Positions 1-64,000 of a stretch of 64,000 nucleotides of DNA are shown piece by piece (the stretch's first letter is position 1; each line of letters starts with the position of its first letter). Made by a program: the position numbers and the translations under genes. Source of the DNA: Deltaproteobacteria bacterium. Lineage in GTDB: Bacteria > Desulfobacterota > Desulfobacteria > Desulfobacterales > Desulfatibacillaceae. Location of the stretch: positions 62,001 to 126,000 of the forward strand of contig JACRLG010000023.1 in assembly GCA_016235345.1 (NCBI GenBank), written 5' to 3'. The notes beneath the pieces are model-generated. The model searched no databases. It was not told where the DNA came from and worked only from the letters and a program-made list of their open reading frames with translations.

Positions 1-1
1 C

Positions 2-922
2 CGCTACTACAAGCGCCGTCACGGGGTGGAACTCGACCCGGACCGCGAGGTGATCACCCTCATCGGCTCCAAGGAGGGCATAGCCCACCTGCCCCTGGCC
101 TACATAAATCCCGGAGACCTCGCCATAACGCCGAGCCCGGCCTACCCGGTCTATCAGGTGGCCGTTGGTTTTTGCGGGGGCGAATGCCACACCATGAACC
201 TTTTGGAGGAAAACGATTTTCTGCCCGACCTTGCGCACCTCCCGGCCCAGATTCTGGACCGCGCCAAGCTGATGTTTTTAAATTACCCCAATAACCCCAC
301 GGCGGCCACGGCGGACGGAGACTTCTTCAACAAGGTGGTGTCCATGGCCGACTATCACAACTTCATAGTGTGCCACGACGCGGCCTATTCCGAGCTTTAT
401 TTCGATAATGAAGCGCCCGTGAGCTTTTTGGAGACCAAGGGGGCCAAGGACGTGGGCATCGAGTTCGGAAGCCTTTCCAAGACCTACAACATGACCGGCT
501 GGCGCATCGGCTACGCCGTGGGCAACGCAGACGCCATAGCGGCCCTTGGAAAGGTGAAGAGCAACATCGATTCGGGCGCTTTCGACGCCGTCCAGGCGGC
601 GGGAATCGTTGCTCTCGATTCCGACCAGTCCTGCGTTGTGGAAAACCGGGCGATCTTCCAGAACCGCCGGGACGTCCTGCTTGCGGGCCTGACGAAGCTG
701 GGCCTTTCGGCCAGAAAGCCCAAGGCCACCTTCTACGTGTGGATAAGGGTGCCGGAAGGAAAGACCTCGGCGGACTTTTCCACGCTCCTTCTCACCCAAT
801 GCGGCATAGTGACCACCCCCGGAAACGGCTTCGGCGCTCCGGGAGAAGGCTACATCAGGATGGCGCTCACGGTTCCCGCCGAGAGGATCGAGGAGGCGTT
901 GGCCCGCATGGCCAAATTGTAG
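2..922 (+). CDS. dapL: LL-diaminopimelate aminotransferase (DapL), 5' end cut by window edge
   Basis: PLP-dependent fold-type I aminotransferase. DapL converts tetrahydrodipicolinate and glutamate to LL-diaminopimelate in one step, for lysine and peptidoglycan synthesis in the cytoplasm. The reading frame is open to the left edge (RYYKRRHGVELDPD), so the GTG at 26 is internal and roughly 80-100 N-terminal residues are missing. Visible landmarks are the IGSKEGIAHL segment, NYPNNPTAA substrate-loop motif, the HDAAYSELYFD segment, and the PLP-lysine motif SLSKTYNMTGWRIGY. The C-terminus is complete. Related class I/II aminotransferases (alanine or aspartate type) share these motifs, but the IGSKEGIAHL context is typical of DapL. 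A structured repeat begins 2 nt after the stop codon. Confidence 0.85.
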   Translation, partial: RYYKRRHGVELDPDREVITLIGSKEGIAHLPLAYINPGDLAITPSPAYPVYQVAVGFCGGECHTMNLLEENDFLPDLAHLPAQILDRAKLMFLNYPNNPTAATADGDFFNKVVSMADYHNFIVCHDAAYSELYFDNEAPVSFLETKGAKDVGIEFGSLSKTYNMTGWRIGYAVGNADAIAALGKVKSNIDSGAFDAVQAAGIVALDSDQSCVVENRAIFQNRRDVLLAGLTKLGLSARKPKATFYVWIRVPEGKTSADFSTLLLTQCGIVTTPGNGFGAPGEGYIRMALTVPAERIEEALARMAKL

Positions 923-924
923 AC

Positions 925-1045
925 GCCCGTCTAGAAACGCGAATCGCTGTGTCAGGCGGGTTCGGGCGGGTCGTCATGTACCTTGTGTACTATTCCTCCC
1001 CGCCCGAATCCGCCAACCTTAGCGCTTCATCGTTTTTATCCAGGC
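925..1045 (+). repeat. Structured dispersed repeat, copy 1
   Basis: First of ten copies of a hairpin-forming intergenic element. Outer arms are GCCCGTCTAGAAACG (925-939) and CGTTTTTATCCAGGC (1031-1045). The conserved left block reads GCGAATCGCTGTGTC. The inner stem GGCGGGTTCGGGCGGG pairs with CCCGCCCGAATCCGCC, and the apical hairpin has GTAC on both sides. It starts 2 nt after the dapL stop on the same strand. Confidence 0.8.
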
Positions 1046-1068
1046 TTGATATTCTGACTTTTTCAACT

Positions 1069-1115
1069 GGCCGGGGAGGGGTGTCAAAAACATCCTTCCC
1101 CGGCCTTTTTGTTTC
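1069..1115 (+). terminator. Rho-independent terminator
   Basis: GGCCGGGGAGGG (1069-1080) pairs with CCTTCCCCGGCC (1094-1105) with a single G-U wobble. It is followed by TTTTTGTTTCTTTTT. This closes the dapL transcription unit before the dCMP deaminase gene. Confidence 0.85.
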
Positions 1116-1258
1116 TTTTTCAGGGGGATTGGAGCCAAAATCGAAAAAAAGTCTTGATCGCTTGCTTACAATGCAAGATATAGTGGACCATGATGGGAAA
1201 ACCGCCTCCGGTGGAAGACGATCCCCGGAGTGATGATTCCAAGGAGGGGCCGATTGCC

Positions 1259-1804
1259 ATGAATGACGTTTGCGACGTCGAACGCTGCATGGGGGACATG
1301 CCCTCAGCCGAAACTCCCGGCGCGGAAACGCCGATACCGGACAACCGTCCGAGCTGGGAAGAATATTTCATGGAAATAGCCTCTCTTGTGGCCCGGCGCT
1401 CCACCTGCCGCAGGCGGGCCGTGGGGGCCATTCTGGTCAAGGACAAGCGCATCCTTACAACTGGCTACAACGGCGCGCCAATGGGGCTTGCCCACTGCCT
1501 GGAAATCGGCTGCCTGCGCGAAAAGCTGGGCGTGCCCTCCGGCGAGCGCCACGAGCTTTGCAGGGGCCTCCACGCCGAGCAGAACGCGGTGATCCAGGCG
1601 GCCCTGCACGGCGTCAGCATTCGGGGCGCGGACCTCTACTGCACCAACACCCCCTGCTCCATCTGCGCCAAAATGCTGATAAACGCCGGAATCAACAAGA
1701 TATATTACGCGTCGGGCTACGCCGACGACCTCGGAAGGTCCATGCTGGATGAAGCCGGGATCGAACTCGTCCAAACCGCCCAACCGAAAGGGGCCAAGCC
1801 ATGA
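1259..1804 (+). CDS. dCMP deaminase family protein (ComEB-like)
   Basis: Zinc-dependent cytidine/deoxycytidylate deaminase, 181 aa. It would deaminate dCMP to dUMP to feed dTMP synthesis. The HAEQNAV motif (zinc-binding His and catalytic Glu) and the downstream TPCSIC motif (two zinc-binding Cys) are both present, as is the GYNGAPMG segment typical of dCMP deaminases. The ATG at 1259 is preferred because AAGGAGG lies at 1241-1247; a longer frame from 1190 has no comparable site and adds an unlikely N-terminus. The stop overlaps the nrdR start (ATGA), so the two are translationally coupled. That pairing makes sense, since both concern deoxynucleotide supply. Confidence 0.88.
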
Positions 1805-2262
1805 AATGTCCGTATTGCGGAGAACAGGAAGACAAGGTCATCGATTCCCGTCCTGGCAAGGGCGGCGAGGCCATCAGGCGGCGGCGGGAGTGCATCGGCT
1901 GCGGCAAGCGCTTCACCAGCTACGAGACGGTGGAAAAGCCGGAGATCATGGTGATCAAAAAGGACGGCCGCCGGGAGGCCTTCAACGCCGAAAAGGTCCG
2001 CCAGGGCATGATAAGGGCCTGCGAAAAGCGCCCGGTGTCGGTGTCCGTGATCGATTCCTTCGTGGAAACCCTGATCCAGGAGCTTCTGGAGCGCGGGGAA
2101 AAGGAAATTCCCACCGCAGTTGTGGGCGAAAAGGTCATGGACAAACTCCGGGAGCTGGACGCCGTGGCCTACGTGCGCTTCGCCTCGGTTTACCGTGAAT
2201 TCAAGGACGTGAACGACTTTTTCGCGGAGCTCAAAAAGATTCTGGACAAGCCCACGGCTTAG
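1801..2262 (+). CDS. nrdR: Transcriptional repressor NrdR
   Basis: 153 aa, the usual NrdR length. The N-terminal zinc ribbon has C3, C6, C31 and C34 (MKCPYC, CIGC). An ATP-cone domain follows from about residue 48 ([20 protein letters not shown]). NrdR senses ATP/dATP and represses ribonucleotide reductase genes at NrdR boxes. It overlaps the upstream deaminase gene by 4 nt and precedes the riboflavin genes, a common order in Desulfobacterota and many other bacteria. Confidence 0.95.
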
Positions 2263-2287
2263 AAAAAATTTCCGTTTCCGATCGAAA

Positions 2288-2322
2288 GGGGGAGGGGCCT
2301 AACCGCCCCCCCCGATTTTTTT
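2288..2322 (+). terminator. Possible terminator or attenuator before ribD
   Basis: A G-rich run (GGGGGAGGGGC) faces a C-rich run (CCGCCCCCCCC), followed by GATTTTTTT directly abutting the ribD ATG. The stem is imperfect. It could terminate nrdR transcripts or attenuate the riboflavin operon. No FMN riboswitch is recognisable here. Confidence 0.45.
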
Positions 2323-3417
2323 ATGGCGACCGATAAGGATTACATGGCCCTGGCCTTAAGCCTTGCCGAAAAGGGCAGGGGAACCACATCGCCCAATCCC
2401 ATGGTGGGGGCGGTGATCGTGAGGGACGGCCAAATCGTCGGGCAGGGCTGGCACGAGCGGGCGGGCGGCCCTCACGCGGAGGTTGCCGCAATAGCGGAGG
2501 CGGGCGAAAAATCACGCGGCGCGGATCTTTACGTGACCCTTGAGCCCTGCAACCACACCGGGCGCACCGGGCCGTGCTCCGAGGCCGTTCTCGCTACGGG
2601 TATAAAGCGGGTGGTGGCGGCCATGCATGACCCCAACCCGGTTGCGGTGGGGGGCCTGAAAAGGCTGGCAGCCGCCGGTGTAATCACCGAGTGCGGCATT
2701 ATGGAGGCCGAGGCGAAAAGGCTCAACGAGGCCTTCATAACGTCCGTCACCAAAAACAGGCCCTTCGTGATTTTAAAGGCCGCCGCCACCCTGGACGGCC
2801 GAACCGCCACGAAAACCGGGGACTCCAAGTGGATAACGGGCGAGGAATCCCGCGCCCACGCCCACACAGTGCGCCGGGCCGTTGACGTGATACTGGCGGG
2901 AGTGGGGACGGTTCTTGCCGATGACCCCACCCTCACCGCAAGGGTCCCGAATCTTCCCGTCAAAAACCCGGTCCGTGCGATTCTGGACACGCATCTCAAA
3001 ACCCCGGTGTCCTCGGCCCTGTTGCGCACAGCAATAGAATCGGCTATATGGATTTTTTGCGGGCCGGATCCGCCGGAAGATAAAAGGGCGGCCCTGGAAA
3101 AGGCGGGTGCAAAGGTCTTCCCCGTGGCCCTCAATTCCGCCGGACGGGTTGACGTAAGCGCTGTGATGACTATTTTTAACGGGCAACGTGTTCAAAGCGT
3201 CCTTATAGAGGGCGGGAGCCTCGTTCACGCGGCCTTTTTCCGAAACGGGCCGGTGGACAAGGTTCTGCTCTATTTCGCCCCAAAGATTCTGGGCGGCGCC
3301 GACGGAAGGCCGATATTCGCGGGCGAAGGCCCTGAAAAAATCGCGGATTGCAGGAATCTGCATGATGTCTCCGTCCACAGATTCGGACCGGACATCATGG
3401 TGGAAGGCTATTTTTAA
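2323..3417 (+). CDS. ribD: Bifunctional pyrimidine deaminase/reductase RibD
   Basis: 364 aa, full length. Catalyses the second and third steps of riboflavin synthesis from the GTP cyclohydrolase II product. The N-terminal deaminase domain has the DYMALALSLA start motif, HAEVAAI (zinc His and catalytic Glu) and EPCNHTGRTGPC (zinc Cys). The C-terminal reductase domain starts near residue 145 (RPFVILKAAATLDGRTAT) and contains VDVILAGVGTVLADDP and a late LIEGGS motif. The ATG at 2323 keeps the conserved DxxYM motif; a second ATG at 2344 would lose it. The ribosome-binding site is weak because the T-run of a hairpin abuts the start. Confidence 0.93.
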   Translation: MATDKDYMALALSLAEKGRGTTSPNPMVGAVIVRDGQIVGQGWHERAGGPHAEVAAIAEAGEKSRGADLYVTLEPCNHTGRTGPCSEAVLATGIKRVVAAMHDPNPVAVGGLKRLAAAGVITECGIMEAEAKRLNEAFITSVTKNRPFVILKAAATLDGRTATKTGDSKWITGEESRAHAHTVRRAVDVILAGVGTVLADDPTLTARVPNLPVKNPVRAILDTHLKTPVSSALLRTAIESAIWIFCGPDPPEDKRAALEKAGAKVFPVALNSAGRVDVSAVMTIFNGQRVQSVLIEGGSLVHAAFFRNGPVDKVLLYFAPKILGGADGRPIFAGEGPEKIADCRNLHDVSVHRFGPDIMVEGYF

Positions 3418-3434
3418 AGCGGTGGTTACAGTAA

Positions 3435-4079
3435 ATGTTTACTGGAATAATCGAGGCAGTCGGAACCATTCGGGAGTCGAGGGCCGGAAACGGCCTGAGG
3501 CTTACCGTGGAGTCCGGCTTTCCCCTTGACGGGGTCAAACTTGGGGACTCCATCGCGGTCTCCGGGGCCTGCCTCACCGTGGTCCGTTTGAGCGGAAACG
3601 TGTTCGACGCAGACGTTTCCCCCGAAACCTGCCGGGCAACGACTTTGGGCCAGGCAAGGCCGGGAAAAAGGGTGAACCTGGAGCGGGCGCTCACCTTTTC
3701 GGGCCGCTTAGACGGCCACCTTGTAACCGGCCACGTTGACGGAACCGGACGCCTGGAATCGGTGAAGCAGGACGGCAATTTCCTGTTCCTGGATTTTTCC
3801 GCGCCCAAAGAGCTTTGCCGCTACATGGTGGCAAAAGGGTCGATTGCCATTGACGGGGTCTCACTCACCATAAACACCGTAAGCGATTCGGGGTTTTCGG
3901 TGGCCATAATCCCCCATACGGCAAAACTGACCACTGTGGGAAGTCTCAGGGCCGGGGAGGCAGTGAACCTTGAGACCGACATAATAGCCAAGTACGTGGA
4001 AGCCTTCACCAAAAGGGCGATGGATCGCTCAGAAGGCGGGCTTTCGCGGGAGCTTCTGGCCCGAAAGGGGTTTTTGTAG
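3435..4079 (+). CDS. ribE: Riboflavin synthase, alpha subunit
   Basis: 214 aa. Dismutates two 6,7-dimethyl-8-ribityllumazine molecules to riboflavin. The MFTGIIEAVGTI start and the internal duplication (two lumazine-binding halves; GDSIAVSGACLTV in the first, KGSIAIDGVSLTI in the second) are diagnostic. It lies 17 nt after ribD. Its last codons and stop lie in the left arm of a nested palindrome (4076-4182). Confidence 0.95.
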   Translation: MFTGIIEAVGTIRESRAGNGLRLTVESGFPLDGVKLGDSIAVSGACLTVVRLSGNVFDADVSPETCRATTLGQARPGKRVNLERALTFSGRLDGHLVTGHVDGTGRLESVKQDGNFLFLDFSAPKELCRYMVAKGSIAIDGVSLTINTVSDSGFSVAIIPHTAKLTTVGSLRAGEAVNLETDIIAKYVEAFTKRAMDRSEGGLSRELLARKGFL

Positions 4080-4190
4080 GTTGGGTGGTTTCGGGCCGAC
4101 AGGCGAGGGTTCACCCAACAATTGCCCAACGCCTCCGTCATGTTGGGTGAACCTGTGCATCGCGCAGAACCACCCAACCTACGGTTTTTT
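4076..4190 (+). repeat. Nested palindromic repeat overlapping the ribE stop, with T-run
   Basis: Outer arms GTAGGTTGGGTGGTT (4076-4090) and AACCACCCAACCTAC (4168-4182) are perfect inverted repeats. A second pair, GGTTCACCCAACA (4108-4120) and TGTTGGGTGAACC (4141-4153), is nested inside, and TTTTTT follows at 4185-4190. GTAGGTTGGGT-type palindromes are known as REP-like repeats in many bacteria. Here the stop codon of ribE is inside the left arm, and the element may also act as terminator. Confidence 0.75.
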
Positions 4191-4243
4191 CATTCGGCTT
4201 TTGTCAGAGGGCCGATAAAGCAAGAAGTGGAAAGCTACTCAAA

Positions 4244-5455
4244 ATGCCGAAAATTTCAATCGAACAGGCCATCAAGGACATCCGCGACGGTAAAATGGTG
4301 ATCCTTGCCGACGACGAGGACCGGGAAAACGAAGGCGACCTCACAATGGCCGCCGAAAAGATCACCCCTGAGGCCATCAACTTCATGGCCAAATACGGGC
4401 GCGGCCTCATCTGCCTTTCCCTCACCCGCGAAAAGGCCGACTCCCTGGACCTGCGGCCCATGGTGCGCGACAACCAGTCCCCCTACCAGACGGGATTCAC
4501 GGTTTCCATCGAGGCCCGGAACGGCGTCACCACGGGCATTTCAGCCGCCGACCGCGCAACCACCATTCTTACGGCTGTGGCCCCCAACGCCAAGCCCCGC
4601 GATCTGGTGCGGCCCGGCCACATCTTTCCCTTAAGGGCCAGAACGGGCGGCGTGATGGTTCGCGCCGGCCAGACCGAAGGCTCCATGGACCTTGCCCGCA
4701 TGGCGGGCCTCATCCCCGCAGGCGTAATCTGCGAGATAATGGACGACGACGGCACCATGGCCCGTATGCCCTCCCTGGAGCGTTTTTCCCAGGAGCACGG
4801 AATAGGCATCTGCACCATAGCGGACATGATTGAGTACCGCATGAGGAAGGAATCCTTCGTGCGCAGGGCGGCGGAAGCCAAGATTCCCACCTGCCACGGC
4901 GGTGAGTTCCGCGCCATCGTCTACGAAAACGACGTTGACAACTTCCTGCACATAGCCCTCATAAAAGGCGATATAGACCCGGAAACGCCGACCCTTGTGC
5001 GGGTTCACTCCGAGTGCGTGACGGGCGACGTTTTCGGGTCGCTCCGCTGCGACTGCGGGGACCAGCTTCATAAGGCCATGCACCGCATAGGCGAGGAAGG
5101 CGGGGTGCTCCTCTACATCCACCAGGAGGGCCGGGGAATCGGGCTCGTCAACAAGATCAAGGCCTACGCGCTCCAGGAGCAGGGCCAGGACACCGTTGAA
5201 GCCAACGAGAGCCTGGGTTTCCCGCCGGACATGCGGAACTACGGCATAGGGGCGCAGATACTGGTTGACCTGGGCATCCGCAAGATGCGGATCATGACCA
5301 ACAACCCGAAGAAAATGGTGGGCCTTGAAGGCTACGGCCTTTCCATCGTTGAACAGGTGCCCCTGGAAGTGGCCTCAAACGAGTACAACCAGGCCTACCT
5401 TGAGTGCAAGGCAACGAAAATGGGGCATACGATACACCCCGAAAACTATAAGTAG
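4244..5455 (+). CDS. ribBA: Bifunctional DHBP synthase / GTP cyclohydrolase II (RibBA)
   Basis: 403 aa fusion. The N-terminal half makes 3,4-dihydroxy-2-butanone 4-phosphate from ribulose 5-phosphate (acidic [11 protein letters not shown] loop; [25 protein letters not shown]). The C-terminal half opens GTP ([22 protein letters not shown] with three zinc cysteines; [26 protein letters not shown]). Both active sites look intact, so one protein supplies both riboflavin precursors. The ribosome-binding site upstream is weak. A structured repeat starts 3 nt after the stop. Confidence 0.95.
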
Positions 5456-5457
5456 AG

Positions 5458-5584
5458 GGCAGGCTTCGCAAAATCGCGTGATGCTGCGTCAAGCATCGCC
5501 GGGCGCGGTGCGCACGTATCGCGATACGCTTACGCCCGCGCCCGGCTCGCTTTCCTTGCCTGACTCGATTTTTCAAAGCCTGCC
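5458..5584 (+). repeat. Structured dispersed repeat, copy 2
   Basis: Outer arms GGCAGGCTTCGCAAAATCG and CGATTTTTCAAAGCCTGCC pair almost perfectly. The left conserved block is the divergent GCGTGATGCTGCGTC. The inner stem GCCGGGCGCGG / CCGCGCCCGGC and the apical CGTATCGCGATACG are perfect, although their sequence differs from other copies. It sits between ribBA and ribH, so it probably does not stop transcription. Confidence 0.75.
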
Positions 5585-5638
5585 GGGTGATAAATGTTTG
5601 CCCGGCGTAACCGGATTAAAAAATAAAGGAATATGGCC

Positions 5639-6121
5639 ATGCCGCCGCGCGTAATTGAAGGAAACCTTTCGGCAGCCGGGAAACGGTTCGGCATAGTGGT
5701 GAGCCGTTTCAACGATTTCATCTCCGAACGCCTTCTGGGCGGGGCCATCGACGCCCTTGTGAGAAGCGGCGCGAAGGAGGAGGATATCACCATTGTAAGG
5801 GTTCCCGGAGCCTTCGAGATTCCCCTGGCAGCCGGAAAAATGGCCGCCATGAAGGGGCTTTCCGCCGTCATCTGCTTAGGCGCGGTGATTCGCGGCTCCA
5901 CGCCGCATTTCGACTACGTGGCCGCCGAGGTCAGCAAGGGCGTGGCCCACGTGGGGCTTAACGCCGGAATCCCGGTGATCTTCGGGGTCCTCACCACCGA
6001 CACCATAGAGCAGGCCGTGGAGCGCGCCGGAACCAAGGCGGGCAACAAGGGTTTCGATTCCGCCATGGCAGCTGTTGAAATGGCCAATCTCATGGCTGAA
6101 ATGGGCCGGGTGAACGCTTGA
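5639..6121 (+). CDS. ribH: 6,7-dimethyl-8-ribityllumazine synthase
   Basis: About 160 aa. Condenses the RibD-derived pyrimidine with the RibBA-derived butanone phosphate. Motifs: [21 protein letters not shown] at the N-terminus, [50 protein letters not shown]. Two start codons lie close together. ATG at 5639 has AAAGGA at an 8-nt spacing and is preferred over ATG at 5633, which is only 2 nt from the site. The stop overlaps the nusB TTG start. Confidence 0.95.
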
Positions 6122-6546
6122 CCAGTCCAACCGGAAAAAGGCGCAAGGCGAGGGAGGAAGCCCTAAAGGCCCTGTTCTTCCTGGATTTCTCCCCCCTGCC
6201 CCCCTACGAGGCCATGACCCTTTACTGTTCCAATTTTGCTGCAGGGCAGGTGCCGGACGAGTTTTTCAAAGACATCGCCTACGGCGTGCTGGAAAACAAG
6301 GCGGGCATCGATGAGGCCATCGTTTCCCACAGCAAAAACTGGAAACTGGCCCGGATGAGCGCCGTTGACCGCAACGTGTTGCGCGTGGCGGTTTACGAGC
6401 TTCTGCACAGGCCGGATGTTCCGGGCCCCGTGGTGGTCAACGAGGCCGTGGAACTGGCTAAAATTTACGGATCGGAACTTTCGCCCGGTTTCGTGAACGG
6501 CATTCTGGATTCGATTTTGAACGGGCTGCATCCGAAGAAAAAATAG
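6118..6546 (+). CDS. nusB: Transcription antitermination factor NusB
   Basis: 142 aa, all-helical RNA-binding factor of the rRNA antitermination complex (with NusE). Start motif [17 protein letters not shown] and the [20 protein letters not shown] and [14 protein letters not shown] segments are typical. The start is a TTG overlapping the ribH stop (TTGA), which indicates coupling. ribH-nusB adjacency is widespread in bacteria. Confidence 0.93.
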
Positions 6547-6557
6547 CTTGGAATTCC

Positions 6558-6585
6558 GGGAGCGCGGGCGCTTGCCCGCTTTCCC
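6558..6585. repeat. Degenerate REP-type hairpin
   Basis: GGGAGCGCGGGC (6558-6569), loop GCTT, then GCCCGCTTTCCC (6574-6585). This resembles the arms of the other GGGAGCGCGGGC palindromes in the window (15383, 22603, 47551, 48639) and may be a diverged copy or a short terminator for the nusB operon. Confidence 0.4.
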
Positions 6586-6605
6586 CTGCCTGTCCCTCCA
6601 AAAAT

Positions 6606-6636
6606 TTGCTCATCCTTTCCTTCCTCGTGATATAAT
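6606..6636 (+). promoter_or_regulatory. Candidate sigma-70-type promoter
   Basis: TTGCTC (6606-6611) and a perfect TATAAT (6631-6636), separated by 19 nt, which is longer than ideal. Located 38 nt upstream of the flavoprotein start at 6674. Confidence 0.4.
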
Positions 6637-6673
6637 TTATAAAAAATTCCCGGACCATTCAAAGGGAGAGGCC

Positions 6674-8071
6674 ATGAAGGAAATTCGGCTGGACGCGGCG
6701 GTGATAGGGGCGGGGACTGCGGGGCTTTTCGCCGCTTCCCGCATAGCCAGGAAAACCGAAAATTTCGCAATATTTGAAGGCGGAACAGAGGGCACCACCT
6801 GCGCCCGCGTGGGCTGTATGCCATCGAAAGCCGTGATCGCCCTTGCAAGGGCCTTTTGCGCGGGCTGCGCCAAAGACGCCCTGCCCGGATTTCCGGCAGC
6901 GAGCGGCCCGGCTGACACGGGGGCCGTGATGGAGCGGGTGCGAAAAATCCGCGACGGCCTGTATAAGTCCACCGCCGCCAACGCGCGGGCGCGTTTCGGG
7001 GCCAGGATTATCCCGGAGTCCGTGTTTTTCGCCGAACCCATGACGCTTGAGGCTGGAGGCATTCTTTACCGGTGCGACTCCATAGTGGTTGCCGCCGGTT
7101 CCACTCCCGCCGTTCCTCCCGGATGGAGCCTCGTGGACGGCAGGATCGTCACCACCGATACCTTTTTCGAGCTTCCGGCCCTTGGCCGAAGGGTGCTGGC
7201 AGTTGGCATGGGGCCGGTAGGCATAGAGCTTTCCCAGGCCATGGCGCGCCTTGGCCTCGATGTAACAATGGTGGAAATGACCGAGAGGGTGGCCGCCATC
7301 TCCGACCCGGACGTGGACAGGGCCTTCAAGGAAATCCTGTCCAGGACCCCCAATTTTTCCTTTCATCTGAAAACGGCGGTAAAGCTGGACGGAGTCGGCG
7401 AGGAAGGAGTCCGCGTGACCCTTACGGGCCGTTCAGCCGGGGCGGGCCGCAAGGATGTGTTTGACCTGGTTCTTCTGGCCTCCGGCAGACGCCCCAATGT
7501 GGACGGCCTGCGCCTGGAAAATTCGGGCCTTCTGTTGGATGACAGGGGCTTTGCCGTGGTTGACCCCAAAACCCTCAGGGCCGGGGGCCAAAGGGTCTTT
7601 TTTGCCGGGGACGTAAGCGGAATAAGGCCCTTTTACCACGATGCGGCGGACCAGGGAGTGCTGGCCGGGGAAAACGCCGTGGCCTTCCCTGGCGAGCTTG
7701 GCGTTCTGCCGGAAAAGGTGCCGCTGGCCATGGTGTTCACCTCGCCCAACGTGGCCATGGTGGGGAAGGCCTTCCACGAGCTGCCGAAGGATTCCTTTGT
7801 TGTTGGCGGGGCGGACGCCTCGAAATCCGGGCGGGCAATTGTGGAAGGCGGAGCGGCTGGGCGGATAAGCCTCTATTTCGGAAAATCCGGCGGAAAGCTT
7901 TTGGGCGCGCAGATGGCCATGCCGGACGGCGAGCATCTGGCCCATTACCTTTCGGTGATGATCGCCGCAAATTTTACGGTGGACGATGTGCTTAGGCTGC
8001 CCTTCTACCACCCCACCTACGAGGAGCTTGTGAAGGCCGCCGCCGAGGAGGCCAGAAGGGCGCTCAAATAA
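6674..8071 (+). CDS. Dihydrolipoyl dehydrogenase-like FAD disulfide oxidoreductase
   Basis: 465 aa class I pyridine nucleotide-disulfide oxidoreductase. The N-terminal FAD motif is GAGTAGLFAASR. The redox disulfide motif GTTCARVGCMPSKA is intact. The NAD-binding motif is GMGPVGIELSQAMARLG, and a second FAD motif (FFAGDVSG) is present. The C-terminal dimerisation domain ends with FYHPTYEEL, carrying the His-Glu pair that serves as base. It therefore looks catalytically competent. No lipoyl enzyme genes lie nearby, so the true disulfide substrate is unclear; mercuric or glutathione reductase-like roles are less likely from motifs alone. The ATG at 6674 has an AAAGGGAGAGG site. It converges with and overlaps the next gene by 8 nt. 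Confidence 0.8.
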   Translation: MKEIRLDAAVIGAGTAGLFAASRIARKTENFAIFEGGTEGTTCARVGCMPSKAVIALARAFCAGCAKDALPGFPAASGPADTGAVMERVRKIRDGLYKSTAANARARFGARIIPESVFFAEPMTLEAGGILYRCDSIVVAAGSTPAVPPGWSLVDGRIVTTDTFFELPALGRRVLAVGMGPVGIELSQAMARLGLDVTMVEMTERVAAISDPDVDRAFKEILSRTPNFSFHLKTAVKLDGVGEEGVRVTLTGRSAGAGRKDVFDLVLLASGRRPNVDGLRLENSGLLLDDRGFAVVDPKTLRAGGQRVFFAGDVSGIRPFYHDAADQGVLAGENAVAFPGELGVLPEKVPLAMVFTSPNVAMVGKAFHELPKDSFVVGGADASKSGRAIVEGGAAGRISLYFGKSGGKLLGAQMAMPDGEHLAHYLSVMIAANFTVDDVLRLPFYHPTYEELVKAAAEEARRALK

Positions 8072-8816
8072 GATGGTTGGGGGAGGCCAGGCGCTCCGGG
8101 ATGGCCAGGACGGCCCCGATTCCCATGAAAAGAAGCAGGATCAGAACCGTGGACGCAATTACCTGGGAGTAGAAGTTTTTGGGGCAGTCGCCTTTGTAAA
8201 GCTCTTTCATATGTCTGAAGACTATGGACTCCTCCCAGATTACAGTAAGCCCGCCGGTGAAAAGGAGCGCGATGATCACGTAGAGAAGCTTTACCGGCCA
8301 GTAGGCGGGCGGCTCCATGGCGTCACTTAACCCCAAAAACAAGAACGTTAAAATGTATAATACCAGAAAGACCAAAGCAAGTATTACAGGGTTTGCTTTT
8401 ATTAGCGCTGAAAACCGCGAGTCACCGAGAAACATGGCGGCTCTCTTACTTGGGCGATAAGCCACGGGCGTGATTATCAGAAGCATAAAGATAAAAAACG
8501 GGCTCGGAACCGCCGCTCCTAGCGAAAACAGTAGGCCGAGAAGAGTGGTGAAAATATTGGCCAGGAGCATGGAGGAGAACGTCCTGCCGAAGGGCAGGGG
8601 CCTTACGAAAAGCGCGAACATGGCGCTTTTTGCCAGAATTCCGGCTATGAGGCCCCAAATCCCCGTGTAAGAGATTGCCGGCCCCGCGAAAAGATGAATG
8701 AGCGGGACAAGCGGCATGCAGGCCCATGCGTTTGCAGGAAGGAGAAGCAGGAAAGCCGCAGCCGCGAAAATCATACAGCCCGATTTTTTTCCAGGGCCGC
8801 CGAATCGACTCTCCAT
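8064..8816 (-). CDS. Multi-pass membrane protein of unknown function
   Basis: 250 aa. I do not recognise the family. A first hydrophobic segment (FAAAAFLLLLPANAWA) may be a signal or anchor, followed by about five further hydrophobic segments, for example IWGLIAGILAKSAMFALF, SMLLANIFTTLLGLLFSLG, FFIFMLLIITPVAY, VILALVFLVLYILTFLFL and VLILLLFMGIGAVLAI. It is the last gene of a minus-strand operon, 15 nt after the phytoene-desaturase-like gene, and may work with those two flavoenzymes at the membrane. The start has a strong GAGGGGGGAC site; a later Met at residue 15 is possible. Confidence 0.6.
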   Translation of the reverse strand: MESRFGGPGKKSGCMIFAAAAFLLLLPANAWACMPLVPLIHLFAGPAISYTGIWGLIAGILAKSAMFALFVRPLPFGRTFSSMLLANIFTTLLGLLFSLGAAVPSPFFIFMLLIITPVAYRPSKRAAMFLGDSRFSALIKANPVILALVFLVLYILTFLFLGLSDAMEPPAYWPVKLLYVIIALLFTGGLTVIWEESIVFRHMKELYKGDCPKNFYSQVIASTVLILLLFMGIGAVLAIPERLASPNHLI

Positions 8817-8831
8817 GTCCCCCCTCTTTCG

Positions 8832-10217
8832 TCAAAGCCTGATTTTATCAGCAAGGGCTATGCCGCTTGCCACCGCAAGCTCGGTTCCGATTCCTCGCGA
8901 TCCCGCGTCCGCGCCCACCAGATAGAGCCCTAGAAGGGCGGTTTCGTGTTTCAGCCTTAGGCTTCCCACCTGGTCCGGGGTCTGGCCAAGGCCGATGGCC
9001 TCCCCTGCCGGGTGACGGGTGAGGGCCGTCACGTCCGAGCGGGTGGAGCGTGTCTCCCAGATGATCGAATCGGAAAAACCCGGGAACAGTCTCAACACGG
9101 TTTCGTGTACCTTGTCAAGTATGGCATTCCCCAGGGCCTTGGACGAGCGCGGGGGAGCGGCGGTTCCCGCTATCACGAGCTGTTTTCCCGGCGGGGCCAG
9201 GGACGGGTCGTGGTTGGAGGGAACCGGCATGAAGATGAAGGGGTCGTCCGGCACGCTCTTGTTTTGGATGTAGTCGAAGATGGTCACAGGGTCGCCCTTG
9301 GGCATGTAAAAAACCACGGGATAAGGGATGACGGGCCTGTCGAGGGCGTACTTTATGGTGACGTAGGCGTTGGAATAGCTCATTTTGGGTATGCGCCGGG
9401 CCGTCTCCTCCCCTATGGCCTCCCTGCCCGCCAGGTCCAGGGTCCGGGCCGCTCCGGCGTTTGAAATCACAACGTCCGCAGGAAAAAAGCCGCTTTCGGT
9501 TTTTACGCCCGCCACCATTCCGGCCCTTGAAACGATCTCCGTCGCGGTCTCCGAAAAAAGTATCCTGCCGCCGTAGAGTTCAAGGCTTTTCCTGAACGAA
9601 TCGGGTATGGCCTGACAGCCGCCCATGGGGTAGCCGAAGTCCGCGTCTGCAAACATCCGGGAAAAGCAGTGGATGAACTCCCCGGCTGAGGCCTGCCGGT
9701 AGTCCAGGGCGAAATAGAGCTGGCACACGCAGTTGGCGAAGGCGTGGACCTCGCGGTCCTTCGTGTGGGCCTTCACGAAGTCGTAGAGGGTGACCCGGTC
9801 GTTTTCCCCGGCCAGATCGCCCGTAAGAAGGGCCCGTATGAAGCGCCAGGCTCCGGGGTAGTTAATAAGGCCGATCCGTAGTTTTTGGGCCACCTTCACC
9901 GTCTGCCAAAGGGGTTTCAAGTCCAGGGGAAAATCGAACTCGGCCCTGCCCATCACCCGTGCAGCCGGATTTTTGACGGACCACTTAAGCCCGCCCGATG
10001 TCCTTCCGGTCATCTCCCCGTGGGGGCCGCTTTTTCCCCTGGAGAACATGTGCACGCCGAAATCGCACTTGAAGCCGTCCCGCTCAAAGGCCATGGACCG
10101 GCCCCCTGCCACGGGCTGGGCTTCCAGGATCAGCACATCGGCCCCCTTCTGGGCAAGCAGGGCTCCGCAGGCCAGCCCGCCGAGGCCGGCACCTATTATC
10201 ACTACTTTCCTGGCCAT
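8832..10217 (-). CDS. Phytoene desaturase/carotenoid isomerase-like FAD oxidoreductase
   Basis: 461 aa. The N-terminal dinucleotide motif (VVIIGAGLGGLACGALLAQKG) followed by LEAQPVAGGRSMAFERDGF is typical of the CrtI/CrtISO/retinol saturase group. The C-terminal FAD segment is GLYLVGADAGSRGIGTELAVASG. Family members oxidise, reduce or isomerise conjugated polyenes, or act on other lipids. No carotenoid synthase genes are seen here, so the substrate is open. It lies 51 nt downstream of the GMC gene on the same strand and 15 nt upstream of the membrane protein gene, so an operon is likely. Start supported by AAGGGGGGAAATC. Confidence 0.75.
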   Translation of the reverse strand: MARKVVIIGAGLGGLACGALLAQKGADVLILEAQPVAGGRSMAFERDGFKCDFGVHMFSRGKSGPHGEMTGRTSGGLKWSVKNPAARVMGRAEFDFPLDLKPLWQTVKVAQKLRIGLINYPGAWRFIRALLTGDLAGENDRVTLYDFVKAHTKDREVHAFANCVCQLYFALDYRQASAGEFIHCFSRMFADADFGYPMGGCQAIPDSFRKSLELYGGRILFSETATEIVSRAGMVAGVKTESGFFPADVVISNAGAARTLDLAGREAIGEETARRIPKMSYSNAYVTIKYALDRPVIPYPVVFYMPKGDPVTIFDYIQNKSVPDDPFIFMPVPSNHDPSLAPPGKQLVIAGTAAPPRSSKALGNAILDKVHETVLRLFPGFSDSIIWETRSTRSDVTALTRHPAGEAIGLGQTPDQVGSLRLKHETALLGLYLVGADAGSRGIGTELAVASGIALADKIRL

Positions 10218-10268
10218 GATTTCCCCCCTTGAAATTAGAAATCAGACAGACGCAGTCCCGGCCCGCCG

Positions 10269-11843
10269 TCACTCCTCCCGGCCCGGTATGCGGGACATTG
10301 CAAGCTCCGACAGGGCGGCGATGGTGAGGCTTGGGTTGACCCCCACGTTGGCGGAGACCGCCGAGCCGTCCACAACGTACAGGCCGGGATGGCCGAACAC
10401 CTCGTGATTTCTGGAGATCACGCCGTTTTCAGCCGAGGTCCCCATTGGGCAGCCGCCCAGGATGTGGGCCGTTGACGAGATGCCGCCCACGGACTCGGTA
10501 AGGACGTTCAAGGGCGTTCCGCCTGACGCCGCCGCAAAAGCGCGGGCCGCCTCGTTGGCCACCGGCAGGTAGCTTGGAGCCTCCCAGCCCTTTATGGCGC
10601 GGGATTGAAGACGCCTGGAAAAGGGCGGGAAGGGCGAGCGCCGAAAATCGAAGGCAAGGCGGTTGTCGGTGTCCTGCATCACTGTGAGAACGCTCATGCG
10701 CCCGCGCCAGTTTTTCGCCCTGAAGGATTCCGTGGCCGATACCGGATGAGAGAAAAGGGCGGCAAGGGCCTTTTTCGCACGGGTTTTCGGGTCGGCGTCG
10801 TCCACCAGGGGGCCGACGTAAAATTTCATGAAATTGTAGGCCGTGGGGAAGCGGTTCTGGGTGATGTGGGTGTGGGAATCCGGGTAAAAATCGCTGGTTA
10901 TGGCGGTGCCTTTGGTGAGGTCGGCGTCCTTGTCGCGGGAAAGAATCCCCACTATGGCCTCGGAATTGGTGCGCACCAGCTTCCCCAGTCGGGGCGAGAT
11001 GTTGGGAAGGCTTTTCAGGTCGTCCCGGCAGGAGAACAAAAGCCGCAGGCTTTCCACCACCCCGGCTGAGACTATCACGCGGTCGGCCTTGACCGGTGCC
11101 TTTTTAAGGCCGTTGACGCTTCGTGATTCCACCGCGTAGCCGCCCCCCGGAAGGGGCAGGACGTTCACGGCCCTGCGGTCGGGAAGAATTTTGGCCCCGA
11201 GGTTCTTGGCCAGATGAAGGTAGTTCTTGTCCAGGCTGTTCTTGGAGTTTTTGGCGCAGCCCGCCAGGCATTCGCCGCAGTATTCGCAGCCGGTGCGCGG
11301 GGGGCCCTTTCCATCGAAAAAAGGATCGGGTACGGTGGTTCCGGGGTTCCCGAAGTAGATGCCGTTTCTCACCGGACCGAAGGTCCCTTCGGCTCCCATG
11401 AGCCTTGCGGCTTTTTTCAGGTGCCCGTCCATGAGGTCCAGGCGCGGGTTCCTTGTCACCCCCAACATGCCTTCGGCTGTTTCGTAGTGGGGCGCGAGTT
11501 CCCCCTGCCAGTCCGGGGAAAGGTCCCGCCACGCCGGGTCGTTGAAAAAGGCCGCCTTGGGCCGCAGAAGCACCGCCGCGTAGACCAGGCTTCCGCCCCC
11601 CACCCCCACGCCCCCCACGATTATCACGTGCCGGAAAACGTGCTGCACGAAATAACCGCGCATCCCAAGGGGCGGCATCCACAGAAAGCGCTTCAGATTT
11701 CCTGCGGCGGCCTCCATGTCGGATGGCGTCACGTCCCGGCCCTGTTCCAGGACCGCCACCCTGTATCCCTTTTCGGACAGGCGCAGGGCTGAAACGCTTC
11801 CGCCGAAGCCGCTGCCGATTACCGCGTAATCGTAATGATCCAT
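10269..11843 (-). CDS. GMC-family oxidoreductase, cholesterol-oxidase-like
   Basis: 524 aa FAD enzyme. N-terminal motif YDYAVIGSGFGGSVSALRLSEKGYRVAVLEQGRD, then GGVGVGGGSLVYAAVLLRP, a typical GMC signature. A cysteine-rich stretch (CEYCGECLAGCAKNSKNSLDKNYL) resembles ferredoxin-like inserts of cholesterol-oxidase-type GMC proteins. The C-terminal block HILGGCPMGTSAENGV ... LYVVDGSAVSANVGVNPSLTIAALSE holds the catalytic region. Likely oxidises a sterol, long-chain alcohol or isoprenoid; the substrate cannot be read from sequence. First gene of a three-gene minus-strand operon. Confidence 0.8.
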   Translation of the reverse strand: MDHYDYAVIGSGFGGSVSALRLSEKGYRVAVLEQGRDVTPSDMEAAAGNLKRFLWMPPLGMRGYFVQHVFRHVIIVGGVGVGGGSLVYAAVLLRPKAAFFNDPAWRDLSPDWQGELAPHYETAEGMLGVTRNPRLDLMDGHLKKAARLMGAEGTFGPVRNGIYFGNPGTTVPDPFFDGKGPPRTGCEYCGECLAGCAKNSKNSLDKNYLHLAKNLGAKILPDRRAVNVLPLPGGGYAVESRSVNGLKKAPVKADRVIVSAGVVESLRLLFSCRDDLKSLPNISPRLGKLVRTNSEAIVGILSRDKDADLTKGTAITSDFYPDSHTHITQNRFPTAYNFMKFYVGPLVDDADPKTRAKKALAALFSHPVSATESFRAKNWRGRMSVLTVMQDTDNRLAFDFRRSPFPPFSRRLQSRAIKGWEAPSYLPVANEAARAFAAASGGTPLNVLTESVGGISSTAHILGGCPMGTSAENGVISRNHEVFGHPGLYVVDGSAVSANVGVNPSLTIAALSELAMSRIPGREE

Positions 11844-12223
11844 AAGGTTGTGATTTTCCTGTGAGTTGGCGAAAGGTTGGCTTTAGGCCATTGATTGACC
11901 GCCGGGTCGGCCTGAATTTGAAAAAGATGTTTCGGGATAACATCCCGTTCCGTCGGCTTTTTTGCAGGAAACCAAGGCCGGGATCGGGGGGAATGAAACC
12001 GTAATGCCGTGTGACTATATAGATGCCGAATTATTTTGCTTGTGTCAACACGCTTGTCGGGATAATGATTCCCCGGTCTTTTTTGATGAGGCGAAAAGGG
12101 GGCGGCCCTTAAAAAGGAAAGCGCCCCCGGCCATGCGCAAAAAAGGATTTGGTGTTGACTTGGCCACAAGGCTTTGGTATGGGCAACAGTCCCCTTCGGG
12201 ATTGAAAGGCAGTGAAAGGCCAA
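11844..12223. other. Intergenic region between GMC operon and ATP synthase genes
   Basis: About 380 nt between divergent units. It holds a GC hairpin at 12098-12128 (GGGGGCG / CGCCCCC with an inner CCTT/AAGG pair) and the atp promoter candidate at 12155-12183. No convincing gene: the open frame across 11962-12507 has no family resemblance and overlaps atpZ. Confidence 0.6.
12155..12183 (+). promoter_or_regulatory. Candidate promoter for the F0 ATP synthase genes
   Basis: TTGACT (12155-12160), exactly 17 nt, then TATGGG (12178-12183), ending 40 nt before the atpZ ATG. Confidence 0.5.
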
Positions 12224-12469
12224 ATGGGCCGGGAAGACGAAAAAAGGCAGTTTTACCGGGACCTTGCTTTCATAAGCACGGCGGGGCTGTCATTCGGCTT
12301 TTCCATAGCCATCGGCCTTTTTATAGGGATATGGCTGGACAAGAGCGTTTTCGGCACTTCCCCGTGGTGCACCCTGATCTTTCTGGGCTTCGGGATCGCG
12401 GCGGGCTACCGGAACCTCTGGCTGATATACACGCGGGCCAGGAAGTTGGACACCCAGGAAAAAAAATGA
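12224..12469 (+). CDS. atpZ: AtpZ/AtpI-type small membrane protein
   Basis: 81 aa with two hydrophobic helices (STAGLSFGFSIAIGLFIGIWLDKSVFG and CTLIFLGFGIAAGYRNLWLIY). This is the AtpZ/AtpI pattern: small proteins encoded first in atp operons and linked to c-ring assembly or Mg/Ca supply. The ATG at 12224 has AAAGG 4 nt upstream; an in-frame GTG at 12212 is the alternative. First gene of the atpZ-atpI-atpB-atpE block. Confidence 0.75.
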   Translation: MGREDEKRQFYRDLAFISTAGLSFGFSIAIGLFIGIWLDKSVFGTSPWCTLIFLGFGIAAGYRNLWLIYTRARKLDTQEKK

Positions 12470-12506
12470 CCCTGCCCGGTTTGCGGCAGGGCCACAGGGC
12501 TTATTG

Positions 12507-12929
12507 ATGCAAAAGGCGCAAGACGAAAAACCGGCAAGCCGGGACGGAGCGGAGGAGAGAATCTATTCCTTCGTGACAAGGTCCAATCCCTTCATTCTTG
12601 GAGGGGCGGCCCTGTGCGCCTTCGTGTTCGCCCCGCCCAGGTTTTTTCTGGGGGTCCTTCTGGGCGGCCTGATCGTGACCGTCAATTTCGCGCTTTTGTT
12701 CCGCACCCTTAAAAAGGCGCTGGCCCCGGGCAACACCCAAGGATACGCCCCGGTGCTGGCCAAGTATTATCTGCGCTTCATGGCAAGCGCCATCATCATT
12801 TTCGTTCTTATGGCCACCCGCATCGTCCACCCCATCGGCCTCATCCTTGGCCTTTCCGTGGTGGTGGTGAGCATAGTGGCCGCATTGGTTAATGAATTGA
12901 AATTTCATTCGGTGAAGGAGGCTGGCTGA
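12507..12929 (+). CDS. atpI: ATP synthase subunit I-like protein
   Basis: 140 aa with four predicted hydrophobic segments (PFILGGAALCAFVFAPPRFF, FLGVLLGGLIVTVNFALLF, YYLRFMASAIIIFVLMATR, LILGLSVVVVSIVAALVNEL). Size and position directly before atpB match the ATP synthase I family, thought to help assemble the rotor ring. ATG at 12507 is chosen over an adjacent in-frame TTG at 12504. It ends 1 nt before the atpB GTG start. Confidence 0.7.
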   Translation: MQKAQDEKPASRDGAEERIYSFVTRSNPFILGGAALCAFVFAPPRFFLGVLLGGLIVTVNFALLFRTLKKALAPGNTQGYAPVLAKYYLRFMASAIIIFVLMATRIVHPIGLILGLSVVVVSIVAALVNELKFHSVKEAG

Positions 12930-12930
12930 C

Positions 12931-13623
12931 GTGGAGCATCCGTATCTGTTCCTTACAAAGTTGGCGGAGATGTTCGGGGTAAGTTCCCAGACTGCTTTCG
13001 ACTACAAGCACGTGTTCTATACGTGGTTCGCAATGGCGCTCATGCTGGGCTTCGGTTTCGTGGCCACCCGTGGCTTGAAGCTGGTGCCGGGCAAGGGCCA
13101 GAATTTTCTGGAACTCATCGTGGGCGGCATCGAGGATTTCATGGTGTCCGTGACCGGCGAGGAGGGCCGCTGGCTGCTCCCCATCACCGCAACGGTCTTC
13201 ATCTACATTCTCGTCTGCAACCTCATGGGGCTTTTTCCGGGATTCTTTCCGCCCACCGCCGACATCAACACAACGGCAAGCTGCGCGGTGACGGTTTTTG
13301 CCGTCACCCACATCATCGGCATCAAGTATCACGGCATAAAGTACATCAAGCACTTCACCGGCCCCGTGGCGGCCCTCATCCCCCTGTTCCTGGTGCTGGA
13401 AATCATCGGGCACTGCGCGCGGGTGCTTTCCCTCTCCTTCCGTCTTTTCGGAAACATGATGGGCCACGAACTGGTGCTGGGCATTCTTTTCATGCTGGCG
13501 GGCGCGTTTTTCGCCCCGCTTCCCATCATGGCCCTGGGCGTCTTCGTGTCCCTGGTTCAGGCCTTCGTGTTCTTCCTGCTTTCCACCATTTATTTTGCAG
13601 GGTCCATGGAGCACGCGCATTAG
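12931..13623 (+). CDS. atpB: F0F1 ATP synthase subunit a
   Basis: 230 aa, GTG start. Forms the ion half-channels in F0. The essential arginine lies in VLSLSFRLFGNMMGHELVLG, and the helix LVQAFVFFLLSTIYFAGSMEHAH at the C-terminus is typical. Several transmembrane helices are visible (MALMLGFGFVATRG, ITATVFIYILVCNLMGLFPGF, VAALIPLFLVLEIIGH). A reverse-oriented structured repeat separates it from atpE. Confidence 0.95.
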   Translation: MEHPYLFLTKLAEMFGVSSQTAFDYKHVFYTWFAMALMLGFGFVATRGLKLVPGKGQNFLELIVGGIEDFMVSVTGEEGRWLLPITATVFIYILVCNLMGLFPGFFPPTADINTTASCAVTVFAVTHIIGIKYHGIKYIKHFTGPVAALIPLFLVLEIIGHCARVLSLSFRLFGNMMGHELVLGILFMLAGAFFAPLPIMALGVFVSLVQAFVFFLLSTIYFAGSMEHAH

Positions 13624-13668
13624 GATTTTTTTGGCAGCCTAAGGCCAATCGGAAAAACTGGAAACAAA

Positions 13669-13788
13669 GCCTGGATAAAAACGATGAAGTGCAAGGAGTG
13701 CGAAAAGCTGATGAGAGAGCGTACGCTTTTGTACGTGACCGAAATCGGCTTTGAAGCACGACACAGCAATTCGCGTTATTAGACAGGC
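13669..13788 (-). repeat. Structured dispersed repeat, copy 3 (reverse orientation)
   Basis: Outer arms GCCTGGATAAAAACG (13669-13683) and its near-complement ending AGACAGGC at 13788. On the minus strand the conserved block reads GCGAATTGCTGTGTC and the apical part CACGTACAAAAGCGTACG. The inner stem has one G-U-type change (AAAGCTGAT/ATCGGCTTT). It lies inside the atp operon, the only clear copy opposed to the flanking genes. Confidence 0.85.
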
Positions 13789-13858
13789 TGGCATTGCGGT
13801 ACGGGTTTTTGGAAGAAGCCCGCAGAAAAAACATAATCGTTAAAGGAGAAGTTGATCA

Positions 13859-14146
13859 ATGGAACAATCAGTCAATGCTTTGAGCGTGCTCATCGCCGCC
13901 ATGACGGCGGCAGGTTTCGGAATCGCAATCGCGGCTTTCGGCTGCGGCATCGGCCAGGCTCTTGGTCTGAAGGCCGCCGTTGAGGGTATCGCCCGCAATC
14001 CCGAGGCTTCGGGCAAAATCATGACCACCATGCTTATCGGTCTGGCCATGATCGAGTCTCTTTGTATTTACGCTCTGGTCGTCGCGCTGCTTCTCATCTT
14101 CGTGGCGCCCCAGGGTGTTGATCTCAAGGCTCTGGTTGCAGGTTAA
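13859..14146 (+). CDS. atpE: F0 ATP synthase subunit c with sodium-type ligand set
   Basis: 95 aa hairpin of two helices with polar loop [12 protein letters not shown], the rotor subunit of ATP synthase. The ion-binding carboxylate is Glu66 in [18 protein letters not shown]. Besides E66, the residues Q33 (GIGQALG), S67 and Y71 match Q32/E65/S66/Y70 of the Ilyobacter Na+ ring at a constant +1 offset. Position 68 is Leu rather than the Thr67 found in some Na+ rings. Na+ translocation is therefore a sequence-based prediction. No b, delta, alpha, gamma, beta or epsilon genes follow; they must lie elsewhere. Start supported by AAAGGAGAAG upstream. Confidence 0.93.
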
Positions 14147-14199
14147 GACGCCCGTGCGGACGGGGTTCGTCCCCATCCGCACCCGCATCTGAAAAAAAA

Positions 14200-14236
14200 G
14201 GCCGCCGGGAGTAGTCCTCCCGGCGGCCTTTTTTTT
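14200..14236 (+). terminator. Strong Rho-independent terminator after atpE
   Basis: GGCCGCCGGGAG (14200-14211), short loop, CTCCCGGCGGCC (14217-14228), then eight T. An A-run precedes it, so it could work in both directions. It ends the atpZ-I-B-E unit. Confidence 0.95.
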
Positions 14237-14238
14237 GT

Positions 14239-14362
14239 GAATCCTGCGTAAAAACGCGAACTGCTGTGTCGTGCTTCAAAGCCGGCTCCGCCACGTACTT
14301 TCAGCACGCTTGCTCGTCGGCTTTTCGCTCTCCTTGCATTTCATCGTTTTTACGCAGGATTC
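14239..14362 (+). repeat. Structured dispersed repeat, copy 4
   Basis: Outer arms are a perfect 18-bp inverted repeat, GAATCCTGCGTAAAAACG and CGTTTTTACGCAGGATTC. Conserved blocks GCGAACTGCTGTGTCGTGC and TTGCATTTCATCG are intact, and the inner stem AAAGCCG/CGGCTTT is present. It follows the atpE terminator and is followed by degenerate copy 5. Together copies 4 and 5 fill most of the 386-nt gap before the acyltransferase gene. Confidence 0.9.
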
Positions 14363-14365
14363 ACG

Positions 14366-14480
14366 CTTCTGCATAAAAAAATGCGAACAGATGCGTTACG
14401 CTTCAAAGCTCCGCATTGCGCCAAAAGCACACCTTCTTTTCTGTCTGTCTTTCTTGCATTTTATGGTTTTTGCGCATAAG
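14366..14480 (+). repeat. Structured dispersed repeat, copy 5 (degenerate, tandem to copy 4)
   Basis: Shows eroded versions of both conserved blocks (ATGCGAACAGATGCGTTACGC and TTGCATTTTATGG) and remnants of the outer arms (CTTCTGC / GCGCATAAG). It lies 3 nt after copy 4 in the same orientation. The internal GTAC hairpin is lost. Confidence 0.55.
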
Positions 14481-14532
14481 TTACATTCCTGCCTTTCAGA
14501 TTGCCACCAATCAACAATGAGGACTGCCCCAC

Positions 14533-15348
14533 ATGAACCTCGGCACTTTTTTAAGAAAAAAGGCGGTTTCAGGCGAACTTTCTCGCCTTGTGGACTCCAT
14601 GCCCCTTTCCGTTGGCTCACTGGGCTACGACCCCTGGGGCTTCAACACCGAAGACGCCAAGGTGGGGCTCACGGTTCTCAAGTGGTTTTTCGACAACTAT
14701 TTCCGGGTGACCGTGCACGGGCTGGAAAATGTACCCACAACCGGCCCCCTTCTGGTGATTCCCAACCATGCGGGCCAGCTTCCCACCGACGGCATGATGA
14801 TAGGGGTGGCCCTGGCCACCAACCCCGACGGCCCCCGCGCGGCAAGGGCCATGGTGGAGCGCTTCGCCTTTCACCTTCCCTTTGTGGGCAACACGCTGAA
14901 TCGCGTGGGGGCTGTGGTGGGCGATCCGGTGAACTGCATAAGGATGCTGAACCGGGGCGAGGCCGTGATCGTTTTCCCCGAAGGCGCTCGCGGCGGCGGC
15001 AAGGTCTGGGCCAAGCGATACCAGTTGCAGGGCTTCGGAAACGGCTTCATGCACATGGCCCTTGAAACCGGCGCTACCATTGTACCCGTGGGTGTGGTTG
15101 GCTCCGAGGAGACAATGCCCGCGCTGGTGAATTTAAAGCCCCTGGCGAAAATCCTGGGCTGGCCGTCCTTTCCCCTCACCATTCCCTTTCCGCTTCCAGC
15201 CCGGTTCATCATCAATTTCGGCGAGCCCATGCGTTTTTCCGGCGACGTGGAAAGCGAGGAGGACGTGGCGAAAATGGTGCAGCAGGTGAAGGACGAGGTG
15301 AGGCGGCTGGTGGACAAGGGGCTTGCAGAGCGGAAAAAGATATATTGA
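14533..15348 (+). CDS. Lysophospholipid acyltransferase family protein (PlsC-like)
   Basis: 271 aa. The acyltransferase core has the catalytic-His motif IPNHAGQLPTDG, a FPEGARGGGK glycerophosphate-binding motif (classical FPEGTR) and IVPVGVVGSEETMP further on. Such enzymes acylate lysophosphatidate or related acceptors at the inner membrane. The NHxGQxPxD variant is seen in a subgroup often annotated only as 1-acylglycerol-3-phosphate acyltransferase-like, so the exact acceptor is uncertain. An AGGA site lies about 10 nt upstream of ATG. Confidence 0.8.
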   Translation: MNLGTFLRKKAVSGELSRLVDSMPLSVGSLGYDPWGFNTEDAKVGLTVLKWFFDNYFRVTVHGLENVPTTGPLLVIPNHAGQLPTDGMMIGVALATNPDGPRAARAMVERFAFHLPFVGNTLNRVGAVVGDPVNCIRMLNRGEAVIVFPEGARGGGKVWAKRYQLQGFGNGFMHMALETGATIVPVGVVGSEETMPALVNLKPLAKILGWPSFPLTIPFPLPARFIINFGEPMRFSGDVESEEDVAKMVQQVKDEVRRLVDKGLAERKKIY

Positions 15349-15382
15349 TGGCTTGTTTGATATTTTCGATGGGAGGGTTTTG

Positions 15383-15449
15383 CCCTGGGAGCGCGGGCGT
15401 CCCGCCCGCTTTTATAACCAATGCGGGCGGGACGCCCGCGCTCCCAGGG
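15383..15449. repeat. REP-type palindrome a (27-bp arms)
   Basis: Arms at 15383-15409 and 15423-15449 are a perfect inverted repeat built on GGGAGCGCGGGC and GCCCGCGCTCCC with a 13-nt AT-rich loop. When read through, such elements encode SAGVPPA/AGGTPALPG-like peptides, a common source of false hypothetical proteins. Confidence 0.9.
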
Positions 15450-15504
15450 AAACCGTTTTCGACCGCTTTTGAGAAACCCGTGCGGATAATTCGAGGAAAA
15501 AGCC

Positions 15505-15996
15505 ATGAAATACGCAGAGGCTCTTAAGTGGAGCGACGAGATCGAGACGGTGGAGCCGGGCTCCGAAGCCGAAAAGGCCGCCATGGAGCGGTTTAAGGCG
15601 TATTTTTCATCGGTGAACGAAGCCACGGTCCACGCCATGACCCGCCAGCTTTACGCGGACCATGTCTATTTCAACGACACCCTTAAAACATTCATGCGGG
15701 CCGCAGACATAGAGCGCTATTTTGCCCGCACTTCAAGGATGCTTTCGGTTTTTTCCGTTACCCTGGACGGCGTTGCCCGCACCGGCAAGGATTACTACGT
15801 GTGCTGGACCATGGAGATAAGGTTTCGGCGCATCCGCAAGGACAGATCATACGTGTCCCACGGCATGAGCAGGATTAGGCTCGATAAAGACGGCAGGGTG
15901 GTCCTTCACCAGGATTTCTGGGACTCGGCCAAAAACTTCTTCGGCCACATCCCGGTTTTAGGAGCCGCCATAAAGCTCACCAGGAGAATGGTGTGA
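15505..15996 (+). CDS. NTF2-like / SnoaL-like protein
   Basis: 163 aa. The pattern (helical start, YADHVYFNDTLKTFMRAADIERYFART, alternating strands, VVLHQDFWDSAKNFFGHIPVLGAAI end) fits the NTF2-like/SnoaL cone fold. Bacterial members are often annotated as nuclear transport factor 2 family and sit near lipid or isoprenoid genes. No catalytic function can be assigned. GAGGAAAAAGCC precedes the ATG. It converges on the TOPRIM gene with a 13-nt gap. Confidence 0.65.
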   Translation: MKYAEALKWSDEIETVEPGSEAEKAAMERFKAYFSSVNEATVHAMTRQLYADHVYFNDTLKTFMRAADIERYFARTSRMLSVFSVTLDGVARTGKDYYVCWTMEIRFRRIRKDRSYVSHGMSRIRLDKDGRVVLHQDFWDSAKNFFGHIPVLGAAIKLTRRMV

Positions 15997-16009
15997 GAGC
16001 GTAGGATAA

Positions 16010-16633
16010 TCAGGAAAAAAGCCGGTTAAGCCAGGAAACGAATACTGCGGCGCTTGGGGTGTTCGGATCGAGGTACTTTGCGGTTATGGAGGTTCCCAGG
16101 GGTTTGCCCGGTTCCTCCTGCCACGCAAGCCAGGTGTGGATAAGGGCCTTTGGGCGCTTGGGATCGGAAAATTTGCGCTCTCCCTGTGGTATGCCATCGA
16201 TGCTCGCTTCGGCGTGAGCAAAAAGCGGGGAGCCTTCCGGGACCAGAACTCGAAGAAAATCCTCAAGGATGCCGTTGGTGCGGTTATCCGGCATTATCCA
16301 GACGCCGAAACGGGGAAGCAGGGAATCTTCGGTCGGCTCAACGACTGTGCCATCCGGCGATGGGTTGACCGGCACTGAAATGTAACCATTTGTTACAAGG
16401 ATGTTACGGATTGACTGCCAGCGGGCGGCAAGGTTGGCGTCGGCGTCAACCACTACCCCCACCTGCCCTTCCTGCGCTGATTTGAGACGAACGGGAAGGG
16501 CCTCCAACAGATTATCTATTCCCTCGCAGTCCTTGATTTTTTCGATATGCGGCCCTTGGAGATTTCCGCACAGGTGCTTTACCACGTACTCGTCATCCTT
16601 GCCTTCAACCAGTAGAATCTGTTTGGCGGCCAT
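16010..16633 (-). CDS. DUF3226-type TOPRIM protein, partner of the upstream ATPase
   Basis: 207 aa. The start ILLVEGKDDEYVVKHLC carries the TOPRIM glutamate (E10) and GVVVDADAN the DxD pair (D63, D65), the metal-binding set of OLD-family nucleases, primases and topoisomerases. The rest resembles DUF3226. It starts 2 nt after the ATPase stop on the same strand, so the two are surely co-expressed. In OLD, Gabija and PARIS systems an ABC-type ATPase works with a TOPRIM nuclease against phage; this looks like a two-gene version. The defence role is inference from that architecture. Confidence 0.75.
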   Translation of the reverse strand: MAAKQILLVEGKDDEYVVKHLCGNLQGPHIEKIKDCEGIDNLLEALPVRLKSAQEGQVGVVVDADANLAARWQSIRNILVTNGYISVPVNPSPDGTVVEPTEDSLLPRFGVWIMPDNRTNGILEDFLRVLVPEGSPLFAHAEASIDGIPQGERKFSDPKRPKALIHTWLAWQEEPGKPLGTSITAKYLDPNTPSAAVFVSWLNRLFS

Positions 16634-16635
16634 TT

Positions 16636-17766
16636 TCAGCGCACCTCAATGCGTTCGCGGGTGACAACGGCAAGTTCGTCCTCACGGAACAGTGTGGGGA
16701 TGATCCTGTCGTCCTTGCGGTAGAGGCGCACCAGCACCCCCTCTTCGGGGTCTTCGGCGGCGGCTTCCTGGAAAGCCTCTATTGCGTCCCAACTGTGGGT
16801 TGTGGCGAAAACCTGTATATCAAGCCGCCTTGCCAGCTCGAAGACCAGCTTCCAGGCTTTCGGCTGCACCGAGTAGTGAAGCCCGTTTTCGAACTCGTCT
16901 ATCAATAATATCCCGCCCTTGGCGTTCACCAGCATCAGAATCATCTGGAAAAGCCGATTCATGCCGTCGCCAAAGGAGCGCAGGGGAACCGGGCGGGACA
17001 TGCCTTCGGCGCGGGTAATGGCTTTGCGACCTATAGCGGAATTTTCTTCGCCAACCATGGAGATAGCTGAAATTTTTGGATCAATTATTTTCAAAGCATC
17101 AATGACGTCTTTTTCAAGTTCCGATAAAGCCACATTGTCCCAAAGTTGCCCAACAATTCCAGGAATATCTACCCCAACCGGACTTAAATAAAGGCAAGGC
17201 ATTGGTTGCTCATCCAATTTTTCATAACCACTGGAAGACCAATAATCAAAGGATGAATTCCAAATTGAGTCTGTCAGTGGAACCATATGGGGAGTGTCGT
17301 TGATGGATATTTCGAGTCCTGGACGTTTGCCTATAAGGACACGTAACTGTACTAAATCTTGTATTGTATCATTATTTTTTTGAGGTTCTGTAACTGGGAG
17401 CCAAGTTGGCTTTATCAATATTTTCATATTGTAATCAATGCCACTTGAGTCAATAACTATTGAATTCAATTTTTCTGAAAATTTTGGGAATCCGATAAAG
17501 AGGCTCGTTAAATAAAAAGAACCATCAGCTTCTATTGGCTTTATGTTTCCAAAAATCGGCTCAATTATTTCTTCCCGATATTTAAGAATGGAACGGATGA
17601 CAGCGAGTGACGCTTTTGAAGCCAACAGCCTTATCGCCTCCAGCACCGTTGATTTTCCGCTGTTGTTGCGGCCCGTTATCAGGTTCACCCGGCCAAGGCC
17701 GTTAAGCTCCATCTTTTTGATGGCGCGGAAATTTTCGATAACGAGGTTTTCGATCTTCGGCTTCAT
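16636..17766 (-). CDS. AAA/ABC-type ATPase of the OLD-like kind
   Basis: 376 aa. Walker A GRNNSGKST near residue 35, an SFGDGMNR signature-like motif, Walker B GGILLIDEFENGLH, and an H-loop ATTHSWDAIEAF. This order without a helicase is typical of OLD/AbiL/RecF-like ATPases of defence systems. The middle (about residues 70-220, 17100-17560) is clearly AT-richer than the flanks and lacks recognisable motifs; this is where such proteins carry variable sensor regions. It is followed immediately by the TOPRIM gene. Alternative: a general SMC-like repair ATPase, less likely given the partner. Confidence 0.8.
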   Translation of the reverse strand: MKPKIENLVIENFRAIKKMELNGLGRVNLITGRNNSGKSTVLEAIRLLASKASLAVIRSILKYREEIIEPIFGNIKPIEADGSFYLTSLFIGFPKFSEKLNSIVIDSSGIDYNMKILIKPTWLPVTEPQKNNDTIQDLVQLRVLIGKRPGLEISINDTPHMVPLTDSIWNSSFDYWSSSGYEKLDEQPMPCLYLSPVGVDIPGIVGQLWDNVALSELEKDVIDALKIIDPKISAISMVGEENSAIGRKAITRAEGMSRPVPLRSFGDGMNRLFQMILMLVNAKGGILLIDEFENGLHYSVQPKAWKLVFELARRLDIQVFATTHSWDAIEAFQEAAAEDPEEGVLVRLYRKDDRIIPTLFREDELAVVTRERIEVR

Positions 17767-17838
17767 GGCCCTGCTCCCCTGGGTAAAGCGACGGTCAATG
17801 TGCTGTTTTCAGGAGAATATCCCATCCTGCGGCTCCTT

Positions 17839-20800
17839 TCAACGCTTTTTCTGCATGTAGTACAGTATGGGCACCGTCATGCGGGAAAAGATCAGGGAGG
17901 CCATTTCCCCGAACATGAGGGAAACCGCAAGGCCCTGGAAAATGGGGTCGAAAAGTATCACCCCCGCGCCCACAACAACTGCGGCGGCGGTTAGGAGCAT
18001 GGGCCGGAAGCGCACCGCGCCAGCGTCTATCACGGCTTGGTCTAAGGGCATTCCCTCGGAAACCCGAAGCTCGATGAAGTCCACAAGTATTATGGAGTTG
18101 CGGACGACTATTCCAGCGCCCGCTATGAAGCCGATCATGGAGGTTGCGGTGAAAAAGGCCCCAAGCGCCCAGTGGGCGGGCAGAATGCCGATAAGCGAAA
18201 AGGGGATGGCCGCCATTATCACTATGGGCGTTAGGAAGCTCTGGAACCAGCCGGTCACCAGGAAGAAGATGAGGATCAGGACGGCGGCGAAGGCGATGCC
18301 AAGGTCGCGGAAGACCTCGTAGGTTATGTGCCACTCGCCATCCCACTTCATGGCGTATTTTTGGTCGCTTGTCGGCAGGCTGGCCGTGTGCTGGCGCATG
18401 GCGTAGCCTTCGGGGAGGACCATCGCCTTTATTTTTTCGGCGAGGCCAATAATGGCGTAAACCGGGCTTTCCTTGGCCCCGGCCACGTCGCCTGTGACGT
18501 AGACCACGGGCATCAGGTTCTTGTGGTAAATTGCCTCGTCGCGTTCAAGAACCACCGGCTTCACAAGGGCTGAAAGGGGCACCATGGATCCGTCTGCGGC
18601 GGTGAGTTTGAGGCTCGTTAAGCGGTTTACGTCGGTGCGCTCGGAAAAGGGCAGGACAACCGTTATGGGCAGGTCCTCGCGCTCCATCGGCTTGTGAACG
18701 AGCCCTGCCTGAGCGCCCTTTTCGGCCAGGGAAATCGCCGCCACCACCCTCTGGGCCGCTATGCCGTGGAGGGCCGCCTTTTCCTGGTCCACAACGAAAA
18801 CCAGGCGCTTCTGGTCGTCCTCCATGTAGGTGTCCGCGTCAACCACGCCAACAGCCTCGTCGAAGATTTTCAGAAGGTCCTTTGCTATCTCCTTCTGGCG
18901 CTTGTAATCCGGGCCGTAAACCTCGGCCACCAGGGTCGATAGCACGGGCGGGCCGGGCGGCACCTCGGCAACCTTCACCCGCGCCCCGTATTTTTTGGCT
19001 ATGGCGATCATGGGCGGCCTGGCCCTTTTGGCCACCTCGTGGCTGGGCTGGCTCCTTTTCTGCTTTTCTGCCAGATTCACCTGTATTTCCGCCACGTTGG
19101 TTCCGCTTCTCAAATCATAGTGGCGCACAAGGCCGTTGAAATTGAAGGGCGCGGCGCATCCGGCGTAAACCTGATAATTTTCCACCTCGTTCATGCGGCC
19201 AAGGTATTCGCCCATTTCAAGGGCGCAGGCCGTTGTGGTTTCAAGGGTGGCGCTTTCCGGCATGTCCAGGATCACCGAAAATTCGCTCTTGTTGTCAAAG
19301 GGGAGCATCTTAACCGTGACCAGCCCCAAGGCCACCATGCTCATGGCTCCAAAAAGCAGCAGGATCACCACCAGGAGGAATGTCCACCGGATTACGGGCC
19401 TGTGGATCAAAGGCCCCATCGCTTTTCTGTAGAGCCTCGTGGACCAGTCCTCGCTTTCGGTGTGATGCCCGGTGCCTATGCGCGGCAAAAGCCGCAGGGC
19501 CGCCCAGGGGGTGACGATGAAGGCCACCAGGAGCGAAAAGATCATGGCCGCAGTGGCACCCACCGGGATGGGGCGCATGTAGGGTCCCATGAGGCCACCC
19601 ACCGCCGCCATGGGAAGGATTGCCGCAATAACCGTGAGAGTGGCCAGAATCGTGGGGTTGCCAACCTCGTCAACCGCCTTTAACGCCACCACGCTTCCCG
19701 GAAGGTTGCGGTTTTCGGGAAGCCTGAAGTGGCGCACCATGTTTTCCACCACCACGATGGCGTCGTCCACCAGGATGCCGATGGAAAATATGAGGGCGAA
19801 AAGGGTGATGCGATTCAAGGTGTAGCCGTAGAGATAGAACATGAAAAGGGTGAGCGCCAGCGTGACGGGTATCGCCAGGAGAACGACGCCCGATTCCCGG
19901 CGGCCCAGGGTGAGAGCCACCAGAATGGTGACCGAAAGCACCGCCAGAAACATGTGGAACAGAAGCTCGTCGGATTTTTCCCTGGCCGTGTTCCCGTAGT
20001 TGCGGGTTATGCTGACCTCGATGTTGCCGGGGATGACCTCGCCCTTCAGCTCCTCCACCCTCTTTAATATGTTGTTCGCCACAGATACCGCGTTTTCACC
20101 CTTGCGCTTGGCAACCGAGAGGGTGACTGCCGGTTCCACGCCGTTTCGGACCTCTTTTTCCGATTTTTCACCGGCGGGGCCATTGCCCATGAAAACGTAC
20201 TGGGAAGGCTCCTCCGGGCCGTCAATAACCCTTGCCACGTCCTTCACGTAAACGGGCTTTCCCGCGTAAACCCCCGCCACCACGCTTTCCACGTCCCGGG
20301 CGTCCTTCAAAAACGAGCCCGCGTGAACCTGGATTTCGCCTTCCGGGCTTGGAAAGGAGCCCGCGCCGGTTTCCTGGTTGGCTGCGGCGAGTATGGCCGG
20401 AATGGTATCGGGGCTTACGCCGTAAGCCGCAAGCCTTGCCGGGTCCAGAAGAACGCGCAGCGTCCGGCGGGCTCCGCCCGTAATGGTTGTGATGGAGACG
20501 TTGGGCGCGCGCTTGATGCGGGTTTCCACCTCCGCCGCCACCCGGCGCAGGGTGAAGTGGTCGGCGTCCTTTGAATGAAAGGTGAGGGCCAGGATCGGCA
20601 CGTCGTCGATGTAGCGGGGTTTGACCAGGGGCTGGGAAACGCCTGCGGGAATCCTGTCGTAGTTGGCGAGCAGCTTGGATTGAAGCCTTACTATGCTTCT
20701 TTCCTCGTCCTGGCCGACTTTAAAGCGCACCACGGCCATTGAGGAGCCGGGGCTCGACGTGGAATAGACGTACTCCACCCCCGGAATCTCCCACAGTAGC

Positions 20801-21027
20801 TTTTCCATGGGGTTGGTGACGCGCTCCTCCACCTCCTTTGCCGAGGCGCCGGGCATGGAGACGAAAACGTCCACCATTGGGACTATGATCTGGGGCTCCT
20901 CCTCACGGGGCAGTCTTACAACCGCGAAATAGCCCAGAAGGAGCGATGCCGCCACGATAAGGATCGTGAGCTTGGAGTTGATGAAGGCTTTGGCGATTAC
21001 GCCCGCAGGGCCTAAGGTTTGCTTCAT
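17839..21027 (-). CDS. RND efflux transporter permease subunit
   Basis: 1062 aa inner-membrane proton/drug antiporter of the AcrB/SwrC type. N-terminal helix [28 protein letters not shown], porter-domain start [19 protein letters not shown], and the TM4 proton-relay motif [18 protein letters not shown] are present. Two six-helix repeats are visible, the second ending in [15 protein letters not shown]-like sequence. Substrate range (drugs, lipids, metals) is not readable; the metal-specific signatures of CusA are not obvious. It overlaps the adaptor gene by 4 nt. No outer-membrane TolC gene is adjacent. Confidence 0.92.
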
Positions 21028-22196
21028 CTTGCGGCCTCCACCTTTTCGCCGTCGGAAAGCCCGGCGGGCGGAGCCGCCACGTAGCGGGTTCCTTCGGAAA
21101 GTCCGGAGACTATCTCCGCCCTGCCGTCGCCCGTGGCCCCCACCCGCACCATGCGAAGGCGGGCCGCGTTCTTTCCGTCCACCACGAAAAGGGCCTCAAG
21201 CTGGCCGTGGCGCACCACGGCGGACTCCGGCACCGTGAGAACCCGGGCGGACTTTACGGGGATATCGGTTCTTGCAAACATGCCGGAGCGCAGGGCCGGG
21301 TCTTTCGGAAGATCGGCCTGGACCGTCACCGTGCGGCTCTTCTCGTCGGCTGAGGGCAGTATGGCCCGGATAACGGCGGTGTAAGGATCGGCTGAAGCGC
21401 CCGAAACCGACACCGCAAGCCTCTGGCCGACCGCCAGCGAACCTGCCAGTGATTCGGGAACACCTATGTCCGCCCTCTGGCCCGAAAAGCTCTCAAGCGC
21501 CAGGAGGGGCGCTCCCGGCGAGGCGAGGTCGCCCGCCGACACGTATTTTTTGGTCACCACCCCGTCGTAGGGGGCGCGGACCTGGGCGTCCCGCACGCTC
21601 ACCCCCACTTCGGCCTGTCCGGCCACCGCCTGGCCGATCCTTTGCGAAGCCGCGTCCACCGAGGCTTTTGCCTGGTTCACTGCCGCTTCGGCATTATCGC
21701 GCGAAGCTTTCGCCTGGTCGAATTCCTGGAAGCTCACCAGATGATCGGCGTGGAGCTTTTCAAAGCGCCTGAAGGTGGCCTCGGCCAGCCGAAACTGGGC
21801 CCTGGCGGATTCCAGGGCCGAAAGGGCCGCGTTTTTGGCCTGCCGGGCCTCGGCAACGGCGGCCCCGGCTTTCTGGGCGGAAGCGTCGATCGCGGTGGGA
21901 TCGATGAAGACGAGAACCTCGCCCGCCCGCACCCGGCTTGCCTCCTCCACCGTAACAGAGGTGATCACGCCCATGATCTTGGCCGAAAGCGTGGAGGCTT
22001 CCCTGGCCCTCACCGTGCCCACAACCTGGATGGTTCCGGTCGAATCCGCAGTAGCGGCGGTTTCAATTTTAACGGACTTGGGAGGTGAAGTCGGGGCATC
22101 CGAGACGCCGGGTTCTATTTTGTCGTGGCAGGCGGTAAAAACCGAAAGGGCCATTATGGCCGCCATTGTCAGAACCGGGCTTTTGCGCATGGGCAT
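21024..22196 (-). CDS. RND efflux periplasmic adaptor (membrane fusion protein)
   Basis: 390 aa. The start at 22196 has GGAGG with good spacing and gives a lipoprotein signal (MALSVFTAC, lipidation Cys), as in AcrA-type adaptors; a longer upstream frame would spoil this. Then a beta-barrel/lipoyl half ([38 protein letters not shown]), a long alpha-helical hairpin rich in Ala, Glu and Gln ([18 protein letters not shown] ... [17 protein letters not shown]), the second lipoyl half ([19 protein letters not shown]) and the membrane-proximal domain. It bridges the permease to an outer-membrane channel. Overlaps the permease gene (ATGA-type coupling). Confidence 0.9.
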
Positions 22197-22415
22197 GGAA
22201 AGGTCCTCCAAATTGCATGATCGGCATTCAAACAATGCACATATACGAATCGGCCACAAGTTTAATCACTTGAGTAGGTTTTGCAAGGAATAAAAATGAA
22301 AATCATTTCTATTTTGTTTTCAGACAGGGCAACAATGGTGAACGGGTTCCATATACCAGTTTTTTTTGCGGCAAACAAGGCGGTTGGGGGGATCGGCAGA
22401 GGGGCCGGGCAGGTT

Positions 22416-22514
22416 TCAGCGGTCGGACAAAAAGATTATCACCGCAGAGCTTACGATCAGAACCACCGTAATGATGGCGAGGGTTTCAACAAGGTTTTCA
22501 AGAAAAAAGTCCAC
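22416..22514 (-). CDS. Candidate 32-aa single-helix membrane protein
   Basis: GTG start with GGAG five nt upstream, then (V/M)DFFLENLVETL followed by a hydrophobic run AIITVVLIVSSAVIIFL ending SDR-stop. One transmembrane helix with an acidic N-terminal side and a basic end. It lies on the strand of the efflux operon, 220 nt upstream of the adaptor gene. Small helices of this kind (AcrZ, CydX) often modulate membrane complexes, but no homology is claimed. Evidence is limited to composition and the ribosome-binding site. Confidence 0.4.
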   Translation of the reverse strand: MDFFLENLVETLAIITVVLIVSSAVIIFLSDR

Positions 22515-22602
22515 AGCGGCTCCGGGTTTTTCGGTTAGAGGTCTTTGCGGCCTACAATTGTAGCCGTCAAGCAGAGTTGGTATGTAGAATGCTGTTTCCT
22601 AT

Positions 22603-22630
22603 GCGGGCGGGACGCCCGCGCTCCCAGGGG
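22603..22630. repeat. REP-type half palindrome b
   Basis: Single arm GCGGGCGGGACGCCCGCG continuing to CTCCCAGGGG, the same as the right arm of element a at 15423-15449; the opposite arm is absent. It abuts the HicB relic. Confidence 0.75.
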
Positions 22631-22636
22631 CGACGG

Positions 22637-22797
22637 TCAGAATTTGGTTTCAAGGCCGTCCGCCAGAACCCTGAGGGCAATGGCCTTGGCCTTTATCACG
22701 GCTTCCTCCCTAGTGTTTCCATAAGCCAATGCCCCAGGGATGTCCATCACCTCGGTATCCATCGCCCGTCGTCTTCCCGGTCGGTCTTGATTCTCAT
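22637..22797 (-). pseudogene. HicB-like antitoxin, frameshifted (TA relic)
   Basis: Reads MRIKTDREDDGRWI, then, after a one-base loss near 22755, EVMDIPGALAYGNTREEAV and IKAKAIALRVLADGLETKF-stop. The composite is a typical HicB/DUF1902 antitoxin (AYGxTREEAxxKAxALALRVLADxLE). The span is 161 nt, one short of a whole number of codons, confirming the frameshift. Immediately upstream on the same strand, GVSGMMKKVGLKS-stop (stop at 22823-22825) may be the tail of the HicA toxin. The module looks dead. Confidence 0.7.
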
Positions 22798-22916
22798 TTC
22801 AAACGCCTTCCGTTCGAATTTATCAGCTTTTCAGCCCGACTTTCTTCATCATGCCGGAAACGCCCTTTTTCGTCAATGCAGGTTTTGTTCTTCTGCTTCC
22901 CCGGCGTGGTTTTGGG

Positions 22917-22945
22917 TTGACAAAGATTGACCGATTTAATAAAGC
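22917..22945 (+). promoter_or_regulatory. Candidate promoter upstream of dsrA
   Basis: Consensus TTGACA (22917-22922), 17 nt, then TAAAGC (22940-22945). The -10 is weak. A second TTGACC follows at 22927. The leader to dsrA would be about 170 nt, with AT-rich sequence around 22985-23030. Confidence 0.35.
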
Positions 22946-23124
22946 CTGTACGTTATTTTAAGGGAAGAATAGGAAAAAGGGAAGGCAATCTCCCCTTAGT
23001 TAGACATAAAACTTAAAAAAATCAAGATGTTGTGTTCCGAGAGGAGGTGGCTGGAACCTAGCTGCCACGGCAAGTCGAGGCGTAATCAAAGCTGTTTTAA
23101 TTTCACATCAACTGGAGGGAAACG

Positions 23125-24438
23125 ATGGCGAAACACGCAACTCCCTTGTTGGACCAACTGGAGAGCGGCCCGTGGCCGAGCTTCGTGTCCGACATCAAGC
23201 AGGAGGCTGAAAGCAGGAAGTCCAAGGTCGGTAAGGTGGAGTTCCAGGTTGCAGTGGACACCCCCGAAGACATTCTGGGCATTTTGGAGCTTTCCTACAA
23301 GCATGGCCGCACCCACTGGAAGCACGGCGGAATCGTGGGCGTGTTCGGTTACGGCGGCGGCGTCATCGGCCGCTACTGCGACCAGCCCGAAGCATTCCCC
23401 GGCGTGGCCCATTTCCACACCATCCGCGTTAACCAGCCGGGCGGCAAGTTCTACTCCACCGAGTTCCTGAAGGGCCTTTGCGACCTGTGGGAACTTCGCG
23501 GATCAGGCATCACCAACATGCACGGCTCCACGGGCGACATCGTTCTCATCGGCACCCAGACCGAGCAGCTCGAAGAGTTCTTCTATGATCTGACCCACAA
23601 GTTCAACCAGGACCTGGGCGGCTCAGGCTCCAACCTGCGCACCCCCTCCGACTGCATCGGTTCGGCCCGCTGCGAATACGCCTGCTACGACACCCAGGCC
23701 CTTTGCTACGCGCTGACCATGGAATTCCAGGACGAACTTCATCGCCCGGCCTTCCCCTACAAGTTCAAGTTCAAGTTCGACGGCTGCCCCAACTGCTGCG
23801 TGGCCTCCATCGCCCGAAGCGACATGAGCTTCATCGGCACCTGGCGCGACAAGATCAAGGTTGACCAGAAGACCGTTGCCGCTTACGTTGGCGGCGAAGT
23901 TCCGCCCAACGCAGGCGCGCACTCCGGACGCGACTGGGGCAAGTTCGACATCGTAAAGGAAGTCGTGAATCTTTGCCCCACCGGCTGCATGGCATACGAA
24001 GGCGGCAAGCTTCTCATCAACGACCGCGAGTGCACCCGGTGCATGCACTGCATCAACGTCATGCCCAAGGCCCTGCGCATCGGTGACGATCGCGGCCTTT
24101 CCATCCTGGTGGGCGCAAAAGCCCCCATCCTCGACGGCGCGCAGATGGGTTCGCTCCTGGTTCCCTTCATCAGCGTCGAAGACCCCTATGACGACATCAA
24201 AGACGTCATCGGAAAAGTCTGGGACTGGTGGATGGAAGAAGGCAAGAACCGCGAGCGGCTGGGCGAGCTCATCAAGCGTCAGGGTTTCCAGAAGCTTCTG
24301 GAAGCGACCGACATTACGCCCGTTCCCCAGCACGTCAAAGAGCCGCGTTCCAACCCCTACATCTTCTGGAAAGAGGAAGAGGTCGAGGGCGGCTGGCAGC
24401 GTGACATCAACGAATTCCGCAAGGATCACAACAGATAG
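23125..24438 (+). CDS. dsrA: Dissimilatory sulfite reductase, alpha subunit
   Basis: 437 aa, standard DsrA length. With DsrB it forms the cytoplasmic siroheme enzyme that reduces sulfite and passes sulfur to DsrC, the last stage of sulfate respiration. Siroheme/[4Fe-4S] cysteine motifs are [16 protein letters not shown] and [16 protein letters not shown]. The inserted ferredoxin domain has [14 protein letters not shown] and [18 protein letters not shown]. The start has GGAGGGAAACG upstream. dsrB follows after 11 nt. This gene is the main evidence for a sulfate-reducing lifestyle; the sequence resembles the reductive, not the sulfur-oxidising, type because dsrD is present. Confidence 0.98.
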
Positions 24439-24449
24439 GGGGTGTCCCA

Positions 24450-25598
24450 ATGGCGTTTGTTTCCTCAGGCTATGATCCCAAAGAGCCCATGAAGGGCCGT
24501 ATTACAGACATCGGTCCCCGTCACTACGATGACTTTTATCCGCCCGTCATCGCAAAGAACAAGGGCAAGTGGCTGTATCACGAAATCCTCGAGCCCGGCG
24601 TTCTGGTCCACGTGGCCGAGGGCGGCGACGAGGTTTACACGGTCCGCGTCGGCGGCGCACGCCTCATGAGCGTCACCCACATCCGCGAAGCATGCGAAAT
24701 CGCCGACAAGCATTGCGGCGGCTATCTCCGCTTCACCACCAGGAACAACATAGAGTTTCTGGTGGACAAGAAAGAGAAAGTCGCGGCGCTTAAGGCCGAT
24801 CTCATGAGCCGCAAGTTTGAGGGCGGTTCCTACAAGTTTCCCGTCGGCGGCACCGGCGCCGGCATCACCAACATCGTCCACACCCAGGGCTGGCTCCACT
24901 GCCACACCCCGGCAACCGACGCTTCCGGCCCCGTGAAGGCTGCAATGGACGTCCTGTTCGAGGATTTCCAGAGCATGAGGCTTCCGGCGCACCTTCGCGT
25001 GTCTTTGGCCTGCTGCCTCAACATGTGCGGCGCGGTTCACTGCTCCGATATCGCCATCCTGGGCTATCATCGCAAGCCGCCCATGCAGGATCACGAGTAC
25101 CTTGACAAGATGTGCGAAATCCCTCTTGCCATCGCGGCCTGCCCCACCGCCGCCATCAAGCCCACCAAGCATGAAATGCCGGACGGCACCAAGCTGAACT
25201 CGGTGGCCATCAACCAGGAACGCTGCATGTTCTGCGGCAACTGCTACACCATGTGCCCCGCTCTTCCTCTTGCTGACAAAGAGGGCGACGGTATCGTCAT
25301 CATGGCCGGCGGCAAGGTGAGCAACCGCATTTCCGCTCCCAAGTTCTCCAAGGTTGTCGTGGCCTTCATTCCCAACGAAGTGCCCCGGTGGCCCTCCACC
25401 ACCAACGTCATCAAGAAGATGGTGGAAGCCTACGCGGCAGGCGCCAACAAGTACGAGCGCCTTGGCGAGTGGGCCGAGCGCATCGGCTGGGAGCGTTTCT
25501 TCGAGAAGTGCGAGCTGGAATTCACCCATCATCTCATCGATGATTTCCGTGATCCGGCTTATTATACGTGGCGTCAGACCACCCAGTTCAAGTTTTAA
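24450..25598 (+). CDS. dsrB: Dissimilatory sulfite reductase, beta subunit
   Basis: 382 aa. Binds the catalytic siroheme in the DsrA2B2 complex. Motifs: [12 protein letters not shown], a cysteine cluster [16 protein letters not shown], and a ferredoxin domain with [10 protein letters not shown] and [21 protein letters not shown]. Start follows TAGGGGGTG. A structured repeat starts 1 nt after the stop, and dsrD is displaced to 310 nt downstream. Confidence 0.98.
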
Positions 25599-25599
25599 C

Positions 25600-25719
25600 G
25601 CCTGTCTAAAAACGCGAACTGCTGTGTCGAGCGTCAAAACCAATTTCGGTCACGTACAAAAGCGTACGCTCCCTCATTGGTTTTTAGCTCTCCTTGCATT
25701 TCATCGTTTTTAACCAGGC
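25600..25719 (+). repeat. Structured dispersed repeat, copy 6
   Basis: Outer arms GCCTGTCTAAAAACG (25600-25614) and CGTTTTTAACCAGGC (25705-25719). Conserved blocks GCGAACTGCTGTGTC and TTGCATTTCATCG. The inner stem AAAACCAAT/ATTGGTTTT is perfect; the apical hairpin is CGTAC-AAAAG-CGTACG. It begins 1 nt after the dsrB stop and lies between dsrB and dsrD. Confidence 0.9.
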
Positions 25720-25908
25720 TCTGGGTGTGCTTTAAAGATCATGATTACTTGCGGCGCGGGCATGGGGGAGAACCTTCCCCGGCCCGCGCCGGAAGCGCTT
25801 TTGCGGCGGGCGGGAAAAGATGCCCCTTGGGGCATGAAGCCGCAAGACCCTTTGCGGTGCGGAAGTTGAAAGATTTTTGCACCGTGCCAAACGAGAGGCG
25901 GGAAGCCC
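25720..25908 (+). other. dsrB-dsrD spacer with strong GC hairpin
   Basis: After repeat copy 6, GGCGCGGGC (25753-25761) pairs with GCCCGCGCC (25782-25790), with an inner GGGG/CCCC. No T-run follows, so it is more likely an mRNA-processing or stability hairpin than a terminator. No gene is visible. Confidence 0.55.
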
Positions 25909-26148
25909 ATGGAACTGGAAGCCGCGAAAAAGTTGATAGTCGAGACCCTGGAAGGCAAAAAGGGCAAGAGCAAGTTCTATCTCAAGGACTTCTATGCCAT
26001 GTTCGACGACATGGGGCCCAGGGAAGTCAAAAAGATCGTAAACAACATGGTGACCGAGGGAATCCTTGAGTACTGGTCCTCCGGCTCCACCACCCTCATC
26101 GGTCTCAAGGGCGTCGGCAAGCAGGCGGCAGCCGAGAACGAAGACTGA
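25909..26148 (+). CDS. dsrD: DsrD, small activator of dissimilatory sulfite reductase
   Basis: 79 aa winged-helix-like protein found with dsrAB in sulfate reducers and reported to stimulate DsrAB activity. Sequence KKGKSKFYLKDFYAMFDDMGPREVKKIVNNMVTEGILEYWSSGSTTLIGLKGVGK is characteristic. GAGGCGGGAAGCCC precedes the ATG. The 310-nt gap to dsrB holds repeat copy 6 and a hairpin. No dsrN or dsrC gene follows; a terminator does. Confidence 0.95.
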   Translation: MELEAAKKLIVETLEGKKGKSKFYLKDFYAMFDDMGPREVKKIVNNMVTEGILEYWSSGSTTLIGLKGVGKQAAAENED

Positions 26149-26176
26149 TAGCGGTTTTGCCGGTTATCCGGCCTTG

Positions 26177-26230
26177 CGGGGAGATTGGCCTTTTCACGCG
26201 AAAAGGGGCGGTCTCCCCGTTTGTTTTTTT
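26177..26230 (+). terminator. Terminator of the dsr unit
   Basis: CGGGGAGAT (26177-26185) pairs with GTCTCCCCG (26211-26219); an inner CCTTTT/AAAAGG extends the stem. TTGTTTTTTT follows. Confidence 0.88.
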
Positions 26231-26327
26231 GAGGCACCGGGCCGCCCCGGTTTTTCCCCGGAAACGGCTCAATTCCGCCGAATATGCCTGTTGGCCCTCG
26301 CACATCCCAAACTGTTCGATTTTACCA

Positions 26328-26358
26328 CATGTTGAACAGGCTTTACTTTTTGAACATG
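26328..26358. promoter_or_regulatory. Possible TetR operator
   Basis: CATGTTGAA (26328-26336) and TTGAACATG (26350-26358) are inverted with one mismatch, centres 22 bp apart (two helical turns). A TATAAA-like box follows at 26369. This fits autoregulation of the TetR gene downstream. Confidence 0.4.
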
Positions 26359-26402
26359 AATGGATTACTATAAAAGGACTCCCTCCGCTGGCCCCAGGAG
26401 GC

Positions 26403-27179
26403 ATGAGTCGCGGCGCAAGGCCTTTCCCACGGGGCGATCCGGCAACTGTCAAGATGGAAAAAGAACGGACATTCGATTCAAAAACGCCAGCGTCCGCATC
26501 CGGGAAAAAAGAGCGGACCGGCCCCGCCCGCAGAAGGCGCGATGAACCCCTGCAGCCCAAGGGCCGGGTCAGCCGGGACCGGATACTTTCTGCGGCCCGC
26601 ACGGTTTTCGCCCGCCAGCCCTACAACGCGGCAAGCCTTCGGGCCATAGGCAAGGAGGGGGGCTTTGATCCGCCCCTCATCCATTATTACTTTCCCACCA
26701 AGGCCGACCTTTTCGACGCCGTGGTGGAAAACGTCTTCAACCGGATGTTCCAGGCCCAGCTGGCCTGGTATGACGGGCTGGATTATTCGGAACCCGGAAA
26801 AGCCCTTACCGACTTCATGGGCCGGGTCTTCGACCACTATCAGACAGACCCGGAATCATACCGCATAATTTTCATAAACATGGCCGTGATAGACGGCAGC
26901 GAGCAATTGCCAGGAATGGACAGGGTGGCCGGAATCCTGGCGGCCCTTGGCCAGACCCTTTTCGCGCGCGTGCCCTTTTCCGGAGGAGCCGAGGAAACGG
27001 TCTTTTTCATCCACACCTTCATGAATTTCATTCTGCTCTACCTGGGCTCAGCCCCGTGCAAGGGGATGGTTCTCGGCATGGACCACATGGGGCCCGAATA
27101 CCGCGACTGGGTGATACGGGCCCTGACCTTCCTTTTTCAGCCTGTGCTGGAAAAATACCTGCCAGCCGCCCGAAAATAA
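26403..27179 (+). CDS. TetR/AcrR-family transcriptional regulator
   Basis: About 258 aa. After a long basic, probably disordered N-terminus, the HTH domain reads VSRDRILSAARTVFARQPYNAASLRAIGKEGGFDPPLIHYYFPTKADLFDAVVENVF, a clear TetR pattern. The C-terminal ligand domain is helical. Starts at 26403 (AGGAGG present but only 1 nt away) or 26454 are both possible; a start at 26157 is excluded because it would run through the dsr terminator. Ligand unknown. An inverted repeat just upstream may be its operator. Confidence 0.85.
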   Translation: MSRGARPFPRGDPATVKMEKERTFDSKTPASASGKKERTGPARRRRDEPLQPKGRVSRDRILSAARTVFARQPYNAASLRAIGKEGGFDPPLIHYYFPTKADLFDAVVENVFNRMFQAQLAWYDGLDYSEPGKALTDFMGRVFDHYQTDPESYRIIFINMAVIDGSEQLPGMDRVAGILAALGQTLFARVPFSGGAEETVFFIHTFMNFILLYLGSAPCKGMVLGMDHMGPEYRDWVIRALTFLFQPVLEKYLPAARK

Positions 27180-27239
27180 AAAAGGGTGAAACCGCAATGA
27201 TAAGCGGATTCACCCTTACAGGCTCTCGAAAAACGCGAT

Positions 27240-27263
27240 CCGGCCCATAGGCCGGTTTTTTTT
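27240..27263 (+). terminator. Terminator between convergent genes
   Basis: CCGGCC-CATA-GGCCGG followed by eight T. A second hairpin just upstream (AAGGGTGA...TCACCCTT, about 27181-27220) and a fragment reading AAAAACGCGATC, perhaps a remnant of the structured repeat, lie between. Confidence 0.85.
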
Positions 27264-27266
27264 GCA

Positions 27267-28274
27267 TCAGCCGTTTTGACGGTAAAACAGGCTGGGGCCT
27301 TCCAGAACCCCGCAGTCGGCCTCCCAAAAAATTTTACGGCATTTTTCCGCGTCGGCCCCGCGCCCCTTTTCGGTTTCCTTTTCCGTGTCTCGCGGGTTCG
27401 CCCCGATTTCCGCCCACAGAAGGTTCGCGCCCGCCAAAGCCCCTATCACGCAGGGTTCGTGGGTGCAGTTTCCCGTAACGCTCCGGGGCATACCAAGCCT
27501 TGTGACCGCAACTATCTGGGCCATCCTAAGCTCGGAGATCATCCCGAATTCAAGAGCCATCCGGGTTCCGGGGATGCTGATGCGCCTGGCCGCGCCGCTG
27601 TAGGCCGGGGAAATCGAGGCCGTGAAGGCGATCATGGCGGCCAGTTCCTCGTTTGTATGCTCCGGCCCCACCGGCTCCACGCAGGTTCCCACGATTAGAC
27701 CCGCCTCCTGAAAGGCGTCGATGCTTTTTTTGCGAAGAAGCGGGTCAATGGCGGTGTCAACCCCTTCGCGCAGGCGCATGGCGTGGTAAACCCCGGAAAA
27801 GCCCACGTCCTTCAGCATTTTTGCTTCTGCTGGCGTCCGGTCCCCCACGTTGGCGATTAGCACGGTTTCGGGCCGGATGTTTTTTTTCACCTCCCGGCCC
27901 ATTTCAAGGAATTTGCCGAAATCGTACTGGGCCGTGGTCATCATGTAAACCGCATTGACGCCTTCGGCTTCGAGCCTTTGGGCGCTTTTGACCGCGAGTT
28001 CCGGCGAAAGCTCGAAGGATTCGGTAAAAACCCGGTTGACCGCAGCAAAGGAGCAGAATTGGCACTGCTTGGGGCAGGGCGCAAGATTCAAGGCAAACTG
28101 CCCGTGGACCTCGGCCCGGCCCCTGTCAAGTTCGCCGGTGATTTTCCTGGCCTGGGCCATGACGGCGAGACTCTGGGGCGAAGATGGCGGAAGGGCCAGA
28201 AGCTCCGCCAGTTCATTTTCGCAAAGAACCTCGCCCGCCCTGGATTTTTCCAGCAGAAAGTCAATGCCGGCCAC
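27267..28274 (-). CDS. Radical SAM protein of the BioB/HydE/PylB type
   Basis: 335 aa. The [4Fe-4S] motif APCPKQCQFCSF has C67, C71 and C74 (CxxxCxxC), followed by a TIM-barrel-like pattern (AVYMMTTAQYDFGKFLEMG, TVLIANVGDRT, GVYHAMRLREGVDT). EPVGPEHTNEELAAMI and IPGTRMA are reminiscent of biotin-synthase-like enzymes. The canonical BioB second-cluster ligands cannot be confirmed by eye, and no biotin genes are adjacent, so a true biotin synthase is not claimed. It is followed on its upstream side by repeat copy 7 and the SDR gene. Confidence 0.75.
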   Translation of the reverse strand: MAGIDFLLEKSRAGEVLCENELAELLALPPSSPQSLAVMAQARKITGELDRGRAEVHGQFALNLAPCPKQCQFCSFAAVNRVFTESFELSPELAVKSAQRLEAEGVNAVYMMTTAQYDFGKFLEMGREVKKNIRPETVLIANVGDRTPAEAKMLKDVGFSGVYHAMRLREGVDTAIDPLLRKKSIDAFQEAGLIVGTCVEPVGPEHTNEELAAMIAFTASISPAYSGAARRISIPGTRMALEFGMISELRMAQIVAVTRLGMPRSVTGNCTHEPCVIGALAGANLLWAEIGANPRDTEKETEKGRGADAEKCRKIFWEADCGVLEGPSLFYRQNG

Positions 28275-28329
28275 GTTTTCCCCTATGGATTTTTTAGGAT
28301 TATCGGTCTTCCTAATGATCCGATCCCAA

Positions 28330-28452
28330 CAGGCCGATGAAAAACGATGAGCCGCAAGGCGTGCGAAAAGCCATAAGAGCCGTGCGTACTAAGGGTACGT
28401 GCGGAATTGGCTTTGAAGCAGAACACAGCGGATCGCGTTTTTCGACGGCCTG
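28330..28452 (-). repeat. Structured dispersed repeat, copy 7 (reverse)
   Basis: Outer arms CAGGCCGATGAAAAACG (28330-28346) and CGTTTTTCGACGGCCTG (28436-28452). On the minus strand: GCGATCCGCTGTGTT and CTTGCGGCTCATCG. The apical arms GTGCGTAC and GTACGTGC pair fully if G-U is allowed. It directly abuts the stop codon of the SDR gene and has that gene's orientation. Confidence 0.85.
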
Positions 28453-29220
28453 TTATCTCGCAGCCATGCGGATGGCGGCATCCAGCCGTATGGTCTCGCC
28501 GTTCAAAAGCCGGTTTTCGGCGATGTGGAGTGCCAAGGCCGCGTACTCCGAGGGCTGGCCCATGCGCTTGGGGAAGGGCATCATCTGGGAAAGGGCCTCC
28601 ACCGCCTTTTCGGGAAGCCCCGCCATCATGGGGGTCCAGAAAATTCCAGGGGCGATGGTCATGACCCTTATGCCCACGTCGGCGAACTCGCGGGCCAGGG
28701 GGAGGGTTAGGCCGGCCACTGCGGCCTTGGAAGCGGCGTAGGCGGCCTGCCCCACCTGGCCTTCAAAGGCGGCCACCGAAGCGGTATTGATTATGACGCC
28801 GCGCTCGCCGTCCGGGCCGGGCTCGTTGGCCGTCATTTTTTCAGCGGCAAGGCGGCAGACGATGACCGTTCCGAAAAGGTTGATGCGCACCACCCTTTCG
28901 TAGACGTCCATTGGGATGGGGCCTTTTTTGCCGATGAGCTTTCCGGGGGTGGCCACGCCCGCGCAGTTGACGCAGAAATTGATGGAGCCGAAGGCGGCCA
29001 TTGTTTTTGTGATGGCTGCGGCCACGCTCTCCTCGCTGGTGACGTCGGTTTTGGCGAAGATGGCGTTTTCGCCCAGGGCGGCGGCGATTTCGTTACCGCG
29101 CGCCTCGTCGAAGTCCAGTATGGCGGCCTTTCCGCCAGCCGCCACAATGGCCTCCACCGTTCCCTGGCCAAGGCCCGACGCCCCGCCCGTCACAACAGCC
29201 CTGATGTCTTTGCGTTCCAT
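28453..29220 (-). CDS. Short-chain dehydrogenase, 3-hydroxyacyl-CoA dehydrogenase type 2-like
   Basis: 255 aa SDR. NAD motif [33 protein letters not shown], catalytic Ser in [29 protein letters not shown] with the YxxxK pair. The [17 protein letters not shown] and [33 protein letters not shown] end is typical of the HSD17B10/3-hydroxy-2-methylbutyryl-CoA dehydrogenase group, which acts in fatty acid and isoleucine breakdown. Repeat copy 7 abuts its stop codon. Confidence 0.88.
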
Positions 29221-29363
29221 TTTCGAGTCCTTTGCTTATGATTGATGAGTAAGAAACGAGACTGATGTTAATAAATTACAACCTGTTGAAAGCGAAAACT
29301 TTTCTGAAGAAATTGCATTGCATTCAATTCACGCCTTTTTACCCGCTTACCCGTAAGTCTCGG

Positions 29364-29489
29364 CCAGGGGGCTTGAGGGCGATGAAATGCAAGGAAGGCG
29401 AGCGAGCGGCGAGGGAGCGTACGCTTTTGTACGTGACCGAGCCGCGAGGCGATGCCTGACGCAGCAGTTCGCGCCCTCAAGCCCCCTGG
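29364..29489 (-). repeat. Structured dispersed repeat, copy 8 (reverse), overlapping the mrp stop
   Basis: Outer arms CCAGGGGGCTTGAGGGCG (29364-29381) and CGCCCTCAAGCCCCCTGG (29472-29489) form a perfect 18-bp inverted repeat. On the minus strand: GCGAACTGCTGCGTC and TTGCATTTCATCG; apical CACGTACAAAAGCGTACG. The last codons and stop of the Mrp gene lie inside the outer arm. Confidence 0.9.
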
Positions 29490-30322
29490 GTAATTTTATC
29501 AACGACGCCGTTAAGCGCCTCCGCAAAGGGCGTGGGTGTGGCCTCGTTGGACGCGGGACGGCCCGTGTCGCAGGCCTTGACCACCGCGAGGTCAAAGGGA
29601 ATGCTTCCCAGAAAGGGGATATCCGCCTCGTTTGCCGTGCGCTTTCCGCCTTCCGCGTCGCCGAACAGGGCGATCTTCTCCCCGCAGTGGGGGCAGGGAA
29701 AGGAGCCCATGTTTTCCACGAGCCCGGCGATCTTCATGTTCATTTTCTTGCAGAAATGGATGGATTTCCTTACGTCGGCGCAGGCCACCTCCTGGGGGGT
29801 GCACACGATGACGGCCTCCGCGTCGCCGATCAACTGGGCCACTGTGAGGGGCTCGTCGCCCGTGCCGGGGGGCGCGTCGATGACCAGATAGTCCAGGTCG
29901 TCCCACATAACGTCCGCGATGAACTGCCGGATGACGCCGTGCTTGGCGGGTCCGCGCCAGATGACGGCGTGATCGGCTTCGGGCATAAGGGCCTGCATGG
30001 AGACGACCTTCAAGTTCTGCGTGAAGGTGTAGGGGATGATGAGGTTTTGCGGGGTGACGTCCAGAAGGGAGTCTATGCCCATTATTTTTGCGATGGAGGG
30101 GCCGTGGAGATCGACGTCCAGAAGGCCGGTTTTGAATCCTTTGCGGGAAAGGGCCACCGCGATGTTGGCGGCTATGCTGCTTTTTCCAACGCCGCCCTTG
30201 CCGCTCATGACCAGGAGCTTGTGCTTTATGCGTCCAAGGGAGCTTTCGATGAGCTTGTCCTGAAGATCCATGGCGGCGCGGCTTCCACCGCATCCGCCCC
30301 CGTTTTGTCCTTGCTGGGCCAT
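29477..30322 (-). CDS. Mrp/NBP35-family P-loop ATPase, iron-sulfur cluster carrier
   Basis: 281 aa. Deviant Walker A (VMSGKGGVGKSSIAANIAVALSRKG), DVDLHGPSI, VIDAPPGTGDEPLT, and the C-terminal cluster motif FPCPHCGEK (CxxC). These proteins carry [4Fe-4S] clusters to apo-enzymes, a need in an Fe-S-rich sulfate reducer. ATG at 30322 has AAAAGGACGAGTAAA; the ATG at 30340 overlaps that site and lacks its own. N-terminus is Gly/Gln-rich (QQGQNGGGCGG). The C-terminal QGA-stop is encoded by the arm of repeat copy 8. Confidence 0.9.
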   Translation of the reverse strand: MAQQGQNGGGCGGSRAAMDLQDKLIESSLGRIKHKLLVMSGKGGVGKSSIAANIAVALSRKGFKTGLLDVDLHGPSIAKIMGIDSLLDVTPQNLIIPYTFTQNLKVVSMQALMPEADHAVIWRGPAKHGVIRQFIADVMWDDLDYLVIDAPPGTGDEPLTVAQLIGDAEAVIVCTPQEVACADVRKSIHFCKKMNMKIAGLVENMGSFPCPHCGEKIALFGDAEGGKRTANEADIPFLGSIPFDLAVVKACDTGRPASNEATPTPFAEALNGVVDKITQGA

Positions 30323-30401
30323 TTTACTCGTCCTTTTCATATTGTAAGGAAGCTCCCGCTTCCCGGCCTTTTGAGCAAGGGGGCGAAGGGGCTTCCGTAT
30401 T

Positions 30402-30430
30402 AAAAAAGCTCGGTTTCAAACGAAACGAGC
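30402..30430 (-). terminator. Terminator after the LolB-like gene
   Basis: On the minus strand GCTCGTTTC, loop GTTT, GAAACCGAGC, then TTTTTT. One bulged base. Lies between the lipoprotein gene stop (30447) and mrp. Confidence 0.8.
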
Positions 30431-30446
30431 AGGCAACATCACAAAT

Positions 30447-31223
30447 TCACGGGCTTTTGACCGGCTCGCCGGGCGCGGCGAGCAAAAAGGGGTTGTCCGT
30501 GACCCCCTGGTTGGTGATGAAGCGTTCCGGCCAAAGGGTGAGGGTTTCCCCGTTTTTTCCCGAAAACACCAGGCGGCTTTCCGCCCCGTCCGGGCTCCCG
30601 AAAAACTCCACCTTAATAACGCCTTTCCCGTCGGTGTCGTATTCGGCCTTTTGGGGAAAATCCTCCCCGGGCCTGAAAAAAAGCCTCTGGCCCCGGCTGA
30701 ACAGGCCCCCTGGAATGGAAAGAATCCGGGTGTCCGGATCCTTTGGCGAGTGGGTCAAAATTCCCCTGCCGGGTTTGATCCACACCCGGAAGGCCAGGGA
30801 CGAGGCCAGCGCCCGCCAGGGTATCCTCATGCCGAAAACTTTGGCTGTAATGCTTCCGTCGGCGTTTCCGCGCAGGATTTTGCCGTCTGCGGCCCACTTC
30901 ACCGCCACTTGGTCGCCGTCCCCCGCAATGGTGGCCACGGGCTGGCCGAAGGGAGAGAGAAGCTCCATCCTAAGTCTGTCAGGCGGGGCCGAAAGCCAGG
31001 CCACCCGCCCCGAAAGCGCGCCGTTTGCGTTTTCCAGCCGAAACCGCCCCACGCCCCTTCTGTCGGAAATTGCGCGGTTTTGGTCGTCAAGCCTTTCGAT
31101 TAAACTTCCGGCCTCTTTCGCCGCCTCCGTATTCTTCGCCCAGGGCGCAGTGACCGAGCAGGCCGAGGCGAAAACGAAGAGGATCAACAGGAAGATTGCC
31201 TGGATTGGTCGTGCGCCGGTCAT
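30447..31223 (-). CDS. LolB-like / DUF4292-type outer-membrane lipoprotein
   Basis: 258 aa. Lipoprotein signal peptide with lipobox ASAC (IFLLILFVFASACS). The body (VGRFRLENANGALSGRVAWLSAPPDRLRMELLSPFGQPVATIAGDGDQVAVKW) resembles the half-barrel of LolB, LolA and DUF4292 proteins, which handle lipoproteins at the outer membrane. Assignment is from the fold-like pattern rather than a specific motif. AAGGACC precedes the ATG. It has its own terminator. The following gene on this strand is mrp. Confidence 0.6.
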   Translation of the reverse strand: MTGARPIQAIFLLILFVFASACSVTAPWAKNTEAAKEAGSLIERLDDQNRAISDRRGVGRFRLENANGALSGRVAWLSAPPDRLRMELLSPFGQPVATIAGDGDQVAVKWAADGKILRGNADGSITAKVFGMRIPWRALASSLAFRVWIKPGRGILTHSPKDPDTRILSIPGGLFSRGQRLFFRPGEDFPQKAEYDTDGKGVIKVEFFGSPDGAESRLVFSGKNGETLTLWPERFITNQGVTDNPFLLAAPGEPVKSP

Positions 31224-31439
31224 GCGATCCGGTCCTTAGTAAAAGGGGCTTTCGGGCAAATCCCTTTTTTTTAAGGGGGAATGAGCCCTCATGCATTCTT
31301 AGCATTACTATGGTTTCTGTCAAGCATTGCTCATCTTGACGTTGCACAGTATTTGCGACCTGTGCTAATAGTGTTCAGATTGGAATTCATCCGGGTTCCC
31401 GTTATTCGTTTCACCCGTAATTTACGCGGAAAAGCGGCG

Positions 31440-32366
31440 ATGCCTTACGATTTGAACGAAATTGTGATCAAGGGCCTCATCGGGCTTGCCAAGCGGGTCG
31501 GCAGGGGCGAGAGCGCCAGAAAGGATCCGCTTTTTCTTTTGGCGGACGACCCGGGCTGCCCCCTCATACTCGCCGAGCTTCTGAGGGCCTTCCGGTCCAT
31601 GACGGCCATACTTGAGGGACGGGCCCTGGAGACCGCCACCGAGCTGAAAAATCTGCGCAGCGAAAACGAGAACATGGCCCTCACCCGCGAGAAGCTCTCG
31701 GAGGCCGTGAAGAAACTCCAGGGCGCGTCCCTTGAAACCATCTACCGGCTGGTTCTGGCCGCCGAGTACAAGGACGAGGACACCAGCAGCCACATCCAGC
31801 GCATGAGCCATTATTCTGCGGCGGTAGCCAGGTCCATAGGGCTTCCGGAAAACTCGGTGGAGGAAATCCTGCACGCTTCGCCCATGCACGACGTGGGAAA
31901 GATCGGCATCCCGGACTGGATATTGCTGAAACCCGGAAAGCTCGACCCCGGCGAGTGGGAGATCATGAAGACCCACACCACCATCGGGGCCGGAATCCTG
32001 GAGGATTCCCAGTCTGAGATAATAAGGATAGCGGAGGTGATAGCCATCTCCCACCACGAAAAATGGGACGGTTCCGGCTACCCCTTCGGCCTGAAGGAGG
32101 AGGACATCCCGCTTTCGGGCCGCATCGTGGCCATCGCCGACGTGTTCGACGCCTTGACCTCCAAAAGGCCTTACAAGGAGGCGTTTTCGGAGGAGAGGGC
32201 CTTCACGATAATCTCCAAGGAAACGGGGCGTCATTTCGACCCGAAAGTGGTGGAGGCCTTCTTCGGAATCCGGGAGGAGATACTTTCCATCAGGTTGAAG
32301 TTCAAAGATACAGATTTCATGCCGCCCGCCTTCTGGCGGGGCAACAACAAGCCGGAGCTTCGATGA
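31440..32366 (+). CDS. HD-GYP domain phosphodiesterase
   Basis: 308 aa. The N-terminal third is helical with a coiled-coil look (LRSENENMALTREKLSEAVKKLQ). The HD-GYP domain carries HIQRMSHYSAAVARSIGL, MHDVGKIGIPD (HD), the HHEKWDGSGYPFGL (GYP) motif and GRIVAIADVFDALTSKRPYK. Such enzymes hydrolyse cyclic di-GMP, which controls pili and biofilm. No receiver domain is present. ATG at 31440 is chosen; sequence upstream to 31281 is open but unlike a domain. The stop overlaps the next start (ATGA). Confidence 0.85.
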   Translation: MPYDLNEIVIKGLIGLAKRVGRGESARKDPLFLLADDPGCPLILAELLRAFRSMTAILEGRALETATELKNLRSENENMALTREKLSEAVKKLQGASLETIYRLVLAAEYKDEDTSSHIQRMSHYSAAVARSIGLPENSVEEILHASPMHDVGKIGIPDWILLKPGKLDPGEWEIMKTHTTIGAGILEDSQSEIIRIAEVIAISHHEKWDGSGYPFGLKEEDIPLSGRIVAIADVFDALTSKRPYKEAFSEERAFTIISKETGRHFDPKVVEAFFGIREEILSIRLKFKDTDFMPPAFWRGNNKPELR

Positions 32367-32656
32367 CTACATTTTCAACAAGGCTTCCCAATCTTTCGGG
32401 AAAGGTGGTGGTGCTCTACCTCGCCAACCGCAACTACGAACACGTGGTGGTGATGGAAGACCCCATCTACGAGCTTCAGGGGGAACGCCTCTTTCTGTGC
32501 GGGTCCATTCCCGAAGGAGTGTCCCCCAACGACTGGGCCACCGGAATAAGAAGCAGCGTGGCCTGGGATCACGTGGAGGAATACCTCGTCTTCGAATCGT
32601 TGGAAGATTATCTCTCCCGCGCGGCCCTGGCCGCAGAGGAAGGCTACCTGCAGTAG
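32363..32656 (+). CDS. Small protein translationally coupled to the HD-GYP gene
   Basis: 97 aa of unknown family. Sequence starts MTTFSTRLPNLSGKVVVLYLANRNYEHVVVMEDPIYELQGERLFLCGSIPEG and contains several short beta-strand-like stretches, with an acidic C-terminus. The ATGA overlap with the HD-GYP gene suggests joint translation and perhaps physical partnership, for example as a sensory or regulatory partner. No function is claimed. glnE follows after 13 nt. Confidence 0.65.
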   Translation: MTTFSTRLPNLSGKVVVLYLANRNYEHVVVMEDPIYELQGERLFLCGSIPEGVSPNDWATGIRSSVAWDHVEEYLVFESLEDYLSRAALAAEEGYLQ

Positions 32657-32669
32657 GCCGCCAAGCCCA

Positions 32670-35549
32670 ATGCCCCAAAAAAACACCTCCCTGCCCGATG
32701 AACTTTCAGCCCGCTCCGGCGATCTTTTGAGGGCCTTTGAAACCGCATGCGCCGATTCCGGCGCAGCCCCCCCGGATCACCCGCTTTGGCTTCAATCCGC
32801 AGGCGCGGTTTTCGCTGTTTCGGATTTCGCGGCCCGCTCCTTCATAAGGAACCCGTCCCTTGCCCAGGGCCTTTCGGAAAGCGGCGACCTTTATTCCCCG
32901 TCCGGGCGGTCATCCTTCACCCTAAGGGCGCAGAAAGCCGTTTCGGACGCGAAGGATTTGGGCGAAGTTGAGCTTCTGGCCTCTTTGCGCCTTTTTCGGA
33001 CGCGGGAGATGCTGCGCATAGCCTGGCGCGACCTGGCGGGCCTGGCCGATGTGGACGAGACACTTGCGGAGCTCTCCTCCCTTGCGGATGAAATACTGAA
33101 GGCGGTCCAGGGGCTTTTGTACGGAAGGCTTGCGGCGAGCCTGGGACGCCCGCAGGATTCGAGCGGCAGGCCCATCGATCTGGTCTGCGTTGCGATGGGC
33201 AAACTTGGCGGCGGGGAGCTGAATTTTTCATCTGACATCGACCTCATCTTCGCTTACCCGGAAAACGGGTCCACCGAAAACGGCGGGTCCAACGAGGACT
33301 TTTTCACAAGGCTCTGCCACAATCTCACCAGGGCGCTTTCCCTCATCACCGAGGACGGCCTCGTGTACCGGGTTGACTTAAGGCTTCGGCCCTACGGGGA
33401 ATCGGGCCCGGTGGCCCTATCCTTTGCGGCCATGGAGGGCTACTACCAGGAGCAGGGCCGGGAGTGGGAGCGCTACGCCTGGCTTAGGGGCCGGCCCGTC
33501 ACCGGGGACCCCGCCGCAGGCGAGCGCCTGACAAGGCTTCTGACCCCCTTTGTTTTTCGCAAGTATCTCGATTACGGCGCTTTCGAGTCCCTTCGCAACA
33601 TGAAGCGCATGATGGAGAGCGAGGTCCGCAAAAAGGGGCTGGCCAACGACGTCAAGATGTGCGCGGGCGGAATCAGGGAGGCGGAATTCGTCTGCCAGGC
33701 CCTTCAGCTTTTAAGGGGCGGGGTGGAGCCGACCCTTCGGGAACGGGCCATTTTGAAGCTCCTGCCCCTTCTGGCCGAAAGGGGGCTTTTGCCGGAGGAA
33801 ACAAGCCTTGGGCTTTCTCAAGCCTACAGATTTTTGCGAAAGGCCGAAAACAGGCTCCAGGAGTTTTCCGATCTCCAGACCCACAGGCTGCCCGACGGCG
33901 ACACCGGGAGGCTGGCCCTGGCCTTTTCCATGGGATACGAAAGCTGGCGGGACTTCCTTTCGGCCCTGGAAAGCGTGAGGGCCACGGTTCGGGAGGCCTT
34001 TGCCGACATCCTGTCCCCCCGCGCCGCATCTTCGGACAAAAGCGACCGGGAAATGTCCCTGGCCGGGGTGTGGGAAAGGCCGGATCGGGCTGACGCGCCT
34101 CTTTCGCTCTCCCGCGCCGGTTACGGCGACCCGGAAAGGGTGCTTGCGCTTTTGCGGGATTTTTCGTCAGACCCCGAAACACTGCGGGCCGGGGAAAGGG
34201 GCAGGGTCCTGGTCAACTCGCTGGTTCCGGCCCTTCTTTCCGAGGCGTCCGAGGCCGAACACCCGGAGGAGGCGCTTTCGAGAATATTGGGGCTCTTTTC
34301 CTCGATCTGCCGCCGCACCACCTATCTTTCCCTTCTGGCGGAAAATCCTCTGGTTCTGCACCACCTGGTGCGTCTGGGCGACGCAAGCCCAATGGTTAGC
34401 GACCTTGTGAAGCGTCATCCCATGCTCCTGGCCGAGCTCACCGACCCCAAGGGTGTTTACCGCCCCCCGGAGCCGGAGGACCTCAACCGGGAAATCGCCC
34501 GAAGGCTTTCGGAAATACCCGCCGACGACCTCGAAGAGCAGATGGACGCCCTTCGCGCATTCAAGCAGGTGAACGTGTTCCGGGTGGCTGCGGCTGACGT
34601 CACCGGGGCCATCTACATTATGCATGTTTCCGACCATCTCACCGAGATCGCCGAAACCGTGCTGAAAACAGCCCTCGACCTCGCCCTCAAAAGCCTTGTG
34701 GCCCGCCACGGCCATCCCAGCCTCCGCCTTAACGGAAAGCCTCACGAGGGCAGGGGCTTTTGCGTGGTGGCCCTGGGAAAGCTTGGCGGAATAGAGCTTT
34801 CCTACGGATCGGACCTGGACCTCGTGTTTCTCCACGCGGGCGAACCCGGCGGGGAGACGGACGGCGAGCGCCCTGTGGACAACTCGGTCTTCTTCGCAAG
34901 GCTCGGCCAGAAGGTGGTGCACATCCTCACGGCCCACACGGAGATGGGCTCGCTCTACGAGGCGGACATGAGGCTTAGGCCCGGAGGGGGCCAGGGAATG
35001 CTCGTAAGCCACGTGGACGCCTACGCCGAATACCAGGCGCACGACGCCTGGACCTGGGAGCATCAGGCCCTTGTCCGGGCGCGTCCCGTTGCGGGCGATC
35101 CGGTTTTGGCCGCCCGGTTTTCGGAGACGAGGCTAAGGGTTTTAAGGCAGGTGCGCGAGCCCGAAGCTCTGCGGCAGGACGTGGTCTCCATGAGAGCCGC
35201 CATGCGCCGGGAACTTCTGAAAAACGGCGGGAACGGCTTTGATCTGAAACAGGGCGAGGGCGGCATAGTGGACATCGAATTCCTGGTCCAGTACCTCGTC
35301 CTGCTGAAAGCCCCGGAATACAGGCGGCTTTGCGTGTGGACAGACAACGTGAGGATTCTGGAGGCCATCGCCGCCGTGAAGATTCTTCCCGCAGACACGG
35401 CCAGCGCCCTGAACGACGCCTACCTCGCCTTTCGCACCGAGGCGCACAGGCTGGCCCTTCTTGGGAAAAGCGCCGTAACCTCCGAGGCCAGGTTCGAGCC
35501 CTTGCGGAACAGGGTTCGGAAGGCCTGGCAGGACATTCTGGAGGACTGA
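32670..35549 (+). CDS. glnE: Bifunctional glutamine synthetase adenylyltransferase/adenylyl-removase
   Basis: 959 aa, full-length GlnE. Two nucleotidyltransferase domains: the N-terminal deadenylylase (MGKLGGGELNFSSDIDLIFAYPENG near residue 175) and the C-terminal adenylylase (LGKLGGIELSYGSDLDLVFLH near residue 705), each with the DxD metal pair. The linker VYRVDLRLRPYGESGPVALS and EADMRLRPGGGQGMLVS motifs are typical. It sets glutamine synthetase activity in response to PII. The ribosome-binding site is weak; a start 13 nt after the small upstream gene suggests read-through translation. The upf0280 gene follows directly. Confidence 0.95.
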   Translation: MPQKNTSLPDELSARSGDLLRAFETACADSGAAPPDHPLWLQSAGAVFAVSDFAARSFIRNPSLAQGLSESGDLYSPSGRSSFTLRAQKAVSDAKDLGEVELLASLRLFRTREMLRIAWRDLAGLADVDETLAELSSLADEILKAVQGLLYGRLAASLGRPQDSSGRPIDLVCVAMGKLGGGELNFSSDIDLIFAYPENGSTENGGSNEDFFTRLCHNLTRALSLITEDGLVYRVDLRLRPYGESGPVALSFAAMEGYYQEQGREWERYAWLRGRPVTGDPAAGERLTRLLTPFVFRKYLDYGAFESLRNMKRMMESEVRKKGLANDVKMCAGGIREAEFVCQALQLLRGGVEPTLRERAILKLLPLLAERGLLPEETSLGLSQAYRFLRKAENRLQEFSDLQTHRLPDGDTGRLALAFSMGYESWRDFLSALESVRATVREAFADILSPRAASSDKSDREMSLAGVWERPDRADAPLSLSRAGYGDPERVLALLRDFSSDPETLRAGERGRVLVNSLVPALLSEASEAEHPEEALSRILGLFSSICRRTTYLSLLAENPLVLHHLVRLGDASPMVSDLVKRHPMLLAELTDPKGVYRPPEPEDLNREIARRLSEIPADDLEEQMDALRAFKQVNVFRVAAADVTGAIYIMHVSDHLTEIAETVLKTALDLALKSLVARHGHPSLRLNGKPHEGRGFCVVALGKLGGIELSYGSDLDLVFLHAGEPGGETDGERPVDNSVFFARLGQKVVHILTAHTEMGSLYEADMRLRPGGGQGMLVSHVDAYAEYQAHDAWTWEHQALVRARPVAGDPVLAARFSETRLRVLRQVREPEALRQDVVSMRAAMRRELLKNGGNGFDLKQGEGGIVDIEFLVQYLVLLKAPEYRRLCVWTDNVRILEAIAAVKILPADTASALNDAYLAFRTEAHRLALLGKSAVTSEARFEPLRNRVRKAWQDILED

Positions 35550-35550
35550 G

Positions 35551-36282
35551 GTGAAGGGCGAGGAAAGGACCTACAGGCGGCTTTCGGCCAGGCCCGGATT
35601 GACCGGCTTCCGGGTTGTGGTGAAGGAGACCGACCTTCACGTCCAGGCGGCGCTCGACCTCGCCGACGATACGCGGGAGCTTGTCCTTCTCCATAGGGGG
35701 CACCTGGAAGCCTACATCGCCCAAAACCCGGATTTTCTCACCACCCTCGATCCCTGGCCGCTTACGGGTCCGGCTGCGTGCGTGGTGAGGCTCATGGCAG
35801 AGGCGGGCCGGGCCGCAGGTGTGGGGCCCATGGCGGCTGTGGCCGGGGCAATGGCCCAGCTTGTGGGCGAGGGCCTTTTGGGGCGCTCCCGCGAGGTGAT
35901 TGTGGAAAACGGCGGGGACATCTGGGCGAAGGTCGAGGGGCCTTTCACGGTGGCCGTTCACGCCGGAAAATCGCCCCTTTCGGGAAAGGTGGGGCTCAAG
36001 GTGGACGGCCAGAGAGAGGCGGTTTCGATCTGCACATCCTCGGCCACGGTGGGCCATTCGCTGTCCTTGGGAAAGGCCGACGCCGCAGTGGTGGTGGCCC
36101 GCTCGGCGGCTCTGGCCGACGCCTGCGCCACCGCCCTGGGAAACAGGGTGAAAGACGCAGGAACCCTTGCCCCGGCACTTGAATTTGTGAGCGGCATACC
36201 GTATGTTCTGGGAGCCGTGGCCATCATCGGAGACAAAATGGCCGCGTGGGGCGGGATCGAACTTACGCCCTTAGGGCGTTAA
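35551..36282 (+). CDS. UPF0280 family protein (ApbE-like fold)
   Basis: 243 aa, GTG start with GGAGG 6 nt upstream, 1 nt after the glnE stop. Conserved features: TGPAACVVRLMAEAGRAAGVGPMAAVAGAMAQ, VIVENGGDIW, SICTSSATVGHSLSLGKADAAVV. UPF0280 proteins are distantly related to the flavin transferase ApbE and frequent in Desulfobacterota and methanogens; function is unproven. The reading frame is clean and codon use matches glnE. Confidence 0.85.
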   Translation: MKGEERTYRRLSARPGLTGFRVVVKETDLHVQAALDLADDTRELVLLHRGHLEAYIAQNPDFLTTLDPWPLTGPAACVVRLMAEAGRAAGVGPMAAVAGAMAQLVGEGLLGRSREVIVENGGDIWAKVEGPFTVAVHAGKSPLSGKVGLKVDGQREAVSICTSSATVGHSLSLGKADAAVVVARSAALADACATALGNRVKDAGTLAPALEFVSGIPYVLGAVAIIGDKMAAWGGIELTPLGR

Positions 36283-36283
36283 G

Positions 36284-36295
36284 CTGTTATAACAG
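36284..36295. promoter_or_regulatory. Perfect 12-bp palindrome upstream of the CBS gene
   Basis: CTGTTATAACAG, 64 nt before the CBS-domain gene start and just after the UPF0280 stop. Could be an operator; evidence is symmetry only. Confidence 0.25.
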
Positions 36296-36359
36296 ACTCC
36301 GGCGGGGATGAAGACAGAGACCCCCTATATATTCACCTTCTCAAAAAGGACCGCCATTC

Positions 36360-36812
36360 ATGACCATCGAAAACATCATGCTGAAAAGCGTGGGAACCGT
36401 TCTGCCCGACACGCCCTTTTCGGATCTTCTGTCTACGCATCTCAAAAGCGAAAGCCGCCAGCTTTACGTGGTGGACGAAAAGGGCCGCCTTCTGGGGGTC
36501 TTGAGCAATTATGACCTGCTGAAACTCATAGCCCCGGATTACCTCGATTCCAACCTTGCCCGCTCCCTTCACGAGGATGGCCGGTTCTTCGGCGATTTTA
36601 TCGAAAAGATGAAAAATAAGACCGCCAAAGACCTGATGGTGAAGGAATTCGTGGCGGTGAAGCCGGGCGAAACCGTTCTGGAGGCGAGCATTCTGATAAG
36701 GGAAAAGCGCTTCTTCGCCCTACCTGTTGTGGATGAAAACAACATCCTTCTGGGCGAGGTTGCCCGGAGCCAGATACTGGCGCACGTGGCCAGGGCCTGC
36801 GGAATCTCCTGA
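36360..36812 (+). CDS. CBS-domain protein
   Basis: 150 aa, two CBS modules (IMLKSVGTVLPDTPFSDLLSTHLKSESRQLYVVDEKGRLLGVLSNYDLL and LMVKEFVAVKPGETVLEASILIREKRFFALPVVDENNILLGEVARSQIL). Tandem CBS pairs bind adenosine nucleotides and regulate partner proteins. Stand-alone form with no attached catalytic domain. AAAAGGA precedes the ATG. Confidence 0.88.
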   Translation: MTIENIMLKSVGTVLPDTPFSDLLSTHLKSESRQLYVVDEKGRLLGVLSNYDLLKLIAPDYLDSNLARSLHEDGRFFGDFIEKMKNKTAKDLMVKEFVAVKPGETVLEASILIREKRFFALPVVDENNILLGEVARSQILAHVARACGIS

Positions 36813-36855
36813 ACGGAGGACCGGTTCAGCCCGAACATCATCAAAATGGAGATCG

Positions 36856-36888
36856 GGGGGCGGGCCCATTCGGTGGCGGGCCGCCCCC
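36856..36888 (+). terminator. GC-rich hairpin after the CBS gene
   Basis: GGGGGCGGGCCC (36856-36867) against GGGCCGCCCCC (36878-36888), one unpaired base, followed by TTCCTCCC rather than a T-run. Weak terminator at best. Confidence 0.35.
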
Positions 36889-37055
36889 TTCCTCCCATCC
36901 TGCCAGAAAAATTCCGTTTCGCCTCAAGCAGTGTTTGAATAGCCAAATTTTTTGAGGTAAATCTATTCCCTTACAAGCTATAGGCTTTTCCTGGCCGTTT
37001 TCCGGCATTTCCCTGAAGACCAGACGTGCTCGCCTTCTTCGGAGGCTTTCGCAGA

Positions 37056-40000
37056 ATGAACCGGAACCTTGTTTTCGATCCCGATTACTCGGTTATCGAT
37101 ATTTTATGGTCCCAGCCGAAAGCCGTGCTGGTGCGCGCCCGTTCGGCCAAAAGGCTGTGCGCGGTAATCCTCAAGATCGCCCGCGACGGGGGCGACCCCG
37201 CCGCAAAGGGCGCATGGGAGCGGGAATACGAGCTTCTGAAGTTTCTTGCGCAGGATGGGGCCGACGCCCCCCTTGGCCTTGAGTCATGGAACGGCCTGCC
37301 TGTCCTGGTGCTGCCAGACACGGGGGCCCTGCCCCTTTCCCGCCATGACCCGAAAGCCTTTGCCGAGCCTGTGCGGTTCCTTCCGGCGGCTTTGGAAATC
37401 TGCGCCGCGCTGGAAAAACTGCACGTCAGCGGGCTCATCCATCAGTTCCTCACCCCGGACAACATTCTCGTAAACGGCGCCAACTTAAAGGCCGGGCTCA
37501 TGGGCCTTGGCCACGCCTCCCCGTTTTTCCGCAAGGCTCGCGGGGCCTTTGACCGGCGCATACGGGAGGGCGGCCTTCAATACGTGGCCCCGGAACAGAC
37601 CGGCATGATAAACCGGCTGATGGACAGCCGCACGGACGTCTACGCCCTGGGGTGCATTTTTTTCGCCATGCTTGCGGGGCGGGCTGCATGCGAAAGCGAA
37701 AACGCCTCCGACATAATGGCCTTTCATCTGGCGGGCCGGGCGTCCCTGGAAAGCGCCAATCCTGAAGTATCGCCGGCCATAGCCGCAGTGGTGGAAAAAT
37801 GCCTGCAAAAGGAGCCCGATGAAAGGTACCAGACAGTAAGCGGGCTTTCGGCGGACCTGCAAACCTGCCTTCTGAGAGCCCGAAAAGGCGGGAAAATCGC
37901 CTCGTTCACTCCGGGCCGCCATGACGTAAGCCCGAATCTGCGGCCTCCGGGAAAACTGGTTGGAAGAAATGACCAGATAAGGGGCCTTTTCAAGGCGGTT
38001 CTGCGGGTTGCCGAAGGAGGATACGGGTCGGTTTTCGTATCGGGCCTTCCGGGGGTCGGGAAGACCGCCCTTGTCTCGGAAATTTTTCCCCTTGTTGTAG
38101 AAAAGAAGATGACGCTTCTGTCCGGCAGGTTCGAGCCGGTGGTGGAAAACCGTCCCTATGCGGCCATCTGCCAGGCTGTTTCCGCCTGGGCCATGTCCCT
38201 CAAATGGGAGGACGAAGAAAGGAAAAGGGACTGGACGGAGAGACTCGGCAGGGCCTTGGGAGAGCTTGGAAGGGTCATCATCGATCTTGCCCCCGAATCG
38301 GCCTTTCTCTTCGACACGGCTGAACCCCTGCCGGATTTTCCCCCAAGGGAAGCCCAGGGCAGGTTCTTTCTTGCGCTTTCCAGGTTTTTTTCAGCCTTTG
38401 CCGAGGAAGAGGGCCTGGTGCTTTTTCTGGATGACCTGCAATGGGCCGACCAGTCCACGCTTTCATTCATCGCCCAGGCTGCGGCTGGCTCGATTTCCGG
38501 GCGCTTTCTTCTGATCGGCGCCTTCCGGGAGAACGAGCTTGCGCAGAAGAGCCCCTTGCGCGACACCCTGGCCGCCATTTCCGGGCAGGGGGAGGCAGGC
38601 ATGGTTCTCAACATCGCCCCCCTTCGGATCGAAGAGACCAGGGCCCTTGTGGAGGAGCTTTGCGGAGGGGTCCCCCCTTCTGGGGATGAGCTTGTAAACC
38701 GGGTATTTTCCGGCACTTCTGGAAATCCTTTTTACGTAAGGGAGATTCTTCACGCCTTTGTGGAGGACGGCTGCCTCTTTTTCGACCGCAGGCGGAAAAG
38801 GTTTTCCTTCAACGCCGAAAAGGCGGGGGAGCGGGTGGCGGCCCGCGATCAGCGGGCGATTTTGCGCGACCAGATTTTTTCCCTGTCGGAGCGCTGCCGC
38901 GAGATGCTCTGCGTTGCGGCTGCGGTGGGGAACGTTTTCAGCCCAGGAACCGTGGCCAGGATTTTGGGCGAACCCCCCGGCCAGGTGTCGTTTTATCTTG
39001 CCGAAGCGGCGGCAAGGGAGCTTATCCGGCCCGTTTCCGGCAGGACAGGGGGCCACTGGCTCAACTTCTCCCACGACCACGTGAGGGAGGAGGCCTACTC
39101 CCTGTTGCCGGAGGACCGTGCAGCCGTACTGCACCTCGCTCTTTCCCGCCAGGAGCATCCGGGTGCGGACCCGGCGGAGGCGGCCTTTTTCGCCGCCGAC
39201 CACGTAAACCTCGCCAGGAACCTGATCAGTGGCGAAAAGGACCGCATGGACGCCGCCCTGAAAGATTTGGCCGCAGGCCGCCTTGCCCGCGAAGCAGCCG
39301 CCTTTGGCCCGGCCTGGCGCTACCTTTCGGCAGCGGTTTCCTTTCTGCCCGAAAACGCCTGGAAAAGGCGTTACAGGGTCACCCTTGAAATTTACACCGC
39401 AGCCGCAGAGGCCGCCTATCTCGCAGCGGACAAGGACGTGGCGTCCAGGCTTTCCGGTGTCATAATGAAACAGGCCCGCAGCAAAATGGACAGGGCCGAG
39501 GCCCTGCGGGTGGCCTTTATTGCCCTGCTGGCGAAAAATCGACTGTCCGAGGCGCTTTCCAACGGGCTTTCCGCGCTTCGCCTGCTGGGGGTGCATGCGC
39601 CAACAAATCCGGGCAGAATTCATATCCTGTACTACTTTCTAATGGCCCGGCTGAATCTTCCAAGGCGAAAATGGAACAGCCTCCTTGAAAGACCGGACAA
39701 CTTCACTGCCAGGCGGAACCTCGTCATGTCCGTTTACATGGACATCGCCCTGGCCGCCTTCGGCGCGAGGCCTAATCTCACCGTGGTGGCGATTTTGCAC
39801 ATGGTGTCCATGATTTCGAGGGGCGCGGCCAGCCCCCAGACGGCATCCGTCATGGCCTCCTACGGATTTCTGCTTTTTCAGGACGGCAGGGTGGACGAGG
39901 CCTACGAGGCGGGGCTTCTTGCCGAAAAGCTCCAGCAAAGATGGCCCGGTCATCATTCCGAGGCCACCACCCTGTGCCTGGTGGATTCCATGGTGAGGCC

Positions 40001-41438
40001 GTGGACGGAGCACATGAGGAAAAGCGTTTCGGGTCTTGACAAGGCATATGAATCCGGAATCCGGGCTGGCAACTTCGAGTGGGGCACAATGGCCGCCTGG
40101 GTTAAGTGCTACATCCTTTTTTACGCGGGCGAGGAACTTTCTTCGGTCGACTGCGAGATGCGCAGGCTTTTGGATGAATTCAAGGCAATGGGCCAGGAAA
40201 AGGGAGTTCTTTACCTTGAGATGGACCATTATCCGATACTGGCCCTTTCCGGTGTCTCGGAAAAGGAGCTTTACGAGAGGCGGGAGATGTTCAGGGACTC
40301 CGGGGAGGAGAGGCGGCTGCTTGGGGAAAACGACGAGATAGCCCTTTCCATCCTTTACACCAACAGGATGCTGGTGGATTATTTTTTTGGGCGTTACGAA
40401 AGCGCCGCTGCCAGCGGAAGGAATTTCGACCGTTGGATAAACGGGGCCGCCGGATGCCAGGCCCTGCCCATAAGCGCAACCTTCGACTGCCTTTCCATGC
40501 TGGCCCTGCCGGACCCGTTCGTTGACAAAAAGCGCCTGGAAAAAAAGATAGCCCGCCTGGCGGGCTGGGCGAAACACTGCCCCGCAAACAACCTCCACAA
40601 GCTAAACCTTGTGAACGCCGAAATGGCGAGGGTTTCCGGCAGGCCGGATGAGGCCGCCCGGCTTTACGCGGCGGCCATCGAGGGAGCGAAGGAGTTCGGC
40701 TTCCTGAACTTCGAGGCCCTGGGCCTTGAACTTTTCGCCAAGTTCCGCCTCTCGAACGATGAAATCCCGGAAGGCATGGAACTCATGGGAAAGGCCAGAA
40801 GCGCCTATGCCGCCTGGGGGGCAACGGCCAAGGTGAAAAGCCTGGATGAGAAATTCGGCATGGTCTTTCTGCGTCCCTGCGGAAAACTGGCCGAAGCCCC
40901 GGTCCGTCAGGAGCGCCCGGCCCTGGCATCCCTTGCGGATACGGCGGGCGTGCTGGCCGACATGGAGGCTAAGCTTTTGGCATCGGCCCCGGAGGACCGG
41001 GCGGGGCTTTTCCTGAAACTTTTATGCAAGCTTGCCGGGGCCTCCGCCGGGTTCATTTTCGTAAAGGGGCAGAGAGTGCTGGCCGTGAGGGCCGTATGGG
41101 GAGAAGGCGCAGGCGACTGCGAGGACGCCGCAGCCTCCATCACCGGAGACGAACTGGCCCGCTTCTTCGCCCGCAAGGCCGTAAGCCTTTCCGACTGGGT
41201 GCTTGCGCCCGATCTTTCAAAAGCGGATCTGCCCCAAAAATACCGCAGGGCGGGCTCTTCCGCAGCCCGTTCGATCCTGTGCGGCCCGGTTGAAATGGAG
41301 TGGAAAAAGGGGGCTATCTACCTTGAAAACCGGTTCCTGAAAGACGCCTTTGATCCGGCGCGGGTGAACCTCGTGAAAAAGGCGGCCCGGATGTTTTCGG
41401 GCCTGGAAGAGCCCTTGGGCAGATTCAACCGCAGGTAG
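37056..41438 (+). CDS. PknK-like giant signalling protein: pseudokinase, AAA ATPase, helical region, GAF
   Basis: 1460 aa from the ATG at 37056 (GGAGG at 37041, 10-nt spacing; a GTG at 37026 lacks one). Residues about 10-285: Ser/Thr-kinase-like domain with LKI lysine and QYVAPEQTGMINRLMDSRTDVYALGCIF, but the catalytic loop reads HQFLTPDN (Asp replaced by F131) and DFG reads GLG (Asp replaced by G150). It is therefore probably a pseudokinase. Residues about 308-600: AAA domain with Walker A GLPGVGKT (330-337) and Walker B LVLFLDDLQWADQ. A long helical, TPR-like middle follows, then a GAF-like C-terminus ending in AIYLENRFLKDAFDPARVNLV. Many homologs carry a histidine kinase after the GAF; this one stops. 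It converges with a PP2C-like gene 5 nt away. Confidence 0.85.
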   Translation: MNRNLVFDPDYSVIDILWSQPKAVLVRARSAKRLCAVILKIARDGGDPAAKGAWEREYELLKFLAQDGADAPLGLESWNGLPVLVLPDTGALPLSRHDPKAFAEPVRFLPAALEICAALEKLHVSGLIHQFLTPDNILVNGANLKAGLMGLGHASPFFRKARGAFDRRIREGGLQYVAPEQTGMINRLMDSRTDVYALGCIFFAMLAGRAACESENASDIMAFHLAGRASLESANPEVSPAIAAVVEKCLQKEPDERYQTVSGLSADLQTCLLRARKGGKIASFTPGRHDVSPNLRPPGKLVGRNDQIRGLFKAVLRVAEGGYGSVFVSGLPGVGKTALVSEIFPLVVEKKMTLLSGRFEPVVENRPYAAICQAVSAWAMSLKWEDEERKRDWTERLGRALGELGRVIIDLAPESAFLFDTAEPLPDFPPREAQGRFFLALSRFFSAFAEEEGLVLFLDDLQWADQSTLSFIAQAAAGSISGRFLLIGAFRENELAQKSPLRDTLAAISGQGEAGMVLNIAPLRIEETRALVEELCGGVPPSGDELVNRVFSGTSGNPFYVREILHAFVEDGCLFFDRRRKRFSFNAEKAGERVAARDQRAILRDQIFSLSERCREMLCVAAAVGNVFSPGTVARILGEPPGQVSFYLAEAAARELIRPVSGRTGGHWLNFSHDHVREEAYSLLPEDRAAVLHLALSRQEHPGADPAEAAFFAADHVNLARNLISGEKDRMDAALKDLAAGRLAREAAAFGPAWRYLSAAVSFLPENAWKRRYRVTLEIYTAAAEAAYLAADKDVASRLSGVIMKQARSKMDRAEALRVAFIALLAKNRLSEALSNGLSALRLLGVHAPTNPGRIHILYYFLMARLNLPRRKWNSLLERPDNFTARRNLVMSVYMDIALAAFGARPNLTVVAILHMVSMISRGAASPQTASVMASYGFLLFQDGRVDEAYEAGLLAEKLQQRWPGHHSEATTLCLVDSMVRPWTEHMRKSVSGLDKAYESGIRAGNFEWGTMAAWVKCYILFYAGEELSSVDCEMRRLLDEFKAMGQEKGVLYLEMDHYPILALSGVSEKELYERREMFRDSGEERRLLGENDEIALSILYTNRMLVDYFFGRYESAAASGRNFDRWINGAAGCQALPISATFDCLSMLALPDPFVDKKRLEKKIARLAGWAKHCPANNLHKLNLVNAEMARVSGRPDEAARLYAAAIEGAKEFGFLNFEALGLELFAKFRLSNDEIPEGMELMGKARSAYAAWGATAKVKSLDEKFGMVFLRPCGKLAEAPVRQERPALASLADTAGVLADMEAKLLASAPEDRAGLFLKLLCKLAGASAGFIFVKGQRVLAVRAVWGEGAGDCEDAAASITGDELARFFARKAVSLSDWVLAPDLSKADLPQKYRRAGSSAARSILCGPVEMEWKKGAIYLENRFLKDAFDPARVNLVKKAARMFSGLEEPLGRFNRR

Positions 41439-41443
41439 TGCCG

Positions 41444-42322
41444 CTATTCCGAAGGCCAGGGGAGCCACCTGTCGGCAAGAGCGGGGGCGGATTCCCGGAA
41501 CTTGCGCTCCTCGTTGCGGCCAGTGCCGCCGAGCCATAAGGGGGGCAGGTCAAAGCGGGTAAGGGCGTGGGGGTTGAGCACCAGAAGCGCCACGTCGTCG
41601 TGGCAGAGAGTTTCCGCGTTCCGGGCAAGATAGCGCGAAAGCCGGTCAGCCGCTTCATCGGGCGGATAAAGGGCCGCGTACTGGCCGCACATGGACATCG
41701 GCGAAAGTTTGAGGGCGCGGGCAAGGTCAATGAGCCCGTCCGTGGCGAGAATTATCCGCTCCCGGCCCGTTGAAAGGGGAACCCTCGCCACCGTCCCCAC
41801 GCAGAGGCTTCTTCCCGCAAAGCACATGTCGGGCGGAGTTTTATACAGGATTTCGCCTGAGATTCCGTCCGCGATGGCGCAGAAGCTGTCCCCTCCGTTG
41901 GCTATCAGGGCCGAGAGTATCCCCCCCCGGTTTTCCAGGCACACCCCGCAGAAGGTGGCGGTGCGGCTGTAGGGCTGCTCCGCGTAACAGGAATTGAGTA
42001 GCGCCAGCAATTCTTCCGATTCTGCTGGCACAGGGCCGTCCCCAAGGGCCGCCATTATCCGGCCAAGGAATTCGCGGGAGGCGCGGGGGTGGCGCTCGCT
42101 TGCGTCCGCCACGGCGAAGAAGGCCCGCCCGAAATCGAGAAGAAGGCAGTCGCCGTTTCCGTGCCCGCTCTCGGCCTTGCCGCTGGCGGCAGTAACGGAG
42201 GCTGAAAGCGCGCCCTCGATTTTTACGGCCCGCCGCGCCGGATTATGAAGAACTGTTTCCAAAATATCGCGGGGGAAAAAGGGGCGAAAAGCCCTTTTTC
42301 CCCCCGCATGGTTCCTTCCCAT
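41444..42322 (-). CDS. PP2C/SpoIIE-like protein phosphatase
   Basis: 292 aa. PPM-type motifs: GDCLLLDFGRAFFAVADASERHP (aspartate cluster), ALIANGGDSFCAI, RIILATDGLIDLA and CHDDVALLVL. Metal-binding aspartates appear conserved although the first motif is atypical (normally VADGMGGH). It would dephosphorylate Ser/Thr proteins. Facing the pseudokinase gene tail-to-tail, it may form a functional pair with it or act on another kinase. higA ends 27 nt upstream. Confidence 0.75.
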   Translation of the reverse strand: MGRNHAGGKRAFRPFFPRDILETVLHNPARRAVKIEGALSASVTAASGKAESGHGNGDCLLLDFGRAFFAVADASERHPRASREFLGRIMAALGDGPVPAESEELLALLNSCYAEQPYSRTATFCGVCLENRGGILSALIANGGDSFCAIADGISGEILYKTPPDMCFAGRSLCVGTVARVPLSTGRERIILATDGLIDLARALKLSPMSMCGQYAALYPPDEAADRLSRYLARNAETLCHDDVALLVLNPHALTRFDLPPLWLGGTGRNEERKFRESAPALADRWLPWPSE

Positions 42323-42349
42323 TGATGAAGCCGCGTTAAACCGGGTGAG

Positions 42350-42670
42350 CTATTCCGTTGGAATCTGCTCATTCGTCCGTGGCCTGATTTCCTCCTGGAT
42401 GGCCTTCAAGGATTTGTCCTTGGCCACGTCCAGATCGTAATCCATCTGGAGCCCAAGCCAGAACTCAGGGGAAACTCCGAAGAAGCGAGCCAGCCTGAGG
42501 GCCGTGTCGGCGGATATACCACGCTTGCCGTGGACAATCTCATTCACCCTCGCAGGTGGTATCTTAAGTTCGATTCCAAGCCGGGTCTGGCTCAGGCCCA
42601 GGGGCTCCATGAAATCCTCAAGGAGAATTTCGCCGGGATGGACCGGATCTAAAATGATGGTTTCAGACAT
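42350..42670 (-). CDS. higA: HigA-family antitoxin
   Basis: 106 aa. XRE-type HTH with the HigA signature start (ILDPVHPGEILLEDFMEPLGLSQTRLGIELKIPPARVNEIVHGKRGISADTALRLARFFGVSPEFWLGLQ). Neutralises HigB and represses the operon. The start at 42670 has AGGCAGGAAG upstream; a Met 6 codons earlier lacks it. The 87-nt gap to higB is longer than usual and holds a small inverted repeat. Confidence 0.92.
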   Translation of the reverse strand: MSETIILDPVHPGEILLEDFMEPLGLSQTRLGIELKIPPARVNEIVHGKRGISADTALRLARFFGVSPEFWLGLQMDYDLDVAKDKSLKAIQEEIRPRTNEQIPTE

Positions 42671-42690
42671 GGCTTCCTGCCTTTTCATAA

Positions 42691-42704
42691 ATAGTATGTG
42701 CTAT
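42691..42704. promoter_or_regulatory. Inverted repeat between higB and higA
   Basis: ATAG-TATGTG-CTAT in an AT-rich 87-nt spacer. Possible HigA operator or -10 region for separate higA transcription. Confidence 0.3.
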
Positions 42705-42757
42705 AGTTACAGGTGGCGTTGTGTTTTCTGTTAGTTCGATTTGTCGGTGCAGGCTTT

Positions 42758-43039
42758 TTAGTGGTAATCTTCAATTTTTACTTCAAAAGCCTCCCCGTTT
42801 TCCCATCGGAAGGTCGCCCTAAACCGGTTGTTGACTCTGATGGAATGCCTTCCGCTCATGTCTCCATGGAGTTTTTCCAGGCGGTTTCCCGGAATTACAG
42901 CCAAATCATTGAGGCTTTGAGCCCTGTTGAGCATCCGCAATGTCTTGAAGGCCGATTTCGCCACTGATTGCCATTTGGCGGGACACTCCCTGTCTTTGAA
43001 AAGGGCTTCGGTTTCCTTTGTTGCAAAGGTTTTAATCAT
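42758..43039 (-). CDS. higB: HigB-family toxin (RelE-like mRNA interferase)
   Basis: 93 aa. Pattern MIKTFATKETEALFKDRECPAKWQSVAKSAFKTLRMLNRAQSLNDLAVIPGNRLEKLHGDMSGRHSIRVNNRFRATFRWENGEAFEVKIEDYH matches HigB (basic RIRVN/FRATFRW strands, EDYH end). Cleaves mRNA at the ribosome when unopposed. Toxin-first order is the normal hig arrangement. ATG at 43039 has AAAGGAAC. The locus is AT-richer than its surroundings, consistent with acquisition. Confidence 0.92.
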   Translation of the reverse strand: MIKTFATKETEALFKDRECPAKWQSVAKSAFKTLRMLNRAQSLNDLAVIPGNRLEKLHGDMSGRHSIRVNNRFRATFRWENGEAFEVKIEDYH

Positions 43040-43149
43040 GGCGGTTCCTTTGTAAAGTTGGCAGATAGGAACCTCCGCCGACGCAAACAAAATAATACGC
43101 TTTCCATGTTACGTCAAGCAGAATTTTTATGTCTCAGGAATAAAGGAAA

Positions 43150-43174
43150 CCCGTAAGGCTTATCACCTTGCGGG
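43150..43174 (-). terminator. Terminator of the DUF35/thiolase operon
   Basis: On the minus strand CCCGCAAGG, short loop, CCTTACGGG, then TTTCCTTT. Sits 31 nt after the last DUF35 stop and before higB. Confidence 0.65.
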
Positions 43175-43204
43175 CTTACCTCCACAATTCCGCTTCTGAA
43201 AAGC

Positions 43205-43666
43205 TCAGTCAATGATCCTGAAATAAAGGATGTCCCTGATTGTGCCCTTCATGACGTCCGCGAAGACCGGCTCCACCCGTGCGCCGATTTTTAAGGGGCG
43301 GTCGTCGGATAGTTCAACGAAGTGCTGGAAGAGGGTGTCCGCACCGTCGAAGCGGATGAACCCGTAGCCGTAGGGCACCGGTTTCTGCTTGCCCGTTTCG
43401 GGGTCGATGAAGGTGTAGCGTACAATGGTGTAGGTGCCGATGGTGCCTTGCGGGCCGACTTCCACGAACTCCGTGTTCTCGCAGAAGCAGCCGCCGCAGA
43501 CCTTCCTTGGAGGCACGTAAACCTTGCCGCATTTGTGGCATTTCGAGCCCACGATCCGGCGGTTGTCTTTCAACTCCTGGAAGAACTTGCTTCCGTAAAG
43601 CCCCACCGCGTAGTTGAAGGGCTGGGCCTGGTCCGAAGTAATTATGAGATGGTCGCCGCGCGCCAT
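43205..43666 (-). CDS. DUF35 Zn-ribbon/OB-fold protein (acyl-CoA partner), second copy
   Basis: 153 aa. Rubredoxin-like zinc ribbon GSKCHKCGKVYVPPRKVCGGCFC (two CxxC pairs), then an OB-fold acyl-CoA-binding half (GTIGTYTIVRYTFIDPETGKQKPVPYGYGFIRFDGADTLFQHF). DUF35 proteins are obligate partners of thiolases (BbsA, archaeal acetoacetyl-CoA thiolase complex) or Ltp2-type aldolases. It lies 12 nt after the Cys-less thiolase-like gene, its likely partner. AAGGAGAAAACATA precedes the ATG. Confidence 0.88.
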   Translation of the reverse strand: MARGDHLIITSDQAQPFNYAVGLYGSKFFQELKDNRRIVGSKCHKCGKVYVPPRKVCGGCFCENTEFVEVGPQGTIGTYTIVRYTFIDPETGKQKPVPYGYGFIRFDGADTLFQHFVELSDDRPLKIGARVEPVFADVMKGTIRDILYFRIID

Positions 43667-43678
43667 TATGTTTTCTCC

Positions 43679-44836
43679 TTAGCTGGGCTTCTTTTTTCCA
43701 TAGAGCAGCATATCCGTCCAAAAGCATCCGCCGAAGCCGGTGGAGACGGCCATCTTGACGTCCGGCACCTGTCTTTTGTCGGCTTTCCCCATTATCTGCA
43801 TGGATGCTTCGGCGCAGCGGATGAGCCCGGTGGCTCCGATGGGGTTGCAGGCTATGACGCCGCCCGACGGGTTTATGGGAATCTCGCCGCCCATGTCGGT
43901 TGCCCCGCTCCAGATGTATTCGGTGCCCTTGCCACGCGGCACGATACCCATTGCCTCTATCCAGATTATGCCCGCGAAGGAATAGGGCTGGTAAAGTTCT
44001 ATGACGTCTATTTCCTTGCGCGGTTCTTTGATTCCGGCCTTGCCGAAAAGGTCCAGGGCCGCGTATTTCATGGAATCTATCTGGCCCAAGTTCACGTCGC
44101 CCACGTAGGTGTAAGTGTGGCGGTTGGCGGTTCCCCAAATCCAGGCCGGAGTCGGGCAGATTTTCTCCGCGCAGTCTTCGCTTGCCATGATGACCGCGCA
44201 GGCCCCGTCGGTGCGGGGGCAGACATCCAGAAGATGAATGGGGTCCGAGAGCATGGGGGACTCCAAAACGTCTTCTATTGTGATTTCCTTGTGAAGCTGG
44301 GCGTGGGGGTTGTTGCAGGCGTGGCGGCGGTCCCGGACCGAGACCCTGGCGGCGTCGCGGTCGGTAAGGCCGAACTCGGTCTTGTAGGCCATGCCCTCGG
44401 CGGCAAGGCCCGCTATGGCCCCGGCGAACACAAGCCTGTCCCAGATGGGGTCAAAGGCGGTGGTTATCGCGCCCGTTGTGTCGCTTTCGGAGTTCTTTTC
44501 CCAGCCGATGACCAGCACCTTGTCGAAAAGCCCGGAGGCCACCATGTGGTAGCCGCCTATGGCCAGCGTCGAGCCGGTTGTGCCGCCGGTGGTGAGCTTG
44601 ATTATGGGCCTCATCACGCCGCCGGAGCCTGCCACGCTCCAGCAGTCCACGTAGTTGATGCCCTCGAAATGGTCCATGTTGCCGATGACTATGGCGTCGA
44701 TGTCGCTTATTTTAAGCTCTGCGTCGCCAAGGGCCTTCTGTACCGCCTCGGCGATCAGCTCCTGGCCGGTGACGTCTGGCCGGTGGCTCTTGTGAATGGT
44801 CTGGCCGGTGCCGACTACGGCTACTCGTTTTCCCAT
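43679..44836 (-). CDS. Thiolase-superfamily protein lacking catalytic Cys and His (Ltp2-like?)
   Basis: 385 aa, SCP-x-type thiolase fold (RVAVVGTGQTIHKSHRP start, GGTTGSTLAIGGYHMVASG, IPINPSGGVIACNPIGATGLIRCAE). Aligned with the neighbouring thiolase, the nucleophile Cys is replaced by Thr (T83 region) and the GHP histidine by CNP. A Claisen thiolase reaction is therefore unlikely. A similar loss is known in the DUF35-bound aldolase Ltp2, which cleaves beta-hydroxy-acyl-CoAs; ELYQPYSFAGI provides tyrosines where Ltp2 uses tyrosines. A structural, non-catalytic subunit is the alternative. GGAGGGCCAG precedes the ATG. Confidence 0.8.
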   Translation of the reverse strand: MGKRVAVVGTGQTIHKSHRPDVTGQELIAEAVQKALGDAELKISDIDAIVIGNMDHFEGINYVDCWSVAGSGGVMRPIIKLTTGGTTGSTLAIGGYHMVASGLFDKVLVIGWEKNSESDTTGAITTAFDPIWDRLVFAGAIAGLAAEGMAYKTEFGLTDRDAARVSVRDRRHACNNPHAQLHKEITIEDVLESPMLSDPIHLLDVCPRTDGACAVIMASEDCAEKICPTPAWIWGTANRHTYTYVGDVNLGQIDSMKYAALDLFGKAGIKEPRKEIDVIELYQPYSFAGIIWIEAMGIVPRGKGTEYIWSGATDMGGEIPINPSGGVIACNPIGATGLIRCAEASMQIMGKADKRQVPDVKMAVSTGFGGCFWTDMLLYGKKKPS

Positions 44837-44845
44837 CTGGCCCTC

Positions 44846-45991
44846 CTACTTTTCGCTTTTGAGAACCCACACGCAGTGGGACTGGCCGCAAAGACCGTTG
44901 ACACCCTGAGCCACCGCCGTTTTGGCCTTTTTCGCCTGGACCGCGCCCGCCTCCCCCCTAAGCTGCCGCACGCATTCGGCCATGCGGATGAGGCCCGCCG
45001 CGATGACCGGATGACCCGAAAGAAGCCCGCCGGATGCGTTGACCGGAAGAGCGCCTGTTACATTGAAGCGCCCGCTTTTGAGATCGTCCCTGGCCTTTCC
45101 GGCTTCGGCAAGGCCAAGGCCCTCAAGCCACATAAGCTCCTGGTGGGTGAAGGCGTCGTAAACCTCGCAAAGATCAATCTGTTTGGCGGGGTCCGTGATT
45201 CCGGCCATGGCGTAGGCCTTTTTTGCGGCGACCTTAAGGCTCTTGGGGTCGCTTAGGTCGCGGTCGCCAAGGTGGTAGGCGTCCGAGCAGAAACTCACCC
45301 CCTTCACCCATACCGGCTTGGTTTTTGCTTTTTTGGCCCGGTCCTCGCGGGCCAGAATTATGGCGCAGGCCCCGTCCGACACCGGCGAGCAGTCCAGCTT
45401 GTGAAGGGGGTCGGCGATCATCTCGCTTTTCAGAACCTCATCCACCGTAATCTTTGCCGGAAGCTGGGCATAGGGGTTGTGGAGGGCGTTGCCGTGGTTT
45501 TTCACCGACACCCGCGCGAGGTCCTCGGAGGTCGTCCCGGTCCTGGCCATGTAGATGTTGGCCTGAAGCGCGGCGGCGGTTATCATGTCCATGCCTAAAG
45601 CCCGCTCGTAAACCGGGTCGAAGGCCGCGTTTGTGATGAGGCTTGAAACCGACTCGCTGCCCTTGGTGTGGGCCGTCACCAGGGTCGTGCCGTAAGAGCC
45701 CGAAAGTATGCGGGTGAGCCCGTAGAAGGCCCCGAAGGTGCCGTCGCCCTCCACGCAGGAGCAGTTCTTGTTGCGCACACCCGAAGCGTCGCCCACGGCC
45801 ATGCAGGAGATGGTGCGTCCGTCCCAGAAGTCGTTGGAGGTGGTGATGACGTTATCCACGTCGTCTATGGTGAGGCCAGCATCGTCAAGGGCTTTGTTCA
45901 CGGCCTCCCACACCATGTCGGCGAAGTTCTCCGAGACCTTGTTGGCCTCTATCCTCGTCATGCCCATGCCGACGATCGCTATGTTTTCCAT
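44846..45991 (-). CDS. Thiolase family protein (SCP-x type, catalytic Cys and His present)
   Basis: 381 aa. MENIAIVGMGMTRIEANK start, CMAVGDASGVRNKNCSCVEGDG with candidate nucleophile C79 (or C77), DGACAIILA, CEVYDAFTHQELMWLEGLGL and VNASGGLLSGHPVIAAGLIRMAE with the catalytic His in GHP. It should cleave or form 3-ketoacyl-CoAs, probably together with the DUF35 protein encoded just upstream. Start at 45991 has GGGGAGATTTCAT; a Met five codons earlier is less likely. Separated from the thiolase-like gene by 9 nt. Confidence 0.88.
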   Translation of the reverse strand: MENIAIVGMGMTRIEANKVSENFADMVWEAVNKALDDAGLTIDDVDNVITTSNDFWDGRTISCMAVGDASGVRNKNCSCVEGDGTFGAFYGLTRILSGSYGTTLVTAHTKGSESVSSLITNAAFDPVYERALGMDMITAAALQANIYMARTGTTSEDLARVSVKNHGNALHNPYAQLPAKITVDEVLKSEMIADPLHKLDCSPVSDGACAIILAREDRAKKAKTKPVWVKGVSFCSDAYHLGDRDLSDPKSLKVAAKKAYAMAGITDPAKQIDLCEVYDAFTHQELMWLEGLGLAEAGKARDDLKSGRFNVTGALPVNASGGLLSGHPVIAAGLIRMAECVRQLRGEAGAVQAKKAKTAVAQGVNGLCGQSHCVWVLKSEK

Positions 45992-46018
45992 ATGAAATCT
46001 CCCCATGGAGTCAAGGAA

Positions 46019-46483
46019 CTATGCCGGTTCAAAGTGGGCGATATCGAGTATCCCGCCCTTGGGGTCATCCGCGAACACGGGCTTTACCCTCATCCCGATT
46101 TTGACATCTTCGGGGGCGCAGCCGTCCAGGATGTGCAAAAAGGCGTTGTCGGCTCCGTCAAGGGCGATGAGGGCGAAAATCACCGGCACTTTTTTGGTTC
46201 CCAGCGCCGCCAGCTTCCGGCGGGCCACGGTGAAGCCCGTGACCGTCCCGCCTCCGGGCAGGGCCTTTTCGGCTATGGCGTCCCCGCCGCAGCCGGGGCA
46301 TGCCTTGCGGGGCGGCACGCTCACCGCGCCGCAGGCCTCGCAGCGGCCCGCAACGATGGATTTTTCCGCAAGGCGCGCGAAAAAGGCGGCGGCGGTGTCG
46401 CCCGCCCACCAGCTGTAGGGCACGTTGATCTTGCTCTGGTAAACCTGCGGGGCGACTTTCCCCAAGTCCTGGTCAATGTTCAT
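46019..46483 (-). CDS. DUF35 Zn-ribbon/OB-fold protein, first copy
   Basis: 154 aa. Zinc ribbon AGRCEACGAVSVPPRKACPGCGGD and OB-fold half (GTVTGFTVARRKLAALGTKKVPVIFALIALDGADNAFLHIL). First gene of the operon, upstream of the Cys-containing thiolase and likely its partner. AAAAGGAGCC precedes the ATG. The operon's mirror order (DUF35, thiolase, thiolase-like, DUF35) suggests two heteromeric enzymes. Confidence 0.88.
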   Translation of the reverse strand: MNIDQDLGKVAPQVYQSKINVPYSWWAGDTAAAFFARLAEKSIVAGRCEACGAVSVPPRKACPGCGGDAIAEKALPGGGTVTGFTVARRKLAALGTKKVPVIFALIALDGADNAFLHILDGCAPEDVKIGMRVKPVFADDPKGGILDIAHFEPA

Positions 46484-46577
46484 AGGGGCGGCTCCTTTTC
46501 CTGCAATGGTGGTGACGCGATTGTGAAAAAGATTTGCGAATGGTGCTTCAGGCCTACTATACTTGACCGATGGGTCT

Positions 46578-46606
46578 TATTAACCACGGGCGGGACTTGG
46601 GGTCAA
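46578..46606 (-). promoter_or_regulatory. Candidate promoter of the DUF35/thiolase operon
   Basis: On the minus strand TTGACC (46606-46601), 17 nt, TTAATA (46583-46578), 95 nt before the first DUF35 start. Confidence 0.5.
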
Positions 46607-46699
46607 GAATATTTTGAACTTGATTCAATAAGTAAAATCAGGTTCATTTTCCAAAAGAAATTCAGGCGCAGACCAAAACCATAAAGAAGGAAGACGGAA

Positions 46700-47491
46700 A
46701 TGAGCTACAGGGAAATAATTCTTGAAATCAAAAATGAGATCGCGGTTCTCACCCTAAACCGGCCGGACACCCGTAACGTCATTTCCAGCGCCGCCATGAT
46801 AGATGAAATCGTGGAGGCGCTTTCCGCCCTGGACCGCGACGAATCGGTGAAGGTATTGGTGCTCACAGGCGCGGGAAGCGCCTTTTCGGCGGGTGGAAAC
46901 GTGAAGGACATGGCCAATCGCCTTGGAATGTTCGCGGGCACGGCGGACGAAATAGCCGAGAAATACCGCCAGGGCATACAGCGCATCCCACGGGCCTTCT
47001 ACGGCTTCCACCTTCCCGTGATCGCCGCCGTCAACGGCCCGGCCATAGGCGCGGGCTGCGATCTTGCGTGCATGTGCGACATCCGCATAGCAGGCGAACG
47101 GGCCAGCTTCGGCGAAACCTTCGGCCTTCTGGGCCTTGTTCCGGGCGACGGCGGGGCCTTTTTCCTCCAGCGCATAATCGGCTTTTCAAGAGCATCCCTT
47201 CTCACTTACACCTGCCGGGTCATAGACGCCAAAACCGCCGAACGCATGGGCCTTGTGAGCGAGGTTGTGCCCTCCGCCGAGCTCATGAAGAGGGCGCTTT
47301 CCATCGCAAGCGAGATAACCCGCCAGCCCAGGCGCACACTTCGCATGACAAAAAGGCTGATGCAGCTTTCCCGCGAACGCGGCCTCCTGGACGTCCTGGA
47401 CCTCTCCGCCACCTTCCAGGGGGTCTGCCACCACCAGCCCGAACACGAAAAGGCGGTGAACCGCTTCCTTATAAAGGATCAGGAGAAGTGA
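46700..47491 (+). CDS. Enoyl-CoA hydratase/isomerase family protein
   Basis: 263 aa crotonase fold. Oxyanion-hole segments are SAFSAGGNVKDMANRLG and NGPAIGAGCDLACMCDIRIAGERASFGETF. The second catalytic Glu region reads LLGLVPGDGGAFFLQRIIGFSRA, with Asp/Gly where many hydratases have Glu, so hydratase versus isomerase or another crotonase reaction is unclear. It is divergent from the thiolase operon across a 216-nt AT-rich region, and together they may form one acyl-CoA degradation module. GAAGGAAGACGGAA precedes the ATG. Confidence 0.88.
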   Translation: MSYREIILEIKNEIAVLTLNRPDTRNVISSAAMIDEIVEALSALDRDESVKVLVLTGAGSAFSAGGNVKDMANRLGMFAGTADEIAEKYRQGIQRIPRAFYGFHLPVIAAVNGPAIGAGCDLACMCDIRIAGERASFGETFGLLGLVPGDGGAFFLQRIIGFSRASLLTYTCRVIDAKTAERMGLVSEVVPSAELMKRALSIASEITRQPRRTLRMTKRLMQLSRERGLLDVLDLSATFQGVCHHQPEHEKAVNRFLIKDQEK

Positions 47492-47550
47492 ACATTTAAA
47501 CTTCACTGAACGATTTTCGGTTGTGCGAAAGCGCATCGGAAGCGCCGTTT

Positions 47551-47584
47551 CTGTGAGCGCGGGCGTCGACGCCCGCGCTCACAG
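47551..47584. repeat. REP-type palindrome c (compact)
   Basis: CTGTGAGCGCGGGCGTC immediately followed by its perfect complement GACGCCCGCGCTCACAG, with no loop. A variant of the REP family with GTGAG instead of GGGAG. Confidence 0.85.
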
Positions 47585-47640
47585 GAAAAAGCCTCCCAAA
47601 AGCCCGCCCGAAAAAATTTTCCCCGCATATTTTTTCTAAT

Positions 47641-47707
47641 CCGAAAGTTTGATTTGAAATTAGGCCGAAAGTCTGATAGATTTTTTCCAAATGTAAGATT
47701 TTTTCCA
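47641..47707. promoter_or_regulatory. Paired direct repeats upstream of the LuxR-type gene
   Basis: CCGAAAGTTTGAT (47641-47653) and CCGAAAGTCTGAT (47664-47676), 23 bp apart, then AGATTTTTTCC (47678-47688 and 47697-47707), 19 bp apart. Helical phasing suggests protein-binding sites, perhaps for the adjacent regulator. Confidence 0.4.
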
Positions 47708-47806
47708 CTCATTGAGTTTCCTCCCAACGAACTTTTGCCCAAGGCGTGAAAGGTCTGGCGTTTTCTATCGCCGCCGCCCCTTGCGGTCCCGTCACGGAAG
47801 GCAGCC

Positions 47807-48496
47807 ATGCAGCAGCGAGACACCCGAAAAAAACCCGCCATGAAGCCCATCCCCGATGTCCTTGTGCACGTGGTGGGCGAAAACGAGCTTCAAAACGAGC
47901 TTCTGGGCTGGTACCTGGAAAACGAGGAAGGGCTCGCATGCACCCCCCAGGCCCAGTTTTCCGTCAGCGGAGACGGTGAGGCGGCCATCCACCTCATACT
48001 TTTCGACTGCCAGGGGGCGGACCCCGCCGAGCTCTGGAACTCCGTGGAAAAAATGGAGCGCGACAGCCCCTCGCTCTTTTTCGTGGCCATCTTCAACGCC
48101 AAAAACGACGACAACCTCACCCGCGAGGCGCTCGCCCGCAAGGCGCGCGGAATCTTCTACCGGGGAACCACCCTCTCGGCCCTGGTGAAGGGAATCGCGG
48201 CGATTCTCGAAGGCGAGCTGTGGTACTCCCGCGAGGTGCTCTCGCAATTCCTCATGGAGCCCAAGAGCCCCGGCGGCGCTCCCGGCGAGGGCGCGGACGA
48301 GCTGACCCTCCGGGAAAAGGAAATCCTCTTCAAAATCGCCGCCGGAGAGAGCAACAAGGAAATCGCCGACGCCCTTTTCATCAGCCTTCACACCGTTAAA
48401 AGCCACATCTACAACATCTACCGCAAGATAGGCGTGGAAAACCGAATGAGGGCGGCGCATTGGGTGGCCCGCCACTTGAAGGGGCAGGGGGGCTGA
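47807..48496 (+). CDS. LuxR/FixJ-type HTH transcriptional regulator
   Basis: 229 aa. C-terminal HTH: ADELTLREKEILFKIAAGESNKEIADALFISLHTVKSHIYNIYRKIGVENRMRAAHWV, a standard GerE/LuxR domain. The N-terminal half has a receiver-like alternation (LILFDCQGADPAELW, LFFVAIFNAKNDDN, ARGIFYRGTTLSALVKGIAAILEGELW) but the phosphoacceptor Asp/Lys set is not convincing, so it may be an atypical receiver as in CsgD. GGAAGG precedes the ATG. The end of the gene (GQGG-stop) lies in the arm of repeat copy 9. Confidence 0.85.
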   Translation: MQQRDTRKKPAMKPIPDVLVHVVGENELQNELLGWYLENEEGLACTPQAQFSVSGDGEAAIHLILFDCQGADPAELWNSVEKMERDSPSLFFVAIFNAKNDDNLTREALARKARGIFYRGTTLSALVKGIAAILEGELWYSREVLSQFLMEPKSPGGAPGEGADELTLREKEILFKIAAGESNKEIADALFISLHTVKSHIYNIYRKIGVENRMRAAHWVARHLKGQGG

Positions 48497-48608
48497 GGGC
48501 GCGATCTGCTGTGTCAGGCGTCACGGCGCTGTCCGCTACGTACGAGAAGTACGCTTGCTCCCGCGCCGTTCGCCTTCCTTGCATTTCATCGCTTTCAATC
48601 ACTCTGCC
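48483..48608 (+). repeat. Structured dispersed repeat, copy 9, overlapping a stop codon
   Basis: Left arm GGCAGGGGGGCTGAGGGCG (48483-48501) contains the LuxR-gene stop; right arm CGCTTTCAATCACTCTGCC (48590-48608). They pair over 19 positions with four G-U wobbles and two mismatches. Conserved blocks GCGATCTGCTGTGTC and TTGCATTTCATCG; inner stem ACGGCGC/GCGCCGT perfect. Confidence 0.85.
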
Positions 48609-48852
48609 CATGGTTGCGGTGAAAGAGAGGAAAGCCCCTGGGAGCGCGGGCGTCCCGCCGGCATCGGCGGCAAAAGCGGGCGGGACGCCCGCGCTCCCGG
48701 AGGTAAGCCGCCTGCCGCCGACTGCCGCCCGCCGACCAAGCGTAATCATTGACGAAAATTCCCGCAGATGATAATGTTTGAGGTTGGTGGCCTCGTGGCC
48801 GCCCTTTTCCCGTCACGCGAAACAATAATTCGACTTAAATTCAGGACACGTC
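48609..48852. other. Remainder of the gap before serS
   Basis: With copy 9, this completes the 356-nt gap from 48497. It contains REP element d, an AT-rich patch near 48765-48780 (GATGATAATGTTTGAGG) that may include a promoter, and the serS ribosome-binding site (CAGGACACGTC). No gene visible. Confidence 0.5.
48639..48700. repeat. REP-type palindrome d
   Basis: Arms 48639-48662 and 48676-48700, based on GGGAGCGCGGGC / GCCCGCGCTCCC, nearly perfect, with a 13-nt loop. It lies between the LuxR-type gene and serS, just after repeat copy 9. Confidence 0.85.
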
Positions 48853-50127
48853 ATGCTAGATCTGAAGCTGGTCCGGCAAAACCCGGACCTTGTTCAAAAA
48901 GCCCTGGAAAACCGGGGAAACAAGGGAAACCTGGAATCCTTCCTGGCCGCTGAGGAAAAACGGCGCGGGCTCCTGGCCCAGGTGGAGGATCTGCGCAACC
49001 AGCGCAACACCGCCTCCCAGACAATCGGAAAGATAATGAAATCCGGCGGCGACGCCAGGGACCTCCGGGAGCGCATGGCCGGGGTCTCCGATAAAATTAA
49101 GGAACTCGAAGCCGAGCTTGCGCCAGCCGAAGAGGCCGTGAGTTCAGCCCTTCTGGGGATTCCCAACATCCCCCACGAGTCGGTGCCGGTTGGGCTTGAC
49201 GAGCGCGACAACCCGGAGCGCCACAAGTGGGGAACTCCGCGCAGTTTCGACTTTACCCCCAAGGCCCATCATGAAATCGGCGAAGACCTTAAAATCCTCG
49301 ATTTCGAGCGGGCCGCGAAAATCGCCGGGGCGAGATTCCCTCTCTATTTTGGCGACGGCGCGCGCCTGGAGCGGGCCATAGTCTCCTTCATGCTGGACGT
49401 TCACACGGGTAAGCACGGCTACCTTGAGGCCCTTCCGCCGCTTCTGGTAAACTCCGCCTCCATGACCGGCACCGGGCAGCTTCCCAAGTTCGAGGAGGAC
49501 CTCTTTAAGATCGCCAATTGGGACCTTTATCTCATCCCCACCGCCGAGGTGCCCGTAACCAACATCCACAGGGGGGAGGTCCTTAACGAGGCCGACCTTC
49601 CCATAAAATACGCGGCATACACGCCCTGTTTCCGCAGCGAGGCCGGCTCCTACGGCAAGGATACCAAGGGGCTCATAAGACAGCACCAGTTCGACAAGGT
49701 GGAGATGGTGAAGTTCACCACCCCGGAGACAAGCTGGGACGAGCTTGAAAGCCTCCTTGAAAACGCCGAAACCATTTTACGGCTCCTGGAACTCCCGTAC
49801 CGGGTCATCACCCTGTGCACCGGCGACATGGGCTGTTCCTCCGCCAAGACCTACGACATCGAGGTGTGGTTCCCGGCCCAGAACTGCTATCGGGAGATTT
49901 CCTCCTGCTCCAATTTCACTGATTACCAGGCCCGCCGGGCCGACATCAGGTTTCGGCGGCCCGGAAAAAAAGGCACGGAGCTTGTCCACACCCTGAATGG
50001 CTCCGGGCTTGCGGTTGGGCGGACCTTCGCGGCCATTCTGGAAAACTGCCAGAACGAGGATGGCTCGGTCACCATACCCGTTGCCCTCAGGCAATACATG
50101 GGAGGAAAGGAGGTCATAGCGAGATGA
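48853..50127 (+). CDS. serS: Seryl-tRNA synthetase
   Basis: 424 aa, class II synthetase. Charges tRNA-Ser (and tRNA-Sec where present). N-terminal coiled-coil arm for the tRNA long variable loop ([20 protein letters not shown] ... [15 protein letters not shown]). Core motif 1 area [16 protein letters not shown], motif 2 [25 protein letters not shown], motif 3 [23 protein letters not shown] site upstream. It overlaps thrC by 4 nt. Confidence 0.97.
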
Positions 50128-51632
50128 GGATTGACGATTTTCCAAAAGACATCGCAGACCGCCTGATTCCGGCCCCGTCGGGCGGCATGGTTTACCGCTG
50201 CCTTTCATGCGAAAAGCTCCACGGAATAAACGAACTTCTCTATACCTGCCCCTCCTGCGGCGGGGTGCTTTTACTTGAAGACGCCGATTTTTCGCGCCTG
50301 AAAGCCACCCCCTCCAAAACCTGGAGGCGGATTTTCGATTTTCGCCGGATGCTGAACATTCCGGCATTAAAGGGCATCTATCGCTATCACGAGCTTATCG
50401 GCCCGGTGATCCCGCTCGATTCCGTGGTGTACCTGGGCGAGGGCCACACTCCCCTCGTCGAGGCCGCCCCTGTGTTGCAACAGGAATCGGGGATGCGCTT
50501 CTTCTACAAGAACGACGGCCAGAACCCGTCGGCCTCCTTCAAGGACCGGGGCATGGCCTCGGCTGTCAGCTACATCAATTATCTTCTCCGGTCGGGCCAG
50601 GCGGAGGAAATCCTGGCAGTCTGCGCTTCAACCGGAGACACGTCGGCGTCTGCGGCTCTCTACGCCAGCTTCCTGAACCCGAAAGTAAAGTCCGCCGTGC
50701 TTCTGCCCCACGGCAAGGTGACCCCGGAGCAGCTTTCCCAGCCCCTTGGCAGCGGGGCCAGGGTTTTCGAGATTCCGGGCGTATTCGACGATTGCATGAA
50801 GGTGGTGGAGCGGCTCGCCGAAACCTATCAGGTGGCGCTTCTGAATTCCAAGAACGCCTGGCGGATATTGGGCCAGGAGTCCTATTCATACGAAGTGGCC
50901 CAGGATTTTGACTGGGACGTAAAAGACCTCGCGGTGTTCGTGCCCATCGGAAACGCGGGCAACATAACCGCCGTAATGGCGGGCTTCCTTAAATTCCACG
51001 AGCTTGGCATCATCGAAACCCTGCCGAAGATTGTGGGGGTCCAGAGCCACCACGCCGACCCGGTTTTCCGCTATTACTCCGAGCCCGACCCGGCCCGCCG
51101 GAAATTCGCGCCGGTAACGGTACAGCCTTCGGCGGCCCAGGCCGCAATGATAGGGAATCCCGTTTCCATGCCACGGGTGATCAGGCTCGCAAACGCTTAT
51201 AACGAGCGTTCGGGCCTTGAAAACGTGAAGGTGGTCCAGGTGACCGAACAGCAGATAATGGACGGGATGCTCACGGTGAACCGTCGCGGCCACGTGGCCT
51301 GCACCCAGGGCGGCGAGTGCTACGCCGGAATGCTTGCGGCCCTCGAAAAGGGCGTGGTGACGGACGCCGAAACCGCCATTCTTGACGCCACGGCCCACGC
51401 CATAAAGTTTTCGGCGTTCCAGAGCATGTATTTTTCGGACTCCTTTCCGCCCGAATTCGGAGTGGTTCCGAAGCCGGAGCTTCAAAATCACCCGGAACTG
51501 GTTCACCCCGCCGATCTTGCGGAAGTGCCCGCTCCGGGCAAGCCCCTTTCGGGGGATGCCCTTGACCAATTCATTTCAAAAACCACCAGGGACGTCGCCA
51601 AGGCCCTCAAGCTGGGAAAAAGGGCGGGATAA
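50124..51632 (+). CDS. thrC: Threonine synthase
   Basis: 502 aa PLP enzyme making threonine from O-phosphohomoserine. The N-terminal zinc ribbon [24 protein letters not shown] (two CxxC) is typical of one ThrC subgroup. PLP lysine in [17 protein letters not shown], then [16 protein letters not shown] (phosphate/PLP cup) and [20 protein letters not shown] overlap with serS implies joint translation. Confidence 0.93.
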
Positions 51633-51702
51633 GCGCCGGGCGCTTCCTCCATCCTTTCCCGGCGACCCCGCCGTAAAGGCCGAACTGCGCCATAAGGGCG
51701 GC

Positions 51703-54700
51703 GTGAGGGCGCTCCTGCCCCCAAAGGGCTTTTTCCGCTTTTTGGGGCCGACGGCCCTGGCCCTGGTTTTTTTCCTCGCGCTCCAGTCCCTGCCGTTTAA
51801 TGCGGCCAGGGCCATGACCTATCGCCGGTTTTCCCTTTACAAAGAAGGCGGGGTGGAGGTCCTGTGCGACACCTACACCGTGGCCCCCGGCGATTTCGTG
51901 CTGGAAATCATGCGCCTTAAAGGCCAGATAGCCTACCGTGAATTTCGGGAGTTCATGGCCATTTTCCGCCGCTTGAATCCCCACGTCACGGAATTGAGCC
52001 GCATTTATCCCGGCCAGACCATCGTGGTCCCCCTCAAAAAGGCCCCTGTCGGCACTTTTTCCGCCGACGCCAAGGGCTTCGTGACCCTGCCCTTCGCCTC
52101 TGTTTCAGGGGCCGGGGAGCCAAGCCAGCCGCCGCCCAGGGAGGCGGCGCGTGCGGTGAAGGTGCGGCGCGGGGACTCGGTTTCATCCATGATAGCCGGA
52201 AGGTTCGGGCCCGTGGGCTCGGAGGGCTACCGAAAGGGCGTGGACAGGTTCAGGGAATTGAACCCGTCGGTGACGGACCTGAACTTCATCTACGCCGGAG
52301 AGGTGGTCTTTTTTCCGGGAGGGGAAGAACAAGCCGCAGGTTCGGATGCAGGCCTTGACGCCTCGGAACCTGCGGTCGAAGGGCCGGATGAAGGGGAGGG
52401 GGCCACGGCCACCGTAAAACCCGGCGACACGGTGGCCAAAATGGTGGCCCCCGTTTACGGCAAGCCCGGCTCGGCGGGATACCGGAAGGGCCTTGCGGAA
52501 TTCCGCCGGGCTAATCCGCATATTTCGGACGTGAACAGGATATTTCCCGGAGACGTGGTGAGGATTCCGCAGTCGAAGCCGGAAAAGGGAGAGCCGGAGA
52601 AGCCGGTTCCTTCCGCCACATCCAGGCCCCTGGCCCCCAAAAGCGAGCCTCCCGCCGAAAACCCCAAAAGCCTTGCGGCAAAGGCCGCTCCGGCCCAGGT
52701 GACTGCGACCCAGGCCAGGGCCGAGGCCGCGCCCCTTACCTCGCCGGTGGCGGCGGGGAAGGCCGAACCTCAGCCCGCCCCCAGTCCCGCGCCGCCTCCT
52801 GTTCCGTCGCTGGCTCCCGCCCTTGGGGCGGCAGAGCCCGCGCCGCCCGGTCTCGGTAAGCTGTCCCCGGCCCTGGGCTCCGCCGATTCTGCTCCGCCGA
52901 CGCTTTCCCGGCTGTCCCCGGCCCTTGAAGCCGCCGATCCTGCGCCTCCGTCGTTATCCCGGCTCTCCGGCCTGCCTGAGAAGGCCGAAAAGCCTGCTCC
53001 GGCCAAGGCTGCCGCCGAGGCCCCCAGGTCCGCGCCGGTGGTTCCAGCGCCTGCGCCAGCGGCCAAGCCTGACGCGCCTCCAAGGGCCGCAGCCAAGGCC
53101 CCGGCTGAGACGCTTCCACCGTCCCGTCCTTCTCCGCCTCAGGTGCCGTCGCTGGCTCCCGCCCTTGGGGCGGCGGAGCCCGCGCCCCCGGTTCTCGGCA
53201 AGCTGTCCCCGGCCCTGGGCTCCGCCGATTCGGCCCCGCCGGAGCTTTCCCGGCTGTCCCCGGCGCTCGGAACCGCCGAGCCTGCGCCTCCGTCGTTATC
53301 CCGGCTCTCCGGCCTGCCTGAGAAAGCCGCAACTCCGATTTCCGCCAAGGCAGCTGTCGAGGCCCCCAAGCCCGCGCCGGTGGCCTCAGCGCCTGCCGTA
53401 AAGGCGAGCCCGCCCCCGAAAGCCGCGCCCAGGGAAAAGGCGTCGCAGCTTCCACCGTCCCGCAGAGCGCCACCGGTTCTCGGTCGTCTGTCCCCGGCCC
53501 TCGGCTCCGCCGATTCGGCTCCGCCGACGCTGGCCCGTCTGTCCCCGGCGCTCGGAACCGCCGATCCCGCGCCGCCGTCGCTTTCCCGGCTCTCCGGTCT
53601 GCCGGAGGAGGCCGAAAGGCCCTCGCCCGTTCCTGGCGCGACCCAGGCCCAGAAGCCAGCGTCAGCAGTTTCCGGGCAGTCTGCGGCGGTGAAGCCCGCA
53701 TCGGTTCCAAAAGCCGCGCCCAGGGCCGTGATTCCGCCCCAGGCGACCCGCGAGCCCGTCGCAGTTCAGGCTCGCCCGGCGCAGGCTCCGGTTCAGCCGA
53801 CCCCGGGGGGCGGGGCAGGGTCGGCCAAAAAGCCGGTCCAGCCGCCTCCTGCGGTGAAGCCCCCGGAACCCGTGAAGCCTCCTCCGGCCCCGCCAAAACC
53901 CGCGCCCGCCAAAAAGCCGGAGCTGGTGGCCGGGCAGGGCAAGGCCCGCCACCCGGAACTTGCGGGACTTCTGAAGCCCCTTGGCGTCACTTTCCTGGAT
54001 TCCGGGGAATACCGGTTTCCGGGGCCGGGGGACGCCGAGTTCAGGCTGGACCTTGGCCGTAACCCTGTAGCCGAGCTTCCGGGAGGCAAAAGGCTGGTGC
54101 TCTGCCGGGGCGAGGCCCTTTCCGCCTCCGAGCGCACGGCGGTTCTTTCCCACTGGCGCAACGCCGGAATCGTCACCCTGGGCGGAAACGCCACGGCCAA
54201 GGCTATTTTTGGGGCGGTGCTGGAAGGGGCGGAGATCGACTCGTTAAAGGAAACGGTTTTTTCCGACGGCGGGGCCACGGTCACGGTGAGGGGGGATTTC
54301 GTGATTCCCCTGGGCCGGGGAGCCGGTTTCGAGGTCATCACCTGGCTTTCCCCGCCCTCGGCCCGCACCCGCCCGGCATTCGTGAAATACCTGGAAAGCC
54401 GGAAATACCACGTCCGGGAAACCGGGGTTCCTGCGGTAAGGTCAGGGGACTCCAAGGGCGGGCGTTCCGGGACCTCGGTGGTTTTTTCCGAGGGCGAAAG
54501 GCGTGAGCTGGCGGCCAGCCTGCTTCCAGCAGCGGGGGTGCGCTACGCCAAAGACGTTCCGGTCTCCTTTTCCTATGCCGGTTTCGACGTCACCATAAAC
54601 GCGGACATGGCCAAGTGCGCCGACGGCAAGGAATACATTCTGGACTACGGCTCAATTTACGGGGACACTGAAAAGGAACTGGCCCGGATGGGCCTTTCGG

Positions 54701-54969
54701 TGATTTCCCTGGGAAAGCAGGGCAGCCTGGATTCCATGATGGAGGCCCTGTGGAGGAACCTTGCCCTGGAATACCGCAGAAACCCGGTTTTTTCAGCGGC
54801 GGACAGGAGCCGGGAGCCTGTTTCGACCCTTGCCGTGTCCGGGCATTTCGCGGTTCTTCCGGGCGGCGCGTCCGTACTGGTCACCCGGTTCGATCCGTCC
54901 AAAGCCCTGGACGAATTCCTGAAAGACAAGGGGGTTACGGTTTTCGTGGTGACATCGTCAGGGCTTTAG
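51703..54969 (+). CDS. LysM-domain protein with Pro/Ala-rich tandem repeats (FimV-like placement)
   Basis: 1088 aa from a GTG with AAGGG 4 nt upstream; this start yields a signal peptide or anchor (FFRFLGPTALALVFFLALQSLPFNAARA). The frame is open further upstream but lies inside thrC. Three LysM-like modules (about residues 57-112, 153-207, 237-290: CDTYTVAPGD, KVRRGDSV, TVKPGDTV), each ending in an Ile/Val-Pro strand, would bind peptidoglycan. A Pro/Ala linker carries three long repeats (367-641). The last 260 residues form a folded C-terminal domain I do not recognise. FimV-type LysM proteins localise pilus machinery, and pilin genes follow, but homology to FimV beyond LysM is not shown. 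Confidence 0.75.
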   Translation: MRALLPPKGFFRFLGPTALALVFFLALQSLPFNAARAMTYRRFSLYKEGGVEVLCDTYTVAPGDFVLEIMRLKGQIAYREFREFMAIFRRLNPHVTELSRIYPGQTIVVPLKKAPVGTFSADAKGFVTLPFASVSGAGEPSQPPPREAARAVKVRRGDSVSSMIAGRFGPVGSEGYRKGVDRFRELNPSVTDLNFIYAGEVVFFPGGEEQAAGSDAGLDASEPAVEGPDEGEGATATVKPGDTVAKMVAPVYGKPGSAGYRKGLAEFRRANPHISDVNRIFPGDVVRIPQSKPEKGEPEKPVPSATSRPLAPKSEPPAENPKSLAAKAAPAQVTATQARAEAAPLTSPVAAGKAEPQPAPSPAPPPVPSLAPALGAAEPAPPGLGKLSPALGSADSAPPTLSRLSPALEAADPAPPSLSRLSGLPEKAEKPAPAKAAAEAPRSAPVVPAPAPAAKPDAPPRAAAKAPAETLPPSRPSPPQVPSLAPALGAAEPAPPVLGKLSPALGSADSAPPELSRLSPALGTAEPAPPSLSRLSGLPEKAATPISAKAAVEAPKPAPVASAPAVKASPPPKAAPREKASQLPPSRRAPPVLGRLSPALGSADSAPPTLARLSPALGTADPAPPSLSRLSGLPEEAERPSPVPGATQAQKPASAVSGQSAAVKPASVPKAAPRAVIPPQATREPVAVQARPAQAPVQPTPGGGAGSAKKPVQPPPAVKPPEPVKPPPAPPKPAPAKKPELVAGQGKARHPELAGLLKPLGVTFLDSGEYRFPGPGDAEFRLDLGRNPVAELPGGKRLVLCRGEALSASERTAVLSHWRNAGIVTLGGNATAKAIFGAVLEGAEIDSLKETVFSDGGATVTVRGDFVIPLGRGAGFEVITWLSPPSARTRPAFVKYLESRKYHVRETGVPAVRSGDSKGGRSGTSVVFSEGERRELAASLLPAAGVRYAKDVPVSFSYAGFDVTINADMAKCADGKEYILDYGSIYGDTEKELARMGLSVISLGKQGSLDSMMEALWRNLALEYRRNPVFSAADRSREPVSTLAVSGHFAVLPGGASVLVTRFDPSKALDEFLKDKGVTVFVVTSSGL
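52801..53625 (+). repeat. In-gene tandem repeats of the LysM protein
   Basis: Three long units (52801-52985, 53143-53330, 53467-53625) each containing several copies of a 17-19-residue motif, LSPALGSADSAPPxLxRLSPALGxAD/EPAPPSLSRLSG. Nucleotide identity between units is high, indicating recent duplication. Predicted disordered, proline-kinked spacer. Confidence 0.85.
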
Positions 54970-55053
54970 AGCTTATCCATTTCGGGCCTTGCCGGTCCGG
55001 CGAGCCGCAAAATGCCACATGTATTTCCCATGCAGAAACGGAGTCGAGCAAAA

Positions 55054-55848
55054 ATGGAAAAATCCTTACCTGTAAAAACGTCCTTCATCCCCATCGGGGT
55101 TCTTGTTCTTGCGGCCTTGCTCATGGCGAGCCTCGCCCCGGCCTTCGCGGGCCAGCCCACCGGAGTGGAAAAAGAGCAGGCCCTGGTTCTGCGAAGGCTG
55201 GCCGAGGCCTTCATGTCCGAGGGCCGGTACCGTCAGGCCCTGAGCGAGCTTCAGAAAAGCCAGAAAATAGACGACACCAACGCGGAACTCCATTTCGATC
55301 TGGGCACGGTTTACCTTTGCCTTTCCCAGCCGGACAAGGCTGTCGCCTCTTTCAAACGCGCCCTTGCCATAAATCCCGACTATTCGGTGGCGAAAAACAG
55401 CCTTGGAGCGTCCCTCATGGCCGTGGGCCGCTACGACGAGGCCATACCGGTCCTGGAGGATTTGAGCGAAAACCTGATCTACGCAACCCCTCAGTTTCCT
55501 CTCCTGAACCTGGGCTTCATATATTTCAACAAGAAACAGTACGACAAGGCCCTTGCTTACTACAAAAGGGCCACCGAGGCGTCCCCCGGTTTCGCCCAGG
55601 CCTGGCGCGGCCTTGGCCGGGTTTACGCGGTCACCGGGCGTTTGGCCGAATCCCTGGAAGCCTATGAAAAGGCCGTGCAGGCGGCCCCGTATTTCGCCCT
55701 TGCCTTTCTTGAAATGGGCGATGTGCATGAAACAGCCGGTCACGGCGAGGAGGCTGTTTCGGCGTGGAAGCGGGCCCTGGAACTTTCCCAGGGGACGGAC
55801 CTTGCCGGGGATGTGAAAAAACGCCTTTCCAGGTACGCGGTTCCCTGA
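55054..55848 (+). CDS. TPR protein, PilF/PilW-like
   Basis: 264 aa from ATG 55054 (GGAG about 10 nt upstream); the signal peptide is IGVLVLAALLMASLAPAFAG. At least five TPR motifs: LAEAFMSEGRYRQALSELQKSQKIDD, HFDLGTVYLCLSQPDKAVASFKRALAINP, NSLGASLMAVGRYDEAIPVLEDL, NLGFIYFNKKQYDKALAYYKRATEASP, GLGRVYAVTGRLAESLEAYEKAVQAAP, EMGDVHETAGHGEEAVSAWKRALEL. A position between a LysM protein and minor pilins suggests the type IV pilus pilotin PilF/PilW role, but a general TPR protein cannot be excluded. An alternative ATG lies at 55012. Confidence 0.7.
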   Translation: MEKSLPVKTSFIPIGVLVLAALLMASLAPAFAGQPTGVEKEQALVLRRLAEAFMSEGRYRQALSELQKSQKIDDTNAELHFDLGTVYLCLSQPDKAVASFKRALAINPDYSVAKNSLGASLMAVGRYDEAIPVLEDLSENLIYATPQFPLLNLGFIYFNKKQYDKALAYYKRATEASPGFAQAWRGLGRVYAVTGRLAESLEAYEKAVQAAPYFALAFLEMGDVHETAGHGEEAVSAWKRALELSQGTDLAGDVKKRLSRYAVP

Positions 55849-56118
55849 CGATAACATACGGAAAAAGCGCTGAAAACCTGTAGGCGGCTTGCGATGAACC
55901 CAGGCTCGCGGCGGGGAGAGGAACGGCTGCGTCCAAAAAATGTGAAATATTTCACTAATCCGGTATGAAACACCTAATTGCCCTCTTTTACTCATCCCTG
56001 TAGATTGGGCTTGAATGGCTCTTAGTGTACTTAAAAAGGTTCTTGCGCCAAGAGCACAAAGGCCTTATTATGGAGTAAAGGGGAAAAATCCCCCAAGGCC
56101 GATATTCAGGAGCGGACA

Positions 56119-56637
56119 ATGGCAAAACCGGAAACCACAGGCTCCGTCTCTTTCGCAGGAAGGCGCGACGGAGGCTTCACCATTATCGAGTTGATAATGG
56201 TGATGGCCATGATGATCATTCTGGCCACGATCAGCTTTGCGGGAATACGCCAGGTCATCCCGCGCTGGCGGCTGAACAACGCCGCGCGAACGGTCAGGGC
56301 CGACCTTCTGGACGCCAAGAGCCGCGCCGCCCGCGACATGCGCGAGGTGCGGGTCCGCTTCGCCACAGCAGACAATTACCTCATAGAGCGGGGCAATGCC
56401 AGGGCGGCCTCCACTGCATGGGTTCCGGCCGTCACCAGGGGCGAGATAGCGTCCAGGAACTTTTCCGTGGATTACGCCGGCGTGTCAACGGTGATGGCGT
56501 CCACCGAAAGCCCGGTGATTTTCAGGCCCAACGGAACCATCGACCCGGCAAACGGCAACATTTCCATAACCATCACCAACGGCGAGCAGCAGCGGGCCCT
56601 GGAAGTGTCAATGTCCGGGCGAATAAGGATACTCTGA
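56119..56637 (+). CDS. FimT/GspH-like type IV minor pilin
   Basis: 172 aa. Prepilin peptidase site RRDGG/FTIIELIMVMAMMIILATISFAG: Gly before the cut, Phe +1, Glu +5, hydrophobic helix. The C-terminal GspH-like domain (NAARTVRADLLDAKSRAARDMREVRVRF) follows. The conserved helix helps initiate the pilus together with PilV, W, X and Y1. AGGAGCGGACA precedes the ATG. PilW follows 1 nt after the stop. The 270-nt stretch upstream (55849-56118) shows no gene and no clear promoter. Confidence 0.88.
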   Translation: MAKPETTGSVSFAGRRDGGFTIIELIMVMAMMIILATISFAGIRQVIPRWRLNNAARTVRADLLDAKSRAARDMREVRVRFATADNYLIERGNARAASTAWVPAVTRGEIASRNFSVDYAGVSTVMASTESPVIFRPNGTIDPANGNISITITNGEQQRALEVSMSGRIRIL

Positions 56638-56638
56638 A

Positions 56639-57283
56639 ATGAAGCGCTTCTCCATATATAAGGGCCGTGACAAAGGCGTCACCATGGTGGAGCTTCTGAT
56701 CTACATCGCCCTCATGGGCATCACCTCCACAGCCCTTTACTCGGTGCTCATAGGCAACATAAAGGCCCATGACTCCATAGAGACCACCTTGGTCATGAAC
56801 CAGGACGTTCGCGGGGCCATGAACCTCATGGTGCGCGAGATTCGGCAGGCGGGCCTAAGCCCCAAGGAGATCGCCGGAATCGGTTTTCAGCAGGACGCGG
56901 ACGACCGCTTCGACACCGACGCCAACTCCTTTCACTTCACGGCGGACATCAACAACAACGCCGCCATCGGCGGGTCGGGCGAGGACGTCTGCTATTACAT
57001 CGAAAACGATCCGGGAACGAACTCCGACGCCCTGTGGCGGCGCACCGACTACGGCAACGCCGGGGCCCTGACCCCCCAGATGGTTATTCCCTACGTCACC
57101 AACTGGCAGGTGCAGTACCTGGCCCAGGACGGCGCTACCGCAGTTGCCGCGCCGAACGGAACCAACGTATTTTTCGTGGATATAACGCTTCAGGCCCAGA
57201 CCAGCAAAAACGATGCCCTTACCGGCAACGTGAAGACCCAGACCATGCAAACCCGCGTGAGGGTGAGAAATGCAGGCCTTTGA
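56639..57283 (+). CDS. pilW: PilW-like minor pilin
   Basis: 214 aa. Prepilin site GRDKG/VTMVELLIYIALMGITSTALYSVL, then MNQDVRGAMNLMVREIRQAGLSP, the hallmark PilW segment. Part of the minor-pilin priming complex. Coupled to fimT (AAGGAT site within its end) and overlapping pilV by 14 nt. Confidence 0.88.
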   Translation: MKRFSIYKGRDKGVTMVELLIYIALMGITSTALYSVLIGNIKAHDSIETTLVMNQDVRGAMNLMVREIRQAGLSPKEIAGIGFQQDADDRFDTDANSFHFTADINNNAAIGGSGEDVCYYIENDPGTNSDALWRRTDYGNAGALTPQMVIPYVTNWQVQYLAQDGATAVAAPNGTNVFFVDITLQAQTSKNDALTGNVKTQTMQTRVRVRNAGL

Positions 57284-57686
57284 TTCCATAAAGCGATTCG
57301 CCCGCAGAAGCCGTGGCGCTGACGGAGGATTCTCCCTGGTGGAGGTCCTCATAGCCATGTCCATACTCTCGGTGGGCCTTCTGGCCCTTGCCCAGATGCA
57401 GATTACGGCAATGCAGATGAACCGGGCCAATTTGAACCGTGCCGAGGCGGAAATAATCGCCCAGGAACGGATGGAAAACGTCATAAACGCCACCTGGCCA
57501 AATGTCGGGGGGCTGGCGGGAACCTTCCCTCTGCTGCGCAACAGCATAACCTACAACGTGACAACCACCGTGGGAGCCATCGTCAACCTCACCCGCCCCG
57601 TGCAAGTGAGGGTCACCTACAACGACGGCAAAGACAGGGCCGTCACATTCAACACGACAAAGAGCCAGGCGGAGGATCCCGTGTAA
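57270..57686 (+). CDS. pilV: PilV-like minor pilin
   Basis: 138 aa. Prepilin site ADGG/FSLVEVLIAMSILSVGLLALAQMQ, a PilV signature, followed by AEAEIIAQERMENVINATWP. GAGGGTGAGAA precedes the ATG, which lies inside the pilW end. pilX starts immediately after the stop. Confidence 0.88.
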   Translation: MQAFDSIKRFARRSRGADGGFSLVEVLIAMSILSVGLLALAQMQITAMQMNRANLNRAEAEIIAQERMENVINATWPNVGGLAGTFPLLRNSITYNVTTTVGAIVNLTRPVQVRVTYNDGKDRAVTFNTTKSQAEDPV

Positions 57687-58205
57687 ATGGAAACTTATCG
57701 CCATATTAATATGCGCGGGCGGGACAAAGGTTCCGTCACGGTGCTTTCGCTTCTGGTCCTGGTGATCCTCACCCTTCTGGGCATAGGCGTTCTCACATCC
57801 TCGTCCTCCGACACCCGTTCGGCCCAGAACGAGAACGTCTACCGGCGGAACTTTTCCAGGGCCGAGGCTGCTGTGCGCGGCGGGATGCAGGCCCTTCAGG
57901 ACGAAATCACGGCGGACCCAAGCGGCCCCAACCTGCGCGACTACACCTTTCCGGGGCTCGTAAAGGCCACCACCCAGGGGGTCCTGCCCGACCCCACGGA
58001 CCCGGCCCAGTGGACAACGGCGGCTTCCGTGCAGGTGATAGACTCCGAGTGCCGCTACCGGATAGTGGAAACCAGGATCGACGGCTCCCTTGACGCCACC
58101 GCAACCCAGGTTCGCTCCTACGTGGTGTTCGGGCGCTCCAACCAGTTGAACGGCGAGGCCGTAATCAGGGTCGGATATCGAGTCAGGCTCCAACCAGCCG
58201 TCTAG
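57687..58205 (+). CDS. pilX: PilX-like minor pilin
   Basis: 172 aa. The N-terminal GRDKGSVTVLSLLVLVILTLLGIGVLTSSSSDTRSAQNE lacks the +5 Glu, as is usual for PilX. NFSRAEAAVRGGMQAL is the conserved early helix. Probably caps or primes the pilus with PilY1. Starts directly after pilV with GGAGG upstream. Repeat copy 10 starts 2 nt after the stop. Confidence 0.85.
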   Translation: METYRHINMRGRDKGSVTVLSLLVLVILTLLGIGVLTSSSSDTRSAQNENVYRRNFSRAEAAVRGGMQALQDEITADPSGPNLRDYTFPGLVKATTQGVLPDPTDPAQWTTAASVQVIDSECRYRIVETRIDGSLDATATQVRSYVVFGRSNQLNGEAVIRVGYRVRLQPAV

Positions 58206-58207
58206 TC

Positions 58208-58327
58208 GCCTGTATAAAAACGCGATCTGCTGTGTCAGGCTTCTCAGGCCGGCGCGTCGCGTACCTTGGGGTACGCGTCCTTCCCGCCCTGCTCGCCTTC
58301 CTTGCAGCTCATCGTTTTTATCCAGGC
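58208..58327 (+). repeat. Structured dispersed repeat, copy 10
   Basis: Outer arms GCCTGTATAAAAACG (58208-58222) and CGTTTTTATCCAGGC (58313-58327) pair with one mismatch. Conserved block GCGATCTGCTGTGTC; right block TTGCAGCTCATCG. The apical hairpin GCGTACC-TTGG-GGTACGC is perfect. Begins 2 nt after the pilX stop. Confidence 0.9.
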
Positions 58328-58500
58328 TCTGATCTCGCCGCCTGAAAAAGGAAAAAGAGCAACGGCTGTGGTCCTTGTTTTATCAAGGCTCTGATCCAGC
58401 CGCCTGAGAGAAAAAAGAAGAAGAGGGTTGGGCGGCACTTTGTTCTTATCAAGGCTCTGATTCAGCCGCCTGAAAAAAGAAAAAAAAGCACGGCGGGTGG
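58319..58500 (+). repeat. Three tandem units upstream of pilY1
   Basis: Units start at 58319, 58381 and 58447 (periods 62 and 66 nt). Each has TATC(C/A)AGGCTCTGAT, then GCCGCCTGA and a purine-rich run. AGGC and GCCT within each unit can form a small hairpin. The first unit begins in the right arm of repeat copy 10. This fills the pilX-pilY1 gap (418 nt) together with copy 10 and an unremarkable 120-nt leader. Confidence 0.75.
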
Positions 58501-58623
58501 TTCCATTGCGGTGCGGGTTCACCCGGCAGGCGGAAGGTTTTGCAGAAGGGCAGTAAAGCGGCGGAAGGCCGCAAGCGCTTTCATGAATTAAGACGTATTG
58601 CCAATCAACAAAAGGTGGCTGCC

Positions 58624-61600
58624 ATGGACCAGACGAATTCCACTCACCGGTTAAATCAAAGGCGTTCCGGCGGAGGGTTTAGCCGGAAATTAGCGGTTTT
58701 CTTCTGCGTCCTGGCCCTTTTCGGGCTGGCATTCTCAAGCGCGGCCATTGCGGCCAACCGGGTCAGTTACAGGGTTGACTTCCCGTCCGGCACATCATCA
58801 AGCGCCCGGTGGAAACTGGTCAGCACGGGCGGCGGCGGCTGCGCCTACGACTCCGGCTGGAAAGCCGACCTTGTAACCGTCAACCGCTATACAAGCCTCA
58901 CGTGCACCTACGAAATCCAGTACAACACCCTTTCGGGCTACTGCTCGCCACCCACCAGCGCGCCGTTCATAGGTATTCCCGCAAATGAAAAAGCCACGGT
59001 AACCATAACCTCGCCCGCCTATACAAGCTCGGCGGTCAAGTTCACGATGACCCTTCTGCCCGCAGGGGCTGTCTCGGCAGGCGTCCGGTACAGGGTTGTG
59101 CGCGGCGGAACCTGCGACGCGGAAACCTCGGCCTGGACCGCCTCCGGCAGCACGGTCACCATGAGCAACATCTGCGAGACCTGTAATTATTCGGTGGAGT
59201 TCCTGTCCGCAGGCTCTTATTGTGCGCCTGCCACCATCAACCTTGGCGCCCTGGCGCCCCAATCGGCCACCCGGACAATTCCGACAGTCACATTTACCGG
59301 CAGCACAAAGAATTTCTCCCTCACCATTCCGTCAGCCCCCACCGGAGCCCAGTGGCGGATAGTGAGGCAGGCCGGAACCTGCACAGCCTGGACATCCGGC
59401 TGGGCCAATTCCGGGGCAACCATCAGCGACACGACCTCAGGCTGCAACGTCTGCTCTTACGCGGTGGAATTTACCACCATACCCGGCTACGACACGCCCG
59501 CAGGCTTTACTGGGGCCTACGGGCCGGGAACCCACAGTCTCGGATCATTCCCCTACGTGGTGAACATGGTTAAGTTCACCGCCACGCTCTTACCTGCGGA
59601 AGTGAACAGCGCAGGGGCCATGTTCAGGATCAAGAGGCTGGTGACGGGACCCTGCTCCGGGATAACCTCCGACTGGACCGCTTCGGGCGGAACCGTTCTG
59701 TTCGCCGACGCCACGGGTGCAAGCGGCCCCTGCGAGTACGTGATAGAGTTCCTCGACATTCCGGTTTACACCGAGCCTTTGTCCACATCGGGGATATTCG
59801 CGCCCTCGGCCACCACCTACAACCTGGGAAATTTCACCTATCTGCCGCCCTCCGGACCGTTCTGCGATGATTTCAACGGAAGCATGAACCCGACCTGGAT
59901 GTGGACGGACAAGACCGCCGACCTTGCAAACCCCGCAAGCTACACCATGACCAACGGCAACACGGCGGTCAAAATCAGGGCCAGGGGAACCAGCTTTTTC
60001 ACCACCAGCAACAAGTTTGCGGCCCTTTTCAACAACGACGTTTCGGGCAATTTCGAGGCGGTTGTCAAGATCACCGAAAACAACCGCACCTACGAGTTCG
60101 GCAAGGCGGGCATATCGGCCCGCAACAACATGGCCAGCGTTTCCGGCGGATACGCCTGGACGGGCGTGGTGGATGACCACGGTTTCGGAATATATTGGGA
60201 CTCCAACGGCGACGGAACCCTGGATTCCAACCAGGTGACAGAAGGCGCGGTTACCTACCCGGTGTGGATAAAGCTGCGCAAGGTGGGCTCGCAGTTCACG
60301 GGCTTTTACTCCAACGACGGCACCACCTATAGACAGACAGGCCCCACCGTAACCGCAGGCGGCGTGGCAACAACCCAGGACATAGGCCTTCTGGTCTGCA
60401 GTTACGACTCCGGCGAATACAAGGAGGTGGAGTGGGACGATTACTGCGTCACCACCCCCACAACCACCGTGAATTTCACCTGCCACATACTGCCCACGGC
60501 GATCCAGCCCGATGCGAGATGGCGGCTCTACAATATCGACACGGCATCCTACCAGACCGCCTGGACCGCCACTGACGTGGTGATGGCAATTCCGCCGGGA
60601 GCCCACTACAATATAGAGTGGAGCCTGGTGGACGGCTGGACCTCGCCCGCCAACCAGAACAACGTGGAGATACCCGCAGACCTCGGCTGCACCACCTCAT
60701 GCACCGTAACCGGCACCTACGAGCAGATACTGGTCTCCACCACCACCACCACAAGCACCACCACCACCACCAGCACAACGACCCTTCCCACCACCACGTC
60801 ATCAACAACGGCTGAGGCCGTGCTCTGCATCGATCTTGCGGACAGGCCCCTGGAAGCCCAGATGAACGCGGCGGCGGCCAACATCATGTTCGTTCTGGAC
60901 GACTCCGGCTCCATGGACTGGCAGTTCATGACCACGGAAAGCCAGGGCATGTTCGAGAGCAAGTATTATATCTGGGCCATGGCCGACGATGCCTATTCGG
61001 GCAATCTTCTCACCGACAAGGGCAAGTGGAAGAGCCAGTGGAGCGGCTACAACAGGCTTTATTACGAGCCCGCCACCGATTACGAGCCCTGGCCCAACTA
61101 CACTAACGCCAGCACCACCACCACACTTTCCTACCCCAACGACGCTTCTTCGGGAAGCTTGAACCCGATGGCGATTTACCAGACGGTCAGCCTTGGATGG
61201 GTTGTGGATGACGGAGACGCCGGGTTCACAAAGGGCGGAATTGGCAACTTCAGGAGCTCTACTTCCGGCAGTCCGTGGCAGGGGGATTATTTTTACTCGA
61301 ACACCACATCTCCCACTTACGGAACGCAATGGGCCCGGTGGACCCCCACGGGGCTTCCGGCAGGCGCTTACAACATATACGCATATTGGGTTGCGGGTAC
61401 CACCAATCGAACTGCCAACGCGGTTTACACCATAAACTGCATTGGCGGCGATTACACCACCAAGCCCTATAACCAGAATTCAAACGGCGGAACCTGGGTT
61501 AAGTTCGAGACCCTGGAAGGCGGAGGCGTATACAATTTCGACGGCACCAGCGGCTATGTTCAGCTCGACAACAATTTCACGAACACCACAAACACTGTGG

Positions 61601-64000
61601 CATCCTTCGACGCCGTGAAGTTTGTGCCTGTCGGGTCGAATCCCACAGTGGATGTAAGGAACGCCCACTATTACATGTGGAGCTATGAGAACAACACACC
61701 CTACCTTGTGAACTTTGAAGACGGCGTAATCAAATATTACAGGTTCGGAATAAACAGCGCCATAAGGGTGGAGGAGGGGGGCGTAATCGAAGACACATCC
61801 CCGCCCGATGACGTGATAGCCAAGGACGCTGCGGGCAACCCGATGAGCTACGCGGACGCCCTGCAGAACTGGTGCAACTGGTTCACCTTCTACCGCAGGC
61901 GCGTGCTCACGGCCAAAGCGGCTGTGGCCCGCACCCTGGTGGAACTCCAGGGCGTGAACGTGGGTTTCTACAGCATCTGGGGCAGGCTCATAAAGCCCGT
62001 TCAGCCGGTGAAGGTGAAGGTGAGCGGAATAATGACCGACAACACCGGCGCGCTTCTCACGGCCCTTTACAGCACCAACAGCACAACCGGCTACTACGCT
62101 TCGGGCAGTACGCCGCTAAGAACGGCGCTCAACACGGTTGGAAAGTATTACACCCAGGGCCAGGCAACTTCCATAGGCTCCTGGCCCTATGCCAACGCGG
62201 ACGCGGGCGGGGCCTGCCAGCAGTCCTTCACCGTGCTCATGTCGGACGGTTTTTGGAACGACTCCTTCGCATCCGTTGGCAATGTGGATGACGACGGCAC
62301 GGATTTTTCCGGAATGGCTCCTTATAAGGACACCTGGAGCGACACCCTGGCGGACGTGGCAATGAAGTACTACGCCTACGACCTTTCCAACACCCTGGAA
62401 AACCTGGTGCCCACCAATTTCCAGGACAAGGCCACCCACCAGCACATGGTGACCTACACCGTGGCCTTCGGCCTCTACGGAACCCTGAACCCGGACAATT
62501 ACGACCTCACCAATACGGATGAAGGCCTGCGTGTTTATCCCTCCTGGCCCCAGCCCACCGCAGATTCACAGGCGGCGGTTGACGACATGTGGCACGCGGC
62601 GGTGAACGGCAGGGGCAGGTTCCTTTCGGCGAGAAGCACGGCGGAGCTTGTGGACTCCCTTTTGGGCATCGCCCAGAACATCGTAAGCCGCATAGGTTCC
62701 GGCGCATCGGTCTCCATCAACGGCGAGGAACTCTATGCGGGCACCATCCTGTTCCAGTCCTCCTACTCGGCGGATACCTGGACCGGTGATGTCAAGAGTT
62801 ACCACGTGGATGAATCCTCAGGCGCGGTCCTTGTCGAATCGCCGGTCTGGAGCGCCGCCACCGAGCTTGAGGACGACAACTGGGACACCGACCGCAAGAT
62901 AATAACCTACAACGGCTTCAACGGAATTCCGTTCCGGCATTCCAGCCTTACCTCGCTTCAGAAGACTCAGCTTCACCCCACGGACACGGCCCGCCAGGAA
63001 GCCATAGTCAAGTATATACGCGGCTACCAGGGCGATGAAGTCACCAATCCGGGCGGAACATTAAGGGGGCGCACGAAGAAGCTGGGCGACATAGTGCATT
63101 CCGCGCCGCTTTTCGTGAACAACATGCTTCTGGCGGGCGGCAACGACGGCATGGTCCACTGCTTCGACGCAGACACCGGGCGGGAAATCTTCGGCTACGT
63201 GCCCAACGCGGTGTTCAACAACCTGTCGCTTCTGCCCCTGACCAACTACGTCCATATGTATTACATCGACATGCCCTTTGCCCAGAACACGGTGAATGGC
63301 CGTAATATGGTGGCCGGAGCCCTGGGCAAGGGCGGCAAGTCCATATTCCTTCTGGATGTCACCGACGCCAGGGGAGTTGCAACGGAAAGCGCGGCAACCA
63401 GCATCGTCAAGTGGGAATACCCCAGCGCCACAACACCCACCGCCGAAATCAGCGGCCTGGGCTACACCTTCAGCAAGGCCTTCGTGGTGAAGACCCACGC
63501 GGGATGGGGCGTCATTTTCGGCAACGGCTACTCTTCCTCCGAGCAGAAGGCCAAGCTCTACGTGGTGAAGGTGTCGGACGGCACCATCATGAAGGTGATA
63601 GACACGGGGGTGGCTACCTGTAACGGCCTCTCCACGCCGGTTCCGGTGGATTTCGACGGCGACGGCACGGTGGATTACGCCTTTGCAGGCGATCTCAAGG
63701 GAAACCTGTGGAAGTTCGATCTCACCTCGTCCTCGCCGGCATCCTGGACCGTGGCCTACAAGGCCGGTACAACGCCCAAACCCCTTTTCACCAACGCCGG
63801 CACGGACGGCCTGCCCCAGCCCATCACCACCCGGCCCGACGCCATGCTTCACTGCAAGGACGGCGTACCCGGAATGATAGTGTGCTTCGGAACGGGCAAA
63901 TACATAGGCGACGTGGATTACGCCGACAGCCGCACCCAGACCATATACGGAGTGTGGGACTACGGCGACGACGCGGATGATGCGGAATACCTGGGAACCT
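58624..64000 (+). CDS. pilY1: PilY1-like pilus tip adhesin, very large, 3' end beyond window
   Basis: At least 1792 aa, no stop before the edge. AAAGGTGG precedes the ATG. Signal peptide with cleavage near residue 44 (LAFSSAAIAA). Residues about 45-410: four or five divergent beta-rich repeats with paired cysteines (for example TLLPAGAVSAGVRYRVVRGGTC). About 413-610: concanavalin/LamG-like region (FCDDFNGSMNPTWMW). Thr-rich linker about 705-730. VWA domain with MIDAS DDSGSM (D759-S763), interrupted at about 859-1004 by a golvesin-C-like module (VVDDGDAGFTKGG ... LPAGAYNIYAYWVAG). VWA resumes (FTVLMSDGFWND). C-terminal PilY1 beta-propeller with VHSAPLFVNN, GGNDGMVHCFDADTG, GKGGKSIFLLDVTD and a calcium loop DFDGDGTVD (1676-1684). 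Encoded after fimT-pilW-V-X, as expected for the tip complex. Confidence 0.9.
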   Translation, partial: MDQTNSTHRLNQRRSGGGFSRKLAVFFCVLALFGLAFSSAAIAANRVSYRVDFPSGTSSSARWKLVSTGGGGCAYDSGWKADLVTVNRYTSLTCTYEIQYNTLSGYCSPPTSAPFIGIPANEKATVTITSPAYTSSAVKFTMTLLPAGAVSAGVRYRVVRGGTCDAETSAWTASGSTVTMSNICETCNYSVEFLSAGSYCAPATINLGALAPQSATRTIPTVTFTGSTKNFSLTIPSAPTGAQWRIVRQAGTCTAWTSGWANSGATISDTTSGCNVCSYAVEFTTIPGYDTPAGFTGAYGPGTHSLGSFPYVVNMVKFTATLLPAEVNSAGAMFRIKRLVTGPCSGITSDWTASGGTVLFADATGASGPCEYVIEFLDIPVYTEPLSTSGIFAPSATTYNLGNFTYLPPSGPFCDDFNGSMNPTWMWTDKTADLANPASYTMTNGNTAVKIRARGTSFFTTSNKFAALFNNDVSGNFEAVVKITENNRTYEFGKAGISARNNMASVSGGYAWTGVVDDHGFGIYWDSNGDGTLDSNQVTEGAVTYPVWIKLRKVGSQFTGFYSNDGTTYRQTGPTVTAGGVATTQDIGLLVCSYDSGEYKEVEWDDYCVTTPTTTVNFTCHILPTAIQPDARWRLYNIDTASYQTAWTATDVVMAIPPGAHYNIEWSLVDGWTSPANQNNVEIPADLGCTTSCTVTGTYEQILVSTTTTTSTTTTTSTTTLPTTTSSTTAEAVLCIDLADRPLEAQMNAAAANIMFVLDDSGSMDWQFMTTESQGMFESKYYIWAMADDAYSGNLLTDKGKWKSQWSGYNRLYYEPATDYEPWPNYTNASTTTTLSYPNDASSGSLNPMAIYQTVSLGWVVDDGDAGFTKGGIGNFRSSTSGSPWQGDYFYSNTTSPTYGTQWARWTPTGLPAGAYNIYAYWVAGTTNRTANAVYTINCIGGDYTTKPYNQNSNGGTWVKFETLEGGGVYNFDGTSGYVQLDNNFTNTTNTVASFDAVKFVPVGSNPTVDVRNAHYYMWSYENNTPYLVNFEDGVIKYYRFGINSAIRVEEGGVIEDTSPPDDVIAKDAAGNPMSYADALQNWCNWFTFYRRRVLTAKAAVARTLVELQGVNVGFYSIWGRLIKPVQPVKVKVSGIMTDNTGALLTALYSTNSTTGYYASGSTPLRTALNTVGKYYTQGQATSIGSWPYANADAGGACQQSFTVLMSDGFWNDSFASVGNVDDDGTDFSGMAPYKDTWSDTLADVAMKYYAYDLSNTLENLVPTNFQDKATHQHMVTYTVAFGLYGTLNPDNYDLTNTDEGLRVYPSWPQPTADSQAAVDDMWHAAVNGRGRFLSARSTAELVDSLLGIAQNIVSRIGSGASVSINGEELYAGTILFQSSYSADTWTGDVKSYHVDESSGAVLVESPVWSAATELEDDNWDTDRKIITYNGFNGIPFRHSSLTSLQKTQLHPTDTARQEAIVKYIRGYQGDEVTNPGGTLRGRTKKLGDIVHSAPLFVNNMLLAGGNDGMVHCFDADTGREIFGYVPNAVFNNLSLLPLTNYVHMYYIDMPFAQNTVNGRNMVAGALGKGGKSIFLLDVTDARGVATESAATSIVKWEYPSATTPTAEISGLGYTFSKAFVVKTHAGWGVIFGNGYSSSEQKAKLYVVKVSDGTIMKVIDTGVATCNGLSTPVPVDFDGDGTVDYAFAGDLKGNLWKFDLTSSSPASWTVAYKAGTTPKPLFTNAGTDGLPQPITTRPDAMLHCKDGVPGMIVCFGTGKYIGDVDYADSRTQTIYGVWDYGDDADDAEYLGT

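Follow-up and report, generated by a model that had tools for sequence, protein, structure and literature searches.

A conserved gene module with two thiolase-like proteins that lack the nucleophilic cysteine and two DUF35 proteins: a candidate heteromeric retro-aldolase related to Ltp3-Ltp4

Ltp3 and Ltp4 are known mainly from actinobacterial sterol genetics. Two papers describe them as the subunits of a heteromeric aldol-lyase that acts on C24-branched sterols (PMC6678751, PMC6593523), and their genes are arranged in the order Rv3521-ltp4-ltp3 (PMC6429209). A second type of assembly, represented by Ltp2-ChsH2 and Sal-Shy (6OK1, 9MYR), has a homodimeric aldolase and a single type of DUF35, and the catalytic roles of the Ltp2 and Sal active-site residues have been described (PMC12329534). 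Here, we analyze a locus whose closest known counterpart is the actinobacterial Ltp4/Ltp3 system with its double-DUF35 protein. It lies in a window of 64,000 nucleotides from a Deltaproteobacteria bacterium (contig JACRLG010000023.1, positions 62,001 to 126,000 of the forward strand), and all positions below are those of the window.

The locus contains four genes closely packed on the minus strand, with gaps of 9 to 12 bp, in the order DUF35-a, thl-1, thl-2, DUF35-b (Table 1). Both thiolase-like proteins are assigned by Pfam to thiolase families (PF22691, PF00108) and not to synthase families, and both DUF35 proteins match PF01796 and PF12172. Gene calls and Pfam bear out all four members of the mirror operon proposed in a first-pass annotation, and the divergent crotonase gene noted beside it is also present; besides the crotonase, no catabolic genes were recognized adjoining the module in the window. 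The mirror order is not a product of chance, since it recurs in 29 of the fetched modules; in 34 others, both DUF35 genes follow thl-2. The conserved four-gene set is common to many anaerobic bacteria and some archaea, ranging from Desulfobacterota to Asgard archaea, with further representatives in Spirochaetota, Chloroflexota, and Actinomycetota.

Table 1. Features of the locus (window positions)
Feature	Position	Strand	Description
DUF35-a	46019-46483	-	154 aa; zinc ribbon and OB fold; first gene of the operon; Pfam PF01796 48 bits, PF12172 43 bits
thl-1	44846-46006	-	386 aa; thiolase-like, Ltp4 side; VEGDG, Y283-D-A-F, H332; from Pfam, conservation, AF2, and tree
thl-2	43679-44836	-	385 aa; thiolase-like, Ltp3 side; TTGGTTG (G85), Y282, P284, N331
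DUF35-b	43205-43666	-	153 aa; Pfam PF01796 45.5 bits, PF12172 34.5 bits
PP2C/SpoIIE-like phosphatase	41444-42322	-	292 aa; Pfam SpoIIE at cut-off
Crotonase-family gene, divergent	46700-47491	+	PRK09245 337.6 bits (cut-off 354)

The first-pass annotation had taken C79 of thl-1 as a candidate nucleophile and had regarded thl-2 as the only member of the pair without a catalytic cysteine. Residue 79 of thl-1 is Asn; the nearby cysteines are C82 and C84, the latter of which is numbered 79 when counting starts at Met6. The nucleophile column of thl-1 is Gly in the alignment, with the exact column varying with gap placement among E86, G87, and G89 and never falling on C84. In reference thiolases, the nucleophilic Cys is found at the N-terminus of the active-site helix (13/13), and in the AF2 model of thl-1 (thiolase fold, pLDDT 90), C82 and C84 belong to strand 81-86, which precedes loop 87-88 and the helix that begins at 89. 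Of the 39 orthologs, 6 retain C82 and 18 retain C84, and all 101 of the thl-1 relatives compared have Gly, Ser, or Ala at the Cys column. Alignment, model, and conservation together rule out C79/C84 as the nucleophile. The GHP histidine reported for thl-1 is present (H332), and GHP is the only one of the two thiolase His motifs (HDAF/HDCF and GHP) that the window protein keeps.

The absence of Cys from thl-2 was called correctly, but the residue in its place is not Thr: the nucleophile column holds G85, which sits between T83 and T86-T87 and is Gly in 115/115 relatives. The Cys column is Gly in both proteins, and neither has the nucleophilic Cys of the DUF35-associated thiolases (BbsB, SCP2, and archaeal type) or the full His set (HDAF/HDCF plus GHP) of Cys thiolases. 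A different active-site Cys, which the annotation had named as evidence against its reading of thl-2, was sought in C206, the sole near-invariant Cys of thl-2 (99%). The DGA loop in which it lies also contains a Cys in SCP2 thiolase and Ltp2, alongside the active-site residues that these enzymes have themselves; C206 therefore looks ancestral and was rejected as an alternative nucleophile. The CNP motif noted in thl-2 was confirmed (N331); Asn is found there in 115/115 sequences, at the column of Ltp2 Y344 and Sal Q352. Y282, which is Tyr in 113/115 sequences, occupies the HDAF-His column, the same column as Ltp2 Y294 and Sal Y302. The invariance of the G85/Y282/N331/G369 set in more than 110 diverse thl-2 sequences suggests catalysis, and thl-2 (AF2 model pLDDT, 90) is probably the catalytic subunit. 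The same invariance argues against a noncatalytic carrier or scaffold, in which the pair would hold CoA esters or sterols for partner enzymes. Such a role would accommodate the loss of both nucleophiles, the SCP2 lipid-binding domain fusions of relatives, and the older name "lipid-transfer protein," but it is very improbable given also that the papers cited above report ltp3/ltp4 as aldol lyases (PMC6593523, PMC6678751).

The two thiolase-like genes are inherited together. With one real exception (L094), thl-1 immediately precedes thl-2 in nearly all modules whose upstream sequence extends far enough, and the thl-1 and thl-2 distance matrices of 97 pairs correlate with an r of 0.83 (permutation maximum, 0.15), a value that ignores species kinship. 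Phylogenetically, thl-1, thl-2, and the Cys thiolases with Ltp2 and Sal form three separate groups. The tree and the co-inheritance make one heteromeric enzyme most likely, rather than a thiolase plus an aldolase. The annotation had named a single heteromeric thiolase as the outcome that would contradict it; a heteromer now seems the best description, but the enzyme is probably an aldolase and not a thiolase.

The annotation itself had proposed two enzymes acting on successive CoA esters, a DUF35-bound thiolase (thl-1) and a DUF35-bound retro-aldolase (thl-2). Each thiolase-like gene does adjoin a DUF35 gene, the two DUF35s belong to different lineages, and thl-1 of the window's clade keeps GHP and YDAF. 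We nevertheless consider this division of labor highly unlikely: the nucleophile is missing from every thl-1 relative, thl-1 almost never occurs apart from thl-2, across the family it has degenerated further than thl-2, and the Tyr and His are also lost in other thl-1 clades. Two active aldolase sites, in a heteromer or in two homomers, with thl-1 (Y283, H332) and thl-2 (Y282, N331) acting on different branched hydroxyacyl-CoAs, would be consistent with the two DUF35 lineages and with conservation in the window's clade (n = 39), where thl-1 has Tyr in 33, Asp in 35, Ala-Phe as in the YDHF motif, and His in 29. Judged by these residues, thl-1 of this clade could be catalytic too. Across the wider family, however, the HDAF-His column of thl-1 is variable (39 Tyr, 39 Ser, 4 His), as is the GHP-His column (46 Asn, 33 His), and a partner in Rhodococcus is reduced to 304 aa; we regard two active aldolase sites as unlikely. 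A 1,058-aa open reading frame in locus L134 is a possible thl-1 fusion; no second Pfam domain was found in it.

Actinobacterial modules have the arrangement DUF35-DUF35 protein, PRK07937 "lipid-transfer protein," PRK08313 protein, the same order as Rv3521-ltp4-ltp3; here, these are putative Ltp3/Ltp4 genes, assigned from family models, gene order, and annotation. In Tsukamurella and Streptomyces clavuligerus, one protein carries two PF01796 domains. The window operon likewise combines two adjacent, nonidentical thiolase-like genes with two DUF35 domains, and its subunits share clades with the actinobacterial ones. The thl-2 and Ltp3-like (PRK08313) proteins form one clade, with the Ltp3-like sequences of L156 and L157 nested inside (fork 99), and all thl-1 and Ltp4-like (PRK07937) sequences fall on one side of a branch with 99% support; the Ltp4-like sequences of L154 and L157 are placed to that side only. 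The window proteins score below the curated NCBIfam cut-offs (thl-2, 342 bits versus 514 for PRK08313; thl-1, 196 versus 419 for PRK07937), which places them in the same broad family but outside the curated subfamily. The window locus also differs in that its DUF35s are separate genes, thl-1 is full length, the host is anaerobic, a PP2C-like gene belongs to the operon, and no sterol catabolic genes were recognized there.

The resemblance to Ltp2 and Sal comprises the thiolase fold (Z 46), a DUF35 partner, and G85 and Y282 of thl-2 in the same columns as the Gly and Tyr of 6OK1. Together with the MaoC-DUF35 fusions of related modules, this upholds Ltp2-like retro-aldol chemistry, suggested earlier, as a direction. 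Membership in the Ltp2/Sal group is excluded by clade and by the second catalytic residue, which is Y344 in Ltp2 or C304 in Sal. In thl-2, these are replaced by Asn (N331) and Pro (P284), a difference that counts against a retro-aldol reaction. In the tree, Ltp2 lies outside both the thl-1 and the thl-2 clade: 6OK1 and 9MYR group with 4U4E (99), with partial rows from the PDB alignments. BbsAB (7PXP/7PYT), in which BbsA is the DUF35 partner, and SCP2-type thiolases (6HSJ) have the same fold (Z 48 to 51) but keep the Cys, HDAF, and GHP, whereas thl-1 and thl-2 lack the Cys and the HDAF His. The best fold match of both proteins (Z 54 to 55) is an assembly in which DUF35 scaffolds two different enzymes of the thiolase superfamily, a thiolase that keeps its Cys and a synthase from a different branch; no biosynthetic neighbors were found at the window module. 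PhlABC and MucABC, in which thiolase-fold chains occur together with a DUF35-type subunit, are structural neighbors as well (Z 47 to 50). Their similar makeup and fold could point to a C-C bond-forming or hydrolytic enzyme (aldol condensation, PhlABC-like Friedel-Crafts acyl transfer, decarboxylation, or retro-Claisen hydrolysis). We regard this as improbable, because acyl-enzyme transfer requires the Cys missing here and the neighbors in relatives are catabolic, namely, acyl-CoA dehydrogenases, acyl-CoA ligases, CoA-transferases, MaoC/ECH proteins, and BKACE.

Two DUF35 lineages accompany the thl pair despite changing gene order: DUF35-a occupies the upstream or second-downstream position, and DUF35-b, a separate lineage, occupies the first-downstream position. 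All four zinc-ribbon cysteines (C48, C51, C62, and C65 in DUF35-a; C43, C46, C57, and C60 in DUF35-b) are present in both window proteins and in >97% of 154 relatives. Among relatives, DUF35 is fused to MaoC hydratase, SCP2, acyl-CoA ligase, or BKACE. A paralogous module in the same genome encodes an acyl-CoA ligase-SCP2 (×3)-DUF35 fusion and a DUF35-MaoC fusion, a pairing of hydratase and DUF35 like that in ChsH2-Ltp2 and Shy-Sal. BKACE, which consumes β-keto acids, forms a fusion with DUF35 in nine loci, and in ∼27/80 loci it is encoded no more than ∼8 kb from the module, compared with ∼0.2 expected (20 BKACE genes in 30 related genomes); none is present in the window genome, and our literature search found no paper linking BKACE with DUF35. 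From the SCP2 fusions and the kinship with Ltp3/Ltp4, steroid-like substrates are possible for the window locus.

Based on gene content, the absence of both nucleophiles, pair co-inheritance, the conserved Tyr/Asn, the fold, and the fusions and neighbors of relatives, we infer, with a probability of roughly 0.6, that the product of the locus is a single heteromeric retro-aldolase, scaffolded by DUF35, in which neither thiolase-fold subunit has an acyl-accepting Cys. The assembly would contain thl-1, thl-2, and one DUF35 of each lineage. It would most likely bind a 3-hydroxyacyl-CoA with a branched β carbon, for which oxidation to a ketone and thiolysis are impossible. Y282 of thl-2 would take the hydroxyl proton, the Cα-Cβ bond would break, and an acyl-CoA and a ketone (or β-keto acid) would leave. 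A broader version is offered tentatively: an ancient four-component, nucleophile-less thiolase-fold aldolase that needs no oxygen to remove the β branches of isoprenoid or sterol-like CoA esters, with a tethered MaoC performing hydration, HMG-CoA lyase-like cleavage passing a β-keto acid to a tethered BKACE, an active site of a third type (Tyr/Asn), and a partner subunit drifting toward a pseudo-enzyme. The two-thiolase, two-DUF35 plan is now seen beyond actinobacteria, across anaerobic bacteria and Asgard archaea, and the fusions point to its partners (hydratase, acyl-CoA ligase, sterol-carrier domain, and β-keto-acid cleavage enzyme). The anaerobic cutting of branched isoprenoid or sterol-like chains thus becomes a testable question, and the thiolase label that current automatic annotation gives to proteins of the thl-1/thl-2 type should be avoided.

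Two neighboring genes were also considered. The crotonase has close orthologs at the module in two relatives only (73% and 59%) and lacks the first hydratase Glu, with FGETF where hydratases have TEV/PEI. It is a weak candidate for the pathway hydratase and was set aside as such on both grounds; it is a possible partner of the module. HigBA was rejected as a part of the module, since relatives have DUF35-b adjoining the phosphatase gene without it. The PP2C-like phosphatase gene lies 3′ of the module across the window's clade, and in ∼14 loci its homologs, in which D58, D73, D195, and D242 are invariant, follow DUF35-b directly or at a short distance, in several across gaps of −16 to 24 bp. 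We take the PP2C/SpoIIE-like phosphatase gene to be the fifth member of the ancestral operon.

The window operon comprises two thiolase-like genes, thl-1 and thl-2, and two genes for DUF35 partners, DUF35-a and DUF35-b, which follow one another on the minus strand, 9 to 12 bp apart. Pfam assignments bear out the gene set described in the first-pass annotation. The divergent crotonase beside it is also real, but the candidate nucleophile assigned there to the first thiolase is not confirmed. The nearest curated models were PRK06065/06064 for thl-1 (299 and 296 bits) and PRK08313 for thl-2 (342 bits), all below their own cut-offs.

Genes of the operon and its flanks in the window
Feature	Position	Strand	Remark
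SpoIIE/PP2C-like phosphatase gene	41444-42322	-	kept behind DUF35-b in relatives
HigB-HigA-like pair: HigB-like toxin (PF05015) and HTH antitoxin-type gene	42350-43090	-	between DUF35-b and phosphatase
DUF35-b	43205-43666	-	zinc-ribbon/OB-fold DUF35 by Pfam
thl-2	43679-44836	-	thiolase-like by Pfam
thl-1	44846-46006	-	thiolase-like by Pfam
DUF35-a	46019-46483	-	zinc-ribbon/OB-fold DUF35 by Pfam
Crotonase-family gene	46700-47491	+	divergent from operon

An alignment placed the window thiolases, both modeled with a thiolase fold, beside PDB thiolases and ten further thiolase-like genes taken from this genome and from its relatives. The nucleophile column, Cys in 13/13 reference thiolases, is Gly in all 115 relatives of thl-2, where the annotation too had seen no cysteine, and Gly (86), Ser (11), or Ala (4) in the 101 relatives of thl-1. 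The exact thl-1 column shifts with gap placement, and none of the placements puts Cys there. The nucleophile of thiolases is carried on the loop and helix that follow strand 81-86; the previously proposed C79 (C84 of thl-1 numbered from Met6) lies with C82 within this strand, ahead of the loop and helix (AlphaFold2 model, pLDDT 90), and both are poorly kept (C84 in 18/39 orthologs, C82 in 6/39). At the columns of the thiolase HDAF and GHP histidines, thl-2 has Y282 (Tyr in 113/115) and N331 (Asn in 115/115). Because the same columns vary across the thl-1 family (Tyr 39 and Ser 39; Asn 46 and His 33), thl-2 is the likelier catalytic subunit; the window's own clade, however, keeps Tyr in 33/39 and His in 29/39, so that thl-1 may hold a second active site.

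Scanning species genomes with thl-2 relatives yielded 80 loci, distributed among Desulfobacterota, Spirochaetota, Chloroflexota, Actinomycetota, Acidobacteriota, Pseudomonadota, Bacillota, Jordarchaeia, Lokiarchaeia, Bathyarchaeota, and others. In nearly all, thl-1 immediately precedes thl-2, and two DUF35 genes are their neighbors; the breaks are mostly contig ends, with one real exception (locus L094). Pairwise distances of thl-1 and thl-2 across 97 matched pairs, species kinship left in, correlate at r 0.83, whereas permutations reach at most 0.15. The DUF35s fall into two main lineages: in loci where both follow the thiolase pair, the first downstream DUF35 groups with DUF35-b and the second with DUF35-a, and since both lineages are present in either order, the set stays whole despite the change. 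A tree of 246 rows built by a quick method separates, with supported branches, thl-1, thl-2, and a group of Cys thiolases with Ltp2 and Sal, the Cys-less steroid side-chain aldolases. Full modules also occur in Asgard archaea (Lokiarchaeia L098, L099, L102, and L103, with a divergent BKACE gene nearby; Jordarchaeia L091, L097, and L109).

The pair is co-inherited and Cys is absent from both members, so the suggested thiolase plus separate retro-aldolase is not supported, while its retro-aldol direction is supported; co-inheritance points to a single heteromer, the outcome the annotation had set against its own proposal. With a probability of roughly 0.6, we read the locus as encoding a heteromeric, DUF35-scaffolded retro-aldolase of two Cys-less subunits. 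Y282 of thl-2 shares a column with the Tyr residues that are catalytic in Ltp2 (Tyr294) and in Sal (Tyr302) (PMC12329534), whereas Asn and Pro occupy the positions of their second catalytic residues, Tyr344 and Cys304, respectively. Separately, contig 6 of the same genome carries a divergent Cys-less thiolase-like gene beside DUF35 and crotonase genes (L039:6469-8982); its protein clusters with Sal/Ltp2 on a very long branch.

Plasmids of Tsukamurella and Streptomyces clavuligerus resemble the window operon in having two different thiolase-like genes and two DUF35 domains, there in one protein followed by PRK07937 ("lipid-transfer protein"; 593 and 550 bits) and PRK08313 (734 and 713 bits). 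Their predicted orthology to Ltp3/Ltp4 rests on family models, gene order, and length. Rv3521, ltp4 (Rv3522), and ltp3 (Rv3523) lie in a row in M. tuberculosis (PMC6429209), and Ltp3-Ltp4 is described as a heteromeric aldol-lyase that acts once the substrate is hydrated, cutting C24-C25 in branched sterol side chains (PMC6678751); both are also listed as aldol lyases (PMC6593523). The two-thiolase, two-DUF35 plan reaches beyond Actinomycetota, to anaerobes and Asgard archaea. On Rhodococcus plasmid pLP1 the thl-1 partner is down to 304 amino acids, in line with a degenerating subunit.

The genome's contig 28 holds a second, paralogous pair (L069:8754-15203) with fused DUF35s, [acyl-CoA ligase - three SCP2 - DUF35] and [DUF35 - MaoC], followed directly by genes for a URO-D-type methyltransferase and a B12-binding protein. 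The paralogous pair of Syntrophaceae and Spirochaetota, which several loci carry immediately ahead of a window-type module, has [SCP2 x2 - DUF35] and [DUF35 - BKACE]; DUF35-BKACE fusions occur at L074, L075, L078, L079, L080, L139, L149, L150, and L151, and the literature searched yielded no paper on this link. The 84 neighbors of window-type modules include acyl-CoA dehydrogenases (13), acyl-CoA ligases (12), MaoC (7), CoA-transferases (6), TetR regulators (5), and BKACE (4), with crotonases and BKACE in addition around paralogous modules. BKACE homologs lie in ∼27 of the 80 17-kb loci, across ∼7 thl-2 clades. The background density, 20 BKACE genes in 30 related genomes or ∼0.16 per Mb, would predict ∼0.2. 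That the hydratase is tethered suggests that hydration precedes cleavage, and the BKACE link suggests a beta-keto acid product. The published scheme for C24-branched sterols runs from branch carboxylation through hydration to retro-aldol cleavage; on this scheme, we infer, the leftover ketone would be a beta-keto acid.

The proposed thl-1/thl-2 heteromer, its CoA site braced by both DUF35s, would bind a hydrated, branched 3-hydroxyacyl-CoA, for which sterol-like, isoprenoid, and other branched esters fit as candidates. Y282 of thl-2 would accept the hydroxyl proton, the bond would break, and the enolate would gain a proton from a donor; acyl-CoA would then leave together with either a ketone or a beta-keto acid. 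Because the window genome has no BKACE, it would handle this product otherwise.

In relatives the operon runs unbroken from DUF35-b into the phosphatase gene; in the window the HigB-HigA-like pair splits it. Within the window's clade the phosphatase gene is conserved as the fifth of the operon, with homologs just after DUF35-b in ∼14 loci, spaced -16 to 24 bp in several. D58, D73, D195, and D242 are invariant (n = 14), matching the four Asp expected at a PP2C metal site. Hydratases carry TEV/PEI...PGAGG where the window crotonase has FGETF...PGDGG; lacking the first catalytic Glu, it is unlikely to be an ordinary enoyl-CoA hydratase. Loci with the phosphatase gene behind DUF35-b include L054, L055, L056, L057, L074, L075, L078, L079, L080, and L081.
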